A stretch of DNA of 64,000 nucleotides from an uncultured Bacteroidota bacterium (GTDB lineage Bacteria; Bacteroidota; Bacteroidia; Chitinophagales; Chitinophagaceae), in NCBI GenBank assembly GCA_903905065.1, contig CAIVEW010000070.1, positions 1-64,000 on the forward strand. Direction: 5' to 3'. Below the pieces are notes generated by a model that did no database searches, was not told the origin of the DNA, and saw nothing but the letters and a program-made list of their open reading frames with translations. The translations under genes and the position numbers were made by a program. Shown here one piece after another: positions 1 to 64,000 of the stretch. The first letter of the stretch is position 1, and each line of letters opens with the position of its first letter.

Positions 1-87
1 AAAGATGGCATCAACTATTTGCAGGGTACATATGATGAACTGATAAAAACAAAAGACCCGGAGATCAGCAAATTCTTCAAAAAATAA
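1..87 (+). CDS. ABC transporter ATP-binding protein, C-terminal end (MlaF-type)
   Basis: Only the last 28 codons are in the window, ending with a TAA 11 bases before the next start. The tail contains GTYDELIKTKDPEISKFF, which resembles the C-terminus of MlaF-type ATPases of the Mla/MCE lipid transport system. The MCE-domain gene directly downstream supports this. No catalytic motif is visible, so the assignment rests on the tail and on context. Confidence 0.6.
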   Translation, partial: KDGINYLQGTYDELIKTKDPEISKFFKK

Positions 88-98
88 ATAGTATTCAA

Positions 99-1067
99 AT
101 GGACACGTCTTTGAGGAAAAATATATTAGTTGGTCTTTTCGTTGTGGTTGGCATAACCCTTTTCATTATTGGCATATTCCAGGTTGGCTCTAAGGAGGGT
201 ATGTTTAGAAATACATTTCCGATAACTGCGAAATTCTCTAATGCTACGGGCCTGAAAACAGGCAGCAACATTCGTTTTAACGGTGTAAAAGTAGGCATTG
301 TAAAGGCGGTAAATTTGATCAGCGACAGCATCGTACAGGTCGATATGCAGATAGAGGAAAACAAAAGGGCATTCATCACTAAGAACGCAGTAGCAGCTAT
401 TGCTTCTGACGGATTGATGGGGGATAAAATTGTGAATATTACAAATGGAAAGAATGGAGGGTCAACAGTACAAAATAATGACCAGATCGAAAGCCATAAT
501 CCGTTAAATACCGACCAGATATTACAAACATTAAGCGGGTCTAATGAAAATATTAAGGTGATAACAGAGAACCTAAAAATATTGACCTCGGATCTTAATT
601 CCGAAAACGGGACCATACAAATGCTTTATAGAGATTCAGGACTAGCGAATAATTTAAAGCAGTCCTTCGGTAATCTGAATTTGATAACCGGTAAAGTGTT
701 AAAAGTAAGTTCAGCATTGCAGGATATTACTTCACAGGTACAGCATGGGAATGGAATAGTTGGGAAATTAATGAATGATACCACTTTGTCAAACAGCCTG
801 CTCTATACACTTAATACTCTTAAAGAAACTTCAAACAACTTAAACAAAACCTCCAACCAGCTTTCGCTGACCATGCAACATGTCAATTCAGGCAAGGGAA
901 CAGTAGGATTGCTATTAAGCGATACCGCTTTTGCTTCTGAATTTCAGCAAAGCATTATAAACATCAGGAATGCTTCCGAAGGGCTGAACGAAAATATGGA
1001 AGCCCTGAAGCATAGTTTCTTGCTAAAAAAGTATTTTAAGAAAAAAGAGAGGGAGCAATTAAAATAA
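99..1067 (+). CDS. MCE/MlaD family lipid-transport protein
   Basis: The 322-residue protein has one N-terminal transmembrane segment (about residues 10-28), followed by an MCE domain at about residues 38-118 (GLKTGSNIRFNGVKVGIV, then GLMGDKIVNI). A long helical tail with repeated GNGIVGKLMND and GKGTVGLLLSD motifs follows. This layout fits single-pass MlaD-type subunits, which bind phospholipid in the periplasm for an ABC transporter. It lies 11 bases after the ATPase tail, so the two are probably one operon whose permease lies upstream of the window. The lysine-rich C-terminus is typical of Bacteroidota members. The family call is firm; direction and substrate of transport are not readable. 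Confidence 0.85.
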   Translation: MDTSLRKNILVGLFVVVGITLFIIGIFQVGSKEGMFRNTFPITAKFSNATGLKTGSNIRFNGVKVGIVKAVNLISDSIVQVDMQIEENKRAFITKNAVAAIASDGLMGDKIVNITNGKNGGSTVQNNDQIESHNPLNTDQILQTLSGSNENIKVITENLKILTSDLNSENGTIQMLYRDSGLANNLKQSFGNLNLITGKVLKVSSALQDITSQVQHGNGIVGKLMNDTTLSNSLLYTLNTLKETSNNLNKTSNQLSLTMQHVNSGKGTVGLLLSDTAFASEFQQSIINIRNASEGLNENMEALKHSFLLKKYFKKKEREQLK

Positions 1068-1193
1068 AATTCGCCAAGCAGCCTGAGCTGTATTTCACGG
1101 TTCGTCTTCTGTGGTTTTACAGCCTCGACTCTATCTATACAAATAAAGGTAGCTTTGGGTACACGGCTACTGCTTTGTAATCCTTTTTTTAAG

Positions 1194-2933
1194 ATGAGAA
1201 AATACCTTATTTTTTTTGGCAAATACAGAAGGGCGGTGCTGCTCGCACCCGCGCTGGTCATAATTGATGTCTTCTGCGAAATAGTACAGCCGGAGATGAT
1301 GTCAAAGATCGTCGACAACGGAGTAATGAATAAAAACCTGTCGTACATCCTCCAGACAGGCGGAATAATGGTGGGTCTGTCATTGATAGCCATCGTTGCC
1401 AATGTTGGTAATATATACTACTCCTCACACGCATCAGTGGGCTTTGCTGCCGAGCTACGGAAGGCGATGTTCATTAAGATACAGGAATTTTCATTTTCCA
1501 ACCTGGACAGATTCACCTCGTCTTCATTGGTCACAAGGCTGACCAATGATGTCAATATCGTGCAGGAAGTGATCATGATGTCGCTGAGGCTGTTGATCCG
1601 AGCTCCGCTGATGTTGCTGTTTGCCGTCATTATTGCCATCCGTATCAATTCCAGCCTTGCAACCATAATTGCTGTAGCCATACCAGTATTGTCTGTATGT
1701 ATCTATATGATACTTCGCCGCGGACTGCCTTTCTTTGAGCAGGTGCAGAAAAGGCTGGATAAGGTAAATGCGGTCATACAGGAGAATTTAGTCAATGTCC
1801 GTGTTGTCAAGTCCTTTGTACGGGAAGATTTTGAGAAAAAGAAATTCGGTCGTTCCAATGACGAGCTCAGGGAAATGGCTGTAAAGGCTTCTTCTATGGT
1901 AGTATTGATCATGCCGGTAATGCAGCTGGTCATGAATATCTCTATCGTAGCGATCGTCTGGTTTGGCGGCAACAAAATAATTTCAGGTGAGTTTCAGGTT
2001 GGTCAGCTAATGTCGTTCGTTACTTATATCACGCAGATATTGATGTCGCTAATGATGCTTTCTATGGTCATCATGACGTTTTCCCGCGCTGAGGCTTCAT
2101 CTGAGCGCATCCTGGAGGTTCTGGATGCAAAGATAGATGTCGTTGATTCCCCAGAGGCAGCAGAGCAGGACCTGACTGTCAGACAAGGTAAGGTAGTGTT
2201 TGAAAATGTCTTTTTTAAGTACTTTCCCGACAGCACCGAGTATGTCCTGAAAGATATCAGCTTTGCCGTCAGCCCGGGTGAGATCGTTGCGGTCATCGGT
2301 GCAACGGGTTCGGCCAAGAGCACACTGGTGGAACTGATCCCGAGGCTATATGACGTAACACGGGGCCGTATACTGGTAGACGATGTGGACGTCCGCGACT
2401 ATACGCTGCAGCACCTTCGCGCAGGCATAAGTCTTGTGCTACAACAAAATGACTTGTTTTCAGGGACTATCAGGGAAAACCTCAAATGGGGGAATATGCG
2501 GGCTACGGACGAGGAAATTGTTGCTGCTGCAAAGGACGCCCAGGCCCATGATTTCATTATGTCCTTTCCCCTGCAGTATGAAACTGTCCTGGGGCAAAGC
2601 GGTGTGAACATCTCCGGGGGGCAGAAACAGCGGCTTTGTATCGCACGGGCCATCCTAAGGAAACCGGCGATACTGATAATGGACGACAGCACAAGCGCAG
2701 TGGATATGTCAACCGAGGCAAAGATCAGGTCCTCTTTCAGCCAGCATCTCCGGCAGACCACCATTATCATCATAGCGCAGAGGATAAGCTCCATACAGTC
2801 GGCCAAAAAAATCATCCTGCTCGATAACGGTGCCATCATAGGTACAGGAACACATGATGAGCTGATAGCCGGCAATGCTGTTTACAAGGAAATTTATTAT
2901 TCGCAAGAGCTTAAAGACGCACCTGCCGCATGA
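1194..2933 (+). CDS. ABC exporter half-transporter, subunit with degenerate ATP site
   Basis: A type IV ABC exporter half: membrane domain about residues 10-310, nucleotide-binding domain to the end. I start it at ATG 1194; a TTG 13 codons earlier is possible. Walker A reads GATGSAKST, with Ala for the usual last Gly. The signature is SGGQKQR. Walker B ends in DDSTSAVD, with Asp in place of the catalytic Glu, and the H-loop is AQR instead of AHR. The Glu-to-Asp and His-to-Gln changes are the hallmarks of the degenerate subunit in heterodimeric exporters such as TM287/288. Its partner overlaps by four bases (ATGA at 2930-2933). The intact SGGQ would complete the active site of the partner. Substrate (drug or lipid) is unknown. 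Confidence 0.9.
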   Translation: MRKYLIFFGKYRRAVLLAPALVIIDVFCEIVQPEMMSKIVDNGVMNKNLSYILQTGGIMVGLSLIAIVANVGNIYYSSHASVGFAAELRKAMFIKIQEFSFSNLDRFTSSSLVTRLTNDVNIVQEVIMMSLRLLIRAPLMLLFAVIIAIRINSSLATIIAVAIPVLSVCIYMILRRGLPFFEQVQKRLDKVNAVIQENLVNVRVVKSFVREDFEKKKFGRSNDELREMAVKASSMVVLIMPVMQLVMNISIVAIVWFGGNKIISGEFQVGQLMSFVTYITQILMSLMMLSMVIMTFSRAEASSERILEVLDAKIDVVDSPEAAEQDLTVRQGKVVFENVFFKYFPDSTEYVLKDISFAVSPGEIVAVIGATGSAKSTLVELIPRLYDVTRGRILVDDVDVRDYTLQHLRAGISLVLQQNDLFSGTIRENLKWGNMRATDEEIVAAAKDAQAHDFIMSFPLQYETVLGQSGVNISGGQKQRLCIARAILRKPAILIMDDSTSAVDMSTEAKIRSSFSQHLRQTTIIIIAQRISSIQSAKKIILLDNGAIIGTGTHDELIAGNAVYKEIYYSQELKDAPAA

Positions 2934-4735
2934 GCGAACCAACAAAGATAAAATTAACACCGGCCGGCCTGCCGGGAAGGCGAACCGGCGTTTCGGTTGA
3001 AAAGCCCAAAGATTCCATCCGTGTCATTTTCCGCCTATGGAAATACCTCAGTCGCCAGAAAACATTGCTGCTGGTCATCCTTTTGCTGCTGCTTGTCAAT
3101 ACAGGTGCCACGCTGACCGGCTCCTATCTTTTGCGCCCTATCATCAATAAATATATCATTCCCCACAACCTGCCGGGGCTGGTCAGGATGATCTTCCTGT
3201 TATCAGGGGTCTACATTACGGGGTCCGCAGCGTTCATCTGGCAAAACCGCCTGATGATCCTGGTTGCCCAAAAAACCGTCGGAATCATCCGTGCGGACCT
3301 CTTCAGCAAATTGCAGACACTGCCGGTAAAATTCTTTGACAGTAACAGTCACGGTGACCTGATGAGCCGTTTCACGAATGATATAGATAATGTCGGCGAT
3401 TCTTTGAACACAAGTGTCCTGCAGCTGTTTACCAGTACTATTACCTTAGTGGGCATTTTCGTTTTGATGCTTTATATCAGTCCGCTCCTTACCCTGGTCA
3501 CACTATTTGTTGTGCCTCTGATGCTATGGGTAGCCGGACAGATCATTAAAAAAAGTAAAAATTTCTTCAAGACGCAGCAAGCAGCGCTGGGAACCATGAA
3601 TGGCTACGTGGAGGAAATGATCACCGGGCAGAAAGTGGTAAAGGTTTTTGGATATGAGGAAAGTGCCACTGCGCAATTTGAGTTGCTGAACAACGACCTG
3701 AGAGACAAGGCTACGCAGGCCCAGCTATACTCCGGTGCCATGATGCCTGTTATCCAGAACCTAAATACCATCAATTTCGCCCTTACCGCAACACTGGGCG
3801 GCTTATTAGCCATTTCAAGAGGGCTTGATCTGGGCGGGCTTGCTGCCTTTTTGCAGTATTCCCGGCAGTTCGGTCGGCCGGTGAATGAGATATCCAGCCA
3901 GTATAACAGCATACAGTCGGCACTCGCCGGGGCTGAGCGCATTTTCCAGATCATGGATGAGCTGCCAGAGCCCGCTGACAGCGCAGGTGCTGTTGCCCTT
4001 ACCCATGTAAAAGGAGACGTCCGGTTCGACTCCGTAACGTTCGGCTATGACGCAGGTAAAGCTGTATTAAAAAACATATCGTTACATGCAGAGGCAGGGC
4101 AAAAGATCGCCTTCGTCGGGTCTACCGGCGCTGGTAAAACAACCATCATGAATTTACTGCCCCGGTTCTACGATATACAATCCGGCACCATCTCCATAGA
4201 CGGGATCGATATAGAGAAGATACAGAGAAGCAGCTTACGGCAGTCCCTGGCCATTGTTTTGCAGGATACGCACCTTTTTACTGCTACCGTGATGGAAAAT
4301 ATCCGCTATGGGCTGCTTGAGGCTACCGACGACGACGTAATTGCAGCAGCGGTACTTTCGGGGGCTGATTCATTTATTAAGCGCTTACCCAACGGCTATC
4401 AAACAGTATTGGAAAACGATGGCGGGAACCTGAGCCAGGGACAGCGCCAACTGCTCAATATCGCAAGGGCAACTGTGGCCAGGCCATCTATCCTGATCCT
4501 GGACGAAGCGACGAGCTCAATAGACACGCGAACAGAGCAGATCATACAAAGGGGCATCGACCAGCTGATGGCTGGTCGCACCAGCTTTGTTATCGCCCAC
4601 CGGTTATCCACTGTCCGCAACGCAGATGAGATCATAGTCCTGGAGCATGGAGCAATCATAGAGCGCGGAAACCATTCTGCCTTGCTGGAACAAAAAGGCC
4701 GGTATTATGAATTGTATACCGGGCAGTTTGACTGA
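2930..4735 (+). CDS. ABC exporter half-transporter, catalytically canonical subunit
   Basis: 601-residue membrane-plus-ATPase protein. The membrane domain spans about residues 35-330. Walker A is GSTGAGKTT (near 397), the signature LSQGQRQ (near 501), Walker B ILILDEATSSID (near 522) and the H-loop AHRLST (near 554). It has the catalytic Glu and the switch His that its partner lacks, but a less usual signature. This is what a TM288-like partner should look like. Start and upstream stop overlap, so translation is probably coupled with equal subunit amounts. It exports an unknown compound from the inner membrane. After the stop there is only a decayed gene on the other strand. Confidence 0.9.
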   Translation: MSEPTKIKLTPAGLPGRRTGVSVEKPKDSIRVIFRLWKYLSRQKTLLLVILLLLLVNTGATLTGSYLLRPIINKYIIPHNLPGLVRMIFLLSGVYITGSAAFIWQNRLMILVAQKTVGIIRADLFSKLQTLPVKFFDSNSHGDLMSRFTNDIDNVGDSLNTSVLQLFTSTITLVGIFVLMLYISPLLTLVTLFVVPLMLWVAGQIIKKSKNFFKTQQAALGTMNGYVEEMITGQKVVKVFGYEESATAQFELLNNDLRDKATQAQLYSGAMMPVIQNLNTINFALTATLGGLLAISRGLDLGGLAAFLQYSRQFGRPVNEISSQYNSIQSALAGAERIFQIMDELPEPADSAGAVALTHVKGDVRFDSVTFGYDAGKAVLKNISLHAEAGQKIAFVGSTGAGKTTIMNLLPRFYDIQSGTISIDGIDIEKIQRSSLRQSLAIVLQDTHLFTATVMENIRYGLLEATDDDVIAAAVLSGADSFIKRLPNGYQTVLENDGGNLSQGQRQLLNIARATVARPSILILDEATSSIDTRTEQIIQRGIDQLMAGRTSFVIAHRLSTVRNADEIIVLEHGAIIERGNHSALLEQKGRYYELYTGQFD

Positions 4736-4750
4736 TCCGTTGCTTCGCCG

Positions 4751-5465
4751 TTATAGCCAAAGAGCGGCTATTGCAAATAAAAGTGCCGTTGTCATAATTA
4801 CGGAACCGAGCTTCAGGAAGGTCCATGCACTAACGGATTGCCCTTCGCGGCGCAACGCTACAGCCACAGTATGGTCGCAAGGGAGCCTGTGATAGAAAGA
4901 TTGGGTCCAAGGTCAACACCGATCAGGATGGCGCTTTTCACTATCGCAGGCTTACGCGTAGCCTGGACGGCATTAGCCGCAATGAGACCGACCGGCAGGT
5001 TATTCATCAGGTTGCTTGCAAAAGCAGCAATGAACCCGCTGCTCCATGCAGTCCCGGTCATTGAATGCGCCGCACTCTGGTAAAGCGATGTGGTGACGGA
5101 TCGTATCAGTCCGGTTTTATTGAGTGCCTCCACGGTCACAAACAGGCCTGCAACCAGCGGAACAACAGACCATGAAACTCCCTATATAACGATCATCGGA
5201 TTCCTTTTTCGACCGGATGATAACAACAGCAGACGTAAACAAACCTGTGACAGCAGTAGGCAATCCAAGCTGGATGTCAAGCGAGGAACATATAAGGAGG
5301 CTGACCGCTGTTGCCACAATGCCCGTGAGGGCTGACCTTCCGCCCTGCGAGAGCGTCGGTATTGGGATGTCAGTGCCGATCTTACCTTTCTGCAGATGTG
5401 TGAATGATGTAACTAATAGACCGATAGGTGTAATGTCCGGCTTTGTGGATCTGCTGACCTTTGCA
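4751..5465 (-). pseudogene. Decayed ArsB/NhaD-type membrane pump, C-terminal remnant
   Basis: On the minus strand, broken frames add up to the C-terminal part of an ArsB-like arsenite/anion pump. Segments include GVSWSVVPLVAGLFVTVEAL, SNLMNNLPVGLIA, ILIGVDLGPNLSITGSLATI and ALRREGQSVSAWTFLKLG. They lie in different frames. One slip is at the T5 run near 5205, an in-frame TAG is at 5182-5184, and a one-base loss is near 4856, just after LATILWL. The N-terminal half of a normal ~420-residue ArsB is missing. The remnant ends where the next plus-strand gene begins, so the 5' part was probably removed by a rearrangement. Confidence 0.75.
5398..5440 (+). promoter_or_regulatory. Possible degenerate copy of the BON-gene upstream element
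   Basis: The 22 bases from 5398 differ at two positions from the start of the element found before three BON genes (GTGTGAAAGGTGTAACTAAT plus AG). A GTGTAATG-TCCG stretch follows at 5427, resembling the distal part of that element, but the middle is about 50 bases shorter. It lies inside the arsB remnant and 64-106 bases upstream of the next gene's candidate starts. It could be a relic or a functional short version. Confidence 0.35.
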
Positions 5466-5503
5466 GGGTCATGAAAATTCATTCACGACCCAAAGTACAT
5501 ACA

Positions 5504-5962
5504 ATGGCCAAAGTAAATGTAAAACATCGCCCGCATGGCGAAGGTGTTAAATTGCTAGGTGCCCCTGCAGAACTGATCGACCTGATGATACCGGGCCCTA
5601 ATGAGCGCAAGGCAGCTATCAATGAGATAGATAATGAGGGGCCGATGCATAAGCAGGTATTCAGCGCATTGCTGCTTAACCGGCTCAACAAGATGGTCCA
5701 TATCATCCAAAAGAGCAGCGGCGCCAAGTTTGCCTTGCAGGAGGGCTATGAGCTGTTCAGGGAGCATGAGGGAAATGACGTGGCATTGTCTGTATCGGTG
5801 CCCATAAACGTGGGCACAGACCTGGAAAAGAAAGAGATCGCCGATGCCATCTCACACGCGCCTGAACATGAGGCACTGGTATACGCCATGTGCCTGCAGG
5901 CAATTGAATGGACGATCAAGGCAGCGGGCAGCAAGACAGACAACGATAAAGCGCCAAAGTAG
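5504..5962 (+). CDS. Conserved-looking hypothetical protein (152 aa)
   Basis: I do not recognise this family. The frame opens at ATG 5471, but the first 11 codons are of unlike composition and overlap the edge of the arsB remnant. ATG 5504 (MAKVNVKHRPHGEGVKLLG) looks like the natural start. The product is soluble, charged and mostly helical, with no signal peptide or membrane segment. Recognisable features are an LIDLMIPGPNERKAAINEID stretch near residues 25-45 and a Lys-rich tail. It precedes the BON/stress cluster in the same direction with a 60-base gap, so a stress role is possible by association only. Confidence 0.6.
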   Translation: MAKVNVKHRPHGEGVKLLGAPAELIDLMIPGPNERKAAINEIDNEGPMHKQVFSALLLNRLNKMVHIIQKSSGAKFALQEGYELFREHEGNDVALSVSVPINVGTDLEKKEIADAISHAPEHEALVYAMCLQAIEWTIKAAGSKTDNDKAPK

Positions 5963-6022
5963 TCGTAAGCGAATTTCACTACAGATAATTTTTCTGATCC
6001 TTAAATTCATTAAATCCAAAAC

Positions 6023-6688
6023 ATGAAAACAAACGAAGATCTGCAATACGATGTTGAACAAGCGATAAGGTGGGAGCCCCAGATCGACGCAGCACAGATC
6101 GGTGTAACCGCCAAAGACGGCGTGGTGACGCTTACAGGCACAGTAGACAGCTATTTTAAAAAGACAGAAGCCGAAAAGGCTGCTAAAAAGGTCGCAGGTA
6201 TCACAGCGTTGGTCGAAAATATCAAAATTGATTACGGTAGCTACTGGGATCAGAAAAATGACACCGAAATTGCTGCCGAGATACTGAATGCCTTTAAATG
6301 GCATACGGATGTTCCTGACGAAAAGCTGAAGGTAAGGGTGGAAAACGGATGGGTCACCCTCGACGGTGAACTTGGATGGAACTACCAGAAGGATGCAGCA
6401 AAAGATGCAGTGAAAAACCTTATGGGAGTGACGGGTGTTTCCAACGATATCAAGATCAAATCAGAAGTTGATGTAATCGAACTAAAGGATATTGTAGCTG
6501 CGATCAAACGTACTATATCTGGCGACAATCAGGACATAGAGGTCCGTGTTTCTGACAAAAACGTGCAACTGAAGGGACGAGTACATTCTTACTATGCAAA
6601 AGATGAAGCAGAAAGAATGGCCTGGAACACGCCAGGTGTTTCCACGGTAGATAACGAATTGATAATTGTAAACGACTACGCTGATTAG
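6023..6688 (+). CDS. Three-BON-domain protein, paralog 1
   Basis: 221 residues made almost wholly of three BON domains at about 3-70, 78-146 and 153-219. Each has the VTAKDGVVTLTG or [12 protein letters not shown] core. BON domains bind membranes or phospholipid and occur in OsmY-type stress proteins. OsmY is periplasmic, yet no signal peptide is visible here, so a cytoplasmic location is implied. This is the most divergent of the four copies in the window and the only one without the shared ~105-bp upstream element. A terminator-like hairpin follows at 6717. Confidence 0.85.
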   Translation: MKTNEDLQYDVEQAIRWEPQIDAAQIGVTAKDGVVTLTGTVDSYFKKTEAEKAAKKVAGITALVENIKIDYGSYWDQKNDTEIAAEILNAFKWHTDVPDEKLKVRVENGWVTLDGELGWNYQKDAAKDAVKNLMGVTGVSNDIKIKSEVDVIELKDIVAAIKRTISGDNQDIEVRVSDKNVQLKGRVHSYYAKDEAERMAWNTPGVSTVDNELIIVNDYAD

Positions 6689-6716
6689 TTAATCAGTGGT
6701 AATAGGAACTTCCGCG

Positions 6717-6763
6717 AAACGGGCAGAGACTGTCCAGAAAAGGGATGGTTTCTGCCTGTTTCA
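6717..6763 (+). terminator. Hairpin after BON paralog 1
   Basis: AACGGGCAGA (6718) pairs with TCTGCCTGTT (6751-6760), with further pairing inside around an A-rich loop. It stands 30 bases after the stop. The T-tract is weak, so efficiency is uncertain. Confidence 0.5.
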
Positions 6764-6790
6764 TTTACCCACTCGGAAGGCTATTCCAAT

Positions 6791-6894
6791 GTGTGAAAGG
6801 TGTAACTAATACATGTTGTGGTATAACATTAAATTTTAGGACTGCGTAGACCTTTGCACTTGTAATGATTCCGTTACAGCAAAACTGATTTCAT
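6791..6894 (+). promoter_or_regulatory. BON-gene upstream element, copy A
   Basis: This 104-base block ends at the ATG of BON paralog 2 and shares its framework with copies B (11014) and C (11933). It begins GTGTGAAAGGTGTAACTAAT. Near the middle is a TAACA(C/T)TTA-like motif, then CCTTT(A/G)C, then TGTAATGATTCCGTTAC shortly before the start codon. The motifs keep their spacing while the bases between differ, as expected for a promoter with operator sites. The last motif is an imperfect palindrome with GTAA and TTAC ends. Confidence 0.7.
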
Positions 6895-7563
6895 ATGAAG
6901 ACAAATGCAGAATTACAGAGAGACGTTCAGGATGCGATCAAATGGGAACCACTGCTCAATGCAGCGGAAATAGGCGTTACCGCTAAGGATGGCATTGTTT
7001 CTCTTACAGGTGTGGTGGATAACTACGCTAAGAAACTGGAAGCTGAAAACGCTGCCAAAAGAGTAATTGGCGTAAAAGCACTTGTTGAAAAAATAGAAGT
7101 GAAAATACCAAATTCATGGACAAAGACAAATGCAGAAATCGCTAAAGAAGTTACTAATGCACTAGAGTCTAACTGGTCGGTGCCTAGCGACAAAGTAAAA
7201 GTGGAGGTTGAGGATGGTTGGGTGACCTTGGAAGGCGAACTTCCCTGGAACTACCAGAAGGAAGCAGCAAAAAGTGCCGTTAATTACCTTACCGGTGTAA
7301 AAGGAGTATTCAACAACATTACAATCAAATCGGACACCCAGGATGCGATTGAAAAGGAAAATGTAGTCGATGCGATAGCCAGAAGTTGGTCTGTAGATGA
7401 TAGCGATATTAATGTGTCCGTTTCCGGTACCACTGTTACTTTAAGCGGAACGGTAGATTCCTGGTATCAAAAAGAAGAGGCTGATCGCATTGCCTGGAAA
7501 ACTCCGGGTATTTGTAATGTAAAAAATGAGCTCGCCGTTGACTATGAATATGCTTTTGATTAA
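6895..7563 (+). CDS. Three-BON-domain protein, paralog 2
   Basis: 222 residues with three BON domains and no signal peptide. It is very close to the copy at 11119; both contain [28 protein letters not shown] and SVDDSDI or SIDDSDI. The family binds membrane or lipid surfaces and is often induced by osmotic or envelope stress; the exact function is not known. It has its own upstream element (copy A). The dehydrogenase gene follows after 29 bases and may be co-transcribed. Confidence 0.85.
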   Translation: MKTNAELQRDVQDAIKWEPLLNAAEIGVTAKDGIVSLTGVVDNYAKKLEAENAAKRVIGVKALVEKIEVKIPNSWTKTNAEIAKEVTNALESNWSVPSDKVKVEVEDGWVTLEGELPWNYQKEAAKSAVNYLTGVKGVFNNITIKSDTQDAIEKENVVDAIARSWSVDDSDINVSVSGTTVTLSGTVDSWYQKEEADRIAWKTPGICNVKNELAVDYEYAFD

Positions 7564-7592
7564 TCAATAATTCCTAATAAAATAGAATAAAC

Positions 7593-8975
7593 ATGATATT
7601 TCAAACAACCAATCCCGCAAACAATAAAGTAGTACAGTCTTTTGAAGAAATGACCGATGCTGTAGTTGACAATGCCGTTACCAAAGCAACAAATACATTT
7701 GATGAGTGGAAGAATACAGATTATAAAATACGGGCGCAACTACTGTATAAAGTAGCTGGCTTACTAAGGGCAAAAAAGAAAGAACTGGCAGAGATGATTA
7801 CTTTGGAAATGGGAAAACTCTTGTCTCATGCTGAAGGTGAAATAAAGCTAAGTGCAGAAATATTCGATTATTATGCCAAAAATGCAGAGACCTTTCTGGC
7901 TGACAAAGTACTCAATCCGGTACACGGAAAAGCATTTATAAGACATAGCCCTGTGGGCGTGCTTCTGGGAATACAACCCTGGAACTTCCCGTTTTACCAG
8001 GTAGCCCGTTTTGCTGCACCCAACGTTATGATTGGCAATGTGGTGTTGGTAAAACACGCTCCGAACGTACCGCAATGCGCTATAGCTATTGAGAAGATAT
8101 TTTTGGAAGCAGGAGCACCACTTGGGCTATATACCAATCTGCTTTTATCCAATCCAAGAACTACAGCGTTGGTTGCTGACAAAAGGATCAGAGGCGTATC
8201 GCTTACCGGCAGCGAAACCGCAGGTGCAAGTGTAGCTGCAGAAGCCGGCAAACATATTAAAAAGTCTGTGCTGGAACTAGGTGGCAGTGATGCTTTCATT
8301 ATACTGGATGATGCAGATATTGACAAAGCAGTAGAATGGGCGGTAGTAGGAAGAATAAACAACAACGGCCAATGTTGCGTAGCGTCTAAACGATTCATAG
8401 CAGTGGAGAGTATCGCGGATGCATTCCTGGAAAAATTTAAAAAGAGGCTAAGTGAACTGGTGATCGGGGACCCTATGGATGTGACTACAAATTTAGGCCC
8501 GCTTTGTACAGAGGCCGCGGCAGTGAAAATTGCAGACCAGGTTAAAAGGTGCGTAGCCGGAGGCGCAAAAATTCTATTGGGCGGCAAAAGAGTAGACAGA
8601 GCCGGAGCCTATATGGAAGCCACAATACTTACAAATGTATTAAAAGAGAATCCCGTTTTTTACGAAGAATTTTTTGGACCGGTTGCTCTTTTTTTTAAAG
8701 TAAAAAATGAGCAGGAAGCTATTGATTTAGCTAATGATTCCCCTTTCGGTTTAGGCGGGTCCATATTTACCCAGGACGTTGAAAGAGGCAAAAGGATTGC
8801 CGACAAGATCGATACCGGCATGGTGTTCATCAATCACCCCACATGGACACAAGCCGATTTGCCCTTTGGCGGCACTAAAGGTTCGGGTTATGGAAGGGAG
8901 ATGGCTGAGTTAGGCCTGGACGAATTTGTAAACAAAAAGCTGATCCGGATAAGTGAACTGAGTGATCCATTCTAA
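7593..8975 (+). CDS. NAD(P)-dependent succinate-semialdehyde dehydrogenase
   Basis: 460-residue aldehyde dehydrogenase of the shorter GabD/Sad type. Visible landmarks are the ILLGIQPWNFPFYQ-like substrate and cofactor segment (near 125), SLTGSETAG (NAD binding), LELGGSDAFII with the general-base Glu (near 229) and GQCCVASKRF with the catalytic Cys (near 260). It oxidises succinate semialdehyde, or related aldehydes, to the acid with NAD(P). Substrate cannot be fixed from sequence. The position among stress genes suggests aldehyde detoxification or GABA/succinate metabolism. The gene follows a BON gene at 29 bases. Confidence 0.85.
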   Translation: MIFQTTNPANNKVVQSFEEMTDAVVDNAVTKATNTFDEWKNTDYKIRAQLLYKVAGLLRAKKKELAEMITLEMGKLLSHAEGEIKLSAEIFDYYAKNAETFLADKVLNPVHGKAFIRHSPVGVLLGIQPWNFPFYQVARFAAPNVMIGNVVLVKHAPNVPQCAIAIEKIFLEAGAPLGLYTNLLLSNPRTTALVADKRIRGVSLTGSETAGASVAAEAGKHIKKSVLELGGSDAFIILDDADIDKAVEWAVVGRINNNGQCCVASKRFIAVESIADAFLEKFKKRLSELVIGDPMDVTTNLGPLCTEAAAVKIADQVKRCVAGGAKILLGGKRVDRAGAYMEATILTNVLKENPVFYEEFFGPVALFFKVKNEQEAIDLANDSPFGLGGSIFTQDVERGKRIADKIDTGMVFINHPTWTQADLPFGGTKGSGYGREMAELGLDEFVNKKLIRISELSDPF

Positions 8976-9061
8976 TACTATCTCGATACCCTAAAAAAAT
9001 CGCCTCTAATGAAAATTTCGGAAAAGGCAAATTTAATTCATATAGCACCAATATCCAGGTC

Positions 9062-9499
9062 ATGAACGATATCCATTATTATGAGGTTGATTTGCTTTGG
9101 AACTCAGGTACACAAGGCACGGTTAGCGCTTCAGGTATTACACCCGACATTGAGGTAGTAACGCCACCGGCATTCCCCAACGGCATAGCTGGCAAATGGA
9201 CTCCAGAGCACCTGTTTGTAGCGTCTGTAAACGCATGCCTCATGTCTACATTCATTTTAGTAGCCGGCAACTCTAAATTCGAGTACATCAACTTTGAATG
9301 CAGTGCTGTTGGCAAATTCGAGAACGTTGATGGCAAATTTTCGCTAACAGAGATCGTCCTTCGGCCTAAACTTACTATTCCCTATTTACAAGACGGAATC
9401 AAAGCAGAGCGGATACTTGAAATGAGCGAAAATGCCTGTGCCATCTCCAATTCACTAAAAACAAAAATAACACTGAAACCGAATATCGTTATCCAATAA
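9062..9499 (+). CDS. OsmC-family protein (peroxide/osmotic stress)
   Basis: 145 residues of OsmC/Ohr fold. Two conserved Cys stand in SVNACLMSTFILVA (near residue 60) and SENACAISNSLK (near 121), the positions of the reactive pair that reduces organic hydroperoxides in the family. The protein lacks a signal peptide. It lies 86 bases after the dehydrogenase, with other redox-stress genes around it. OsmC and Ohr cannot be separated with certainty here; the sequence is closer to the YhfA/OsmC-like group in length. Confidence 0.85.
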   Translation: MNDIHYYEVDLLWNSGTQGTVSASGITPDIEVVTPPAFPNGIAGKWTPEHLFVASVNACLMSTFILVAGNSKFEYINFECSAVGKFENVDGKFSLTEIVLRPKLTIPYLQDGIKAERILEMSENACAISNSLKTKITLKPNIVIQ

Positions 9500-9786
9500 G
9501 AATTCGGTAACACGTACCTATCCGCGCCTATATATAATTGCGAATAGCCTTACTGATTGCTTCATTGGAGTTATAGTTTCCTGCTTAAAAGAAAAACCGA
9601 AATGCAGATGAGATTTGGCTGGTACATCGGTTGCAATGTAGCAAAGGCACATCTAATGTCGTACACATCGCTGGTTGCTAAACTTAAGTTCTTCAGCATA
9701 GCTCAATTTACAGTTTCAGCGATGACATTAATGCTAAATATAACGGGTAAACATTCATTTAAATTTAAACACATAAAATTCGTATA
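9500..9786. other. Intergenic, 287 bases, no supported gene
   Basis: AT-rich stretch between osmC and the ene-reductase gene. A 76-codon frame from 9557 runs into the next ATG but has unlikely composition and no recognisable family. No clear hairpin or -7 box was found. It may hold the promoter of the downstream gene or a decayed gene. Confidence 0.4.
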
Positions 9787-10896
9787 ATGAAAACTTTCAC
9801 ATTGTTTACTTCTACTAAAGTTGGTGCAATTGACGTAACAAATCGAATAGTTATGGCACCCATGACCCGTTGCCGCGCGATCGACAATATCCCTAATAAG
9901 TTAATGGCAAAATACTACCAACAACGGTCTGCCGCCGGACTGATCATAACCGAAGGTACATCCCCCTCCCCTAATGGCCTGGGCTATGCACGTATTCCCG
10001 GTATTTTTACAGAATCCCAAATACTAGGTTGGAAAGAGATCACCTCGGGAGTGCATAAAAGTGGGGGGAAGATAATCGTACAACTGATGCATACAGGAAG
10101 GATCAGCAATATCCTGAATATGCCTATAGGCAGTGAGGTAGTAGCGCCTTCAGCTATAAAAGCCGCAGGCCAGATGTGGACAGATGCCAAAAGCATGCAG
10201 GATTATCCAACTCCCAAAGCAATGACAGCAGAAGATATCGTAACCACACAGGCCGAATATGTGACAGCAGCCAAAAATGCAATTGAAGCTGGATTTGATG
10301 GAGTGGAACTCCATGGTGCCAATGGCTACCTGCTTGAAGAATTTCTATCCCCTGCTACCAATGTACGCACTGACAAATATGATGGCAGTATTGAAAATCG
10401 CTGCCGGTTCGTAATAGAAGTGGCCTCAGCAGTCGCAGCCGCTATTGGAAAAAACCGAACAGGTATACGCATATCACCATATGGAGTAGCAGGTGATATG
10501 CCCGATTATCCGGAAATTGATGCCACCTATGACTACCTTTCAAAAGAACTTAACAAACTTGGGATTGCCTATATCCATATAGTTGACCACTCCGCAATGG
10601 GTGCCCCCACCGTGCCTATCCAAATTAAGCAGCTGATCCGCAAAAATTTCAAAAATACACTTATTATTTGTGGCGGTTATGACAAGGACAGTGCTGAAGC
10701 AGATCTGCAAAGTGGCTTGTGTGACCTGGTGGGCTTTGACCGACCATTTATCAACAACCCGGACCTCGTGCAGAGATTAGAATACAATCAGGAATTATCT
10801 CAAAACCTCAAGACAGAATTGTTCTACACGGCTGATGAACATGGCTATACCGACTATCCGAATTTCAAAGTGCCGGTCGTGCTTGAAATTCGGTAA
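9787..10896 (+). CDS. Alkene reductase, old yellow enzyme family
   Basis: 369-residue FMN enzyme of the NemA/OYE type. It begins with the usual MAPMTRCRA segment. The VELHGANGYLLEEFLSPATN segment near residues 175-195 carries the His-Asn pair that binds the substrate carbonyl or nitro group. CGGYD and LVGFDRPFINNPDL near the C-terminus bind the FMN phosphate. It reduces activated C=C bonds of enals, enones and nitro compounds with NADPH. The NADPH link fits the NADPH-producing operon further right. Position between OsmC and BON genes suggests defence against electrophiles. Confidence 0.9.
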   Translation: MKTFTLFTSTKVGAIDVTNRIVMAPMTRCRAIDNIPNKLMAKYYQQRSAAGLIITEGTSPSPNGLGYARIPGIFTESQILGWKEITSGVHKSGGKIIVQLMHTGRISNILNMPIGSEVVAPSAIKAAGQMWTDAKSMQDYPTPKAMTAEDIVTTQAEYVTAAKNAIEAGFDGVELHGANGYLLEEFLSPATNVRTDKYDGSIENRCRFVIEVASAVAAAIGKNRTGIRISPYGVAGDMPDYPEIDATYDYLSKELNKLGIAYIHIVDHSAMGAPTVPIQIKQLIRKNFKNTLIICGGYDKDSAEADLQSGLCDLVGFDRPFINNPDLVQRLEYNQELSQNLKTELFYTADEHGYTDYPNFKVPVVLEIR

Positions 10897-11013
10897 TGGA
10901 CTGTAGAGGCAATCGCTATATTTTCATCACTTGATTTAGTAAACTCACCTCAAATGATCCGCGACCATTATGAAATGACTGCTTTTATTTAACCGAAGGG
11001 TGTCAAGCGGAAT

Positions 11014-11118
11014 GTGTGAAAGGTGTAACTAATCACCACTCCTGTGTAACACTTAATCTATTAGATAGGGTCACCTTTACTCGTGTAATAATTCCATTAC
11101 AATAAAATTGAAAATACG
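11014..11118 (+). promoter_or_regulatory. BON-gene upstream element, copy B
   Basis: 105 bases directly before the ATG of BON paralog 3. It starts with the same 20 bases as copies A and C, then has GTGTAACACTTA, TAGGGTCACCTTTAC and TGTAATAATTCCATTAC at matching spacing. GTGAAAGGTG near the left end and CACCTTTAC near the right form a long-range inverted repeat. Copies B and C are more alike than either is to A. Confidence 0.7.
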
Positions 11119-11787
11119 ATGAAAAATAATGAAGAATTACAGAAGGACGTTCAGGATGCAATCAAATGGGAACCATTGCTGAACGCAGCAGAGATTGGCG
11201 TTACTGCCAAAGATGGCGTTGTTTCACTAACAGGTGTAGTGGATACCTATGCAAAGAAAATGGAAGCGGAAAGCGCAGCTAAAAGAGTAATTGGCGTAAA
11301 AGCGCTGGTTGAGAAAATTGAAGTGAAACTACCAAGTGCATGGACAAAGACCAATGCTGAAATTGCTAACGAAGTATTGGTTGCGCTAAAATCAAACTGG
11401 TCTGTGCCTGCCGACAAAGTAACTGTAAAAGTGGAAGATGGCTGGGTTACTTTAGACGGTGAATTGCCTTGGAATTATCAAAAGGAAGCTGCGAAAAGTG
11501 CAGTAAATTATCTTACCGGCGTTAAAGGTGTAACCAACAACATTAAAATCAAATCGGATATCCATGATGCGATTGAAAAGGAAGATGTTGTAGATGCAAT
11601 CGCAAGAAGCTGGTCAATTGACGACAGTGATATCAGCGTATCTGTATCTGGCACAAGTGTTACTTTAACAGGAACGGTAAATTCCTGGTATCAGAAAGAA
11701 GAAGCAGGGCGCATTGCATGGAAAACACCTGGCATTTGGAATGTAAAGAATGAATTAGCAGTTGACTATGAATATGCTTTTGATTAA
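11119..11787 (+). CDS. Three-BON-domain protein, paralog 3
   Basis: 222 residues, three BON domains, no signal peptide or membrane segment. It is nearly the same as paralog 2 over its whole length, so the two arose by a recent duplication that also copied the upstream element. The C-terminus WNVKNELAVDYEYAFD matches paralog 2 except at a residue or two. A strong terminator at 11861 separates it from paralog 4, so each gene appears to be its own unit. Confidence 0.85.
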   Translation: MKNNEELQKDVQDAIKWEPLLNAAEIGVTAKDGVVSLTGVVDTYAKKMEAESAAKRVIGVKALVEKIEVKLPSAWTKTNAEIANEVLVALKSNWSVPADKVTVKVEDGWVTLDGELPWNYQKEAAKSAVNYLTGVKGVTNNIKIKSDIHDAIEKEDVVDAIARSWSIDDSDISVSVSGTSVTLTGTVNSWYQKEEAGRIAWKTPGIWNVKNELAVDYEYAFD

Positions 11788-11860
11788 TAAATAATTTTTA
11801 AACGCCGGAAAGATTTTCGCGGTTAAGAATATATAGCAGGGTATAGGAGTAAATATACAG

Positions 11861-11897
11861 AGCAAGAGGCCATCCGGAAAAGTGATGGTCTCTTGCT
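11861..11897 (+). terminator. Terminator after BON paralog 3
   Basis: AGCAAGAGGCCATC at 11861 pairs with GATGGTCTCTTGCT at 11884, giving a 14-pair stem with one wobble. The loop is 9 bases. A short AT-rich stretch follows. Confidence 0.7.
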
Positions 11898-11932
11898 ATT
11901 TAAGCTATGTTCAGATTTGTTGGACTCACCAT

Positions 11933-12036
11933 GTGTGAAAGGTGTAACTAATAGCTACCTGCGTGTAACACTTAGGTTTCTGAATAGGGTCACCTTTACA
12001 CCTGTAATGATTCCGTTACGAAAAAATTAAAATTGT
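11933..12036 (+). promoter_or_regulatory. BON-gene upstream element, copy C
   Basis: 104 bases before the ATG of BON paralog 4. It has GTGTGAAAGGTGTAACTAAT, then CGTGTAACACTTAG, TAGGGTCACCTTTACAC and CTGTAATGATTCCGTTAC. The order and spacing match copies A and B. The repeated (T)GTAAC units suggest binding sites for one regulator or sigma factor. Confidence 0.7.
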
Positions 12037-12708
12037 ATGAAAACCAATGCAGAATTACAGAAAGACGTTCAGGATGCGATCAAGTGGGAGCCATTGCTGA
12101 ATGCAGCGGAGATAGGCGTAACTGCCAAGGACGGTATTGTCACGTTAACAGGAAGCGTTGACAGCTATGCGAAAAAATCAGAGGCTGAAAGTGCTGCTAA
12201 AAATGTAGCCGGCGTTAATGCCGTAGTAGAAAAGATAGAGATCAATTACAGTGGCTGGGGAACAACCAGTGACGGTGACATCGCCAAGGAAATCCTAAGC
12301 GCCTACAAATGGAATTTCCAGGTTCCTAATGATACAGTCAAGGTGAAGGTCGAGAATGGCTGGGTAACTCTCGAAGGAGAACTGAACTGGAACTACCAGC
12401 GTGACGCGGCAAAAGACGCTGTAAGCCACTTGAGCGGCGTTAAGGGTGTTACCAACAACCTGACGATAAAATCTGAAACACGGGATGCTGTCGAAAAGAA
12501 AGATATTGAAAGTGCAATTGCACGCAATTGGTCAATGACTGATGACGATATAACTGTGAAGGTTTCAGGTTCACGGGTTACTTTGACAGGCACGGTAGGC
12601 TCATGGTACCAGAAGGAAGAAGCAGGCCGGATAGCATGGAACGCTCCCGGTGTTGAAATGGTGGTAAATGACCTGGTAGTAGAATATGACTATGCACTGG
12701 TTGACTAA
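12037..12708 (+). CDS. Three-BON-domain protein, paralog 4
   Basis: 223 residues with three BON domains. The N-terminal domain is close to paralogs 2 and 3 ([20 protein letters not shown]), while the second ([20 protein letters not shown]) resembles paralog 1. This may be a recombinant or an older copy. No export signal is seen. It has element copy C upstream and a strong terminator directly after the stop, so it is probably transcribed alone. Confidence 0.85.
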
Positions 12709-12711
12709 TTC

Positions 12712-12742
12712 AAAAGCGGGAGTAAAAACTCCCGCTTTTTTA
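12712..12742 (+). terminator. Rho-independent terminator after BON paralog 4
   Basis: AAAAGCGGGAG (12712-12722) and CTCCCGCTTTT (12729-12739) form a perfect 11-pair stem with a TAAAAA loop, followed by TT. It lies 4 bases after the stop. Confidence 0.9.
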
Positions 12743-12772
12743 ATAAATATTTCATCCCCACAAAAGAAAATT

Positions 12773-13246
12773 ATGAAACCAAATATAGAAATATCAGACA
12801 GTCATTTGAAAGAAGTAGCGACGCTGCTCAACAAGCTGTTAGCGGATGAGTATGTGCTGTATACCAAGACCAAAAATGCGCATTGGAATATACAGGGACC
12901 AACTTTCATGGAGCTGCATGCATTTTTCCAAAGCCAGTACGAAACATTGGACATCATGGTTGACGACATTGCTGAGCGGGTTCGTTCCCTGGGTCATTTT
13001 GCACTTGGGTCACTGAAGAATTTCCTCAGCATAACTAGTATGCTGGAAAATGACGAAGACTTCGGTAACCAGAAGCAGATCATTCAAACATTGCTTAATG
13101 ACCACGAAACTATTGTCAGGATTATTAGGAATGACCTTGTTCCTGTTTCCGATAAGTATAAAGACCTTGGCACAACCGATTTTATTACAGGTGTAATGAA
13201 ACAGCATGAAAAAATGACCTGGATGCTTCGTGCCTATTTAGGATAG
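12773..13246 (+). CDS. dps: Dps-family ferritin-like protein
   Basis: 157 residues from ATG 12773; an earlier in-frame ATG at 12686 would overlap the BON gene and the terminator, so it is rejected. The ferroxidase signature is plain: KNAHWNIQGPTFMELHAFF supplies the His ligands near 33-45, and ETLDIMVDDIAERVRSLG supplies Asp and Glu near 58-68. Dps forms 12-mers that oxidise Fe(II) with peroxide and store it, protecting DNA in stress and stationary phase. Neighbours (OsmC, BON, YceI) fit that role. Basic N-terminal DNA-binding tail is short, so DNA binding is uncertain. Confidence 0.92.
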   Translation: MKPNIEISDSHLKEVATLLNKLLADEYVLYTKTKNAHWNIQGPTFMELHAFFQSQYETLDIMVDDIAERVRSLGHFALGSLKNFLSITSMLENDEDFGNQKQIIQTLLNDHETIVRIIRNDLVPVSDKYKDLGTTDFITGVMKQHEKMTWMLRAYLG

Positions 13247-13261
13247 GTAAAGGTAGCACGC

Positions 13262-13292
13262 AAACTACTAGTAAAATATTCTGAAACTACTA
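13262..13292 (+). promoter_or_regulatory. Direct repeat upstream of yceI-like gene
   Basis: AAACTACTA occurs at 13262-13270 and again at 13284-13292, 22 bases (two helical turns) apart and 18 bases before the ATG at 13311. This could be a paired activator site, but two 9-base repeats may be chance. Confidence 0.3.
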
Positions 13293-13310
13293 ATCAAAAA
13301 CCGAACAAAA

Positions 13311-13895
13311 ATGAAAAAATCAATTTCAGCCTTAGCCGTAATGATTCTATCCGCAATTTCAAGTTTCGGGCAGAAAACATATACTCTTGATAAGTACCAT
13401 TCAAAAGTTGGGTTTAGCGCGACGCACTTCGGAATCTCGCACGTCGAGGGAAGTTTCAAAATGATTGACGCTACACTTCAGGCAAAAAAGGCAGATTTAA
13501 CAGATGCTGACATTTCTTTCACTGCTGATGTCAATTCTATCAATACGGATGTTGAATACCGGGATAATGATTTGAAAAGTGCAAATTATTTTGATGCTGC
13601 CAAGTTTCCTGTAATAACTTTTAAGAGCAAGGCCTTCACCAAGGTAACTGGCAAAAAGTACAAATTGGTCGGTGAAATCACAATACATGGTGTTACAAAA
13701 CAAGTTGAATTTTCGGTTTTGTTCAATGGTGTCGCCGTAACAGCGATGAAAAAGCCAACCGCCGGCTTTACAATTACGGGAAAGATAAACCGACTTGATT
13801 TCGGCGTTGGCAGCGCTCCCGCGACAAGTGGCATCAGCAATGAAATAGAATTGAGATCCAATGTGGAGTTTACTATTGCAGATAATTCGAAATAG
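13311..13895 (+). CDS. YceI-family periplasmic protein
   Basis: 194 residues with a signal peptide (about 1-21, ending SSFGQ). The YceI lipocalin-like barrel follows: TYTLDKYHSKVGFSATHFG near the start, EYRDNDLKSANYFDAAKFPV near 80, and the GEITIHGVTKQVEF core near 120. The family binds isoprenoid-like or amphiphilic molecules in the periplasm and is often induced by stress or high pH; the exact role is unsettled. It is followed at 18 bases by a lipoprotein gene, so the two may be one unit. Confidence 0.9.
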   Translation: MKKSISALAVMILSAISSFGQKTYTLDKYHSKVGFSATHFGISHVEGSFKMIDATLQAKKADLTDADISFTADVNSINTDVEYRDNDLKSANYFDAAKFPVITFKSKAFTKVTGKKYKLVGEITIHGVTKQVEFSVLFNGVAVTAMKKPTAGFTITGKINRLDFGVGSAPATSGISNEIELRSNVEFTIADNSK

Positions 13896-13913
13896 CAAAA
13901 AGATAAAAACAAC

Positions 13914-14495
13914 ATGCAAAAGAAGAATATCAGATTTACACAAGGGTTTCTTATCCTCGTAGGTATTGCAGTAACAACAATGTCGGGTTGTTTAAACAAC
14001 ACCACAGACAAAAGAAAATCAACTGGTGATACTACAGCAACAACTGCTGCGCCCACCTTGGCAACCGATATGGACGTATTGCTTATACGCTTTGACAGCC
14101 TTGACTTTGACGTTTACTCGCACCAGAAATGGGATCAATTGCAGGTCAGCCATGCCGAGGACGTTTTAGTTCACTATCCAGATGGCAGCACTACAAAAGG
14201 TTTACATGACCATATAGAAGCTTTGAAACCGATGTTTGTTTTTGCGCCAGATACTAAGATCACGGAACATCCGGTTAAGTTTGGCACCAACGGCTGGACA
14301 TCTGTGATCGGTAGCATGGAAGGTACATTTACACAGCCTATGCCTACAGCCAATGGAAAAACAATTCCCCCGACTGGTAAAAAATTCAAATTATCCATGA
14401 ATACCGTAGGTCATTGGCAAAATGGGAAAATGATAGAAGAGTACCTGTTTTGGGACAACCAATCTTTTATGAAACAAATCGGTTTAAACAAATAA
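13914..14495 (+). CDS. SnoaL-like/ester-cyclase-fold lipoprotein
   Basis: 193 residues with a lipoprotein signal (lipobox MSGC near residue 25). A NTF2/SnoaL-like domain follows: HQKWDQLQVSHAEDVLVHYP near 60-80, then GLHDHIEALKPMF, and HWQNGKMIEEYLFWDNQSF near the end. That pattern is typical of SnoaL/ester cyclase relatives. The fold is used by many enzymes and binding proteins, so the reaction is not known. It would sit on a membrane facing the periplasm or outside. Confidence 0.75.
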   Translation: MQKKNIRFTQGFLILVGIAVTTMSGCLNNTTDKRKSTGDTTATTAAPTLATDMDVLLIRFDSLDFDVYSHQKWDQLQVSHAEDVLVHYPDGSTTKGLHDHIEALKPMFVFAPDTKITEHPVKFGTNGWTSVIGSMEGTFTQPMPTANGKTIPPTGKKFKLSMNTVGHWQNGKMIEEYLFWDNQSFMKQIGLNK

Positions 14496-14506
14496 AAATC
14501 ACAATT

Positions 14507-14719
14507 ATGTTTTACGAAAATTATTATTGGGGAATGAATCCTATATGGTGGTTCCTGTGGTTTGTATTGCTGATCTGGATATTCGCAACGCCTTATGATA
14601 TACCAGGACAGCGCAAGAAGAAGAATACGCCACTTGACATTCTGCAAACAAGATTTGCTTCGGGGCAAATCAATGAGGAGGAATATCAGGCGAAGAAAAA
14701 GATGCTTGAAGGGCAATAG
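14507..14719 (+). CDS. Small SHOCT-type membrane protein (70 aa)
   Basis: 70 residues from ATG 14507, 11 bases after the lipoprotein gene. One aromatic-rich membrane segment (NPIWWFLWFVLLIWIFATPY) is followed by a basic linker. The C-terminal SHOCT-like motif is PLDILQTRFASGQINEEEY. SHOCT proteins are short, usually oligomerising, and of unsettled function. A frameshifted relative lies at 52216-52422 and a weaker relative at 28243-28554, so the family recurs along this region. Confidence 0.75.
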   Translation: MFYENYYWGMNPIWWFLWFVLLIWIFATPYDIPGQRKKKNTPLDILQTRFASGQINEEEYQAKKKMLEGQ

Positions 14720-14758
14720 CTCCTTCTGAATTGTAAATCATTGAAAATAGATCTGAAA

Positions 14759-15505
14759 ATGAAAAAACTGGAGAATAAGGTGGTATTTATTACGGGTGGC
14801 AATTCCGGGATCGGGAAGGCCGCCTGCATGGAGGCGGCAAGAGAAGGCGCTACAGTAGTTTTGGCAGACCTGGCAGGCAAAGATCATAAAGGAACTATAG
14901 ATGCAATAGAAGCATTAAACGCTAAATGTATGTTCGTACCGATTGATGTAGCAGACGTAAACAGTGTAAAGCAGGCAATCAACGCTACAGTGGATAAATT
15001 CGGAAGGATTGATGTCGCATTCAATAACGCAGGGATTGGAGGTGCATATTCCGGTATACACGATATGCCCGAAGCCGTCTGGGATAAGATCATTGCTGTT
15101 AATCTCACGGGGCAATTCTATTGTGTCAAATACGAGCTGCAGCAGTTCCTTAAACAAGGCGGCGGCATAATTGTCAACATGTCGTCATTAGGTGGCCTCA
15201 AGGCGGAGCACGGACTGGTTGCTTATACAGCAGCCAAGCACGGCGTATTGGGTCTTACCAAAAATATTGCCGTGCAGTATGCCGCGCAGAACATACGGGG
15301 TAACGCTATCTGTCCTTACTACGTAGAAACGCCATTGCTCAGTGCCGCCCCGGAGGCAGTGCACAGCTCCTGGATCGAGGGTACGCCAGCCAAACGCTTA
15401 TGTACTCCTGAAGAAGTGGCAAAGGCTTTCATCTATCTTGCTTCTGAAGATTCCAGTTATTGCAATGGAATTTCACTCATTTTGGATGGTGGGGTAATGG
15501 CATAA
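14759..15505 (+). CDS. SDR-family oxidoreductase
   Basis: 248 residues from ATG 14759; the frame could start six codons earlier at a TTG. It has the classical short-chain dehydrogenase set: TGGNSGIGKAA (cofactor, near 11), NNAGIGG (near 86), catalytic Ser in NMSSLGGL and the Tyr-x-x-x-Lys pair in YTAAKHG. The C-terminus ends ILDGGVMA. Asp in VLADLAG after strand 2 suggests NAD over NADP. Substrate unknown. It follows the SHOCT gene by 39 bases in the stress cluster. Confidence 0.85.
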   Translation: MKKLENKVVFITGGNSGIGKAACMEAAREGATVVLADLAGKDHKGTIDAIEALNAKCMFVPIDVADVNSVKQAINATVDKFGRIDVAFNNAGIGGAYSGIHDMPEAVWDKIIAVNLTGQFYCVKYELQQFLKQGGGIIVNMSSLGGLKAEHGLVAYTAAKHGVLGLTKNIAVQYAAQNIRGNAICPYYVETPLLSAAPEAVHSSWIEGTPAKRLCTPEEVAKAFIYLASEDSSYCNGISLILDGGVMA

Positions 15506-15586
15506 TCTAGTGCTGTGATATTATATTTTTGAACTGCCTAGCGCAGATTGGAGAATGCTCTCCTAAATAAACATTCTGATCCGCTA

Positions 15587-16267
15587 ATGTGTTTTTCTGC
15601 CAGTGCAAGTTTCGGGGCCGGTGTTGTCCTTTCCGTAATTGGTGTTGCATCAATTAGAAAGGTGCAGCATCCATCGCAGATCTTTTTCGCAAGCGTTCCT
15701 TTGATATTTGCAATTCAACAAATTGCAGAGGGACTTTTATGGGTAACATTGCCAATGCCGGACTATCAGGTAACGCAAAAGGTTATTACGTATTTTTTCC
15801 TTTTTTTCGCGCAAGTAGTTTGGCCTGTTTGGGTACCCCTTGCATTGCTATTTCTTGAAAGAGAACAGACACGAAAAAAAGCACAGAAAGTATTTGTGGG
15901 CATTGGTGCAATTGTATCCTGCTATCTTGCTTATTGCTTACTGTCATACAATGTTCACGCAAAAATAGTTGGGTATCACGTTTCTTACGAGCAGGATTTT
16001 CCTCCATTATTCAGAACCTCTGTTGGCGCTCTTTACGTATTGGCTACAATTATACCTCCATTTTTGTCGCATATCAGGAGAATGTGGCTGCTTGGAGTGG
16101 CTACATTGATTTCCTACATAGTAACATCAATATTTTATGACAACTACCTTGTTTCGGTATGGTGCTTTTTCGCTTCAGTAATAAGCATGTCTATTTATAT
16201 AGTGATGCTGGAGATTAATAAAATGCACTTGGATGAGCAAATTATTCATTCAAAAGACAAGATATAG
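15587..16267 (+). CDS. DUF6629-like integral membrane protein
   Basis: I start it at ATG 15587, where MCFSASASFGAG matches the start I recall for DUF6629-type proteins; a GTG-type upstream start is less likely. The 226 residues hold about seven hydrophobic segments (AGVVLSVIGVASI, FFASVPLIFAIQQIAEGLLW, VVWPVWVPLALLFL and others). QQIAEGLLW is a family hallmark. No function is known. The next membrane-protein gene follows 32 bases after the stop. Confidence 0.65.
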   Translation: MCFSASASFGAGVVLSVIGVASIRKVQHPSQIFFASVPLIFAIQQIAEGLLWVTLPMPDYQVTQKVITYFFLFFAQVVWPVWVPLALLFLEREQTRKKAQKVFVGIGAIVSCYLAYCLLSYNVHAKIVGYHVSYEQDFPPLFRTSVGALYVLATIIPPFLSHIRRMWLLGVATLISYIVTSIFYDNYLVSVWCFFASVISMSIYIVMLEINKMHLDEQIIHSKDKI

Positions 16268-16299
16268 GGTTGGTTATTACACATATCAATAGATTTTTT

Positions 16300-16695
16300 A
16301 TGGAAATTCAATTACAAATTGCCTGGCTTTTCTTATTGGCTATACCCATAGCTTGTATTGCATGGACGGTAACACATGAAGAGGTGTTTCGGGAGCCACG
16401 GGAATATTGTGTCAAACGGAGCCTGCAAGGTAAAACGCTGTTAGAGCGTAAGTTCTTTTACCTGTTTACGTGTGAATATTGCTTTAGTCACTACATAACA
16501 ATATTTATTCTTGTACTAACGGGATATAAGTTGGTGATGAGTGACTGGAGAGGGTATTTAATTTCCGGATTCTCTCTTGTTTGGGTTTCTAATATCTACA
16601 TGAGTTTATTTGGTTTTCTAAGGCAGGATATATCAAAATACAAGATGGAGATTAAAGAGATGATGAATTCAGGGGAACAACGTAAAGAACTATAA
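16300..16695 (+). CDS. Small membrane protein with CEYC motif
   Basis: 131 residues from ATG 16300; a TTG ten codons earlier also fits. There are three hydrophobic segments, near 5-22, 60-80 and 88-108. FTCEYCFSHYITIFI lies at the start of the second, and its two Cys in a C-x-x-C could bind metal or form a disulfide. I do not recognise a named family; it loosely recalls DUF1360-type proteins. It probably belongs with the DUF6629-like gene upstream. Confidence 0.6.
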   Translation: MEIQLQIAWLFLLAIPIACIAWTVTHEEVFREPREYCVKRSLQGKTLLERKFFYLFTCEYCFSHYITIFILVLTGYKLVMSDWRGYLISGFSLVWVSNIYMSLFGFLRQDISKYKMEIKEMMNSGEQRKEL

Positions 16696-16759
16696 ATACG
16701 AAGTTGACTTACAGAAGGGTAAAAAAATTAATTCTGAAGTACTGCTGAAATATAGAACG

Positions 16760-16876
16760 ATGCTTAGATATAGGGATTCGCAGCCATATAAACACGATAA
16801 TAGTCCAATTCACTATCTGTTGATCGGGCTGTCTGTTTCGATAATTGTGGTAGCTGCATTGGTTTTCTTCATGTAG
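16760..16876 (+). CDS. Possible 38-aa single-span membrane protein
   Basis: ATG 16760 to TAG 16874. The frame gives a charged N-terminus (MLRYRDSQPYKHDN) and then a clean hydrophobic helix (HYLLIGLSVSIIVVAALVFF) up to the stop. The frame stays open upstream to 16667 without a good start. The polar-then-helix layout is typical of real small membrane proteins, but at this length chance cannot be excluded. It lies between the CEYC protein and the MDR reductase in the same direction. Confidence 0.4.
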   Translation: MLRYRDSQPYKHDNSPIHYLLIGLSVSIIVVAALVFFM

Positions 16877-16903
16877 AATAATAATAACTATAAAAAACAC
16901 ATA

Positions 16904-17899
16904 ATGACTACAAAGACAATAGTGCTTGCTTCAAGACCTCAAGGAGTGCCTACTGGCGCAAATTTCAGATATACGACTATTGAGTTGCCAGCACTTGCGG
17001 ATGGTGAAATGCTTCTAAAGGGCTTATTCTATTCAGTTGATCCGTATATGCGCGGCAGAATGAACGATACCAAATCATACTCCCCACCATTTCAATTAGA
17101 TCAACCGATTCAAGGCAGTGTTGTAGCCAAAGTCATGGAAAGCAAATCCAAGGACTTTAAGCAGGGAGATATTGTCGCCGGGTTTCTGCCATGGCAAGAA
17201 CATTTTATTTCCAACGGTGAGAATTTGCAAAAAATTGACGCTACAATTGCTCCGTTGAGTTATTACCTGGGCATTTTGGGCATGACAGGTCTTACAGCAT
17301 ACTTTGGGCTAATGGATATTGGCAAACCGAAAGCTAATGAAACGGTTGTTGTATCAGGTGCTGCTGGAGCTGTGGGTTTCGTGGTGGGACAGATAGCTAA
17401 ATTACAAGGCTGCCGTGTAGTAGGCATAGCAGGCTCGGACGAGAAAATAAAATTATTGAAAGAGGTTGGATTTGATGCAGCGATAAACTACAAAACCACT
17501 ACCAATATGACGAAATCTATTGCCGCGGTATGCCCTGATGGCGTAGATGTTTACTTTGATAATGTTGGTGGTGAAATATCAGATGCAGTTATAGCTAACA
17601 TTAATTTTCATGCACGAATTGCCCTGTGCGGTCAAATATCCTTATACAATAGTACGGCAATTCCTGTTGGTCCAAGGCTTCAGCCAATGTTACTTACAAG
17701 AAGCGCATTGATGCAGGGCTTTATCATAGGCAATTACCAAAGCCGTTTTCCTGAAGGTGTCAAGCAGTTGACTAAGTGGGTGACAGAAAATAAATTGACG
17801 TTTAAAGAAACCATTGTTCATGGGTTTGACCAGCTGCCAGCAGCATTCATCGGGTTATTTGATGGTAAAAATATAGGTAAGATGATTGTGGAGGCATAA
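16904..17899 (+). CDS. NADP-dependent zinc-free MDR oxidoreductase (CurA/leukotriene-B4-dehydrogenase-like)
   Basis: 331 residues of medium-chain reductase fold without the zinc ligands of alcohol dehydrogenases. Landmarks are SVDPYMRGRM (near 46), GMTGLTAYFGL (near 128), the cofactor loop SGAAGAVGFVVGQIAKLQG (near 152) and VDVYFDNVGGE (near 218). The group reduces alpha,beta-unsaturated ketones and aldehydes with NADPH, which duplicates part of the ene-reductase task upstream. It starts 27 bases after the small membrane ORF. Confidence 0.9.
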   Translation: MTTKTIVLASRPQGVPTGANFRYTTIELPALADGEMLLKGLFYSVDPYMRGRMNDTKSYSPPFQLDQPIQGSVVAKVMESKSKDFKQGDIVAGFLPWQEHFISNGENLQKIDATIAPLSYYLGILGMTGLTAYFGLMDIGKPKANETVVVSGAAGAVGFVVGQIAKLQGCRVVGIAGSDEKIKLLKEVGFDAAINYKTTTNMTKSIAAVCPDGVDVYFDNVGGEISDAVIANINFHARIALCGQISLYNSTAIPVGPRLQPMLLTRSALMQGFIIGNYQSRFPEGVKQLTKWVTENKLTFKETIVHGFDQLPAAFIGLFDGKNIGKMIVEA

Positions 17900-17990
17900 T
17901 ATTTAGTGTTTTTAAAGATGACGGACGATTTGGTTATATCTGCAATGCCCTGTTACTGTTACTTTTATTTTTATTTACATACATTCTATA

Positions 17991-18788
17991 ATGAAAACGG
18001 TCGTAATAACAGGCAGTAGCAAAGGTTTTGGTTTAGAAATGGGAAAGGAATTTCTGAATCAAGGCTATCATGTTGCATTTTCAGGGAGTAATGAACAAAA
18101 TCTAAATAATGCAATTAGATCAATAACATTTGATGGGGAAAAGGTAGCGTCAATGCTATGCGATGTTAGAAATCGTGACGATTTACAAAATCTCTGGGAC
18201 GTGATTTTTAAAAAATGGGGAAGAATTGACCTTTGGATTAACAATGCAGGTATAGCTCAAAAGGCTGAAAAATTATGGCATTCATCTACAGCGGACGTAA
18301 AAAATGTAATTGAAACAAACCTGCTGGGGACGTTTTACGGTACACAGGTAGCTGTAAATGGTATGCTCAAGCAAGGCTTTGGAAAGGTATATAACACAGT
18401 CGGTTTTGGCAGTACCGGAATGATAAGGACTGGCTTAAATTTATACGGCACATCAAAACATGCCGTAGCTCATTTCACTAAAGCGTTCGCGAACGAACTA
18501 AAGGGCACAGGTCTGATTATAGGCACTTTGCAACCGGGCATGATGGTAACGGACTTTGTAAATGCAGCCGATGGAAGTATCTATAATAAATCCGAAGTCC
18601 AAAACATCTATAACATTCTTGGGGATTTGCCGGATGTCCCTGCAAAGTATCTTGTTAAAAAGATGATAGACAATAATACAAACGGTAAGCTATTGACATG
18701 GCTGTCAAATACAAAGGTTATCTTTAGATTTATAAAACACCTTTTCGTTAAACGAGATTTATTTAACACAGATGCCCACCAAAAATAG
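17991..18788 (+). CDS. SDR-family oxidoreductase
   Basis: 265 residues. The classical SDR motifs are present: TGSSKGFGLEMG (near 7), NNAGIAQ (near 83), TVGFGSTG with the Ser position altered to neighbouring residues, and YGTSKHAVAHF as the Tyr-x-x-x-Lys. The PG in LQPGMMVTDF is usual. It overlaps the lipocalin gene by 17 bases, so the pair is probably co-transcribed. Substrate is not predictable; a lipid-related one would suit the partner. Confidence 0.85.
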   Translation: MKTVVITGSSKGFGLEMGKEFLNQGYHVAFSGSNEQNLNNAIRSITFDGEKVASMLCDVRNRDDLQNLWDVIFKKWGRIDLWINNAGIAQKAEKLWHSSTADVKNVIETNLLGTFYGTQVAVNGMLKQGFGKVYNTVGFGSTGMIRTGLNLYGTSKHAVAHFTKAFANELKGTGLIIGTLQPGMMVTDFVNAADGSIYNKSEVQNIYNILGDLPDVPAKYLVKKMIDNNTNGKLLTWLSNTKVIFRFIKHLFVKRDLFNTDAHQK

Positions 18789-19314
18789 TTATCATTATAC
18801 TATCAATTTATTTTTTACAATAATCATTATTGTTATGTCAGCAAACACGTTGAAATCTCAATCGCTGCATACAGTCCCCAGTGTAGATGTCAAAAAGTAT
18901 TCTGGGAAATGGTATGAAATTGCATCCTATCCGCAACGTTTTCAAAAGGGGTGTCATTGCACAACGGCTGAATATACTTTAAGCCAGGATGGTTATCTGA
19001 TAGTGGAGAATAGATGTAACAAAGACAGTGTGAACGGCAAGCAATCTTACATCAAGGGCAAGGCGTTTGTCGAAAAGAACTCAGGTAATGCGAAGCTGAG
19101 AGTTCAGTTTTTCTGGCCTTTTCGGGCAAAGTATTGGATCATTGATTTAGCTGGGGACTATAGTTATGCAGTAGTAAGCCATCCAAATAAGAAGTATTTA
19201 TGGATACTATCCAGAACACCTAAAATGAATGTTGCAATATACCAGCAGATTCTTTCAAGGCTGAAAGAAAAAGGATTTGATTTGAATAAGCTGCAGGTTA
19301 CCGAGCAGATCTAA
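18772..19314 (+). CDS. Lipocalin-family protein (Blc-like)
   Basis: 180 residues with a hydrophobic signal segment (about 12-32). The lipocalin GxW signature is YSGKWYEIASYPQRFQKGC near residues 44-62, and FWPFRAKYWIIDLAGDYSYAVV near 105-126 matches bacterial lipocalin Blc. Blc-type proteins bind lysophospholipids or fatty acids in the envelope and are induced at starvation or stress. No clean lipobox Cys is seen, so it may be secreted rather than lipidated. It ends 24 bases from the convergent tolC-like gene. Confidence 0.85.
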   Translation: MPTKNSYHYTINLFFTIIIIVMSANTLKSQSLHTVPSVDVKKYSGKWYEIASYPQRFQKGCHCTTAEYTLSQDGYLIVENRCNKDSVNGKQSYIKGKAFVEKNSGNAKLRVQFFWPFRAKYWIIDLAGDYSYAVVSHPNKKYLWILSRTPKMNVAIYQQILSRLKEKGFDLNKLQVTEQI

Positions 19315-19338
19315 GAATTAAATGAAGGCATGGCGTTT

Positions 19339-20724
19339 TCATTGCTTCCATAGTATCTCAAGCTTTCCACTTGCCTTCAGGTAGTCAAGATAATACAACC
19401 AATACTGCTTTTTGTTACTTTGGTAGTCGGCATCAAGCTTCTGAAGGTCTGCTTCCTCTAAATTGAGATTGGACGACGATTCCTGCCCTTCCAATACACG
19501 TGCCTGAAAAATACCGATCGATTCGCTGCTTAACGCCATATTTTCTTCCTGCACTTTCAATGCATATAGTACCTGTTCCATTCTGATCTTTGCAATAAGT
19601 CCATCCTTGAAGTACTGAGCAGCCTTGTCATCTTTCTGCTGGTAATATTGGCTGGATTGCAACTGTAGTTGTTGCAATTTCTTGTGTTTATCCTCTCCGA
19701 ATAGCAGTGGATATTTCAAATCGATTCCAACGTAACTTAGGCCAAACCACGAATTTGCGGCAAACGGATCGAAATTGTTTGCATACTGATTAGCACCGAT
19801 AAAGCCTTTAACGCCTAAAGTGGGCAGATACTTAGCCTTTTCTGTTTTTTTTTGTACATCTGTAAGATCTCCTTTAAGTTGTAATTGTTGTATTTCAGGA
19901 ATATTGGAAACATTGGGTTGCACATTCTCATTCGTTAATCTCTCATTTTTTAAGAAGGCAGTATCAATAATAATGTCCGGGTGTTCGATATCGTTTCTCC
20001 CTATTAAGAATAATAGGTAGACCTTATCTTCTATCAATTGTGAGACTGCGCTTCTATATTGCTGTATAGCATTATTATGATTGATCTTAGCCTTATTAAG
20101 TTCTGACTTCAGTAGTCTTTTTTGCTCAAATTTATTCTCCAACAATTGGTAACTGATCCATGTTCTGCTGCTGTCTGCAATGGCTGATCTGATCTTAGCA
20201 TCCTGCAAATTGATGTCCATATATACCTGCGCTACTGTATAAGCGAGGTCATATTCAGTTTGGGCTTGTGAGGCCGCTGTTATACGTTCCTGCAATTTGG
20301 CTTCGTTGATCTGCCTGTTTACAGACACGTCAAATAAGGGCTGGTATAGCGTCAGACCAGCTGTTTGCGACCATTTTGTACCGAATTGAATACTTTTAGT
20401 CGCGTCAGCGGGGTAAGATGGATTAAATATCCCAATTGGAAGGATAGAAGTTTGCAAAATGGGATTGTAGAGATACGTGTATTCTACATTTACCTGTGGC
20501 CAATATTTCCGGTACAAAGCGTCCGTTTGTAGCTTACGGATCACTTGGTCTGATTTTCCAGCTTGTATATTCTTCCTGTTTGCCATAGCATTGTTTATCG
20601 CTTCCGATAACGTTAATCTCTCCTGCGCCTGCACGGAATACTGTATCGCGAAAAGTAAGACAATTGCTATGGACCAACGACGAGCCGCATGACACATATT
20701 AATCCAATGATGTTCATTATTCAT
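19339..20724 (-). CDS. TolC-family outer-membrane efflux protein
   Basis: 461 residues with a signal peptide (cleavage near QAQE at about 34). LTLSEAINNAMANRKNIQAG opens a typical outer-membrane efflux domain, followed by long coiled-coil helices and a second repeat from about residue 260 (YLPTLGVKGFIGANQY). It forms the outer-membrane channel of a tripartite pump. It is the last gene of an ATPase, adaptor, permease, TolC set, 18 bases after the permease. Confidence 0.9.
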   Translation of the reverse strand: MNNEHHWINMCHAARRWSIAIVLLFAIQYSVQAQERLTLSEAINNAMANRKNIQAGKSDQVIRKLQTDALYRKYWPQVNVEYTYLYNPILQTSILPIGIFNPSYPADATKSIQFGTKWSQTAGLTLYQPLFDVSVNRQINEAKLQERITAASQAQTEYDLAYTVAQVYMDINLQDAKIRSAIADSSRTWISYQLLENKFEQKRLLKSELNKAKINHNNAIQQYRSAVSQLIEDKVYLLFLIGRNDIEHPDIIIDTAFLKNERLTNENVQPNVSNIPEIQQLQLKGDLTDVQKKTEKAKYLPTLGVKGFIGANQYANNFDPFAANSWFGLSYVGIDLKYPLLFGEDKHKKLQQLQLQSSQYYQQKDDKAAQYFKDGLIAKIRMEQVLYALKVQEENMALSSESIGIFQARVLEGQESSSNLNLEEADLQKLDADYQSNKKQYWLYYLDYLKASGKLEILWKQ

Positions 20725-20742
20725 AAAAAGCCTTTTAAAAGA

Positions 20743-21870
20743 TCATCTGAAAACAGCAGCGGGTTCCACGCTCCTTATTCTACTCAACGCAAACGACGCT
20801 CCACTGAGGGAGATCAGTCCTATTGTCGCAAACATCCCCAATAATACCAAAGGAGAAAACGAAAAGATCAGTCCCGAATTGGCCACCCCTCTTCTGAACC
20901 CCTCGAGCAATAATAGCCCTATCAGAAAACCCACAATAGAAAATAAAGCAGCCTGTGTGAGGATCAAACGGCTTATGTAGCCATTACCAGCTCCTATGGC
21001 CTTTAAAGTTCCGTAATCCTTTAGCCTGTCCAATGCCGATGAATACATGGTTAACCCGATGATAAAAAAGCCGGCTATGAGCGCAAAAATGATGAGCGTG
21101 CCGGTGCTTAATGCTATACCGCTGCTGGATAGTATTTTTTTCACAGATGATTTGGCTAGTTTTTCGGCGGGCCAAGCCCTTACCCCCGTTATATGCCTGT
21201 TAATATCAGCTACAACATCGTCAACATTTACGCCTGGTTGCACATTCACCAGTACTGCGCTTATTGTATTAACCGACTGGTTGGCGTAAAATCTGGCTCT
21301 CTCAATAGTTGTGACGCAGAAGCTGCTGCCAAATCCACGAAATCCCTTTGTCTGTAATGCGAAAAAGGCACGCTTACCGTTTATCTCAAAGGGTGTACCA
21401 ATTTCTATTGTGCCTCCCAGATTTTTCTGTTCAAAATACTCACCACTCACTGCACCGTCTAATTGCAGATCTGTTGTTTTACCAGCGGTTATCTTTTCAG
21501 TTGGTAGTACCGCAGTCACCTTATTTCCATCAACTCCAATTAAAGTGATAGCCCCGCTGGTCCCGTTTTCATAGTTGCACGAGGCGCCAGAAATGAGCAG
21601 CGGAAAAGCTTCTTTCACACCATTTATGCCTTGTACGGCCCGCAGATTTCTAACATCAAGCCTGCCTAATTGATTGACATCATTAGTTTTGCTGTCCACT
21701 ACCCATATATCTGCTTTTACATCGGTAGCTAAAGCCCCCATAAGGCCAGAGAGGAAGAAAAAGACACCTAATTGCTGACCTATCAGAAATGTGCTGATAA
21801 GTATACCTACAATTACCCCGATACTTTTGGCCTTGTCAAACCTGATGAATTTCCATGCAATCTTTAACAT
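20743..21870 (-). CDS. ABC transporter permease (DevC/FtsX-like)
   Basis: 375 residues from ATG 21870 (MLKIAWKFIRFDKAKSIGV); the frame stays open 11 codons further up but would overlap the adaptor gene. There is one membrane span near 15-40, a periplasmic domain of about 200 residues, then three spans in a FtsX-like domain from about 245. This matches the DevC/MacB-like class, which acts with a HlyD-type adaptor. It starts 4 bases after the adaptor's stop. What is exported is not known; DevBCA relatives move glycolipids or small peptides. Confidence 0.85.
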   Translation of the reverse strand: MLKIAWKFIRFDKAKSIGVIVGILISTFLIGQQLGVFFFLSGLMGALATDVKADIWVVDSKTNDVNQLGRLDVRNLRAVQGINGVKEAFPLLISGASCNYENGTSGAITLIGVDGNKVTAVLPTEKITAGKTTDLQLDGAVSGEYFEQKNLGGTIEIGTPFEINGKRAFFALQTKGFRGFGSSFCVTTIERARFYANQSVNTISAVLVNVQPGVNVDDVVADINRHITGVRAWPAEKLAKSSVKKILSSSGIALSTGTLIIFALIAGFFIIGLTMYSSALDRLKDYGTLKAIGAGNGYISRLILTQAALFSIVGFLIGLLLLEGFRRGVANSGLIFSFSPLVLLGMFATIGLISLSGASFALSRIRSVEPAAVFR

Positions 21871-21874
21871 CGTT

Positions 21875-22828
21875 TCATTTTTTAAGATTACCTGAAATAT
21901 CAATCACACATTCTACCCGGGCATTCAGCAGCAACCTATCAGGCCGGTCAAGCATTATTTTAATTGTCCTTACTCTCCGATCTTCTTTTTCTCCAGATTG
22001 ATCAGTAAACAATGACTTCTTCTGAAGAAACGAGAGCGCCTCATATACTGTACCTGTCGACAGCGTGTCCTGCGAGCCTACATTACGTATCCATGCTTTT
22101 TGACCTGCCAACACTTTATCTGCATACATTTCATCGATCTCACACACAGCAATTATTTTACCCAGTGGACTAATCTGTGCAAATGACTGCCGGGTATCTA
22201 TAGAACTGCCTATCAATGTGCTAAGCTCCAACAATTTCCCACTTACCGGAGATTTGATGATCTTCTGATCCCGTTCTATTTCCGCAACATGCAGTGCCGC
22301 ATTCGTCTCCGCTAATTTACTCTTTGAAACTATAACGCAAGCCTGCAACCTTTTAAGATTCGATTGATAGGACTTGATGGCTGTATTGGCGTCGTCTACT
22401 ACCTGCTGTGTCTCTGCTCCCTTAGCCAATAGTCGTTGTAGCCGTTGTACTTCAGCCACTGCGTTATTATACTTTGCGTCATATTCCAATACGCTTGCTT
22501 CGTCTACTTTTATCTGAGCGGCCTGGGTATTTACCTCGGTTACCAGTTGTCTTACTTTTCCATCTTCCAGTTGGTGGTCTAACTCCAATATTGGAGAACC
22601 CACGCTTACTGAGTCATTTTCCTTTTTTAGGATTTTTTGAACAATTCCGTTTACGGGAGATGATAACTGTACGATATCACTTTCAGGCTCTATTTTGCCA
22701 ATGCCTACTACCTGGTTAACTGTGCCTGCAACATTAATTTTGTCTGCGGCAGCCTTGTCTCTTGACTGATTATTGCCACATGAACTGATAATTGACAATA
22801 TTGATAACAGGCATACTATTCGTTTCAT
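21875..22828 (-). CDS. HlyD/DevB-family membrane-fusion lipoprotein
   Basis: 317 residues with a lipoprotein signal (lipobox IISSC near residue 17). A biotinyl-lipoyl-like half follows (QLSSPVNGIVQKILKKENDSV near 58-78), then a helical hairpin (about 80-190) and the return half (KSPVSGKLLELSTLIGSSI near 200). This is the periplasmic adaptor that joins the ABC permease to TolC. It lies 9 bases after the ATPase gene. Confidence 0.88.
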   Translation of the reverse strand: MKRIVCLLSILSIISSCGNNQSRDKAAADKINVAGTVNQVVGIGKIEPESDIVQLSSPVNGIVQKILKKENDSVSVGSPILELDHQLEDGKVRQLVTEVNTQAAQIKVDEASVLEYDAKYNNAVAEVQRLQRLLAKGAETQQVVDDANTAIKSYQSNLKRLQACVIVSKSKLAETNAALHVAEIERDQKIIKSPVSGKLLELSTLIGSSIDTRQSFAQISPLGKIIAVCEIDEMYADKVLAGQKAWIRNVGSQDTLSTGTVYEALSFLQKKSLFTDQSGEKEDRRVRTIKIMLDRPDRLLLNARVECVIDISGNLKK

Positions 22829-22837
22829 AATTGAATT

Positions 22838-23554
22838 TTATTTTTGAGCAATTTCCTCTTCTATCGGATTGTCAGATACACCACCATCTATTACATATAT
22901 TATCCGGTCAGCAAATGGCGTGAGGCGGGTGTCATGGGTTACTACAGCCACAGCCTTGCCCTGTTTGGCAAGTTGCTTCAATTCATTCATTACTATACCA
23001 ACGCTTTTTATGTCCAGCGATGCGGTAGGTTCATCGCATAACATCATTTCGGGGTCGGTGACCAGTGCCCTGGCTATAGCTACCCGCTGTTGCTGCCCTC
23101 CGCTCAGGTCATTGCTCAGGTTTTTCATACGGTCGCCCATCCCTACCTTTTCCAGCGCAGCAATAGCTTTTGTCCTTGCTTCATTTTCGTTGATGCCTTG
23201 CAGAATCAGTGGCATCATTACATTCTCAAGCGCGGTGAGTGGAGCTATCAGGTTGAACTTCTGAAAGACAAAGCCTATCTTTTTGAGCCGTATCTGTGCA
23301 AGACCTTTTTCACCCAACTCATTTACTTTAACACCGTCTATCCATACTTCTCCAAAACTTGGGTAGATGACGCAGCCTAACAGCGATAGCAATGTGGTTT
23401 TGCCCGAGCCGGAAGGCCCGATGATAAGCGTAAGTTCTCCTGACCGCAGATCTACTGAGCTTGCCTGCAACGCGGTTATTACCGTGTCACCTGCTTTATA
23501 TTCTTTTCCGGCTCCTATAACCTTAGCCACAATCTTATTAGCTGTCTTTATCAA
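22838..23554 (-). CDS. ABC transporter ATP-binding protein (DevA/LolD-like)
   Basis: 238 residues. Walker A GPSGSGKTTLL (near 43), signature LSGGQQQRVAIARAL (near 150), Walker B MLCDEPTASLD (near 172) and H-loop VTHD (near 206) are all intact. It drives the MacB/DevC-type permease encoded two genes downstream. It is the first gene of the exporter set; a 17-base perfect palindrome at 23590 lies 35 bases upstream. Confidence 0.92.
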   Translation of the reverse strand: MIKTANKIVAKVIGAGKEYKAGDTVITALQASSVDLRSGELTLIIGPSGSGKTTLLSLLGCVIYPSFGEVWIDGVKVNELGEKGLAQIRLKKIGFVFQKFNLIAPLTALENVMMPLILQGINENEARTKAIAALEKVGMGDRMKNLSNDLSGGQQQRVAIARALVTDPEMMLCDEPTASLDIKSVGIVMNELKQLAKQGKAVAVVTHDTRLTPFADRIIYVIDGGVSDNPIEEEIAQK

Positions 23555-23589
23555 CGTTCCTGCATTATTCTTGTAAGCTACCTCATCTA

Positions 23590-23606
23590 TCAGTGGGAAC
23601 CACTGA
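23590..23606 (-). promoter_or_regulatory. Perfect palindrome upstream of the exporter operon
   Basis: TCAGTGG (23590-23596), loop GAA, CCACTGA (23600-23606). The seven-pair arms and position 36 bases before the exporter's first codon suit an operator or a leader hairpin. No T-tract follows on the minus strand, so a terminator is less likely. Confidence 0.4.
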
Positions 23607-23640
23607 TCTCAGTCATTTATCAATAGATCACCCTTTCAAT

Positions 23641-23680
23641 AAAATGACAAAAGCCTGTAAATATTGCGTTTACAGGATTT
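23641..23680 (-). terminator. Terminator after the phosphoketolase gene
   Basis: CCTGTAAA (23654-23661) and TTTACAGG (23669-23676) form a perfect 8-pair stem. On the minus strand it is followed by CTTTTGTCATTTT. A second hairpin (CTTCCGA / TCGGAAG, 23723-23744) lies between it and the phosphoketolase stop. These probably end the long metabolic operon. Confidence 0.6.
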
Positions 23681-23797
23681 TGTGTCCTTTTAACATTATT
23701 ATCAGCGGAGGGAAAGGGATAACTTCCGAACTTCTTATCGGAAGAATTGAAATTAATTGCAAAATTTAAATAGTATGGTTTTTACTTTTTGATTCTG

Positions 23798-26191
23798 TTA
23801 TGCCTCTGGTTGCACCCACTTCCAATTGCGTATTTCCGGCATGTCCTGGCCATGTTCATTGATGTAATGTTTATGCTCAATGAGTTTATCCTTCACCATC
23901 TGTTTCAGGTAAGCGCCTTTTGAACCTAAGTTCGGCAGCCGATCAATCACATCCTGAACTAAGTGAAAGCGATCCAGGTCATTTTGCACTCTCATGTCGA
24001 AAGGGGTAGTAATAGTTCCTTCTTCCTTATAGCCCCGCACGTGGAGGTTACGGTTCGTACGACGATATGTCAACCGATGAACAAGCCACGGATAGCCGTG
24101 AAAGCCAAAGATGATGTGCTTGCCTTTAGTGAATATCGAATCATAGTCTGTATCGCTCATCCCATGCGGATGCTCGCTTGCAGATTGCAACTTCATCAGG
24201 TCTACAACATTTACCACCCTTATCTTCAACTCAGGAATATGCTCACGAAGTATAGAAGTTGCTGCAAGTATTTCCAGTGTAGGCGTGTCGCCGCAACATG
24301 CCATGACTACATCAGGTTCGGTACCCTGGTCATTGCTGGCCCATTGCCATATCCCTATCCCTTCTGTACAATGAATAACTGCGGCATCCATAGTAAGCCA
24401 TTGCGGCAACGGATGTTTGCCCGCTACTACTACGTTTACATAGTGGCGGCTACGCAGGCAATGATCAAAAACCGATAACAGGCAATTGGCATCTGGTGGT
24501 AAATAGACACGTACTATGTCTGCCTTCTTGTTAATCACATGATCGAGGAAACCAGGGTCCTGGTGTGTGAAGCCATTGTGATCCTGCTGCCATACGTGAG
24601 AGGCAAGCAAATAGTTGAGCGAAGCGATTTTCCTGCGCCAGGGAAGTTCCGAAGTTACTTTTAGCCATTTCGCATGCTGGCTGAACATGGAGTCAACAAT
24701 GCGAATGAATGCCTCATAGCTATTGAAGAGCCCGTGCCTGCCGGTGAGCAGGTAGCCTTCCAGCCAACCCTCGCATTGGTGCTCGCTGAGCATGGAGTCC
24801 AGAACCTGGCCCGTAGGCGCAAGAAATTCATCATTGCTTTTTTCCTGTGCATCCCACTGCCGGTCTGTGACTTCGAAAACTGCACCGAGAAGATTAGACA
24901 TCGTTTCATCCGGTCCGAAAATGCGGAAATTACGATGATCCTGATTCAGCTTCGCAACGTCTCGCAGGAATTTACCCAGTACCATTGTGTCCTGCCCATC
25001 AACGGCTCCGGGCGACGGCACATTGACTGCATGAACATGGAAATCCGGCATTCGCAGATCGCGTAGCAACATACCACCATTGGTATGCGGATTGGCACCC
25101 ATGCGCCGGTCGCCCATTGGTGCCAGGTCTGCGAGTTCGGGTATTAACCTTCCATTTTCGTCAAATAGCTCTTCGGGTTTATAGCTCTTCATCCAGCTTT
25201 CAAGCTGCGCAACATGTTCAGGGTGGTCGGAGTTAACGAGCAGCGGAACCTGGTGTGACCGGAATGTTCCCTCAATCTGTAGGCCATCAACAATTTTCGG
25301 GCCAGTCCATCCCTTCGGTGATCTAAGAACAATCATTGGCCAGCGAGGACGGGTGGAATCTTTATGCTCCCGTGCATTCTTTTGGAATTGCCTGATATCT
25401 TCTATGGCTCTTTCCATAGCCCCTGCCATGAGCTGATGCATTCTTTCAGGCTCATCGCCTTCTACAAAATAAGGAGTCCATCCACAGCCTTGCATGAATT
25501 GCTCCAGTTCTTCATGTTCAATACGTGCAAGTAGTGTAGGATTGCTGATTTTATAACCATTAAGATGCAGGATGGGCAATACAGCGCCATCCGTAATAGG
25601 ATCAAGCAACTTGTTGGAGTGCCATGCTGTTGCAAGCGGGCCGGTTTCCGCCTCTCCATCACCGATGACGCAGGCGACTATCAACCCGGGATTATCAAAT
25701 GCCGCACCGAATGCATGGCTGAGGGAATAACCCAATTCACCTCCTTCGTGGATAGATCCGGGTGTTGTAGGAGCTACATGACTGGAAATTCCGCCAGGAA
25801 AAGAGAACTGCTTGAATAATTTTTTTAGTCCGGCCTCGTCTTGGGTGACATTAGGGTAAACTTCACTCCAGGTGCCCTCTAGGTAGACATTCCCCACGAT
25901 AGCTGGGCCTCCGTGCCCAGGCCCGGATATGTAAAACATATCTAGGTCATATTTCTTTATGACGCGGTTCAAATGCACATAAATAAAGTTCTGCCCCGGT
26001 GTCGTGCCCCAATGCCCAACTACCAGTGGCTTAACGTGCGACAACTGCAACGGCTCTTTCAGAAGCGGATTATCGTACAGGTAGATCTGCCCCACTGAAA
26101 GATAATTGGCAGCACGCCAGTATGCATTCATCTTTTGAAGTAATTCAGGCGTTAATGTTTCAACCTCTGTATTGATTAATTCCGTTTCCAT
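23798..26191 (-). CDS. xfp: Xylulose-5-phosphate/fructose-6-phosphate phosphoketolase
   Basis: 797 residues, the usual length. Thiamine diphosphate enzyme that splits xylulose 5-phosphate (and often fructose 6-phosphate) with phosphate into acetyl phosphate and an aldose phosphate. Seen motifs: [20 protein letters not shown] (near 92), [20 protein letters not shown] (near 136), the cofactor loop [15 protein letters not shown] (near 177) and [11 protein letters not shown]. It is the last gene of the 28-kb co-directional run, 82 bases after the metal ATPase. Acetate kinase a few genes earlier would turn its acetyl phosphate into ATP. Confidence 0.95.
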
Positions 26192-26273
26192 GATTATGAT
26201 GATTTAATTGCTCTAAATAATGATTACTAATTGATTTCGTAAGATTTGTCCTGTTGTCTGTTATAGAGCATGG

Positions 26274-28274
26274 CTATTTCACTTTTAACATACTTGCATT
26301 TATAGCTACAACAATAGTACTGACCGCCATTAAAGCTGCTCCTGCCGCAGGGCTTAATAAAATACCTCGTTGATACAAAACCCCTGCTGCCAAAGGTAGC
26401 GCCACCAGATTGTACCCAGTTGCCCAAATTAAATTTTGAATCATCTTGCGATGAGTGGCCTTGCCAAACAGTATCAGGCTAACTATGTCCTTTGGGTTGC
26501 TGTTTACCAAGACAATTCCTGCTGTTTCAGCTGCAATGTCGCTTCCTGAGCCCACAGCTATACCAACATCGGCCTGCGCCAATGCTGGCGCATCGTTTAC
26601 GCCATCGCCGGTCATGGCTACAAACTCTCCTTTGCTCTGTAGCTCCTTAATTTTTTCCAGCTTCTGTTGAGGTAGTACACCTGCAATAAAACTATCCATA
26701 CCCAATGTTTCACTTACACTCTTTGCCACTTTATTGTTATCCCCCGTAAGCAATATTGATTTGATATTATTTTGTTTCAAAGTCACAATCGCTTCGGCCG
26801 ATTCGGGTCTTATCTCGTCAGACAATGCAATGTATCCTGCCAATTGATTATTGATCATCAGGAACACTATCGTTTCCATATCATTGGCAGTGAAACCGTC
26901 CGGCAGGGCAATATTATTTTCCTTTAAGTATCCGGGGCCAACGACTAATATTTTCTTTCCTTCAACAGTGGCCTCAACACCCTTTCCGGTGACAGCATTA
27001 AAATTTTCCGCTTCGGGAATAGTAATGGATAATGCTTTTGCTTTTTGCAGAATACCTGTTGCAATAGGATGCTCCGATTGCTGCTCTAATGCAGCTGCCA
27101 AACGAATAATTTCGTTTTCTGCAATGCCGCTTTGCAATGAAGTGATCCTGGATACTTCAAATTTCCCAACTGTAAGTGTACCGGTTTTATCAAAAACAAT
27201 AGTTGTGATTTTTCTTGCGTTTTCAAATGAAGTCCTGTTCTTAATCAGCAATCCATTTTTTGCAGCAAGTGCGGTTGATTTTGCTACAACTAACGGTACA
27301 GCCAGACCCAAAGCATGTGGGCAGCAAATAACAATTACAGTAACCATTCTTGCCATAGCAAATGCCAGGGAATGACCTGTTAAAAACCAAAATAAGAATG
27401 TAGCAATACCTGCTGCCATTGCAATTATTGTTAACCATTTGGCGGCTGTATCTGCCAGTAATTGCGTTTTTGATTTAGCTTTTTGTGCATCATCAACCAG
27501 CTTTACCAACTGCGACAAATAGGAGTCTTTTGAGGAATGGGATATAATCACTTTAAAAGAACCATTACCATTAATAGAACCAGCTATCACTTTATCGCCC
27601 TTTTGTTTTTGAACCGGTTTAGATTCACCGGTCAGCATAGATTCATTCAGATAACTTTCGCCTTCTGATATTATTCCATCGGCTGCAACTTTTTCGCCTG
27701 GCTTTATAAGAATTACATCCCTTTCTTTTAAGGAGTCAGTTTTTACATCATGGACTTTATCACCCATGACCAAATGCGCGTCCGATGGCATTAGCTGGAC
27801 CAACAGATCTAATTCCTTTGATGCCCCGGCAATGGATTTCATTTCTATCCAATGACCTAAAAGCATTATCAGGATAAGCGTTGCCAGTTCCCAGAAAAAA
27901 TCCATCCCCTCTAGTCCAAAAACAATCGCTGCACTATAGACGTATGCCACTGTGATTGCAAAACCAATCAAAAACATCATTCCGGGGGTTCTTGTTTTCA
28001 CCTCATGAACCAACCCTTTTAAAAATGGCCAGCCACCATATACATACACCAGAGATGATAACGCAAATAGTATATAGGAAGCGCCTGTAAACTGCCAGTT
28101 GACACCGATGAATTGCTGTATGATTGTTGACAACAGCATGATAGGCACCGTAAGTACAAGTACCACATAAAACCGCATTCTGAAATCAGCTATCATCATT
28201 TTGTGATGGTTATGACCAGCCATACCCATTGGCGGGCTATCGCTATGTTGCTTGTGCATTTTTGAATGATCCAT
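26274..28274 (-). CDS. CopB-type (CPH) heavy-metal P-type ATPase
   Basis: 666 residues. The N-terminus is rich in His and Met (MDHSKMHKQHSDSPP, then GHNHHKMM) instead of a ferredoxin-like HMA domain. The membrane metal site is CCPHALG (near 315), the CPH type seen in CopB-like P1B-3 pumps. DKTGTLT (near 357), the TGE loop (LTGES, near 205) and GDGVNDAPAL (near 565) are intact. Such pumps move copper or a related metal out of the cytoplasm. It overlaps the preceding small gene by 32 bases. A metal pump inside a sugar-phosphate operon is unexpected. Confidence 0.92.
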   Translation of the reverse strand: MDHSKMHKQHSDSPPMGMAGHNHHKMMIADFRMRFYVVLVLTVPIMLLSTIIQQFIGVNWQFTGASYILFALSSLVYVYGGWPFLKGLVHEVKTRTPGMMFLIGFAITVAYVYSAAIVFGLEGMDFFWELATLILIMLLGHWIEMKSIAGASKELDLLVQLMPSDAHLVMGDKVHDVKTDSLKERDVILIKPGEKVAADGIISEGESYLNESMLTGESKPVQKQKGDKVIAGSINGNGSFKVIISHSSKDSYLSQLVKLVDDAQKAKSKTQLLADTAAKWLTIIAMAAGIATFLFWFLTGHSLAFAMARMVTVIVICCPHALGLAVPLVVAKSTALAAKNGLLIKNRTSFENARKITTIVFDKTGTLTVGKFEVSRITSLQSGIAENEIIRLAAALEQQSEHPIATGILQKAKALSITIPEAENFNAVTGKGVEATVEGKKILVVGPGYLKENNIALPDGFTANDMETIVFLMINNQLAGYIALSDEIRPESAEAIVTLKQNNIKSILLTGDNNKVAKSVSETLGMDSFIAGVLPQQKLEKIKELQSKGEFVAMTGDGVNDAPALAQADVGIAVGSGSDIAAETAGIVLVNSNPKDIVSLILFGKATHRKMIQNLIWATGYNLVALPLAAGVLYQRGILLSPAAGAALMAVSTIVVAINASMLKVK

Positions 28275-28554
28275 TATGAAGGTTATTGTGCGCTATGACA
28301 GGATAGTTCGATGGCCGTTCTTTTTTGTATGATCTGCCGCTCCGCGTAGTAAATAAATTGGAATCTAATTCACTAAATGCAAATGTCAGGCACTTTTCAT
28401 GCATCCGTGCAGTGTATTTACTTTTCCTTCGGGTTACTACTCCCCATAACATCATTGCAAAAAGGAATAAGATTATCAATGTCCACCACAACATTTGGAT
28501 CCCATAGAATGAGTTGTTGTGCATACGCATTGCTCCATCTCCAAGATCGTACAT
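28243..28554 (-). CDS. Small membrane protein, possibly degenerate SHOCT relative
   Basis: 103 codons. The first half resembles small SHOCT-type membrane proteins: SFYGIQMLWWTLIILFLFAM is a single aromatic-rich span, followed by a basic patch. The C-terminal half (from about TARMHEKC) lacks the PLDIL..RFA motif and looks out of character, so a frameshift may have destroyed the SHOCT end. It overlaps the ATPase gene by 32 bases. I treat it as a real but possibly decayed gene. Confidence 0.45.
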   Translation of the reverse strand: MYDLGDGAMRMHNNSFYGIQMLWWTLIILFLFAMMLWGVVTRRKSKYTARMHEKCLTFAFSELDSNLFTTRSGRSYKKERPSNYPVIAHNNLHNGSFKNAQAT

Positions 28555-28619
28555 AATTGTGTTGTTTTTACCTCATCACTAATATTCAGTCCTTGCTACT
28601 TAATTGCAAAGCCTCAACC

Positions 28620-28763
28620 CTAGTCCCTGTTTGAAAGATTGATACCTGTATTCATGAAATCAGTATCCTTGTATGCACTTTCAACTGCATGGTTTATTGC
28701 GCTTTTTCCCATAGCGGCAGCGGCAAATCCCGAATTATGCCGTTTCTTCTTTTTCCTTGGCAT
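28620..28763 (-). CDS. Possible 47-aa basic protein
   Basis: ATG at 28763 to TAG at 28620, open throughout. The product starts MPRKKKKRHNSGFAAAAMG and continues with SAINHAVESAYKDTDFMNTG. It is highly basic at the start and then helical and Ala-rich. It fills much of the 310-base gap between acetate kinase and the next gene, on the operon strand. The length is short enough for chance, but composition and placement favour a real small gene. Confidence 0.4.
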   Translation of the reverse strand: MPRKKKKRHNSGFAAAAMGKSAINHAVESAYKDTDFMNTGINLSNRD

Positions 28764-28864
28764 TTTATCCTGTTTGCTTGTTGCATTTTGAGGTATGCCT
28801 TATGGAATGCTGTCTTTTCTAACTTTACCTCGTGGGTGATTGTCTGCACGCACAGTATTTATAT

Positions 28865-30070
28865 TTAATATTCGTTGTTAATACTATAGTTCAAAACACG
28901 ACATACCATCCTGCCTATCATCAATTCCTCATTAGTTTTAATGACGCGAATGGTTACGTTACTTGAATCGGCAGAAATAATTGATTCGTTTTTCGTATTG
29001 CTGGTATTATCCAATTCTATACCCATGAATTTCATGCCTTCACAAATGCGCTCTCGTATTTCCGGCACGTTTTCGCCGATCCCACCTGAAAATACCAACG
29101 TATCTATGCCTCCGAGCGCAGCAGCAAAGGAGCCGATCCATTTTTTTGTCTGATAACAAAATATATCCACAGCTTCGGCAGCACGGCTGTCTACTTCCTT
29201 AATTTTCATTAACTCGCGCATATCAGAGCTTGTTCCGGATATACCGAGCAATCCTGACTCATAATTGATAAGGTGGTTAAATTGTTTGATACCTATTCCT
29301 TCAGAGTGCATCACATACCATGCGACGCCGGGGTCGAGATCACCTGTGCGCGTACCCATTACTAATCCGGATGCAGGCGTAAATCCCATACTCGTATCCA
29401 GGCTTTTCCCATCCTTCACAGCAGCAAGACTTGCACCACTGCCAAGATGGGCTAAGACAATTTTGCCCTGAACTACCTTAACGCCACCTATGCGTTCCAA
29501 CTCTTCCATAAGATAAGCATAGGAAAGGCCATGAAAGCCATACCGGCGAATACCCGCGTTATAATACCGTCGCGGAATTGGCAGCAGTTTAGCAACCACG
29601 GGCATGGCGGCATGAAATGCAGTATCAAAGCACGCAATTTGAGGTAAGGAAGGATAATTTTTTCTGAATAGTTCGATCAACTTTATTTCTCCGGGCAGAT
29701 GGTCCGGGTCATAAGCACTGATATTCTTCAACTCAACCAACAACTCAGGAGTGATCAATTCTGGCACTGTATGCTTCATCCCATGAACTATTCTATGTCC
29801 TACTGCGTTGACCGACCCAAAGCACTTTTGTTTTTTAAGCCACTCAATCAAAAACGTTGCTGCGTTATCGTAGTTATCAGCATTAACAACGAGGCTGCCT
29901 TTTTGATCAGCGCTGAAATCAGTGAAATTGAGTTCGGCCTTTTCAGAGCCAATATTTTCTATTTCACCAGATAATATTTGCGTAAGAGAGTCCGATATCC
30001 TATATAAGGCAAACTTGATGCTGGATGAACCGCCATTAATTGTAAGTATGCTTCTTTGTGTTGATTTCAT
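28865..30070 (-). CDS. ackA: Acetate kinase
   Basis: 401 residues. Landmarks are INGGSSSIKFALY at the start (usual N-x-G-S-S-S-x-K), GHRIVHGMKHT (near 98), CFDTAFHAAMP (near 145), RRYGFHGLSY (near 170) and SGGIGENVPEIRERI (near 325). It makes ATP and acetate from acetyl phosphate. No phosphotransacetylase is in the window, so the likely source is phosphoketolase, encoded further along the same run. It overlaps the epimerase gene by four bases (ATGA). Confidence 0.95.
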   Translation of the reverse strand: MKSTQRSILTINGGSSSIKFALYRISDSLTQILSGEIENIGSEKAELNFTDFSADQKGSLVVNADNYDNAATFLIEWLKKQKCFGSVNAVGHRIVHGMKHTVPELITPELLVELKNISAYDPDHLPGEIKLIELFRKNYPSLPQIACFDTAFHAAMPVVAKLLPIPRRYYNAGIRRYGFHGLSYAYLMEELERIGGVKVVQGKIVLAHLGSGASLAAVKDGKSLDTSMGFTPASGLVMGTRTGDLDPGVAWYVMHSEGIGIKQFNHLINYESGLLGISGTSSDMRELMKIKEVDSRAAEAVDIFCYQTKKWIGSFAAALGGIDTLVFSGGIGENVPEIRERICEGMKFMGIELDNTSNTKNESIISADSSNVTIRVIKTNEELMIGRMVCRVLNYSINNEY

Positions 30071-30726
30071 AATCCTACGTTTATTTTCAGCGCTTCAATT
30101 GCTTTTACAGGGTCTTTAGCGCCAAACACAGCAGTACCTGTAACAAGAATATCAGCTCCCGCATTCACCACACTCATATAATTGCTCAAATCAATACCTC
30201 CATCAACTTTGATCAGCGCATTTGCCTTCCTGGACAGTATTATTGCTTTCAGGTCCTGCACTTTTTTTAAGGTACCTTCTATAAATGTCTGCCCGCCGAA
30301 TCCGGGGTTCACGCTCATTATACACACAGCGTCAACATCCGAAATGATCTCCGCTAAAATAGATATGTGTGTTTGAGGTTTGATAGCGACACATACTTGC
30401 ATGTTCAGCTTTCTAATGGCATCAATTGTGCGCTGCATATTGGCACAAGCTTCAATGTGCACGGTTAAAATATCCGCACCCACATCTTTAAATCTTTCCA
30501 GGTACTTATTGGCATCAACTATCATTAGGTGCACATCAAGCGGCTTTTTCGTATGTTGTTGAATGGCCTTAATGACCGGGAATCCAAACGAAATGTTTGG
30601 GACAAAAATCCCGTCCATTACATCCAGATGAAATCCATCAGCTTCGCTCTTGTTTATCATTTCACAAACCTCCTGAAGGTGCCCAAAATCTGCTGAAAGA
30701 ATAGATGGCGTTATTAAGTGTGGCAT
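30067..30726 (-). CDS. rpe: Ribulose-phosphate 3-epimerase
   Basis: 219 residues from ATG 30726 (MPHLITPSILSADFGHLQEV), which sits one base after the stop of the glucan enzyme. ATG 30738 is possible. Motifs: LDVMDGIFVPNISFG (near 36), DVHLMIVDA (near 65), MSVNPGFGGQTFI (near 140), IKVDGGID (near 175) and TGTAVFG. It interconverts ribulose and xylulose 5-phosphate, the latter being the phosphoketolase and transketolase substrate. Confidence 0.95.
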   Translation of the reverse strand: MPHLITPSILSADFGHLQEVCEMINKSEADGFHLDVMDGIFVPNISFGFPVIKAIQQHTKKPLDVHLMIVDANKYLERFKDVGADILTVHIEACANMQRTIDAIRKLNMQVCVAIKPQTHISILAEIISDVDAVCIMSVNPGFGGQTFIEGTLKKVQDLKAIILSRKANALIKVDGGIDLSNYMSVVNAGADILVTGTAVFGAKDPVKAIEALKINVGL

Positions 30727-30727
30727 A

Positions 30728-33700
30728 TCAGTTTGCATGTATGAGTTTAGCAGTAGTATTTTCTTTAGCCAAATCAGTAAATAGCACGACTTCAACAAAA
30801 TGTTCTACAGCATCATCAACTAAAGAGACGGCATTATCCTCCTGGTTTAACCCGTCTACAGATACAGTTAATTCACCCGCAATATTTTTTTGATGAATAG
30901 TGATATGATACATGGTGCCACGATGCCTGTAGTGTACTTTAAATGAGCTCCATTCAGCCGGAATACAAGGTGCAAATCTCAGCTTATCTCCCTGCGTACG
31001 CAAGCCAAGAAAAGATTCTATGATCAACTGGTACATCCAGCTTGCGGAACCCGTGTACCAGGTCCACCCGCCGTGGCCTGTATGCGGTGGAAGCGCATAA
31101 ACATCACCGGCCATTACATAAGGCTCTACTTTGTAAATCGTAATTCCGTCAGTGGTGTTCCCGTGATTCAGCGGATTTATCATCTGCAATAATTCCCATG
31201 TACGGTTGCTGTCGCCTAAGCGCGCAAAGGCCATTACTGTCCATACTGCGGCATGAGTATATTGCCCTCCATTTTCCCGCACTCCGGGCACATAGCCTTT
31301 TATATAGCCCGGGTCAATGGCGGCTTTATCAAAAGGAGGATCTAGAAGCTGTATCAATGCCGCGTCTTTTTTCACCAAGTATCTGACAGCTGACTCCATA
31401 GCAGTGACCGATCGCTCACGGTTACCGGCACCCGACAATACTGACCAACTTTGTGCTATAGCATCAATTTTACAATCTATATTACTTGCAGAACCAAGCG
31501 TTGTGCCATCGTCAAAATATGCCCTGCGGTACCAATCACCGTCCCATCCATTTTTCTCAATGTTGACACTTAGTGTCTCGGCATCTTTTTTGCATTGTGC
31601 TGCAAAGTCAGGATCATTATAGAGTTTTGCTACTTCAATAAATTTGGCAAGCACATCATACAAAAAGAAGCCCAGCCAAATACTCTCTCCTTTGCCGTTA
31701 TGTCCCACCCGGTTCATTCCATCATTCCAGTCGCCTGTACCCATAAGCGGCAACCCATGCTCTCCAAAGCTTAAGCCATGCTTTATAGCACGCAAGCAAT
31801 GATCGTATAATGTTGACGACTGCTCTGACTGTAAAGGAAGTTCATAATAAGATTCTTCTCCGTTAATAAGCAGGCGACCCTGAAGAAAATGTAACGACTC
31901 ATCAAGAATTTTGACATCACCAGTATGCATTACATAGCGGGCGGTTACATAGGGCAGCCAAAGAAAGTCATCCGATATGCGCGTTCTTACACCACGGCCC
32001 GTTGGCGGGTGCCACCAGTGCTGCACATCTCCTTCCGGGAACTGACGGGTTGCACACAGCAGGATTTGCTTCCGGGCCAATTGTGGCGCAGCATGCAACA
32101 ACGACAAAACATCCTGCAACTGATCCCTGAAACCAAATGCGCCGCCCGATTGATAATATCCGGAACGTCCCCAAAGGCGACAGGAAAGTGTCTGGTAAGT
32201 AAGCCATCCGTTTGCTATGGTATTTATGGCAATGTCGGGAGTTTCTACCACTAAGGCGGCTGTAGTATTCTGCCAATAATTCTTTACTTTTTCAAGCGCC
32301 TGATGCGCAATATCAGTTCCCCGGAATTCATTGACAATATCCCGGGCATTTTTGCTATCCGTTCCTGCTCCCAACCTGAAAATGATCTCGCGCTCTTCTC
32401 CTTCTGCGAGATCGATTGGCACCTGGATAGCAGCACAGGGATCTGAAGCGATGCCTACTTTGCCGGAAAGTTTTAAACGGCGCATAGCGTCCGGATTTTG
32501 CAAAGAACCATTGCGGCCAATAAATTCAGTCCTATCGCAGGTAAAGTTTTTGGTCGGTTCATCTACATCAAAGAACGCGACCCGTCCTGCAAATTCTGTG
32601 TTGTAAGGATTTCTCGCAAAAAAGACACCTGTGTCAGGATCAATCTCTGTAACTATATGCATTGCCGTTTTAGGCCTCAGATCCCCTAATACCCATTCTG
32701 TATAACCGGTAACGGACAGGCGGCGTGCCCTACCCGAATTATTGCGCACTTTCAATATTGTGAATTTGACAGGAGATGATATATCAACAAACACAGACAT
32801 TTCAGAATGGATGCCATCTTCATTGTGTTCAAAGATGCTGTAGCCAAATCCATGTCTTGTAATATAGGAAGATTGGCCTCCTGCTGGAAGATGTGTGGCT
32901 GACCAGAAATGGCCTGCTTCTTCATCACGTAAATAGAAAATTTCTCCTGCCGAATCGCTTACAATATCATTATTCCAGGGGGTAAGACGCATTTCATGTG
33001 CATTTTCTGCCCAGGTATATGCCTGTCCACTTTCTGTCACTACTGTACCGAATACAGGATTTGCAATTACATTCACCCACGGGGCTGGAGTTCTGTTTTC
33101 GTTGTCAATAGTAATTATATACTCCCTTCCGTCGGTTGAGAAACCACCAAACCCATTGAAAAAAATCAAGTTTTCGGGAGCAAGCACAGATGTGTTTTGC
33201 AAAATATAAGATGATGATGGTTTAATATAAGGAATCAAAGATCTTCCATAAGCCTTACGATTAGTGTGATCAGCCAAGGTGCCATTAGCATCAGAAATAT
33301 TAACACGGGCCACTGTCTGGAATAATATGCGGTCTTCATTGGATATCTGCTCGGCAGCCCGCACAAAAACACCACCAGGCTTATCTAACAATTCATTAGG
33401 AACAAGTGATTGAATCTGACTTTGCAAAGCCTGACGGTAACCACCATTGTCTTCATTCCAGATCACTACATCTACGGCAAGTCCTTTAAGCCGCCAATAA
33501 GTATGCGCTTGTATTAACTGTTTTACCAGGTCTATATTTTTCTGATCTTCTATTTGCAAAAGAATAATTGGCAAATCTCCGGAAATAGAATAGCCCCATA
33601 AGCCCGATTGCCCCCTATGATTTTTGATAATAACTGCCGGGTTTGCACGTAAAGATGGATTGATAAAAATAACCGAACCGGCGAGGCGATTGAATAGCTG

Positions 33701-36700
33701 CTCATCACTGTTCGTCGCATTTATTTGCCTGAGGATTACCTGGCTATGTGTCCACGCCAGTTCAAAGACACGATCCTTATGATGTTTATCCTGGTACTTC
33801 GCAATAAGCCCTTCACATATTTCCCGCGTCTCGCCAATCCCGGTAATCAGGTCTATTATTATATTTTCTTCAGGCTCCATTACTATTTGGTAGCGTATCG
33901 CAACGATCGGGTCCAGAACAGAGCCTTGCTTGCCTGAGAGCGGCCCCGAACTACCCATTGCCTTAGGATTAGCGGCTGTATTACCATGTCCGACAAATTC
34001 CATCCGGTCAGTTTCGTAAGAGACCTCTGCTTTCTCTGATCCGTGCAAGTTCATAGAATGAAACATCCAGGGAGCATGCTCGTTATCGGCGCTCGGCCTT
34101 CGGGAGCAAATAATTGCACGTTGATGCGGAAGTATCTCTGTCTGAACAAACAAGTTGCTGAATGCAGGCTGCATTGCATCGGAAGCAGGAGATGCTATTA
34201 CTACTTCTGCGTAGCTGGTAATCTCGATGGTTTTGCGTATCGTGGAGTTATTGGTAATGTGCATTCGCCGTATCTCAATATCATCTTCCGGAGATACTAC
34301 TATCTCTGTATGAGTATCTACATCATTATTGGAATTATGAAAATCAATGCGTCCCTGGGAAAATGCTGCTTCATAGACCTTGCCTTTTTTAAGCGAAGGT
34401 TGATAGGTATTTGACCAATATTCGCCACTATCAATATCCCGGACATAGCAAAATGTACCCCAGTTGTCGCATGTTACGTCTTCGCGCCAACGGGTCACCG
34501 CAACATCCTTCCAACGGCTATAGCCACCGCCGGAGTTGGAGACCATTACGTGATATCTACCGTTTGATAATAACTGAACTTCAGGTATAAGTGTATCCGG
34601 TGTATTGATGATCCGCACTTCTTTCCCATTGTCGGGAGTACTAATGTCTGCCATATCGGTTGTATGTGTAAAAAAGGATGAAGCTTTGGGTATGCGCTCT
34701 TGCAGCAGCAATAAAGTTGCCTGAAACTGAGGTTCCGCTTCAAAGCGCCTTTGCATAGGTTGGCCAAGCAAGAGATAGCCCAACGACAGCAAACTCATTC
34801 CCTGGTGATGTGCCATAAAAGACTGGATAATGACGTTACTCTGTCCGTGCTGCAAGCGGGACGGCGTGTAATCTATGGCTTCGTAAAAACCATAAGCTCC
34901 TTCAAAGCCATCATTAAACAATAATTCCAGGTTCTGGCAGGATAGTTCAGGGTTTACCATAAGTGATAGCGCCGTTGCATAAGGAGCTATCACCAGGTCT
35001 ACTTCCAAGCCTCTTTTTAGTCCTAAACCCGGCACGCCAAATGCGCGGTACTGGTAGTTGGCACTGGCGTCTACCATATTGTATCCCGATTCCGACACAC
35101 CCCAGGGAGTTCCACGTTGTTTTCCATATTCGATCTGCCGGTTAACCGATGTTTTATACGTCTGGTCAAGCAATGTATTTTCATAGGTCGGCATCACTAA
35201 AAGCGGCATCAGGTATTCAAACATAGAACCGCCCCAGGAAAGTAATATGGGGCCTTGTCCGGCATTGGTAAGCTGTCGCCCGAGAGCGAACCAGCTTTCT
35301 TCCGGCAGTTTTCCCTGCGCAATAGCTACGAACGTAGACAACCTTGCTTCAGATGCCAGTAAATCATAAAAGCTTGGGTCGCAAATGTGTTCCTCCACCT
35401 TAAATCCTATCGTTAGCAGATTTCGTGATTTATCGTACAGGAAATCCCAATCCATATTAGCCAGATCAATGCAGTCGTGCCCTAGCTGCTCAATTATAGC
35501 TATTCGTTCTTTAGCCTTATTTTGCGATTCAATAAGCCCTGCACCAAATGCATCAAGCCATTTGTTTTCCTCAGGTGTATTACTTTCACTTTTCAAAGAG
35601 TCTATACCCGGTATTAATTCTTGTGTCTTTTTATATAGATGGCCTAACGTAATATTTTCGTCAATACCAATAATAGTTGCAAATCTGAATGAGGCCGAAG
35701 GCAGTAAAAACCAAGGTGAAAAAATCTGAAAATCGTCAATCGCCCGTTGTAGTTGCTTTGAAAAAATCGCTATCCACCATCCCGTCATAGTATCATCGGC
35801 AATTTCTATTTTAGCTATTATTGATTCATAATTTTTCTTTAGACCGTTAAGGCTCTCGTTAATACCGTTCAAGGTCTTTTGCGGTACAGTACATTCAGAT
35901 TCAAGATGACCGGTAATGTCGTGCATGCTTTCAATGCTCTCTTTATCCATCGTATCAAAAAGCGCCCGCAATGTATCGCGCAAGCCATTAAATATTTGGG
36001 GACCCGCAATTTTTTTGTGTATTATTTCAAAGACACCTTGTCGGAACGTGAGTATGTGGCCTGCAAGGTTTCCGCTATCCACTGTCGAGATATATTTCGG
36101 TAATAAAGGCTGTAACGAACGGGTATCATACCAGTTATAAAAGTGGCCACGATACCTTTCCAGTTTTTGCAAGGCACTTATTGTCCCCGCAGACCGTTCA
36201 AGAAACTGACCTGTTGATATGTAGCCGAAATCATGTGCCGACATGTTAGACAAGAGCGACAACCCTATATTTGTTGGCGATGTATGATGGGCGATTACTG
36301 CCGAAGGATGATGCTGGTAGTTGTCCGGCGGCAACCAATTTTCGTCAGCTCCTGCAAAGCGCTCAAAAAACCCCCATGTTTTCCGGGCAATTTTAAGAAG
36401 AAAAATATTTTGTTTGTCGGTTAATTTTGCCTTCTGCTTTACAGGCGGTTTACTGGCCCACCAGGTTATATAGGGAGCACTTAGCCAAAGGAATAAGATG
36501 GGGCTGGCGATAATTAATATGCCAGGAGCATAGATAAATAGATAAACCGATATGGCAAAAGAGAGAAATGGCGATATCCACATTGCCGAGTAGGTTGCAG
36601 CCAGGCTATTCCGATCTGGCCTTTCCGCATTACCCGATGCCTCCCATTCCAGTAAGTGTTTGTGTGATATAACCATTCGCCAATTTGTACGGGTTATAGC

Positions 36701-39454
36701 TACAATGTTTACAAAAGCCTCATAAGGAAGGCATATTAATAAGAATAAAGTTTGAACAATAACATTCCCGGTAGTGCGTAATAAAATATTTAAGTGGTGT
36801 GATAGAAGAATGTCTTCCGGCTTTCTAAGTGCATCCCAGATAAAGGTGATGAAAACAGGGAATGTAATAATTGCGGACACTGCTATTGTCCAGAAAAGGG
36901 GAGCCTTTAATAGACACCATCCTAATATTATCAGCAATGTCAGCGCTATGGGAACAAGGCTACGACGAATATTATCGAATATTTTCCAGCAGGATAAAAC
37001 GGATATAGGATTTTTTTGCAAACGGTTGTCAGCCCCAGGAACAAAAGGAAGGAACCATAGAAATATTTGCCAGTCGCCTCTGATCCAACGGGAACGTCTT
37101 TTCATGTCCTTATGGTAGCTCATCGGGTATTTCTCAAATATTTCGACATCGCTGAGTAACCCTGATCTTATATAGCACCCTTCCAGCAGATCATGACTAA
37201 GGATCCGGTTTTTAAGAAATCTACCTTTAAGCGCCTTCTCAAATATGGCAACATCGTATATCCCTTTCCCAATAAAAGAACCTTCACCAAACAGATCCTG
37301 GTAAACATCAGATGTAGCACGCGTATAGGGATCAATGCCCGGCTCATTGCCATGCAGCCTGCTATAAAATGAGCTGTTTGATTCGGGCAGGCTCACCGAT
37401 ACTCTGGGTTGCAAAACACCGTATCCCTTTGTTACCCGTTTTTTCTTTTCGTTGTAAAAGGCATGATTTAGCGGATGCGCCATAGTTGCTACCATCTTCC
37501 ATGCTGAACCACGCGGCAATTGCGTGTCTGAGTCGAGCGTAATCACATACTTTATTTGCCTTAAAAGCGTAATATCCCCAACAATGCAGGAAAAATTATC
37601 TTCCGGATTTCCTTGTAACAATTCATTCAATTCGGCCAGTTTGCCCCGTTTTCGCTCATAGCCCATCCATACTCTTTCACCGGGATTCCATTTGCGCGGG
37701 CGATGAAGCAAAAAGAAAATGCTGCGTTTTTCATTTTCATATTTCGTTTTGAGTCCTTCTATTCTCTTTTTTACAAGTTGCAGCAACGGTTCGTCATTAG
37801 GAAGCGTTTCATGTGCAGCATCTGTAAAGTCAGTCAGCAAACAAAAAAACAAATTCCTATCCCGGTTCGCAAGAAACCGCACTTCCAGGGACTCAACAAG
37901 TTCTTCTATCGCTATAGTGTTAGTGAGCAGGGCAGGAATTACAATAAGCGTGCGATAATTTTCAGGTATTGCCAATGAAAAATCCATTCTTGGCAGCAAA
38001 TGCGGCTTCACCAATAACGTTGAAAAAAAATTGACAACGGCTATTGCTAATTGGCTTGAAGAAAGTATCAAAAGGATTGCGACAACGATCTGACACACGG
38101 TGCCAAGATTCTCAAAATACGATTGTAAAGAAAAGGTAAAACTTATAGCTATCGTTATTAAAAAAATGAATCCCAGGTATGTAGTCAGAGAATTATTGAT
38201 AAACATGTTCCGGATAGACTCAGCATAAGTGTTGCGTATACCACACATCTTTTTTGTCTGGTCCAGTCCTTTGCCAATAAGGTAATAGCCAACATGAGCT
38301 TCGCGCTGTCCCGGCCCATTGCGTTGATCATTTTCGCTTGCTAACTGTATTGCTATTTTTGCTACGTCATTTTCTGAACGTCTTGATCTCTTTGAAATAT
38401 GTTCAACAACATGCCGGTAACTGTCCCTTGTTGGGAAATCCATTTGGGCGTAGATGTTAGCACCGTCTTTTCTAAGTGTTTGCTCAACAATGCTATGCTC
38501 CTCAACAAAAGCTCTCCAGTCAAGTGCACTAAGCAAACGAAGGCTGCCGATACTATTACTTAGTGAGACCTGATTTACCGCCTGCTTTTGTATTTCCGCA
38601 GATACCAATTCATTGATGGACCTCCCATCTTCATTTAGTCTTTGCTCTATCCATGTAAGGGGCAATACAAGCGCTGGACCTTTCCCGAGTAACTGGCGGC
38701 TCATTTCAGATACAAAGGCACTCACCATCGGTGGATCAGATCTTGCCAGATCTCCAGTAACCAAAATTAAGCTTTTGGGGTCTTGCTCTGACGTTGTCAG
38801 CATTTTCGCAATCCAATAGTCAGCAAGATTCTTATCAACCCTGTCAATTGCGATCAATGCTGAGACACGCCTGAGGTTTTCGATCAGCGTAAGACGAAGC
38901 ATAATCGGTATTGCCCACAATTCACCTAATTGCAACGGCGAAACAGATTGATATGACGCTATGAATCTGCTTAATCTTTCCATATCTATATGGCCATCAC
39001 TATGCGATATTATTTGCAAGGCAATATCATAAACGCGAGCCAAGCCGGGTGTTTCGGCGCTTAGTAATTGCGGTAGCGTTTCACTATAGCCTTTAGGTAA
39101 GTGCTTTTTTGCTGTGCGGATCTGTTCTTCAATCAAATAGAAGTTGTCAATCAGCCACTCGCTGGCAGGTGTTATATTATCATGCGTATTAATTGCTTCG
39201 ACAAGCAGTTTACGGACCGCATTTAATACGTTCCGGTTATCTGCCAATCTAATCAGCAACTGCCCTTTGGCAGGCTTAGTTGTCAATTTATGTATTCCGG
39301 CAAGGTTTTTAGCATACTGGCTCATTTGATCTGAACTAAATAATTCCGACCTCAACGGCTCCTCATTAGCATAATTTAATGAAGGGCCGCTTACCTGAAA
39401 GTAACCCTTCGTATTTGATATCAACTCATGCGCAGTTCCAATTTTCAATTTCAT
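30728..39454 (-). CDS. Cyclic beta-1,2-glucan synthase-like protein (GT84-GH94)
   Basis: 2908 residues, close to the ~2830-2870 of rhizobial NdvB/ChvB and Brucella Cgs. Order: cytoplasmic N-terminus, membrane spans near 415-480, glycosyltransferase domain with YVITLDSDTQLPRGSAWKM (near 615) and RRSRWIRGDWQIF (near 795), more spans near 840-960, a glycoamylase-like domain, carbohydrate-binding repeats, and a C-terminal GH94 phosphorylase-type domain with MGTGDWNDGMNRVG (near 2580) and ENGGQYTHAAVW. Known relatives use UDP-glucose to make cyclic beta-1,2-glucan, with the GH94 part trimming chain length by phosphorolysis that frees glucose 1-phosphate. The gene overlaps pgm, whose product handles glucose 1-phosphate. 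Whether it synthesises or degrades glucan here is open. Confidence 0.88.
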   Translation of the reverse strand: MKLKIGTAHELISNTKGYFQVSGPSLNYANEEPLRSELFSSDQMSQYAKNLAGIHKLTTKPAKGQLLIRLADNRNVLNAVRKLLVEAINTHDNITPASEWLIDNFYLIEEQIRTAKKHLPKGYSETLPQLLSAETPGLARVYDIALQIISHSDGHIDMERLSRFIASYQSVSPLQLGELWAIPIMLRLTLIENLRRVSALIAIDRVDKNLADYWIAKMLTTSEQDPKSLILVTGDLARSDPPMVSAFVSEMSRQLLGKGPALVLPLTWIEQRLNEDGRSINELVSAEIQKQAVNQVSLSNSIGSLRLLSALDWRAFVEEHSIVEQTLRKDGANIYAQMDFPTRDSYRHVVEHISKRSRRSENDVAKIAIQLASENDQRNGPGQREAHVGYYLIGKGLDQTKKMCGIRNTYAESIRNMFINNSLTTYLGFIFLITIAISFTFSLQSYFENLGTVCQIVVAILLILSSSQLAIAVVNFFSTLLVKPHLLPRMDFSLAIPENYRTLIVIPALLTNTIAIEELVESLEVRFLANRDRNLFFCLLTDFTDAAHETLPNDEPLLQLVKKRIEGLKTKYENEKRSIFFLLHRPRKWNPGERVWMGYERKRGKLAELNELLQGNPEDNFSCIVGDITLLRQIKYVITLDSDTQLPRGSAWKMVATMAHPLNHAFYNEKKKRVTKGYGVLQPRVSVSLPESNSSFYSRLHGNEPGIDPYTRATSDVYQDLFGEGSFIGKGIYDVAIFEKALKGRFLKNRILSHDLLEGCYIRSGLLSDVEIFEKYPMSYHKDMKRRSRWIRGDWQIFLWFLPFVPGADNRLQKNPISVLSCWKIFDNIRRSLVPIALTLLIILGWCLLKAPLFWTIAVSAIITFPVFITFIWDALRKPEDILLSHHLNILLRTTGNVIVQTLFLLICLPYEAFVNIVAITRTNWRMVISHKHLLEWEASGNAERPDRNSLAATYSAMWISPFLSFAISVYLFIYAPGILIIASPILFLWLSAPYITWWASKPPVKQKAKLTDKQNIFLLKIARKTWGFFERFAGADENWLPPDNYQHHPSAVIAHHTSPTNIGLSLLSNMSAHDFGYISTGQFLERSAGTISALQKLERYRGHFYNWYDTRSLQPLLPKYISTVDSGNLAGHILTFRQGVFEIIHKKIAGPQIFNGLRDTLRALFDTMDKESIESMHDITGHLESECTVPQKTLNGINESLNGLKKNYESIIAKIEIADDTMTGWWIAIFSKQLQRAIDDFQIFSPWFLLPSASFRFATIIGIDENITLGHLYKKTQELIPGIDSLKSESNTPEENKWLDAFGAGLIESQNKAKERIAIIEQLGHDCIDLANMDWDFLYDKSRNLLTIGFKVEEHICDPSFYDLLASEARLSTFVAIAQGKLPEESWFALGRQLTNAGQGPILLSWGGSMFEYLMPLLVMPTYENTLLDQTYKTSVNRQIEYGKQRGTPWGVSESGYNMVDASANYQYRAFGVPGLGLKRGLEVDLVIAPYATALSLMVNPELSCQNLELLFNDGFEGAYGFYEAIDYTPSRLQHGQSNVIIQSFMAHHQGMSLLSLGYLLLGQPMQRRFEAEPQFQATLLLLQERIPKASSFFTHTTDMADISTPDNGKEVRIINTPDTLIPEVQLLSNGRYHVMVSNSGGGYSRWKDVAVTRWREDVTCDNWGTFCYVRDIDSGEYWSNTYQPSLKKGKVYEAAFSQGRIDFHNSNNDVDTHTEIVVSPEDDIEIRRMHITNNSTIRKTIEITSYAEVVIASPASDAMQPAFSNLFVQTEILPHQRAIICSRRPSADNEHAPWMFHSMNLHGSEKAEVSYETDRMEFVGHGNTAANPKAMGSSGPLSGKQGSVLDPIVAIRYQIVMEPEENIIIDLITGIGETREICEGLIAKYQDKHHKDRVFELAWTHSQVILRQINATNSDEQLFNRLAGSVIFINPSLRANPAVIIKNHRGQSGLWGYSISGDLPIILLQIEDQKNIDLVKQLIQAHTYWRLKGLAVDVVIWNEDNGGYRQALQSQIQSLVPNELLDKPGGVFVRAAEQISNEDRILFQTVARVNISDANGTLADHTNRKAYGRSLIPYIKPSSSYILQNTSVLAPENLIFFNGFGGFSTDGREYIITIDNENRTPAPWVNVIANPVFGTVVTESGQAYTWAENAHEMRLTPWNNDIVSDSAGEIFYLRDEEAGHFWSATHLPAGGQSSYITRHGFGYSIFEHNEDGIHSEMSVFVDISSPVKFTILKVRNNSGRARRLSVTGYTEWVLGDLRPKTAMHIVTEIDPDTGVFFARNPYNTEFAGRVAFFDVDEPTKNFTCDRTEFIGRNGSLQNPDAMRRLKLSGKVGIASDPCAAIQVPIDLAEGEEREIIFRLGAGTDSKNARDIVNEFRGTDIAHQALEKVKNYWQNTTAALVVETPDIAINTIANGWLTYQTLSCRLWGRSGYYQSGGAFGFRDQLQDVLSLLHAAPQLARKQILLCATRQFPEGDVQHWWHPPTGRGVRTRISDDFLWLPYVTARYVMHTGDVKILDESLHFLQGRLLINGEESYYELPLQSEQSSTLYDHCLRAIKHGLSFGEHGLPLMGTGDWNDGMNRVGHNGKGESIWLGFFLYDVLAKFIEVAKLYNDPDFAAQCKKDAETLSVNIEKNGWDGDWYRRAYFDDGTTLGSASNIDCKIDAIAQSWSVLSGAGNRERSVTAMESAVRYLVKKDAALIQLLDPPFDKAAIDPGYIKGYVPGVRENGGQYTHAAVWTVMAFARLGDSNRTWELLQMINPLNHGNTTDGITIYKVEPYVMAGDVYALPPHTGHGGWTWYTGSASWMYQLIIESFLGLRTQGDKLRFAPCIPAEWSSFKVHYRHRGTMYHITIHQKNIAGELTVSVDGLNQEDNAVSLVDDAVEHFVEVVLFTDLAKENTTAKLIHAN

Positions 39455-41121
39455 AATGATGCTCCTTTCGCAGGCTGCTGTGCTGTTAATACATGATCAA
39501 CAATTTCCTGCGCCTGCTTCAAAATTTTATCTAAATGATCTCTTCCGAGAAAACTTTCTCCGTAGATCTTGTATATATCCTCTGTTCCCGACGGTCGGGC
39601 TGCAAACCAGCTATTCTTTGTCGAAACTTTTAAGCCGCCTATTGGTGCGTTATTGCCCGGAGCTGTCGTCAGTATATCACCAATTTTTTCACCCGCCAAA
39701 TCTGTGATGTCGACCTGTCTTGGCGAGAGTGCGCTTAGTAGTCTTTTTTGCTCCGCCGTCGCAGGCGCTTCTATACGGTTATAAACCGGCGTTCCGAAGT
39801 CTTTAGTCAGATCACGGTAGATATCGCCCGGATCTTTTCCGGTTACAGACATGATCTCCGCGGAAAGCAAGGATGGGATAAACCCGTCTTTATCTGTTGT
39901 CCAAACACTGCCATCCAGGCGTGCAAAAGACGCACCCGCACTCTCCTCACCAACAAAAGCAAGTGATCCGTCCAGCAAACCATCTACAAACCATTTGAAG
40001 CCGACAGGTACTTCATATAGTTTTTTTCCAAGCTGTGCAGTAACACGGTCAATTATACTGCTGCTTACTACTGTCTTGCCTATGGCCGCTTCTTTATGCC
40101 ATTGCGGGCGGTTTTGAAAAAGATAGGATATGCAAACAGCGAGATAATGATTAGGTGGCAGCAACCCATCGCTTTTTGTAACAATGCCGTGCCGGTCGTG
40201 ATCTGTATCGCAGGCAAAAGAAATATCGTACTTATCCTTTAAACCGATCAGGCTTTGCATCGCATACGTAGAGGATGGATCCATTCTTATCTGTCCGTCC
40301 CAATCCACGGTCATAAAACGGAATGTAGGGTCAACGTCTCTGTTCACAACAGTAAGGTTAAGCTTGTAACGCTCCCCGATCGGTTCCCAATAGTGAACTC
40401 CCGCGCCGCCGAGGGGATCTACCCCAATCCTGATGTTGCTGTTGCGTACGGCATCCATGTTAATCACATTGCCAAGGTCAGCGATATAAGTATTCAGGTA
40501 GTCATGCTTATGAGTGGTAGATGCATGGAGCGCTTTTTCAAAAGATATCCTGAAAACACCTTTCAGTCCATGCTCCAGCAATTCGTTCGCTTTTGTTTCT
40601 ATCCAGCTTGTTATTGAAGTACCTGCCGGGCCACCATTCGGAAGGTTATACTTAAACCCACCATCGTGCGGCGGATTATGAGAAGGTGTAATGACAATAC
40701 CGTCCGCCAACCCTGTTTTTCGACCTTTATTGTAAGCAAGAATGGCATGAGAAATAACAGGTGTAGGGGTGTAGTCATCCATTCCCGAGATCATAACATC
40801 TACTCCGTTTGCCGCTAATACTTCGAGCGCGTTTGCCCATGCCGGCACAGAAAGCGCATGGGTATCCATGCCCATATACAGCGGGCCGTCTATCTTGTTG
40901 GCTTTGCGGTACATGCATATTGCCTGGGTTATAGCGAGTATATGCCATTCATTGAACGACCTGGTAAATGAAGAGCCGCGGTGGCCGGAAGTTCCAAAAG
41001 CAACTCGCTGAGCCGCTATCTTAGGGTCTGGCACATCACTATAATAGCTCGTTATAAGCCTTGGTATATTAACTAGTATTTCGGGTGTAGCAGGTTTTCC
41101 TGCAAGCGGACTTATATTCAT
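39451..41121 (-). CDS. pgm: Phosphoglucomutase (alpha-D-glucose-specific)
   Basis: 556 residues. The start NISPLAGKPATPEILVNIPRL is typical of Pgm. FGTSGHRGSS (near 44) is the phosphate loop, ITPSHNPPHDGG (near 142) holds the phosphorylated Ser, DTDHDRHG (near 305) binds Mg, and EESAGASF with RPSGTED close the active site. It interconverts glucose 1- and 6-phosphate, joining the glucan enzyme to Zwf. It overlaps that downstream gene by four bases and starts 3 bases after pgl. Confidence 0.95.
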   Translation of the reverse strand: MNISPLAGKPATPEILVNIPRLITSYYSDVPDPKIAAQRVAFGTSGHRGSSFTRSFNEWHILAITQAICMYRKANKIDGPLYMGMDTHALSVPAWANALEVLAANGVDVMISGMDDYTPTPVISHAILAYNKGRKTGLADGIVITPSHNPPHDGGFKYNLPNGGPAGTSITSWIETKANELLEHGLKGVFRISFEKALHASTTHKHDYLNTYIADLGNVINMDAVRNSNIRIGVDPLGGAGVHYWEPIGERYKLNLTVVNRDVDPTFRFMTVDWDGQIRMDPSSTYAMQSLIGLKDKYDISFACDTDHDRHGIVTKSDGLLPPNHYLAVCISYLFQNRPQWHKEAAIGKTVVSSSIIDRVTAQLGKKLYEVPVGFKWFVDGLLDGSLAFVGEESAGASFARLDGSVWTTDKDGFIPSLLSAEIMSVTGKDPGDIYRDLTKDFGTPVYNRIEAPATAEQKRLLSALSPRQVDITDLAGEKIGDILTTAPGNNAPIGGLKVSTKNSWFAARPSGTEDIYKIYGESFLGRDHLDKILKQAQEIVDHVLTAQQPAKGASL

Positions 41122-41124
41122 TTT

Positions 41125-41859
41125 CTATTTGCTTAAAAGGTTTCCAGCTTCTTTATCAACATACCAGTATATATTTCCATTTACCGGCTTAATGAGTTGC
41201 GCCGGATATTTATCAGGCTGATAAGGTGCGGTTAGTACAGTGTTTAATATCTCTGATTTCCCATTTCCCGTTACAAGGAATAGGATATTGCATGCCTGGT
41301 TAATTAAAGTCGCAGTCATTGTAATGCGATACATGTTTTGTTCCGGCACAAATACCTCTTCTACTAAACGTCCATGCCCGGTAAGAACAATTGTTCCGGG
41401 AAAGAGAGAAGCTGTATGCCCGTTTTCTCCCAACCCTAGTAATATAAGATCAAAGCGGGGAGGTTCTTCCCCAAAGAATTGTATTATAGAATTTTCATAA
41501 GCTGCCGCAGCCTCTTTTGGTGCAACATCAACCGGTACCGGATAAATATTTGATGGCGGAAGATCAACATGGTCCAGCAAAAGCATTTTTGCCATTCGTG
41601 CATTGTTTTGTTCGTTATCTGACGGCACGCAGCGCTCATCGCCCCAGAAAACAAACGTTTTGTCCCATGCTATACGACCTTGATAAGGTTCGGTACATAA
41701 TGAACTGTATAACGTTTCAGGTGTATGACCGCCGGAAAGTGCTATCACAAACCTGCCGTTGGCATCAATTGCGTCATTGGCAATTTTAACTATAAATTCA
41801 GCCACAGCTTTTGCCAATTCACCGGCATCGAAGATCTGTATGTTATTTTCCCGTTCCAT
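41125..41859 (-). CDS. pgl: 6-phosphogluconolactonase
   Basis: 244 residues from ATG 41859 (MERENNIQIF), which overlaps the end of zwf by 17 bases. The frame stays open further up inside zwf, but the extra length does not fit the family. ALSGGHTPETLY (near 40), FVFWGDERCVP (near 70) and ILLGLGENGHTASLFPG (near 145) are the DevB/SOL-type signatures. It hydrolyses 6-phosphogluconolactone, the step between Zwf and Gnd. Confidence 0.93.
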   Translation of the reverse strand: MERENNIQIFDAGELAKAVAEFIVKIANDAIDANGRFVIALSGGHTPETLYSSLCTEPYQGRIAWDKTFVFWGDERCVPSDNEQNNARMAKMLLLDHVDLPPSNIYPVPVDVAPKEAAAAYENSIIQFFGEEPPRFDLILLGLGENGHTASLFPGTIVLTGHGRLVEEVFVPEQNMYRITMTATLINQACNILFLVTGNGKSEILNTVLTAPYQPDKYPAQLIKPVNGNIYWYVDKEAGNLLSK

Positions 41860-43372
41860 GTTCGTTCTTTTCAAGTGGTACCACGATCCAGTTGTGGCCA
41901 TCTCTTGCAATTAATGCTTCAGCCTCTTCAGGACCCTGCGATCCCGCATCATAGTTGGGGAAGTTGGGGGATGAGTTAGCCTTCCATGCGTCAATAACAG
42001 GCATCAGTATGGTCCATGCCGCTTCTACCTGGTCGGCGCGCATAAAGAGCGTAGCATCGCCCCTGAAAATATCCAGCAATAATGTTTCATAAGCTTCAGG
42101 CGTGCCGCCGGAGTATGCGTCGCTGTAATTGAACAACATGTCCACAGGGTTAAGCAGCATTTTCAGGCCCGGTTGCTTTGCCTGGAATCTCAGGCGTATG
42201 CCCATAAAAGGCTGTATATTCAGTATAAGCCTGTTCGGTTGCCAGTTCTCGGTTGTCTCAACCGGGAATGAATGATGCGGCACCGGCCTGAACTGAATAG
42301 TGATCACTGAAATGGTCTCATTCAATCGTTTTCCGGTGCGAACATAGAACGGCACTCCCTGCCAGCGCCAGTTATCTATATAAAATTTAACCGCAGCGAA
42401 GGTTTCCACATTAGATGATCTGTCCACATCCGGTTCTTGCCGGTAGCCAATAACTTTTTTGCCTTCTATCCAACCTTCCTGATACTGGCCTCTTACAGCA
42501 TTCTTATGTACATCTTCCGGCTTAAATTTCCGTATGGCATTCAACACATCAACTTTCTTGTTACGCACCTCGTCCGCCTCAAAAGAAACAGGCGCTTCCA
42601 TAGCAATAAGACACATCAACTGGAGCAGGTGGTTTTGTATCATATCTCTGAGCGCACCTGCGGTCTCATAGTAATTCCCTCTGAGCTCTACTCCTAATTG
42701 CTCCGATACGGTGATCTGTACATGATCTATATAGTTGCGGTTCCATATCGGCTCAAACATGGCATTCGCAAAGCGAAATGCAAGAATATTTTGAACGGTC
42801 TCTTTGCCCAGGTAATGATCCAGTCTGTATATCTGCGACTCATCGAACAACTCATGCAAAAGGTTATTCAGATGCTTGGCACTATCCAGATCATGGCCAA
42901 ATGGTTTCTCCACAATTATACGGCTGAACTTTTTGTTCTCTGACAATCCGTTCTTGCCGATCATAATCGCTATTTCTTCAAAAAATGAAGGAGGAACGGC
43001 CATATAAAAGATCCGGTTCACAGTAGCGCCCCAGCTTTTTTCAAACTGGTCAATCTGCTTTTTAACGGCTTTGTAAGTAGTTGCTTCACTGAAATCGCCC
43101 TTCTTGTAAGTCATACATTTCTCGAAAGACTTCCATTGCTCCTTCTTTGATTTTCCTCTTCGGGAGCATTTATCAACTCCCTCGTTTATATGCTTACGAA
43201 ACTCATTGTCGGTCATCTCAGTATGTGCTACTCCCAAAACTGCGAATTGCTCTGGTATCCAACTATCTAAATACAAATTATAAATAGCAGGCATCAGTTT
43301 TCTCCATGTAAGATCGCCACCCGCTCCGAAAATAACGATGACTGTCGGGCCAATTTTTATTGCTGATTCCAT
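41843..43372 (-). CDS. zwf: Glucose-6-phosphate 1-dehydrogenase
   Basis: 509 residues from ATG 43372, which shares one base with the stop of gnd (TAATG). A GTG seven codons earlier is less likely. The cofactor loop reads IFGAGGDLTWRKLMPA (near 12), with Gly and Trp where enterobacterial enzymes have Ser and Lys. RLDHYLGKE (near 180) is the substrate site. It makes NADPH and 6-phosphogluconolactone from glucose 6-phosphate. Confidence 0.95.
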   Translation of the reverse strand: MESAIKIGPTVIVIFGAGGDLTWRKLMPAIYNLYLDSWIPEQFAVLGVAHTEMTDNEFRKHINEGVDKCSRRGKSKKEQWKSFEKCMTYKKGDFSEATTYKAVKKQIDQFEKSWGATVNRIFYMAVPPSFFEEIAIMIGKNGLSENKKFSRIIVEKPFGHDLDSAKHLNNLLHELFDESQIYRLDHYLGKETVQNILAFRFANAMFEPIWNRNYIDHVQITVSEQLGVELRGNYYETAGALRDMIQNHLLQLMCLIAMEAPVSFEADEVRNKKVDVLNAIRKFKPEDVHKNAVRGQYQEGWIEGKKVIGYRQEPDVDRSSNVETFAAVKFYIDNWRWQGVPFYVRTGKRLNETISVITIQFRPVPHHSFPVETTENWQPNRLILNIQPFMGIRLRFQAKQPGLKMLLNPVDMLFNYSDAYSGGTPEAYETLLLDIFRGDATLFMRADQVEAAWTILMPVIDAWKANSSPNFPNYDAGSQGPEEAEALIARDGHNWIVVPLEKNEHGTGK

Positions 43373-44793
43373 TACTGTTGTTTTTGATCCCACTGGGTAT
43401 GAAAAATGCCTTTACGGTCAACGCGTTCATACGTATGAGCGCCAAAATAGTCTCTTTGTGCCTGTATCAGGTTAGCTGGCAGCCAACCACTCCTATATGC
43501 GTCAAAGTATGCCACTGAGGCCATCATTGCCGGTATCGGCACACCTGTATCAACTGCAATTTTTATTGCAAGCCTGAACCCATCCTGGCATTGTTCCAGT
43601 TTAAGCGCCAGCTCTTTATTCACCATTAAATTTGCCAACGCCGGATCATCTGAATATGCCGAAAAAATGTCTTCCAGCAATGCGGATCGGATGATACAGC
43701 CGCCGCGCCATATACGGGCGACCTCAGCGAGCTTCAAATCGTACTTATATTCCTGTGAAGCGCGTAGCAAAAGGGACATACCCTGAGCATATGCAGTGAT
43801 CATAGAAAAATAAAGTGCATTCTCTAACCAATCTATCAGCTCACTGTCATTCCCCCTGAAAACGACCCTATGCCATTGTAACATTTTTTGGGCAGCTACC
43901 CGCTCATCTTTCAGCGCTGAAAGATCGCGTGCAGAAACAGAAGCATCGATAACAGGAATTGGCAGGTACAGACCCATCGCACTTTCTGACGTCCATTGAC
44001 CTGTTCCGTTTTGCTTGGAACGATCAAGGATCATATCAATGAGCCTGTTGTCGGTGAGGTCATCATTTTGAACAAAAATATCGGCAGTGATCTCTATAAG
44101 GTATGATCTCAGCCGACCTTCATTCCATTTTGAAAAGACCTTATGCAGGTCATCGTTACTTATGTCAAGACATTCCTTAAGGAGCTGATATGCTTCCCCT
44201 ATCAATTGCATCAGCCCATACTCTATGCCGTTATGCACCATTTTCACATAATGGCCTGCAGAACCCGGTCCTAGCCAAGCAACACAAGGCTCATTATCCA
44301 CTTTTGCAGAAACGGCCTTAAGCATCGGGGCGACCCTTTCATAAGCTTCTTTTGCACCTCCTGGCATTATACTTGGTCCATAACGCGCACCATACTCGCC
44401 GCCAGAAATACCAACACCCATAAACTTCATTTGTTCATTGGCAAGCTGCGCCGTGCGCAAATCTGTGTCCGTAAAATGAGAATTACCGCAGTCCATGATC
44501 AGGTCATCTTTTGACAAAAGAGGCCTCAGTTCGGCAATAACAGCATCCACAGCCTTGCCAGCCGGTACCAGCAGCATGATTACTTTCGGAGATTTCAATG
44601 CAGCAATAAAATCTTCGAGCCTGCTCGCGCCGAATATCTTCCTACCGCCAGCCTCTTTTCCCAGTTCATTTACCTTTTCAACATCTTTGTCAAACCCCGC
44701 AACACTATATCCATGATCACACATATTGTAAACTAGGTTGCGGCCCATGGTACCTAACCCTATCATTCCATAATCGTAGTCTTGTGCTGGCAT
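43372..44793 (-). CDS. gnd: 6-phosphogluconate dehydrogenase, decarboxylating
   Basis: 473 residues. IGLGTMGRNL (near 12) is the cofactor loop, GISGGEYGARYGPSIMPGG (near 128) and KMVHNGIEYGLMQ (near 184) bind substrate with the catalytic Lys and Asn. Full-length form like that of E. coli. It yields ribulose 5-phosphate, CO2 and NADPH. The start lies 31 bases inside the upstream HAD gene, so translation is probably coupled. Confidence 0.95.
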   Translation of the reverse strand: MPAQDYDYGMIGLGTMGRNLVYNMCDHGYSVAGFDKDVEKVNELGKEAGGRKIFGASRLEDFIAALKSPKVIMLLVPAGKAVDAVIAELRPLLSKDDLIMDCGNSHFTDTDLRTAQLANEQMKFMGVGISGGEYGARYGPSIMPGGAKEAYERVAPMLKAVSAKVDNEPCVAWLGPGSAGHYVKMVHNGIEYGLMQLIGEAYQLLKECLDISNDDLHKVFSKWNEGRLRSYLIEITADIFVQNDDLTDNRLIDMILDRSKQNGTGQWTSESAMGLYLPIPVIDASVSARDLSALKDERVAAQKMLQWHRVVFRGNDSELIDWLENALYFSMITAYAQGMSLLLRASQEYKYDLKLAEVARIWRGGCIIRSALLEDIFSAYSDDPALANLMVNKELALKLEQCQDGFRLAIKIAVDTGVPIPAMMASVAYFDAYRSGWLPANLIQAQRDYFGAHTYERVDRKGIFHTQWDQKQQ

Positions 44794-45440
44794 TTTATGA
44801 ATTTTACTTGCTGTTTATGAAATTTGCACGTTCTTATGAATTCTTTTGCTGCTGCCAACCCCTGGAAATGCAACGTTTGCAAGCCAACAGACGCCGCTAC
44901 CTCGACAAGCAGCAATCTATCATCAACATAAAGTGCATTTGCCGGAAGAGTATGTGAAACATCGCAAGCCATTTGCAACATGCTTTTATCTGGCTTGTGC
45001 AAACGCACATAGCAGGAGGATATGTACGCATCAAACAGCTGATCTAATTTGAATTTATTGATCCTGTATTCATTTAGCTCCCTTCCCTCATTGCTTACCG
45101 CTATAGCTTTAAGATGCTGTTGCTGTTTTAATTCTTTGAAAAAATCGATACAACCGTCCAAAGCCTGAGATTGCTGAAACATGAATGCTTTAAAGGTCTC
45201 CTTTGAAAACGGTCGCTCTTTATAAAAGATCACCTCGTTTAAATAGTCATCAAAAGTTATCTTGTCTATTTCGTAAGTGTCAAAAGATATCTGATGGCGC
45301 TCTTCCACTTCATCTTTATCCAAGCCGAATTTTTCTATAGCCTTATACCGCGACTCATGTCCCCATCCGTTGGTAAGCAACACACCGCCAATGTCCAAAA
45401 ACAGTGTTTTGATCTTGCCTTGTACTATATTATCGTGCAT
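44763..45440 (-). CDS. HAD-family hydrolase
   Basis: 225 residues. Motif I is TLFLDIGGVLL (near 13), with the nucleophile Asp but Gly at the usual second Asp, as in YihX-like and epoxide-hydrolase-like members. Motif II is AVSNEGRE (near 114), the Lys lies near LHKPDKSML (near 148), and motif III is ALYVDDR (near 168). Probably a sugar-phosphate or nucleotide phosphatase; YihX relatives act on glucose 1-phosphate, which would fit this operon, but that is inference. One base separates it from the upstream stop. Confidence 0.8.
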   Translation of the reverse strand: MHDNIVQGKIKTLFLDIGGVLLTNGWGHESRYKAIEKFGLDKDEVEERHQISFDTYEIDKITFDDYLNEVIFYKERPFSKETFKAFMFQQSQALDGCIDFFKELKQQQHLKAIAVSNEGRELNEYRINKFKLDQLFDAYISSCYVRLHKPDKSMLQMACDVSHTLPANALYVDDRLLLVEVAASVGLQTLHFQGLAAAKEFIRTCKFHKQQVKFIKCQHKTTIME

Positions 45441-45441
45441 G

Positions 45442-48297
45442 TTACATTTTGTTTGATGCCTTTATTGAGTTCCATATTTTTTCCAACCCTTTATCTATGT
45501 CGTTGCCTAAATTGATACGGATCACCCTGCGGCCTTTATCATCCAGCGAACGAAAATCGCCGAGCGATTGCGCCTCATGCAACGTGCCAAAGCCAAACTG
45601 TTCGCCAGGTATGGGCAGGTCGCTATCCTCATTATGTACCAGTAAAAAATACAGGCCCGAATCAGGCCCGCCCTTATGCAACTGCCCCGTGGAATGCAGA
45701 TAACGAGGACCATTAAGAAGTGTTGTTGCTATTTTCAATTGATCTCTTACTTGCATTCTCCAACCCTGCATAATTTTTGCGCGTTCATCCGTCAGCATAA
45801 AATAAGGAAGGAAGGCCAGATAATCTCCCGGTTGTGCCAAAGCGGTAAAAGCACCTATAAATTCATCAGGCTGCTCCTGTTCTTTGTGTCCAGGCTCATT
45901 TATTGCCTTGCTGCCGTATATGGAAAGATCTTCGCTATTGAACATTGGTTCAGCTTTTTTAAAGCTTTTGTCCTTTTTCCAATCTGCGAGTATATTGTTT
46001 GTATTCTTTTTGCTCTCTTCCACATTCGGCTGATCGAAGGGGTTAATGCCCAATACCATTCCGGCTACTGCAACACCTATTTCCCAGCGGTAATATTCAC
46101 CACCTAAAGCTATCTTGTCCGGCACATTAATCCTTATTACAGGATGCCCAGCCGCCTCGAGCGCTTTTAGCTTCTCTTCGTCAGCAACGTTATCGTCTTC
46201 TGGCAGATACATATGAACAAACACACGATCATTTCCATAATAAGTGGGATCACCTACAATCTCTCCGTTAATGGGAATCAGTCCCTTACCTTCTTTACCG
46301 GTACTTTCTGCCAGCAATTGTTCTACCCAATACCCAAATGAGTTGATAGATGAAGACAATACGAAAGTAACTTTGTCGCGCCCATGCCGCTGACAAATGC
46401 CTAAGGTAAGACCAAGGCTTAAGCCGGGATTATTTGCAGATGGAATATTTGCATCGCAGGATGCTTTCATTTGCCTTGCACTGGTCATCATTGATTTAAT
46501 GTCAATACCCATCAGCGCCATCGGCAATAGTCCGAAATCAGATAGCACCGAATAGCGGCCACCAATGCCGGCAGGATTAAGGAATACCTCGCGGAATTTA
46601 TGATTACCTGCTATCTTTACCAAGGGGCTTCCGGCATCTGTTATTGCCACAAAGTTGTTGCCCGCATTGGGTGTGCCTTTCTTATGCAACAGCTCGTAAA
46701 AATACCTGAAGAAACTAAGCGTCTCCATGGTGCCACCTGATTTGGTAGCTACAATGAATATTGTCTTGTCCAGGTCAATTCGTTTTTCTATATCCAGGAT
46801 GGCAGCCGGATCTGTATTGTCTAAAACGAGTAATTCCAGGAAACCGTTTTTTGTACCAAAAGTTTCCCTCGCTACTTCAGAGCATAAACTGCTTCCGCCC
46901 ATGCCCAGCAATACGGCGTACTTATAACCCTCTTCTTTTACCTGTAGAGAAAATGAGGTGAGCTTTTCAGTAATCGCGGTGAAATCATCGGGCAATGTGA
47001 TCCAGCCCATATTTTCACTGATCATTTTTGCCTGCTCCGCATCCGTTTTCCATAAGTAGGAGTCTTTACCATACAGGCGGGCACCTACTTGCTTTTCATC
47101 TGCCGAGGTATAAACTGTTTCTATTTCTTTTTTTAGGGAACCATAGTTAATAACTTGTGACGCTATAGTGCCTTCCAGCATCTTTGCCCTCTTTTCAGCA
47201 AGAGCGGCCATAAGTTTGTCGTAGGGTTCTATGAATTTCTTAATTCCATCATGCTCTAACTCCCATGTTACAGCATCTATGTCAACGCCGATTTCGTTAA
47301 GATCAGCAAATACTTTTTTTGCTCCGTCAACGTTCTTTTCAATAGCATCTTTTTCTAATTTACCATGATCTGCCAATGCTTCAATAGTTTCGTCTGGCAG
47401 CGTGTTTACAGTATCATTACCAATAAGGGTTTCAACATAACGAACATCGCTGTTAAACGGGTCTTTATTGCTGGTACTTGCCCATAATGGCCGCTGTTTA
47501 TTTGCGCCCTTACTTTCCAGACTTTTCCATTCCTTACTATCAAATAGTTCTTTAAATCGCTGGTAGGCTATCTGTGCGCTGGCAATACCGGCCTTTCCAA
47601 ATAGTAGCTGCGGCATTAAGCCTTTGCCATCTTCTCCCGTAATGATATGCTGGCTTAGCAACTGGTCAACTGCCACATCTATCCGGCTTAAAAAGAAGCT
47701 GGCGACAGATACGATATGCTCAACTGGTTTTCCATCTGTAACTCTGTGATTAATGGCGCGTATGTATGCATTAGCCACTTCAACATATCGCCCTACAGAA
47801 AATAGAAGGGTAACGTTTATATTGATGCCTTCATAAAGCAATTGCTCTATTGCCGGTATACCTTCTTTAGTGCCAGGTATCTTGATTAAGCAGTTAACCC
47901 GGTTTACCAGTTTATATAATCTTCGTGCTTCATTTACAGATCCATTGGTGTTACGTGCGAAGTACGGAGATACTTCCAGGCTTACAAAACCATCAGTTCC
48001 GGCTGAGCTATCATATACAGGCTTTAGTATATCGCAGGCATCTTGCACATCTTTAATAGTAAGTGCATCATATATCTGCTCCGGTGTTAATCCCTTTGCA
48101 ACCAGTTCTTTTATCTGGTCATCATAATCAGTGCTGCCTGTGATAGATTTGTGGAAGATACTGGGGTTTGAGGTAATTCCCCTCAACCCTTGCTCTGATA
48201 CCCTTTTTTTTAATTCTCCGCTGATTATTTTTTTCCTTGCCAGGTTATCCAGCCAATAGCTCTGTCCGTAATTCAGCAAATCAACTAAAGTGCTCAT
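45442..48297 (-). CDS. Bifunctional transaldolase / glucose-6-phosphate isomerase
   Basis: 951-residue natural fusion. Residues ~1-375 are a transaldolase (GITSNPSIFHKSI near 40; Schiff-base Lys in CLIKIPGTKEG near 137; NVTLLFSVGRY). Residues ~390-951 are a phosphoglucose isomerase (VLLGMGGSS near 455; VATKSGGTMETLSFF near 515; NPFDQPNVEESK). Such fusions are known in several phyla. It links the non-oxidative pentose branch to fructose and glucose 6-phosphate, so carbon can cycle back to Zwf. It overlaps rpiB by four bases. Confidence 0.95.
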   Translation of the reverse strand: MSTLVDLLNYGQSYWLDNLARKKIISGELKKRVSEQGLRGITSNPSIFHKSITGSTDYDDQIKELVAKGLTPEQIYDALTIKDVQDACDILKPVYDSSAGTDGFVSLEVSPYFARNTNGSVNEARRLYKLVNRVNCLIKIPGTKEGIPAIEQLLYEGININVTLLFSVGRYVEVANAYIRAINHRVTDGKPVEHIVSVASFFLSRIDVAVDQLLSQHIITGEDGKGLMPQLLFGKAGIASAQIAYQRFKELFDSKEWKSLESKGANKQRPLWASTSNKDPFNSDVRYVETLIGNDTVNTLPDETIEALADHGKLEKDAIEKNVDGAKKVFADLNEIGVDIDAVTWELEHDGIKKFIEPYDKLMAALAEKRAKMLEGTIASQVINYGSLKKEIETVYTSADEKQVGARLYGKDSYLWKTDAEQAKMISENMGWITLPDDFTAITEKLTSFSLQVKEEGYKYAVLLGMGGSSLCSEVARETFGTKNGFLELLVLDNTDPAAILDIEKRIDLDKTIFIVATKSGGTMETLSFFRYFYELLHKKGTPNAGNNFVAITDAGSPLVKIAGNHKFREVFLNPAGIGGRYSVLSDFGLLPMALMGIDIKSMMTSARQMKASCDANIPSANNPGLSLGLTLGICQRHGRDKVTFVLSSSINSFGYWVEQLLAESTGKEGKGLIPINGEIVGDPTYYGNDRVFVHMYLPEDDNVADEEKLKALEAAGHPVIRINVPDKIALGGEYYRWEIGVAVAGMVLGINPFDQPNVEESKKNTNNILADWKKDKSFKKAEPMFNSEDLSIYGSKAINEPGHKEQEQPDEFIGAFTALAQPGDYLAFLPYFMLTDERAKIMQGWRMQVRDQLKIATTLLNGPRYLHSTGQLHKGGPDSGLYFLLVHNEDSDLPIPGEQFGFGTLHEAQSLGDFRSLDDKGRRVIRINLGNDIDKGLEKIWNSIKASNKM

Positions 48298-48758
48298 AGT
48301 ATATTCTCCTTCATGTTTTTATTTTCTATCGCCAATATTTTTCCTAATCTTCTCTTGTGGCGTGGGGCATTTGTGAACATAGCATTTAGAAATGTTAATG
48401 CTATTTCTTTGGCCAACTCTATACCTATCACCCGCTCACCCAGGCATAGAATATTAACATCGTCATGTTCTACTGACTGATGTGCGGAATAAGTGTCGTG
48501 ACAAACGCCGGCTCTTATTCCTTTAAATTTATTAGCAGCTATACTCACACCCACTGCACTGCCGCATATCAGGATGCCTCTGTCTCCTCGCTTATTTAAC
48601 AGAGCTACAGCCACCTCAGCCGCGCGGTCAGGATAATCATCAGCCTCATCATTATAAGTGCCCATGTCAAGCACATCATATCCCTTATCCTGCAATTCTT
48701 TTATAAGAATACCCTTATAGCTGAATCCGGCATGATCGGAGCCTATAATTACTTTCAT
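48294..48758 (-). CDS. rpiB: Ribose-5-phosphate isomerase B
   Basis: 154 residues. IGSDHAGFSYK near the start, DYPDRAAEVA (near 41), ICGSAVGVSIAANKFKGIRA with the active-site Cys (near 65) and CHDTYSAHQSVEHDDVN (near 85) are clear. The Cys loop has SAVG where TGIG is more usual. It interconverts ribose and ribulose 5-phosphate. Four-base overlaps on both sides (with the fusion and tkt) mark tight operon packing. Confidence 0.93.
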   Translation of the reverse strand: MKVIIGSDHAGFSYKGILIKELQDKGYDVLDMGTYNDEADDYPDRAAEVAVALLNKRGDRGILICGSAVGVSIAANKFKGIRAGVCHDTYSAHQSVEHDDVNILCLGERVIGIELAKEIALTFLNAMFTNAPRHKRRLGKILAIENKNMKENIL

Positions 48759-50770
48759 GATTTTCCGTTTATCATTTTGTTTACTTTATCTGCTATTTTT
48801 TCTACTGTGAAACCGAAATGCTTAAAAAGGTCTTTGTCGGGAGCGCTGGCACCAAATTGTGCCATACCCATTATCTCACCCTTTTCTCCCACCCATTCTT
48901 GCCAGCCTTCAGGCGCAGCAGCTTCCACTGCCAGTCTCAACTTAATTGCCGGAGGCAGCACCTCATCCCGATAGGCCTGTGATTGCTCCCGGAATAGTTC
49001 CCAGCTTGGCATACTCACTACGCGCGCATCTATACCGCTTGTTTGTAATTGTTTTTGCGCTTCAAGTATTAATTGCACTTCCGATCCTGTACTTATTAAT
49101 ATGGCGGCTGGTTCATTTCCCTGCTCGGCAGATAATATATAGGCTCCTTTCATAACACCATCAGCGCCGGCTACTTTATCACGGTCGAAAATGGGCAGCT
49201 TCTGCCGGGAGAGTACTAACATAGTAGGTCCCTCTTTTCTTTTTAATGCCATCGTCCATGCATAAACCGCTTCATTAGCATCTGCCGGGCGGATGACAAC
49301 TATATGCGGCATTGCACGGAAGGTAATAAGCTGCTCTATGGGTTGGTGGGTTGCCCCGTCCTCTCCCAGGCCTATAGAGTCATGTGTCATTACATAAATT
49401 ACCGGCAGCTTCATAAGGCACGCTAACCTGATGGCAGGTTTTGCGTAGTCAGTGAATACAAAGTAAGTAGACGCAAACGGCCGCACCCCACCATGCAGCG
49501 TCATGCCGGAGCTTGCCGCACACATGGCATGCTCCCTTATACCCCAGGCCATGTTCCTGTTTTCATATTTCCCTTTCCCAAAATAGCCGGAGGCTTTCAT
49601 CATTGTTGCTGTCGACTCACCCAGGTCAGCGCTTCCGCCTATTACCCATGGCAGCTTGGGGGCCAGAAGTGTAGTTATATCTGTAGTAACTGATCTTGTA
49701 GCTTTGGGGCCATCAGCAGGCTTGTAAGCTGGCAGTTCGGTATCCCAACCCACAGGTAGTGTTTGTTTTAGATATTGGTCAAATTGCTGTGCCAGTTCAG
49801 GATATTTATTGCTGTAAGCATCGAGCATATTATTCCACTCTTTCTCCTGTTCTGCACCCTGGCTTACTGCACGATTCATATACTCCTTCACATCGTCAGG
49901 CACCAGGAATTTTTCGTCGGGCCAGCCATAGAATTGTTTAGTTAGTGTCACTTCTTTTTCGCCTAACGGAGATCCATGAACGCCCGGCGTATCCTGTTTG
50001 TCAGGAGAACCATAACCGATATGTGTCCTGAGAATGATCATGGAGGGCTTATCTGTTACCTCTTTTGCTTTTTGAAATGCAGCAGATATTGTATCTATAT
50101 CATTGGCGGTGTCACCCAAGTCCTGAACATGCCAGTGATAGGCTTCGAAACGCATCGCAACATCATCAGAATAGGTAAGGTTGGTATCACCTTCAATAGT
50201 GATATGGTTATTATCGTAGAGATAGATAAGTTTCCCCAATCCAAGGTGACCGGCTATAGAAGCGGCCTCGTGTGACGCACCTTCCATCAGGTCGCCATCA
50301 CTACAAAAAACATAGGTGTAGTGATCGACGATGCTATTGCCTTCCTTATTAAAACATGCTGCAAGATGCGCCTCTGCAATGGCCATACCAACCGCGGTCA
50401 TGAATCCCTGCCCAAGTGGGCCGGTAGTTGTTTCAATTCCGGGAGTAAGTCCGTGCTCCGGGTGACCTGCCGTAATACTGCCCAACTGCCTGAAATTTTT
50501 AATGTCATCCAATGAAATGTCATACCCGGTAAGGTGGAGTACTGCATATTGGAGCATAGAAGCATGCCCATTAGAAAGAACAAAACGATCTCGGTTAAAC
50601 CAGTTGGGATTGCGGGGATTATAGCGCATCTGCTTCATCCACAAGGTAAAAGCAGCAGGGGCTAAGGCCATTGGGGCTCCGGGATGTCCTGATTTTGCTT
50701 TTTCTACGGCATCAATAGCCAGGCAGCGAATAGTATCAATGCATTTTTCTTCAATTGTCATTGCCTTCAT
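48755..50770 (-). CDS. tkt: Transketolase
   Basis: 671 residues. GHPEHGLTPGIETTTGPLGQG (split over residues ~97-117), the thiamine loop DGDLMEGASHEAASIAGHLG (near 157) and DNNHITIEG, plus the C-terminal GSADLGEST and THDSIGLGEDG motifs, are all present. It shuffles two-carbon units between sugar phosphates. It follows aldolase after 178 bases, the only sizeable gap in the first part of the run, and might have its own promoter. Confidence 0.95.
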   Translation of the reverse strand: MKAMTIEEKCIDTIRCLAIDAVEKAKSGHPGAPMALAPAAFTLWMKQMRYNPRNPNWFNRDRFVLSNGHASMLQYAVLHLTGYDISLDDIKNFRQLGSITAGHPEHGLTPGIETTTGPLGQGFMTAVGMAIAEAHLAACFNKEGNSIVDHYTYVFCSDGDLMEGASHEAASIAGHLGLGKLIYLYDNNHITIEGDTNLTYSDDVAMRFEAYHWHVQDLGDTANDIDTISAAFQKAKEVTDKPSMIILRTHIGYGSPDKQDTPGVHGSPLGEKEVTLTKQFYGWPDEKFLVPDDVKEYMNRAVSQGAEQEKEWNNMLDAYSNKYPELAQQFDQYLKQTLPVGWDTELPAYKPADGPKATRSVTTDITTLLAPKLPWVIGGSADLGESTATMMKASGYFGKGKYENRNMAWGIREHAMCAASSGMTLHGGVRPFASTYFVFTDYAKPAIRLACLMKLPVIYVMTHDSIGLGEDGATHQPIEQLITFRAMPHIVVIRPADANEAVYAWTMALKRKEGPTMLVLSRQKLPIFDRDKVAGADGVMKGAYILSAEQGNEPAAILISTGSEVQLILEAQKQLQTSGIDARVVSMPSWELFREQSQAYRDEVLPPAIKLRLAVEAAAPEGWQEWVGEKGEIMGMAQFGASAPDKDLFKHFGFTVEKIADKVNKMINGKS

Positions 50771-50948
50771 ACTTAGTCATTTTTGATGTACTTAAATCTC
50801 AAAAAAATAGAAGGCACAAATGCAAAAACAATGCGCACTGTATGATCTGTATCTTATTCCGAGATGGTAAGCAAACCCGTAAAAATTGTACCGTTGAACT
50901 GAAAATCTCCGTTAAGTTATATTTGCCTTACCTCGGTTGTGCGTTTAT

Positions 50949-52007
50949 TTACATGAAAATGCTTGCGTCCCGTTCCGGTCTTACCGCAAAATCATAATCG
51001 CCCCACCTGGCATCACTGTTACCTTTTGCTCTATAAAGTAATTCCTGCTGCGCGGGAATTATGTTCTCTTTCTTTCCCTTCCATATCTCAAGCACTGGTA
51101 ATTGAATAGCACGCGAAAATGAAAATGTCAGTGCCCAGGGCATTCTTGATTTGTACAGTCTGTTCATTTCATTTAAGTGATTGGTTGCCAGTTCACCGTC
51201 TTGCCCTCCGGATAAGAAGGCTACTCCCGGCACTGCGGCAGGTACACACCGCAACAGACAGTTTACAGTGGCTTCTGCAACTTCTGTAATGCTATTCTTT
51301 TCAATGTTGTCTTTTCCTGCTAATACCATATTAGGTTTGAGCAGGATGCCTGCAAGATCAATCCGTTGTTTATACAATTCACTAAAAAGGGTGTTTAATA
51401 CTTTTTCAGTTACCTCAAAACATTGCATAATGCTATGGTCGCCGTCCATAAGGACCTCAGGTTCTACTATAGGCATAATACCTGCTTCCTGACACAGGGC
51501 CGCATATTGTGCTAATATTTGCATATTAGTAGCTATACATGTCTCCGTAGGAATGCCTTTCCCAACAGCAATTACTGCCCGCCATTTGGCAAACCGAAGT
51601 CCCATGCCAGCGTATTCCGTAAGCCGCTCACGCAACCCATCCAGTCCCATAGTTATTTTCTCATGAGGAAATCCGGCCAGGTCGGTGGTTCCTATGTCAA
51701 CTTTTATTCCTGGGATGATACCGGATCGTATCGCCAGGGCAATGAGAGAACTTCCATCGCTTGCTTGTTGTCTTATTGTTTCGTCGTAGAGAATTGCCCC
51801 ACTTATATATTTTGAAAGGCCAGGGGTGGTGAGGATCAACTCCCTGTAATCGCGGCGTGCTTCAGCTGTTTCAGGAATTCCAAATTGTGCAAATCGTGTG
51901 TTACATGTCGGCGTGCTTTCGTCCATCGCCAACAATCCTTTATAGGACGCAACTAATTCTATCGCTGTATCTCTAACTACCTGCATTTTTTCACTTACAT
52001 ATTCCAT
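50949..52007 (-). CDS. Fructose-bisphosphate aldolase, class I
   Basis: 352 residues. GLLAMDESTPTCNTRFAQFG (near 24), YISGAILYDETIRQ (near 65), WRAVIAVGKG (near 142) and the Schiff-base Lys in GILLKPNMVLAG (near 222) show the animal-type class I enzyme. It splits or forms fructose 1,6-bisphosphate. It is the first gene of the 28-kb minus-strand run. No convincing -7 box was found in the AT-rich region upstream. Confidence 0.93.
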   Translation of the reverse strand: MEYVSEKMQVVRDTAIELVASYKGLLAMDESTPTCNTRFAQFGIPETAEARRDYRELILTTPGLSKYISGAILYDETIRQQASDGSSLIALAIRSGIIPGIKVDIGTTDLAGFPHEKITMGLDGLRERLTEYAGMGLRFAKWRAVIAVGKGIPTETCIATNMQILAQYAALCQEAGIMPIVEPEVLMDGDHSIMQCFEVTEKVLNTLFSELYKQRIDLAGILLKPNMVLAGKDNIEKNSITEVAEATVNCLLRCVPAAVPGVAFLSGGQDGELATNHLNEMNRLYKSRMPWALTFSFSRAIQLPVLEIWKGKKENIIPAQQELLYRAKGNSDARWGDYDFAVRPERDASIFM

Positions 52008-52805
52008 TTTAACTTAATTAAACTATTAAATTTTATTTCCAATGCGTATTTCAAGGCATTTCCAACTTCCGGGTCATTCGTATTACCATCTGAATATTGA
52101 AGTGTTTCGCTAATAGTATCGATTTCATTTATGACAGCTGGATTTCCCTTCACACGCAAGCTGGGAATATATTGAAGATTTTCTTTGATAATGACACTCG
52201 AAAATGAATCATAGCACTATTTATTATGGCATTGTCGGGCCTGAACGAATTCATTATTTGTGATTTCCTTGAAGCAAGCGGTGTCAGCAATATATCAAGG
52301 GGACTATCCTTCTTCGTTCCCCAAACGGGGATATTACAGGGCGTTACAATACCCAGAAAAGAAGCACCCCCTATGAACCACCGTACTAGATTCATCCCTC
52401 CAAAATAATTTGCATATAACAATATTTTTTGTGTAAGTGAGAACTACCTTCGTCTGTGCATTGTGATATAAGAAACCATAATAATCATGCCTCTGATTTT
52501 CAAAGACATTTAAATTGTAATTCGCAATATTTATATGTCTAATTGGCATGATTTTACATATTTAAATCAACGATAATTATCATATGTTTAGCCTGGACTC
52601 ATTAGGTCTTGAATATTTTTCCCACAATGGGAACATACTATCCTGTAGCATTTCCCAGTTTGTGCGCATATTAAAAAATGTATCAGCCTCAAATCAACTT
52701 TAAAAGAAGCAAGCCCAAAAACAAACGGTCGTTTGCAGAATAAAGACTGACTAGATGGAATCTTAATAAACATAGCGAACATGTCAAACCATTTCAAGTA
52801 TTGCA
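52008..52805. other. Gene-poor scar region
   Basis: About 800 bases upstream of the aldolase gene. The only interpretable piece is the SHOCT pseudogene at 52216-52422. The rest (52423-52805) is AT-rich with short chance frames; I see no gene, hairpin or promoter that I can defend. Confidence 0.5.
52216..52422 (-). pseudogene. Frameshifted SHOCT-type small membrane protein
   Basis: The minus frame starts MLYANYFGGMNLVRWF and continues with PVWGTKKDSPLDILLTPLAS. This follows the intact 14507 protein almost position by position (MFYENYYWGMN, PLDILQTRFAS). A one-base loss near 52270 then moves the rest into another frame, where EITNNEFVQARQCHNK and a stop follow, matching the GQINEEEY end. Several membrane residues are also changed. 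It is a decayed paralog. Confidence 0.75.
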
Positions 52806-52943
52806 TTAAAATAACTCTTTAATATCTACACCTAATCCTTCGCATACTTCCAACAAATAAACGTAAGAGGGATTAAAACCACCCTTCTCTAACCGTTGTA
52901 TAGACTGTCTATCTTTTTCTATTTTATCAGCTACTTCTTGCAG
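52806..52943 (-). pseudogene. Truncated XRE-family HTH regulator
   Basis: 45 codons up to the TAA at 52806: LQEVADKIEKDRQSIQRLEK, then PSYVYLLEVCEGLGVDIKEL. This is the recognition helix and C-terminal end of a small Cro/CI-type regulator. The first ~25 residues are missing; upstream only KSFS-like codons in a shifted frame can be guessed. The break is near 52943, exactly where an opposing ORF becomes plausible. Confidence 0.7.
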
Positions 52944-53306
52944 AAGCTAAAGGATTTGAAAATTAAGTTTGAATCTAACGATCATACACAGGTGCATGTA
53001 GGGCTGCAAATAACTTTGGAACATATAATCCATGTTGAAAACCTACTTAATCAGATTTTGGAAAAGTATAAAGAGGTTTTTCATGTGCTTCCACCGAATA
53101 TGAAAATCTACGCCCTTAACCAAAAGCTCAAAGAAGCCGAAACCCCATCTGCAAAGGACTTGGCGAAGGAAGTCTTGACCGAAGTCTTTAACCCAGATAA
53201 GGCAGGTAAACCCACTAAGTCGGAAAGAATAAAAGCGGATGCCGAGAAGCTTAGTAACCAGAGAGCATTAGCAATAATTAGAAAAAACAGGGCTAAAGAC
53301 AAGTGA
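52896..53306 (+). CDS. Hypothetical ORF, probably missing its N-terminus
   Basis: 136 codons from TTG 52896, but the first 16 are antisense to the XRE remnant, so the natural start is probably lost. From about 52944 the product is a soluble helical protein (HVGLQITLEHIIHVENLLNQ, then NPDKAGKPTKSERIKADAEK) with a basic end. I do not recognise it. It would be a beheaded gene once divergent from the XRE regulator. Confidence 0.45.
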   Translation: MYRLSIFFYFISYFLQKLKDLKIKFESNDHTQVHVGLQITLEHIIHVENLLNQILEKYKEVFHVLPPNMKIYALNQKLKEAETPSAKDLAKEVLTEVFNPDKAGKPTKSERIKADAEKLSNQRALAIIRKNRAKDK

Positions 53307-53343
53307 AAATTCCTTCTTCATCCAACATAACCGATATATTTGA

Positions 53344-54183
53344 TTAAATTATTTCAGCGGAACCAGATGCAACAATTAGCGTCCAATTAATGGGTATCTG
53401 TTTTGCTTTCCACGCTTGTTCTATATGCTCTGGTGTTGCTAATGAAGGATCAGCGATATAGACTACCGCAATAAAATTCTCAAATCGAAGATCATCAACG
53501 TAGTTCTGCGAATCAACCTTTATCTGATCCAAATATTCATCAACATTATCTTTTTTAGTCCTAATGTATTTATATTCGATAGCGGTCTTAATTTCAGGTA
53601 TTAATATGTCTGGGTTATATGTTTTAAACTGCTGAATAAATGAAGCTTTAGCTTTTGATCTGGCAGTCGGAAAATACAGTCCTAAAATCCATTTTATCTC
53701 GTTGTAAATATCAGCTTCATTGTCAATGGGTCTGTCTATTTTCTTAAGAATATAACATGTATTTCGGAGTATGCTTTTGAGCCTTTTTGTTTCGTCAACA
53801 TGATCTTCAATGATTCCGAAATCCTTATACGCTTCAAGAATCCTTTTAAATTCCGTAACAACTATTAATTCAGCTTCGCCTTCTGGGTGGTTCAATTCTG
53901 TCTTTAATAGATTTTCCCTTCTATTTATTTGCGATTCAAATTTTTCCTTGAAACTGTGTAACATCACATTCATTTGCTTGATTTCTAAATAAGCAGTTAT
54001 GAACGTGTATAAACGTATGATTTGTTCTTTTAACCAAGCTTCAGTCCATCCAGGAAATTCTTCTTTATAACCTGGTTCATAATTCTCTGTCATAACAAAT
54101 TGGAAGTGTTCCCGTTCGATAGCACTAATCAATTTTGTTATTTTTTCTTCCAAGTATTTTAATTCGTTGTCCGTCTTCGCCAT
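53344..54183 (-). CDS. PD-(D/E)XK nuclease-like protein (DpnII/MboI-type fold)
   Basis: 279 residues. The N-terminal half is helical (NELKYLEEKITKLISAIERE). The C-terminal half, from about 135, has RNTCYILKKI, a KASFIQQFKTYNPDILIPEI stretch and then AIEYKYIRTKK. PD followed by E-x-K (PDILIPEIKTAIEYK) is the PD-(D/E)XK active-site pattern, in a layout like the DpnII/MboI-type REase domain. No methyltransferase is nearby, so a solitary defence nuclease or an orphan of a lost system is likely. Its place beside a tRNA and truncated genes suggests it arrived on a mobile element. Confidence 0.65.
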   Translation of the reverse strand: MAKTDNELKYLEEKITKLISAIEREHFQFVMTENYEPGYKEEFPGWTEAWLKEQIIRLYTFITAYLEIKQMNVMLHSFKEKFESQINRRENLLKTELNHPEGEAELIVVTEFKRILEAYKDFGIIEDHVDETKRLKSILRNTCYILKKIDRPIDNEADIYNEIKWILGLYFPTARSKAKASFIQQFKTYNPDILIPEIKTAIEYKYIRTKKDNVDEYLDQIKVDSQNYVDDLRFENFIAVVYIADPSLATPEHIEQAWKAKQIPINWTLIVASGSAEII

Positions 54184-54297
54184 TAGTAGATTTTATAGAT
54201 GCCGTAAGTTTACTTATTATTACGAAATTTCAGTCCTCACTTTTCCCTATTCTGATAGCTTTTTACAACAGTAGAAGCAATAAACCTCCTAAATATT

Positions 54298-54382
54298 CAG
54301 TGCTAAATACTAATGAAACTCTTACCAGTTAATGGTTTTAGCTCAAAAACACAGTGCTAAAACAGTGCTAAATGTGCTTAAA
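54298..54382. repeat. Repeated CAGTGCTAAA 10-mers near tRNA-Ser
   Basis: CAGTGCTAAA occurs at 54298-54307, 54352-54361 and 54363-54372, with a weaker TGTGCTTAAA at 54373-54382. The cluster is about 90 bases from the 3' end of tRNA-Ser. Clustered short repeats beside a tRNA 3' end fit integrase arm sites of an attachment region. No integrase gene is present. Confidence 0.5.
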
Positions 54383-54431
54383 ATCACTATTTTAGTAAGG
54401 AATATTAAATTCGTATTGCCTTAATAATCAA

Positions 54432-54460
54432 TAAAAAAAGCCCCAAAATTGGAGCTTCTT
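54432..54460 (-). terminator. Terminator after tRNA-Ser
   Basis: On the minus strand AGCTCC, loop AATTTT, GGGGCT with one wobble pair, followed by seven T. It lies 8 bases after the tRNA end. Confidence 0.7.
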
Positions 54461-54467
54461 TTACCAG

Positions 54468-54552
54468 CGGAGAGAGAGGGATTCGAACCCCCGGACCTTT
54501 GACAGTCAACGGTTTTCAAGACCGCCGCGTTCGACCACTCTGCCATCTCTCC
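54468..54552 (-). tRNA. tRNA-Ser (UGA)
   Basis: 85 nt. Acceptor arms GGAGAGA and TCTCTCC with discriminator G, a long variable arm, the T-loop GGTTCGAATCC and the anticodon loop CTTGAAA with TGA. No CCA is encoded. The 3' end faces the nuclease-like gene and the repeat cluster, the usual side for element integration. Confidence 0.95.
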
Positions 54553-54700
54553 GCGGCAAAAGTAAAAAAGCGGCATCACATTCACAAAGTTTTTTTTGCC
54601 GGGGCTATATATTTTAAACCTGTAAGTTTTCATTCTTGTTTGGGGCGGTAATCAAGGTAGGTATATTAATACGGTGTAGCACTTTGTTAGTACCTTCACC

Positions 54701-55522
54701 ATGATCGAAAAATGCTCACTGATGCGTATATGCTTTACTGTTCTTGCCCTTCTTTTTTTTGCTCAAAATGCCAAAGGGCAATTTGATGACAAGTTCTATT
54801 TCCCCAAAAAGAAGTGGGATAATATAGATACCGTTAAGTACAAAGAGATCACTTTCAAGACAGATACCGCGCTTTTGAGCGGTATCATACTTGAGTCCAA
54901 AACGAACCCGCCATTGGCCACCATCATATATTTTCATGGCGCGGGCGGTAACGTATCTACTTACGTGCCCATCGTGAAGCCTATTGCTGATGCAGGATTC
55001 CGGGTATTTATGGTAGATATGCAAGGGTCTGGTAAGTCCACCGGCAGGCCGTCACACATGAACATAGCTATGGATGCACAGGTTGTAGTTGATGCCATCC
55101 TTCAGCGGGAGGACATGGTACATACCAAGGTCGTGATCATGGGGGCCTCTATGGGTACGCAGATCGCCACCAAAATGGCGAGGGACAACCGTAATAGAAT
55201 CGCGGCCCTTGTGCTGGAAGGCACCATCAGTTCTTTCTCGGATATTGCTGCAGATAGTTCTCCCAAGGCGCAACAGGAAATGGTCAGGAGTTTTATAAAG
55301 TCGCCGTATTCGGCAAAAGAAGACATAAAGCAAACAGGTGACATCCCAAAGCTATTCATTCACAGCACCGAAGATAGCACCGTGCCGTTTAAAGAGGGCA
55401 AACTGGTATATGACTACGCTCCCCAGCCAAAAGAAATGTGGGAGGTGAAGGGCAGTCACCTGGACGCCATAAACTTGTATCGGACGGAATTCATTGACAA
55501 GTTGAAAGGGCTGGTTAAATAG
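54701..55522 (+). CDS. Secreted alpha/beta hydrolase
   Basis: 273 residues with a signal peptide (ends near AKGQF at about 28). IYFHGAGGNVSTY (near 75) is the oxyanion segment, MGASMGTQ (near 147) the nucleophile elbow with Ser, IHSTEDSTVPF (near 225) holds the Asp and GSHLDAI (near 252) the His. An intact catalytic triad, so probably an esterase or peptidase of the BEM46/DUF1749-like type. ATG 54722 is an alternative start. Substrate unknown. Confidence 0.85.
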   Translation: MIEKCSLMRICFTVLALLFFAQNAKGQFDDKFYFPKKKWDNIDTVKYKEITFKTDTALLSGIILESKTNPPLATIIYFHGAGGNVSTYVPIVKPIADAGFRVFMVDMQGSGKSTGRPSHMNIAMDAQVVVDAILQREDMVHTKVVIMGASMGTQIATKMARDNRNRIAALVLEGTISSFSDIAADSSPKAQQEMVRSFIKSPYSAKEDIKQTGDIPKLFIHSTEDSTVPFKEGKLVYDYAPQPKEMWEVKGSHLDAINLYRTEFIDKLKGLVK

Positions 55523-55589
55523 AAAGCGGCTGCAAGCGATTTTGCTAAAAGGTTGTAGAAACGTTAATAGCGAATCGTGTGAAATCTGT

Positions 55590-55624
55590 TTTGGCCCGTT
55601 ACTGCGTATATACTCCTAAATTTG
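55590..55624 (+). promoter_or_regulatory. Bacteroidota-type promoter of msrA
   Basis: TTTG at 55590-55593 and TAAATTTG at 55617-55624 match -33 TTTG and -7 TAnnTTTG with a 23-base spacer, somewhat long. The -7 box ends only 6 bases before ATG 55631, so the transcript would be leaderless or nearly so. Confidence 0.55.
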
Positions 55625-55630
55625 AAAAAC

Positions 55631-56305
55631 ATGATACAGAAACTGATCAAAAGCATCTCCTCATTCCTGCTGCTTACGCCACTGGCAGCCTGTGCACAAA
55701 ACGACCATTACGAACAAACAAAAACTTTCCAGCAAATGAATAATGCAACAGCTACAAAAACAGAACACAAAATGGAAACCGCAACTTTTGGCGCTGGCTG
55801 CTATTGGTGCACCGAAGCCCAGTTCCAGATGCTGAAAGGTGTGGATAAGGTGGAATCCGGTTTTAGCGGCGGCCATGTGGTCAACCCCACTTACACGCAG
55901 GTATGCACCGGCAATACCGGCCATGCCGAAGTATGCAACATTACCTATGATCCATCGGTCATCTCTTTCGATGAACTATTGGCCGCCTTCTGGACGTGCC
56001 ACGATCCGACCACCCTTAATCGCCAGGGCAATGACGTGGGTACCCAATATCGCTCCGTTATCTTTTATCACAACGACGAACAGAAGCAAAAAGCGGAGCA
56101 GTACAAAAAGAAGCTCAACGATGAAAAGGCCTGGGATAAACCGGTTGTCACGGAGATCGCTGCCTTCACTAAGTTTTACAAGGCGGAAGATTATCACCAG
56201 AATTATTACAACGAGAATGGCGAGGCTCCGTATTGTCACTTCGTGATTGGTCCCAAGGTGGAAAAGTTCAAGAAGGTATTTAAGGATAAGCTGAAGGCAA
56301 AATAG
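55631..56305 (+). CDS. msrA: Exported peptide-methionine (S)-S-oxide reductase, lipoprotein
   Basis: 224 residues from ATG 55631; TTG 55622 overlaps the -7 box and is unlikely. A lipoprotein signal (lipobox LAAC near residue 21) precedes a Thr-rich linker and the MsrA domain. [13 protein letters not shown] (near 52) holds the catalytic Cys, with Tyr where GCFW is usual. [15 protein letters not shown] and [11 protein letters not shown] are standard. It repairs oxidised methionine in envelope proteins. The export signal is common in Bacteroidota MsrA. No MsrB domain is fused. Confidence 0.92.
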
Positions 56306-56351
56306 GGTAGGCGATCAAGGCATAACAGCGAAAAAAAAGAAAATATAGTTT

Positions 56352-56384
56352 TATTGCTGTTTTATAAAAAAATTCCTAGATTTG
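56352..56384 (+). promoter_or_regulatory. Promoter of the cold-shock gene
   Basis: TATTG at 56352-56356 and TAGATTTG at 56377-56384, with a 20-base spacer, match the -33/-7 pattern of Bacteroidota. Leader of about 25 bases before ATG 56415. Confidence 0.7.
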
Positions 56385-56414
56385 CTTATTCATTAATTTT
56401 TTATTCTATTAACA

Positions 56415-56606
56415 ATGCAAGAAGGTACAGTAAAATTTTTCAATGAAACCAAAGGATTTGGTTTCATTACGCCATCCAACGGAGGCCAGGACATTTTTGT
56501 TCACGTATCAGGTCTGAAAGATCAAATCCGTGAGAACGACAAGGTGTCTTTCGAGGTGCAAAATGGTAAGAAAGGTTTAAATGCTGTGAACGTTAAAGTA
56601 ATTTAA
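56415..56606 (+). CDS. Cold-shock domain protein
   Basis: 63 residues: GTVKFFNETKGFGFITP is RNP1-like and DIFVHVSGL is RNP2. The CSD fills the protein. It binds single-stranded RNA or DNA and melts RNA structure at low temperature. It has its own promoter (56352) and terminator (56633), so it is a single-gene unit. Confidence 0.95.
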   Translation: MQEGTVKFFNETKGFGFITPSNGGQDIFVHVSGLKDQIRENDKVSFEVQNGKKGLNAVNVKVI

Positions 56607-56632
56607 TTTTCACCACCATTTGATATCATTAC

Positions 56633-56658
56633 AAGACGTGCTTATGCACGTCTTTTTT
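56633..56658 (+). terminator. Terminator of the cold-shock gene
   Basis: AAGACGTG, loop CTTATG, CACGTCTT followed by TTTT. Perfect 8-pair stem, 27 bases after the stop and before the convergent desaturase gene. Confidence 0.85.
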
Positions 56659-56676
56659 GCTTCTAAGAACTTTCGG

Positions 56677-57789
56677 TTAAAGTGTTTCTGAATTGCCCAG
56701 TTTCTTCAGCATTTTGCCATGCGCTATCAGGGCGCTGCGGAAGGTGGGCATCACCTGGTAAGGGATATTATAATCTGCGGCTACGCTAGCCACTATTTTG
56801 GCGATCTTAGGGTAGTGTACGTGACATACATGCGGGAACAGGTGGTGCTCTATCTGGAAGTTGAGCCCGCCGATGAACCAGCACACCAGTTTATTGTTTG
56901 GTGCAAAATCTGCCGTGTTCTTTACCTGGTGAATGGCCCAGTTATTTTCCATTTTCCGTTCTTCGTCGGGCGCGGAGTAATCAGAGGTCTCCACGACGTG
57001 CGCGGGCTGGAAAATTGCAGCCAGGGAGAACCCGGCAACAAGGTGCATCAACACAATACCCAGCACCACCTGGTACCAGGCAAAACCGGAGAACATAATA
57101 GGTAATACAATAATATAGGCGATATATAGTACTTTCAGCAGCGAGAGCTCAATGACAGCCCTGCGTAGTGTGAGCTTTTGGTTTTGCAACAGTCCATTCT
57201 TGGCATAGCGGAAAAGTAGCTTATAATCCTTGGCAACGATCCAGTAGAGATTCATGAGGCAGTACAACCCCCATGCGTATATATGCTGATATTTATGAAT
57301 GGGTTTTAATGGCCTTTCCGGAGTCATGCGCAGGCCCTTGCCGGCATCTATATCTTCATCAAGGCCCTCAATATTGGTGTAGGTATGGTGTAATATATTG
57401 TGTTGAATTTTCCAGTTAGGTGCATACCCTCCCAGGATGTTCAGAACGCCGCCGAGAAAATTATTCACTGCTTTGTTCTCTGTATACGCGCCATGATTTG
57501 AATCGTGCATTACAGATGTGCCGATGCCCACAATGCCGCAGCCCATGAGCAGCCATAGTGCGTAAAACAACCAAACGCTTATATGCGCCAGCCCCGTGAC
57601 GATAACGATATATGGAAGGAAGTACATCGACAGCATAGCTGCTGTTTTCACATACATCCTGCTATCCGAATAGGGGGAAATATTATTAACGACAAAGTAC
57701 TCGTTCACCTTATGCTTTACCGTGTCATAAAAGCTATCATTCCCCTTAGGAGCGAATTTTACGATCTGTTTCTTGATGATTTCGGCCAC
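56677..57789 (-). CDS. Fatty acid / acyl-CoA desaturase
   Basis: 370 residues. Three His boxes: HDSNHGAY (near 95), HNILHHTY (near 131) and QIEHHLFPHVCHVHY (near 312). The QIEHH form, with Gln at the third box, is typical of front-end and linoleoyl-CoA-type desaturases; no cytochrome b5 domain is fused. Four or more membrane spans. It introduces a double bond into fatty acyl chains, adjusting membrane fluidity. Its place beside a cold-shock gene fits that role. Confidence 0.9.
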   Translation of the reverse strand: MAEIIKKQIVKFAPKGNDSFYDTVKHKVNEYFVVNNISPYSDSRMYVKTAAMLSMYFLPYIVIVTGLAHISVWLFYALWLLMGCGIVGIGTSVMHDSNHGAYTENKAVNNFLGGVLNILGGYAPNWKIQHNILHHTYTNIEGLDEDIDAGKGLRMTPERPLKPIHKYQHIYAWGLYCLMNLYWIVAKDYKLLFRYAKNGLLQNQKLTLRRAVIELSLLKVLYIAYIIVLPIMFSGFAWYQVVLGIVLMHLVAGFSLAAIFQPAHVVETSDYSAPDEERKMENNWAIHQVKNTADFAPNNKLVCWFIGGLNFQIEHHLFPHVCHVHYPKIAKIVASVAADYNIPYQVMPTFRSALIAHGKMLKKLGNSETL

Positions 57790-57909
57790 CTTTTGAGAAG
57801 ATTTGAAACAAAGATAACCTTTATTAGCCTTCTAGTTAGTTAATTTCCGTTTTGATTAAAACGTTCACAATCAATGACTAAAATTTTTCAAAAAATATTT
57901 GGTTATTTA

Positions 57910-57940
57910 TTTGTTAATCACAAATCATTAACTATATTTG
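57910..57940 (+). promoter_or_regulatory. Canonical -33/-7 promoter of the lipoprotein gene
   Basis: TTTG at 57910-57913 and TATATTTG at 57933-57940 with a 19-base spacer. It lies 14 bases before ATG 57955 and therefore decides that start over the ATG at 57874. Confidence 0.8.
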
Positions 57941-57954
57941 TAAAAAAATTAGAC

Positions 57955-58524
57955 ATGAAACAAGCGAAATTAATCCCCTCCCTGGCAATTGCAACTATTC
58001 TTGCCTCTTTTCTTCTGCTGCAGTCTTGTACTAAAATGGGTAATTTGTTACAGTACAATCTGGCGCTTCAGTCAGGTTCTGTCACAGTGGCGATCCCACC
58101 TATGTCGAATACGGGTTCAATGGCATCTGTGGATGCTGGTTCCAATACCATCAATATCGATTCGTTCATAAAGGCACATACAGCGGGATTGCTGGGAGCG
58201 GCCAATATACAGAGTGTAAAACTGACCTCGTGCACCATCACTGTGCAAAACGGTAGCTCGGCCAATAACTTCGCTAATTTTGAGTCCTGCAACGCGTCAT
58301 TTTCGTCTAATGCGGAAATTACACCTTACCAGGTGAACATTAGTGATAATCCGGACGTATACTCTACGTCGCTGACGATGCCGGTAGATACTACCCAGGA
58401 ATTAAAAAACTACCTGGTGGGCAACCAGTTCAATTATTCAGTGGGCGGCAAGCTGCGCCGGTCTACGACGGATACGCTGAATTGTACGATACAATTCCAG
58501 TTTAATGTGCGGGTGCAGGGGTAG
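57955..58524 (+). CDS. Hypothetical lipoprotein
   Basis: 189 residues from ATG 57955 (MKQAKLIPSLAI), chosen because the promoter at 57910 lies inside the longer frame. Lipobox LLQSC near residue 25. The rest is beta-rich, Thr/Ser/Asn-rich with two Cys (KLTSCTITVQNG and FESCNASFSS) that may pair. It ends CTIQFQFNVRVQ. I do not recognise the family. It would sit in the outer membrane or on the surface. A terminator follows at 58545. Confidence 0.75.
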   Translation: MKQAKLIPSLAIATILASFLLLQSCTKMGNLLQYNLALQSGSVTVAIPPMSNTGSMASVDAGSNTINIDSFIKAHTAGLLGAANIQSVKLTSCTITVQNGSSANNFANFESCNASFSSNAEITPYQVNISDNPDVYSTSLTMPVDTTQELKNYLVGNQFNYSVGGKLRRSTTDTLNCTIQFQFNVRVQG

Positions 58525-58544
58525 GGCGTTTGGAAACTAAGTAG

Positions 58545-58574
58545 AAAGCCTTCCGCTGTGGGATGCTTTTTCGT
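58545..58574 (+). terminator. Terminator after the lipoprotein gene
   Basis: AAAGCCTTCC (58545-58554) pairs with GGGATGCTTT (58560-58569) with one mismatch, followed by TTCGTTTTT. It lies 20 bases after the stop. Confidence 0.6.
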
Positions 58575-58599
58575 TTTTACGCCCGCTGTTATTTTCTCT

Positions 58600-58607
58600 T
58601 ATCTTTG
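58600..58607 (+). promoter_or_regulatory. -7 box of the arylsulfotransferase gene
   Basis: TATCTTTG matches TAnnTTTG 19 bases before ATG 58627. No clear TTTG is seen at the -33 position. Confidence 0.5.
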
Positions 58608-58626
58608 AAACTCTGAAAGCTGTTTC

Positions 58627-60129
58627 ATGTATAGAATTTCCATAACATTGTTGTGTCTGATAGTTTGTGGGCATGAACTGCGGGCGCAGGTGTTTCCGAA
58701 GGAAGGGGGCAAATTGTACTACCGGATCGTGGGTTTTTCTTTCCCGGCCCAGGCATGGGCGGTCAAGTATGGGATAGAAGTTGCTGCAGGCAGTTACAAT
58801 ACAGAGGCTGATTTTGAAAAGAATATATCTATTTCCCTTAGCAGCAGAAGCAGTAAAATAATCGGCGAGGTGCCGTTTTTCGGCAGCCAATATACATGGC
58901 GTATTCTTTTCTTTTCGAAGAATATGGCCAAAAGCAAAAGCATCTTGTATCATTTCAGTACCCGCACCAGTCCAGACGTGGACAGTGCAACGACGCGGCT
59001 GAGGGTAACAAAGGGTGCTGAAAAATATAAAGACGCCTATGTTTTCCTGGATGGTACAAGGGTGCTGTATGATATGAAGGGTAAGCCGGTATGGTTTCTG
59101 CCGGGATCTGACGAGGTCAACCAGACTACTTACCCGAGAGATCTAAAATATACATCCAGAGGGACGATCACATTCATCACAGATTTCAGGCCATATGAAA
59201 TCACCTATTCCGGAAAACTATTGTGGGAATACAAAGGAAACAGGCCGAACCAGCCAATTGATACTTTTCATCATGAATTTACCCGGCTCCAAAATGGTCA
59301 TTATATGGGTATGATGTATGGGCACCAATATAATGTGCTGCCTGGCTTTGAGGATAGCATAGCGAGAAACAAAACCGACAGCGCGAAATTTTATCAGAAT
59401 ACACAGTATACCTCGCTAGTTGAATATGATGCCGACAATCGGCTTGTCTGGCGTTGGAGCACGCTTGATTACAAAAACAATTCTGATGTAAGCTTGTGGA
59501 CCGCTGCCATCCGGAACAAGTGGGATCATGACCTCCACGAAAATTCGTTTTACTTCGATGAGGCCCGTAAGGTCGTCTATCTGAGTTTTAGAAATCTAAG
59601 CCGTATCATCAAGATCAGTTACCCAGGCGGAAATGTCATAAGTACATACGGAACAACATTCAAACCGGGTCTTAAATCCTGGGAAAATGACTTATTCAGC
59701 GACCAGCACAGCTGCAAACTGACCTCGGACAGCAACTTGTATATTTACAATAATAATACACGTGGCGCTACGCATATACCGAAGGTGGAAGTGTTGCAGG
59801 AGCCTGGCAAGGGGAGCAACAACCTGAAGAAGATATGGGAGTACCAGTGTACGGTAGAAGATTCTATCAATACTAATGCAGAGCATTTTCACTCAGGCGG
59901 GAATGTAGTGGAACTGCCCGGCAAATCGTTTTTTGTATCCATGAATAAGCCGTATTGCAAGGTATTTATTGTGGGTAAAGATAAGAAAGTGCTCTGGAGC
60001 GCGATCCCGGAAAAATACAGCAAGGACAAACAGAAATGGGAGATGCCTTTTGAGCTGTACCGGGCAAGCGTTATCCCGAACCGGGCGGAACTGGAGAAAA
60101 TGGTCTGGAGCGCTGAAAAAGAGGAATAA
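58627..60129 (+). CDS. Arylsulfotransferase (ASST)-family protein
   Basis: 500 residues with a signal peptide (near 1-20, ending LRA). Beta-propeller repeats carry ITFITDFRPYEITYSGKLLW (near 180-200), HHEFTRLQNGHYM (near 217), the HDLHENSFYFDE catalytic region (near 300) and SDQHSCKLTSDSNLYIYNN (near 358). Members move sulfate from a phenolic sulfate to another phenol through a His intermediate, without PAPS. The His here (HDLHEN) is the candidate. Some relatives are only structural, so the activity is inferred. Confidence 0.8.
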   Translation: MYRISITLLCLIVCGHELRAQVFPKEGGKLYYRIVGFSFPAQAWAVKYGIEVAAGSYNTEADFEKNISISLSSRSSKIIGEVPFFGSQYTWRILFFSKNMAKSKSILYHFSTRTSPDVDSATTRLRVTKGAEKYKDAYVFLDGTRVLYDMKGKPVWFLPGSDEVNQTTYPRDLKYTSRGTITFITDFRPYEITYSGKLLWEYKGNRPNQPIDTFHHEFTRLQNGHYMGMMYGHQYNVLPGFEDSIARNKTDSAKFYQNTQYTSLVEYDADNRLVWRWSTLDYKNNSDVSLWTAAIRNKWDHDLHENSFYFDEARKVVYLSFRNLSRIIKISYPGGNVISTYGTTFKPGLKSWENDLFSDQHSCKLTSDSNLYIYNNNTRGATHIPKVEVLQEPGKGSNNLKKIWEYQCTVEDSINTNAEHFHSGGNVVELPGKSFFVSMNKPYCKVFIVGKDKKVLWSAIPEKYSKDKQKWEMPFELYRASVIPNRAELEKMVWSAEKEE

Positions 60130-60433
60130 GCGCGTTCCTGAAATTATATTCCACCTTGCTCGTTTAGCTGCTTTTGGTCTGCTTTTTTTTAGTACTCCCG
60201 GTTAATAATGCAAATTTTCAGTCAAGTTATACATTTAATAAAAAACCACCTTTTACGTCGTTAACTAACCATTAATGAATTGTTTCATTAATTAATTCAG
60301 TTTGTTGTTAACTTCACGCCTAGCTAATTTGTTAAATATTCAGACATTTCCTGGGAAGTGGAGGAGTGTCAGTTTGTATTTTAGCTAAAAGAACAATTGA
60401 ACGAAAAATAATCAATTCTAAAATTGCCGTTTA
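60130..60433. other. Leader region of the giant surface-protein gene
   Basis: 304 bases without a gene. It holds the promoter candidate at 60301-60331 and an AT-rich leader of about 95 bases. No strong hairpin ends the arylsulfotransferase gene. Confidence 0.5.
60301..60331 (+). promoter_or_regulatory. Promoter candidate of the surface-protein gene
   Basis: TTTG at 60301-60304 and CTAATTTG at 60324-60331 with a 19-base spacer. The -7 box has one mismatch to TAnnTTTG. It lies about 100 bases before ATG 60434. Confidence 0.55.
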
Positions 60434-63400
60434 TGAGAAATTTTACCCGACTCTTTTTGTTGCATGCTGAACGTTGCTTGTCTTCAAAAGACAAGGCAAA
60501 GAGATGGATATTGTTGGCCCTAACTATGTGCGGCATGTATACTGGCAGTTACGCACAAACGACATTTACACATACCGGCGCGGTGCAGAACTATACTGTG
60601 CCGGCGGAGGTTTACTTCCTGTCTACTAACGCAACAGGGGGCGCCGGAGGCGCTGTGTTTTCCGGATATGGGTTTAACGGTGGCGGCACCGGCGGCGTGG
60701 TTGTGTGCACATTGGCGGTAGCGCCAACGAATGTGTTGAACGTATATTTGGGAAACTCGGGTACTAATGGAACCGCTTTCGCAGGTGGCACGGGTGGCGA
60801 CAACAGCACCGGGCCTGCTAAGGGTGGCAATGGCGGATATTGGGGGTTTTTGGGTTTGGGTGGTGGCGCTGGTGGTGGCGCAACAACTATTTATTTGGGC
60901 GGTGTTATGCAGGTAGCTGTTGGCGGCGGCGGCGGCGGCGGCAGTTGTTATGGCACTGGCGCTGAGCTGGGTGGTAATGGCGGTGGCACCACCGGTGCGG
61001 CGGGCCTGTATAATTTTTCTACGACGCATGGCGGCAAGGGAGGAACACCTACAGCACCGGGCGCTGCCGGCACTGGTACCACCGGCGGCTGCGGAGCGGG
61101 TACTGCAAATGCGGGATCCGGTAGCGCAGGTGGACTAGGGGTAAGGAGCGGTGGCGGCGGCGGCGGCGGCTTGTGGGGTGCAGGCAGCGGCGAATATGGC
61201 GGCGGCGGCGGTGGATCTTCTTATATCATCCCTTCGGCGACGGTTGCTACCAATACTCAGGGTGGTAACGGATCGAGCGGTACTGTGACCTTTGCGCCTT
61301 TTCCGTCGGTCATTTCGAGGGCCACAAATACAACGTGCGTTGGCAACTCGATAACTTTTAATGAAACAACAACCGGTGGGGTGTGGTCCACCACAGGTGT
61401 GACCGGCTCTGTTACACTTACTCCTTCGGGAGCTACCTGCAATGTGACCGGCGCGACCGCTGGTACAGCGAGAGTTTCCTATAGTGTCACCGTGGGTGCA
61501 AATACTTACTATACAGTGACGGTAGTAACTGTAAATGCGCTACTATCCATCTCTGGCCCTGCAACAGTTTGCGGCAGCAATACGTTCACCCTGACTGCGA
61601 GTGCAGGAAGCGGAGCCTGGGCCAGCAGCAACACTGCTATAGCAACAGTGGCAACAGGCACGCCCACTACCGGAATAGTTACCGGTGTTTCAGGAGGTGC
61701 GGCAACAATCTCCTATTCCCTGGGATCTTGTAGTGCGACCTACCCCATTACTATAACCGGGCCTGTGGCTATCAGCGGTACTAACTTTGTGGTAGGCACC
61801 GGAACAACCCTGCTGTCAGACGCAACAACGGGGGGCACATGGAGCAGTTCCAATACGGGCGTTGCTACAATAGGTAGCACTGGCCTTGTAACAGGCGTGG
61901 CTTTGGGTACAACTACAATTACTTATACACAGGGTGGGTGTTCAACCACTATGACGTTCTACGACGAACTTCCCCCTACGTCGTGCTCGACCACCTCAGT
62001 GTCGTGGACCTCACAGTATGCTAATACTTTTTCTTATGTAGGCGCTTCGGTTCAACCCTGGATAGTGCCTTCTGGTGTTACCAGTGTGCAGGTTGACGCC
62101 CAAGGTGCACCGGGTGGTGGTACTTTTGGCGCCTATACGTTCCAGAGTGGTGGTGGTGCAGGTGGTCGTGTACAGATCACTGGTGCAGGGATGAATGTCA
62201 CTGCAGGCCACACCTTAAATATTGTTGTAGGTGGCGCAGGAGGCGCTACCGGTGCCGGCGGTTATGGCGGCGGCGGAACAGATGATGATTTTTCTTCGAG
62301 CTCCTACGGCTTCCCGGGTGCGGGCGGTGGCGGATACTCAAGCATAACTGACAACACAACCGCTACCACTCTAGTAGTTGCGGGCGGTGGCGGCGGCGGC
62401 GGTGGCTATGACGGCGCGGGCGATAAGGGTGGCGCGGGCGGAGGCCTAGTTGCCGGGTCAGGGAATTCGGGTTTTGGAGGTTGTACTGGTTGTGCAGGGC
62501 AGGGTGGTAACACTTCCACACTGACGCCTGGTACCGGTGTTAATAATGGTGCGTTCCTTACTGGAGGCACCGTTCCAGGAGGTAGCCCAGGGGCGGGCGG
62601 CGGTGGCGGCGGCTACGAAGGCGGCGGCGGCGGCGCTGTATATGATGGCGGCGGCGGCGGCGGCGGATCGTCTTATACTAACCCTACGTATGCGGTTGGT
62701 ACCGTGACACATACACAAGGCTATAATACATCTACGGCCGGAGGTTTGGTAATCCTGAATTATACCGGCCAGGACCAGCCCACCTACGGAATAAATACAT
62801 TTACCGTTACTGCCGGTAGCGGGCCTAACCTGAGTGATGCAGGTATAGTGGCAGCAACACCTGCCGCAACAGGTTACCTGGACAGGAGCTCTACGGTTCC
62901 TACCGTATCATTCATAGTAGGCAATGCTTATGCAGCATCCGCCACTTGGGGAACCGTGGCTGCACACCAGCAGCTCCAGGTATGGATAGATTTTAATGAT
63001 AATGGTGTTTTTGAAGCGACAGAGGTAGTGTCTGGAGCCGCGGCCCTGGGATATAGTACGACCAGTACCCCCAACCCGCTTACATTTAATATTACGATAC
63101 CTGCAGGCGCCACCCTTGGTGTACACCGCATGCGTGTGCGCGCAATAATAGAGGATGCCCTGGCTGGCTATTCGGGGCCTACGGCGCATCTTGACCCTTG
63201 CCTTTCGCAATACTTAGGAGCAGGACCCAAGTATGATTTTGGTGACGCTATTGATTATTCAGTAAATATTGTTCCACTCACTTGCAGCGGCACCCCAACT
63301 GCGGGTACTGCATCTACTTCCATAGCATCTTCCTGCACGACTATTTCGCCAACATTATCATTGACGGGTGAGACGACCGGGCCGGGCATTGTTTACCAGT

Positions 63401-64000
63401 GGCGTTCTTCATCGGCACTTGCCGGGCCTTATTCGCCAATAGCCGGCGCAACCGCGACAACATACGTTCCTACGGTAGCGACGACCACTTACTTCAATTG
63501 TTATGTGATCTGCACAACCGGTGCAACAACGGTAACCTCTACGACAGTTGCCGTAACGATCAACCCGGCACCAGGTCCGATCAATGGTGTTCCCGCTTCT
63601 GTTTGCGCGGGTAATACATTTACTTTGACGGATGCCGTGTCCGGCGGTACCTGGACCAGCTCGAATACTGCAGTGGGAACCATTGGCAGCGCATCGGGTG
63701 CTTTTGGCGCTCTTGCAGTTGCCGGTACTTTAACAACAACGGTTACCTACACGGCTACCTGCGGGTCTGTTTCAACGATAGTCACAGTAAACGCAAAACC
63801 CACTATGGCGGGGGTAGCATCGACACCGGTTTGTTTCAGCGCAACGGTGGCCTCGGCGTTGTCATTTACGTACGGCGTAGGCGGCGGCGCAAACCTGTAT
63901 ACATTAACCGGATGGTCACCTTCCGGACTTGGCACGGTGCCATCTTTCACAACGCTTCCTCCTTCATCTCTTTCTATACCAGGCGGCATACCGGCAAATA
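60434..64000 (+). CDS. Giant secreted glycine-rich surface protein, 3' end outside window
   Basis: Open for at least 1189 codons to the window end. Residues ~30-42 form the signal core (WILLALTMCGMY, cleavage near SYAQ). Two glycine-rich blocks, about 65-280 and 540-770, carry long GGGGG runs and the VPSGVTSVQVDAQGAPGG-type opening. Between them lie three Ig-like/Big2 modules (GTWSSSNTGVATIGSTGLVT and like repeats). A GEVED-like domain at about 780-945 has VWIDFNDNGVFEATEV and FGDAIDYSVN. More Ig-like modules follow (GGTWTSSNTAVGTIGSA). Such proteins in Bacteroidota are usually exported by the type IX system and act in adhesion or gliding; the C-terminal signal that would prove it is not in view. 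Confidence 0.85.

Follow-up and report, generated by a model that had tools for sequence, protein, structure and literature searches.

A composite stress-gene promoter shared by many Bacteroidota, with a candidate AraC-type activator and a probable leader hairpin

Promoters of the AraC/XylS class-II type, such as araI1-I2, carry two direct-repeat sites of which the second lies over the −35 region, and direct repeats at 21 bp are a layout typical of AraC-type activator sites. Dispersed stress genes are controlled elsewhere by the AraC-type proteins MarA, SoxS and Rob, and in the general stress regulons of SigB and RpoS, to which CsbD and OsmY respectively are linked. To our knowledge Bacteroidota have neither SigB nor RpoS and their general stress response is poorly known; in the titles and abstracts that we found, no regulator was assigned to the CsbD, BON, Dps or Usp-type genes of this phylum. 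PMC7366714 gives TAnnTTTG at −7 as the promoter consensus of the Bacteroidota housekeeping sigma factor, and describes many ECF factors and mRNAs that have no Shine-Dalgarno sequences.

Here we describe an element present in four copies in the window (the whole 64,000-nt stretch of DNA that was analysed, from an uncultured member of the Chitinophagaceae) which shares features with each of these systems. It resembles AraC/XylS class-II promoters in its pair of direct repeats at a 21-bp offset, of which the downstream one would lie over the −35 region, and in the AraC double HTH of the candidate activator, but the element also has a Bacteroidota-type −7-like box and a leader hairpin, the N-domain of the candidate is HMA-like rather than cupin-like, and the genes are dispersed stress genes and not a sugar operon. 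With the MarA/SoxS/Rob regulons it has in common an AraC-type protein (here a candidate) whose predicted DNA-binding fold matches those of SoxS, MarA and Rob, together with dispersed stress genes; it differs in having two repeated sites per promoter and in phylum, motif and N-domain. CsbD- and OsmY/BON-type targets, with Dps-like and Usp-type genes near elements, are shared with the SigB and RpoS regulons, although no alternative sigma factor is implicated here. The hairpin is predicted at or near the mRNA 5′ end, as are the ompA-type 5′ stabilizing stem-loops, but here the loop is conserved, the stem covaries and a distance of 14–18 nt to the AUG recurs across many genes.

The first-pass annotation of the window had described ~105-bp blocks before three of four BON genes, and we confirm that these start at 6791, 11014 and 11933 and extend as far as the ATGs at 6895, 11119 and 12037. 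The observation is real and larger than first described: the pattern is not confined to these three genes, a fourth copy lying within the window at 5398, before an unrelated gene (5504–5962). The features are as follows.

5398–5417, + strand, element A box 1, putative activator site 1, GTGTGAATGATGTAACTAAT
5429–5435, + strand, element A box 2, putative activator site 2 over the −33 region, TGTAATG
5456–5463, + strand, element A box 3, −7-like box, GACCTTTG
5470–5487, + strand, element A leader hairpin, CATGAAAATTCATTCACG
5504–5962, + strand, gene A, 152 aa, without a match in Pfam or NCBIfam
6023–6688, + strand, BON gene 1 with three BON stretches, lacking its own element and perhaps cotranscribed with gene A
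6791–6810, + strand, element B box 1
6822–6828, + strand, element B box 2, TATAACA
6849–6856, + strand, element B box 3, GACCTTTG
6861–6878, + strand, element B leader hairpin, TGTAATGATTCCGTTACA
6895–7563, + strand, BON gene 2
11014–11033, + strand, element C box 1
11045–11051, + strand, element C box 2, TGTAACA
11072–11079, + strand, element C box 3, CACCTTTA
11084–11101, + strand, element C leader hairpin, TGTAATAATTCCATTACA
11119–11787, + strand, BON gene 3
11933–11952, + strand, element D box 1
11964–11970, + strand, element D box 2, TGTAACA
11991–11998, + strand, element D box 3, CACCTTTA
12003–12020, + strand, element D leader hairpin, TGTAATGATTCCGTTACG
12037–12708, + strand, BON gene 4

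For gene A we prefer an ATG at 5504, which leaves 16 nt between it and the hairpin, to a longer frame from 5471, and the hairpin-to-ATG spacing may be of use in correcting gene starts such as this one. BON gene 1 has no block of its own; because it starts 60 bp behind gene A it is possibly under element A, and the two genes may share a promoter.

Comparison of the blocks at 6791, 11014 and 11933 separates the motifs from their surroundings. The 20-mer GTGTGAAAGGTGTAACTAAT is identical in all three, and none of 100 shuffles gave a match to it with three or fewer mismatches. Boxes 1–3 agree in 104 of 108 pairwise comparisons and the hairpin region in 49 of 60, as against 40 of 99 in the filler between motifs and 50 of 180 in the 60 nt upstream of the blocks. 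When the genes that follow are compared over their first 180 nt, 32–40 of 60 third codon positions are identical. The earlier statement that motifs are kept and filler is not is thus borne out. The BON genes are paralogues and the shared blocks might be leftovers of their recent duplication, but this reading has next to no chance of being correct and was rejected on the divergence of the filler relative to the boxes and because the element also stands in front of unrelated genes, both here and in other genomes. A scan of the genome, which the annotation had proposed together with the comparison of filler, yielded a fifth copy at G000:C83:2336 and a sixth at G000:C22:1135-1222, both outside the window. 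Together with the low conservation of filler among the three blocks, this goes against the outcome that would have refuted the annotation. Protein binding, favoured there over recent copying, is likewise supported by the same architecture, with filler that is not conserved, before unrelated genes in many genomes.

The block is one copy of a composite stress-gene promoter that occurs in many Bacteroidota. A profile search of 294 genomes of the family gave matches in 134 at E≤0.01, where about 3 are expected, and in 86 at E≤1e-4 (the clear element genomes below); the best 14 candidates per genome were scored, so that copy numbers are lower bounds. The exact three-box pattern is present in at least 119 stretches of named genomes, and 79 of the 80 among them whose titles were examined are from Bacteroidota. 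The genes downstream are diverse and many are of stress type (CsbD, BON). One supposed copy, L008, was removed before alignment, the match lying inside a BON coding frame (GVKGVTN). We found no published description of the element in a search that did not extend to subscription papers and preprints, so that its absence from the literature is unproven; judged by title and abstract, none of the papers listed is about it, including 12 of the 110 that contain one of three 10-mers.

The geometry of the element was derived from 12 seed copies and then from 148 copies. Box 2 repeats box 1 in direct orientation at an offset of 21 bp, the best of all offsets from 5 to 74 (136 non-seed copies; column-shuffle p 0.0015), with a score of −3.8 against −14.4 for the best inverted match; the likeness lies mainly in the right half-site, the score over the full site itself being negative, and 1 of 2000 control shuffles scored above 1. 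Box 3 has the consensus CA[CT]CTTT[GA] and resembles the Bacteroidota −7 box: measured against TAnnTTTG, the 148 copies keep the A in 134, the three Ts in 144, 147 and 131 and the G in 87, and the first T in only 16. If box 3 is the −7 box, box 2, which ends about 20 bp before it, covers the −33 region. A −7-like box, which the first-pass annotation had failed to see, is hence present and coincides with that annotation's own (T/A)CCTTT(A/G)C motif.

The annotation had on this account suggested an ECF-type sigma factor, a suggestion that finds no support in the commonest form of box 3, CACCTTTG, with five of the six fixed bases of TAnnTTTG. ECF promoters have an AAC motif at −35, usually 16–17 bp from the −10. 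An ECF or other alternative sigma factor would have to read box 2 as its −35 and box 3 as its −10, and it is very improbable that one does so: the gap of about 20 bp is longer than usual, box 3 resembles the housekeeping −7 box, and the best conserved part of the element, box 1, begins 58 bp ahead of box 3, much too far upstream for a −35 element, and forms direct repeats with box 2, notwithstanding the conserved spacing of boxes 2 and 3 and the richness of the phylum in ECF factors reported in PMC7366714. A sigma-54 site was rejected, since GG is missing at the distance from box 3 that corresponds to −24, as was base pairing between boxes 1 and 3 (AAAGGT/ACCTTT), which is feasible in the BON copies only and not in copies with TGAATGATG.

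A short hairpin follows the promoter, 2–4 nt downstream of box 3, in 65 of the 148 copies, the remaining 83 having no good hairpin; among the 86 elements of the set found by pattern across the phylum, 19 have an anchored one. Its stem is GTGAA/TTCAC or GTAAC/GTTAC with a loop that is often AATTC, and it ends 14–18 nt before the ATG in 50 of 64 copies, the leader length being 98–112 in 54 of 64 hairpin copies versus 19 of 77 others. Seventy of the 148 copies could be anchored and 59 distinct ones, misfits included, were kept for alignment. In these, 89% of cells are paired compared with 72.8% in shuffles, double changes number 62 versus 24, and covariation is 0.491 versus 0.198 (0 of 500 shuffles as high; slid controls 0.019–0.164), while the number of pairs with a double change (4 versus 3.9) shows no excess.

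The sequence TGTAAT(G/A)ATTCC(G/A)TTAC, which the annotation had taken for part of a protein-binding pattern, thus holds as a conserved motif but is better read as a hairpin, probably a leader element of the RNA. That the dyad is instead a DNA operator for a dimeric protein is unlikely. Its half-sites TGTGAA and TGTAAC do resemble boxes 1 and 2, and box 2 and the dyad are both near the expected transcription start; however, the stem pairs covary and most copies retain the off-centre loop AATTC, departures at stem pairs 4–6 are G-T in 23 cases and A-C in 5 (related copies not being independent), which a DNA dyad would not favour, and only copies with the hairpin have a near-constant distance to the ATG. 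CRP-like and Rex-like readings of the dyad were rejected, as their consensus sites have different spacers. An Rfam scan of positions 5000–13000 of the window returned two matches, both outside the elements and scoring far under the gathering thresholds. The hairpin pattern matched five places in the genome (one in the control), of which three are known elements and two (C47, C68) have a stem broken by a mismatch.

The candidate regulator is an AraC-type protein of ~186 aa, with an HMA-like N-domain and a double HTH like that of MarA and SoxS, whose representative in this genome scores 54.7 bits against Pfam HTH_18 (cutoff 33.6). A ferredoxin-like fold is predicted for the N-domain, with weak matches to GolB, Atx1 and CopZ (E 0.16–0.4); it has no Pfam HMA match, and only one cysteine is invariant, as against the CxxC motif of HMA domains.

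Of the gene families that recur in 20 clusters chosen for their elements, the AraC type is the most frequent (13 of 20, one as broken pieces only). When 150 listed elements were compared with the best 111 AraC matches (down to about E 1.5e-78), 68 had such a match no more than 10 kb away, where 1–2 would be expected. Close matches (E≤1e-85) are present in 56 of the 86 clear element genomes, compared with 13 of the 48 whose element match is weak and 9 of the 160 that have none. As the AraC profile was built from element clusters, co-occurrence within the family is partly circular; cleaner tests are the presence of an element (E≤0.001) within ~1.5 kb of 16 of the 21 best AraC loci outside the profile-source genomes (22 of 30 overall) and of an AraC gene in 20 of the 119 loci identified solely by their DNA pattern (14 of 80 in an earlier subset), all such counts ignoring kinship. 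Among 71 AraC genes, taken partly from loci chosen for elements and scored with a matrix built from the elements of the same loci, 35 have an element right after the stop codon, 25 of them in one exact register, and in 14 an element would be the gene's own promoter. In the present genome both AraC genes are beside elements outside the window: C22:1220-1777 abuts the element at C22:1135-1222 and C83:6-446 is 1.9 kb from that at C83:2336.

The candidate does not accompany every element. No AraC gene was found at E≤1e-25 in 12 of the 86 clear element genomes, and a second search of 11 of them, at E≤1e-10, brought up only generic HTH matches (~43–50 bits) in nine and nothing in the other two; these genomes include all 4 sampled g25 and all 3 g115 genomes with elements, and several are 97–100% complete. 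Conversely, the gene is also present in 145 of the 208 family genomes that have no clear element (E≤1e-25) and in 112 of 274 such genomes from the phylum (E≤1e-40). There is none in the window, and only 4 of 29 best-element loci have one within 1.5 kb. It is therefore conceivable, though rather doubtful, that a different, more widespread regulator is responsible, such as a response regulator, LytTR or otherwise, linked to the kinases in the clusters, and that the AraC gene is no more than a frequent regulon member or neighbour. Besides the genomes just described, three distant ones (G372, G377 and G545) have elements and no AraC match at E≤1e-40, histidine kinases (10 of 20 loci) and receiver proteins recur in the clusters, and LytTR sites are also direct repeats, some 21–22 bp apart. 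Yet AraC is the only recognised DNA-binding type, by eye and Pfam, among families present in at least 3 of the 20 cluster loci, NtrC-type proteins being found in just 2, and its linkage to the element holds outside the family too (G583, G463, G451, G429 and G389). By eye, no regulator was recognised near elements of the genomes that lack the AraC gene (g25, g115 and two others; L137–L142).

We propose, with a probability of about 0.63, that the element is a stress-gene promoter under class-II activation by the HMA-like AraC-type protein, to which a leader hairpin is added. In this model the activator would bind the two direct repeats, the second of which would cover the −33 region otherwise needed by the housekeeping sigma factor, and would recruit RNA polymerase to the −7-like box; the start of transcription would coincide with the hairpin or slightly precede it, and the hairpin probably stabilizes the mRNA or aids the choice of start codon, and the regulon would be induced by stress.

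With an element so sharp and searchable, the regulon can be listed in any genome, and the model names a regulator that can be tested. A hairpin at a near-constant distance from the AUG also makes it testable whether structure aids start-site choice where Shine-Dalgarno sequences are lacking. More tentatively, and with somewhat less than an even chance, much of the Bacteroidota may share a stress regulon under an HMA-fold AraC activator, autoregulated in some genomes, in which the 5′-terminal hairpin 14–18 nt before the AUG would be a translation or stability module.

The three blocks that the first-pass annotation reported before BON genes (at 6791, 11014 and 11933) are present as it described them, each comprising four parts in fixed order, listed here by their offset from the first base of box 1:

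Box 1, offset 0: GTGTGAAnGnTGTAACTAAT
Box 2, offset 31: TGTAACA or a near variant
Box 3, offset 58: usually [CGT]ACCTTT[GA]
Dyad, starting at offset 68–73 in most copies and ending near the start codon

There is a fourth copy at 5398, upstream of a gene that has no Pfam or NCBIfam match, and at the edge of open frames on the minus strand (4858–5482) that we take to resemble a decayed ArsB-type permease. The fifth, in another contig of the same genome, is preceded by a Usp-type gene and followed by a gene for a protein resembling the product of the gene at the 5398 copy. A sixth, in a third contig, was found by scanning the genome with R1, a sequence-only model built from 12 copies (five from this genome and seven from four relatives); the next four matches are weak (E 0.09 and above).

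A pattern search of 99 genomes with one mismatch allowed matched at 13 places in six genomes, five of these places being in this genome; the reversed-pattern control matched at one. One of the 13, L008, was dropped as a coding coincidence: codons for the BON peptide GVKGVTN can come close to the sequence of box 1, as at L008:1501–1520, and scans should guard against such chance matches. With R1, 134 of 294 family genomes have a match at E ≤ 0.01, where about 3 are expected by chance, and 86 have one at E ≤ 1e-4; in the phylum sample 22 of 296 genomes match at E ≤ 0.001. A pattern of about 24 fixed bases occurs in at least 119 stretches among 84,980 named genomes, and 79 of the 80 titles among the matches listed are of Bacteroidota groups (Bacteroidales, flavobacteria, Saprospiraceae, Chitinophagaceae, Emticicia and others). 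The remaining title, L215 (JAGXGG010000009.1), is Ignavibacteriota, which may reflect transfer or misbinning.

The profile of 148 copies collected at E ≤ 0.001 from 65 fetched sources has three sharp boxes and near-random filler, bearing out the earlier claim that motifs are conserved and filler is not; the putative protein binding proposed with it is upheld too. The same annotation saw no box like the −7 TAnnTTTG, which is incorrect, as box 3 fits this box in the profile except at its first base, and the ECF-type sigma factor it suggested is disfavoured. If box 3 is the −7 box, then box 2 lies over −33, and we infer that the −33 element is missing and that the promoter is an activated one.

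An open reading frame of at least 45 codons starts downstream of 141 of the 148 copies, most commonly at +100 to +109 (66 copies). The downstream families differ: CsbD-like (25 copies; one member confirmed as PF05532), a His-rich family that is presumably LEA-like (14), a secreted-protein family that we take to be DUF3494-like (8), BON (4), besides numerous small groups and singletons. At L055:7807–7883 (minus strand) the element precedes a gene that looks to us like rpoN (sigma-54), and NtrC-type activator genes occur in two clusters, L054 and L055, making a cascade possible. Within the window, BON gene 4 is followed by Dps-like (Ferritin domain) and YceI genes (12773–13895), for which no element of their own was found at the R1 limits used. 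A long run at 19339–52007 places sugar-phosphate and fermentation genes (by eye phosphoketolase-, transketolase- and acetate kinase-like) beside stress genes.

An anchored dyad is found in 70 of the 148 copies, with a good stem in 65. Among 59 distinct dyad sequences 89% of cells pair versus 72.8% when shuffled, and double changes number 62 versus 24; the count of pairs showing a double change is not above shuffles. Stem pair 4 is G-C in 35 of 70 and A-T in 27, and at pairs 4–6 wobble pairs outnumber A-C mismatches by 23 to 5. The hairpin starts 2–4 nt after box 3 (55/65) and ends 14–18 nt before the ATG (50/64); leaders are 98–112 long in 54 of 64 hairpin copies versus 19 of 77 hairpin-free copies, which have no fixed leader length. 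By downstream family, it is present in 14/14 LEA-like, 15/25 CsbD-like and 0/5 members of a family we take to be cupin-like. The dyad is thus a detachable, leader-associated module whose best interpretation is a predicted RNA hairpin. At 5471–5504 the automatic start, ATG 5471, falls inside the hairpin of the 5398 copy, and the 14–18-nt spacer rule points to ATG 5504.

In 20 regions selected for two or more elements each, the gene family that recurs most often encodes AraC-type proteins about 186 aa long (13/20, one as broken pieces only), with Pfam matches to HTH_18/HTH_AraC. For the own-genome copy, structure prediction (pLDDT 88.9) gives a C-domain like YesN, SoxS and MarA and a beta-alpha-beta-beta-alpha-beta N-domain, whose structure matches are weak (GolB, Atx1, CopZ; E 0.16–0.4). 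A 26-row alignment has one invariant cysteine in the N-terminal part, residue C13 in the own protein; the other CxxC position is serine in this protein and several more. The repeat shared by boxes 1 and 2 has an offset of 21 bp and is clear in the right half-site, weak in the left.

One of the best 111 AraC matches (down to about E 1.5e-78) lies within 10 kb of 68 of 150 listed elements (37 of 60 genomes), and an element is near 22 of 30 AraC loci (16 of 21 independent loci). Among the 119 loci listed for the pattern, together 877 kb, 20 contain an AraC-type gene, and one lies within 1.5 kb at 4 of 29 best-element loci. The element directly follows the stop in 35 of 71 AraC genes and occupies the gene's own promoter region in 14. 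In 25 of those 35 (L089:1217–1828 and 24 others) the stop TGA doubles as the TGA of box 1 (gTGTGAA), always in one register, so that the element overlaps the gene end.

Across the family, AraC matches at E ≤ 1e-85 occur in 56 of 86 clear-element, 13 of 48 weak-element and 9 of 160 element-free genomes, and at the loose limit of 1e-25 in 74 of 86 clear-element versus 145 of 208 other genomes; in the phylum sample they occur in 19 of 22 element genomes versus 112 of 274 others at E ≤ 1e-40 and in 12 of 22 versus 9 of 274 at E ≤ 1e-85 (all raw counts, kinship ignored). No such gene is found at 1e-25 in 12 of the 86 clear-element family genomes, including the sampled element genomes of genera g25 and g115, and a re-search of 11 of these gave nothing above about 50 bits; three element-bearing phylum genomes (G372, G377, G545) have no AraC match at 1e-40. 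The AraC type is therefore the best candidate, a putative regulator, and some element lineages must use another regulator or a form so diverged that the profile misses it.

No description of this element was found in the literature searched. It is a real and widespread stress-gene promoter, likely regulated by the candidate AraC protein, and its predicted leader hairpin probably acts as RNA.
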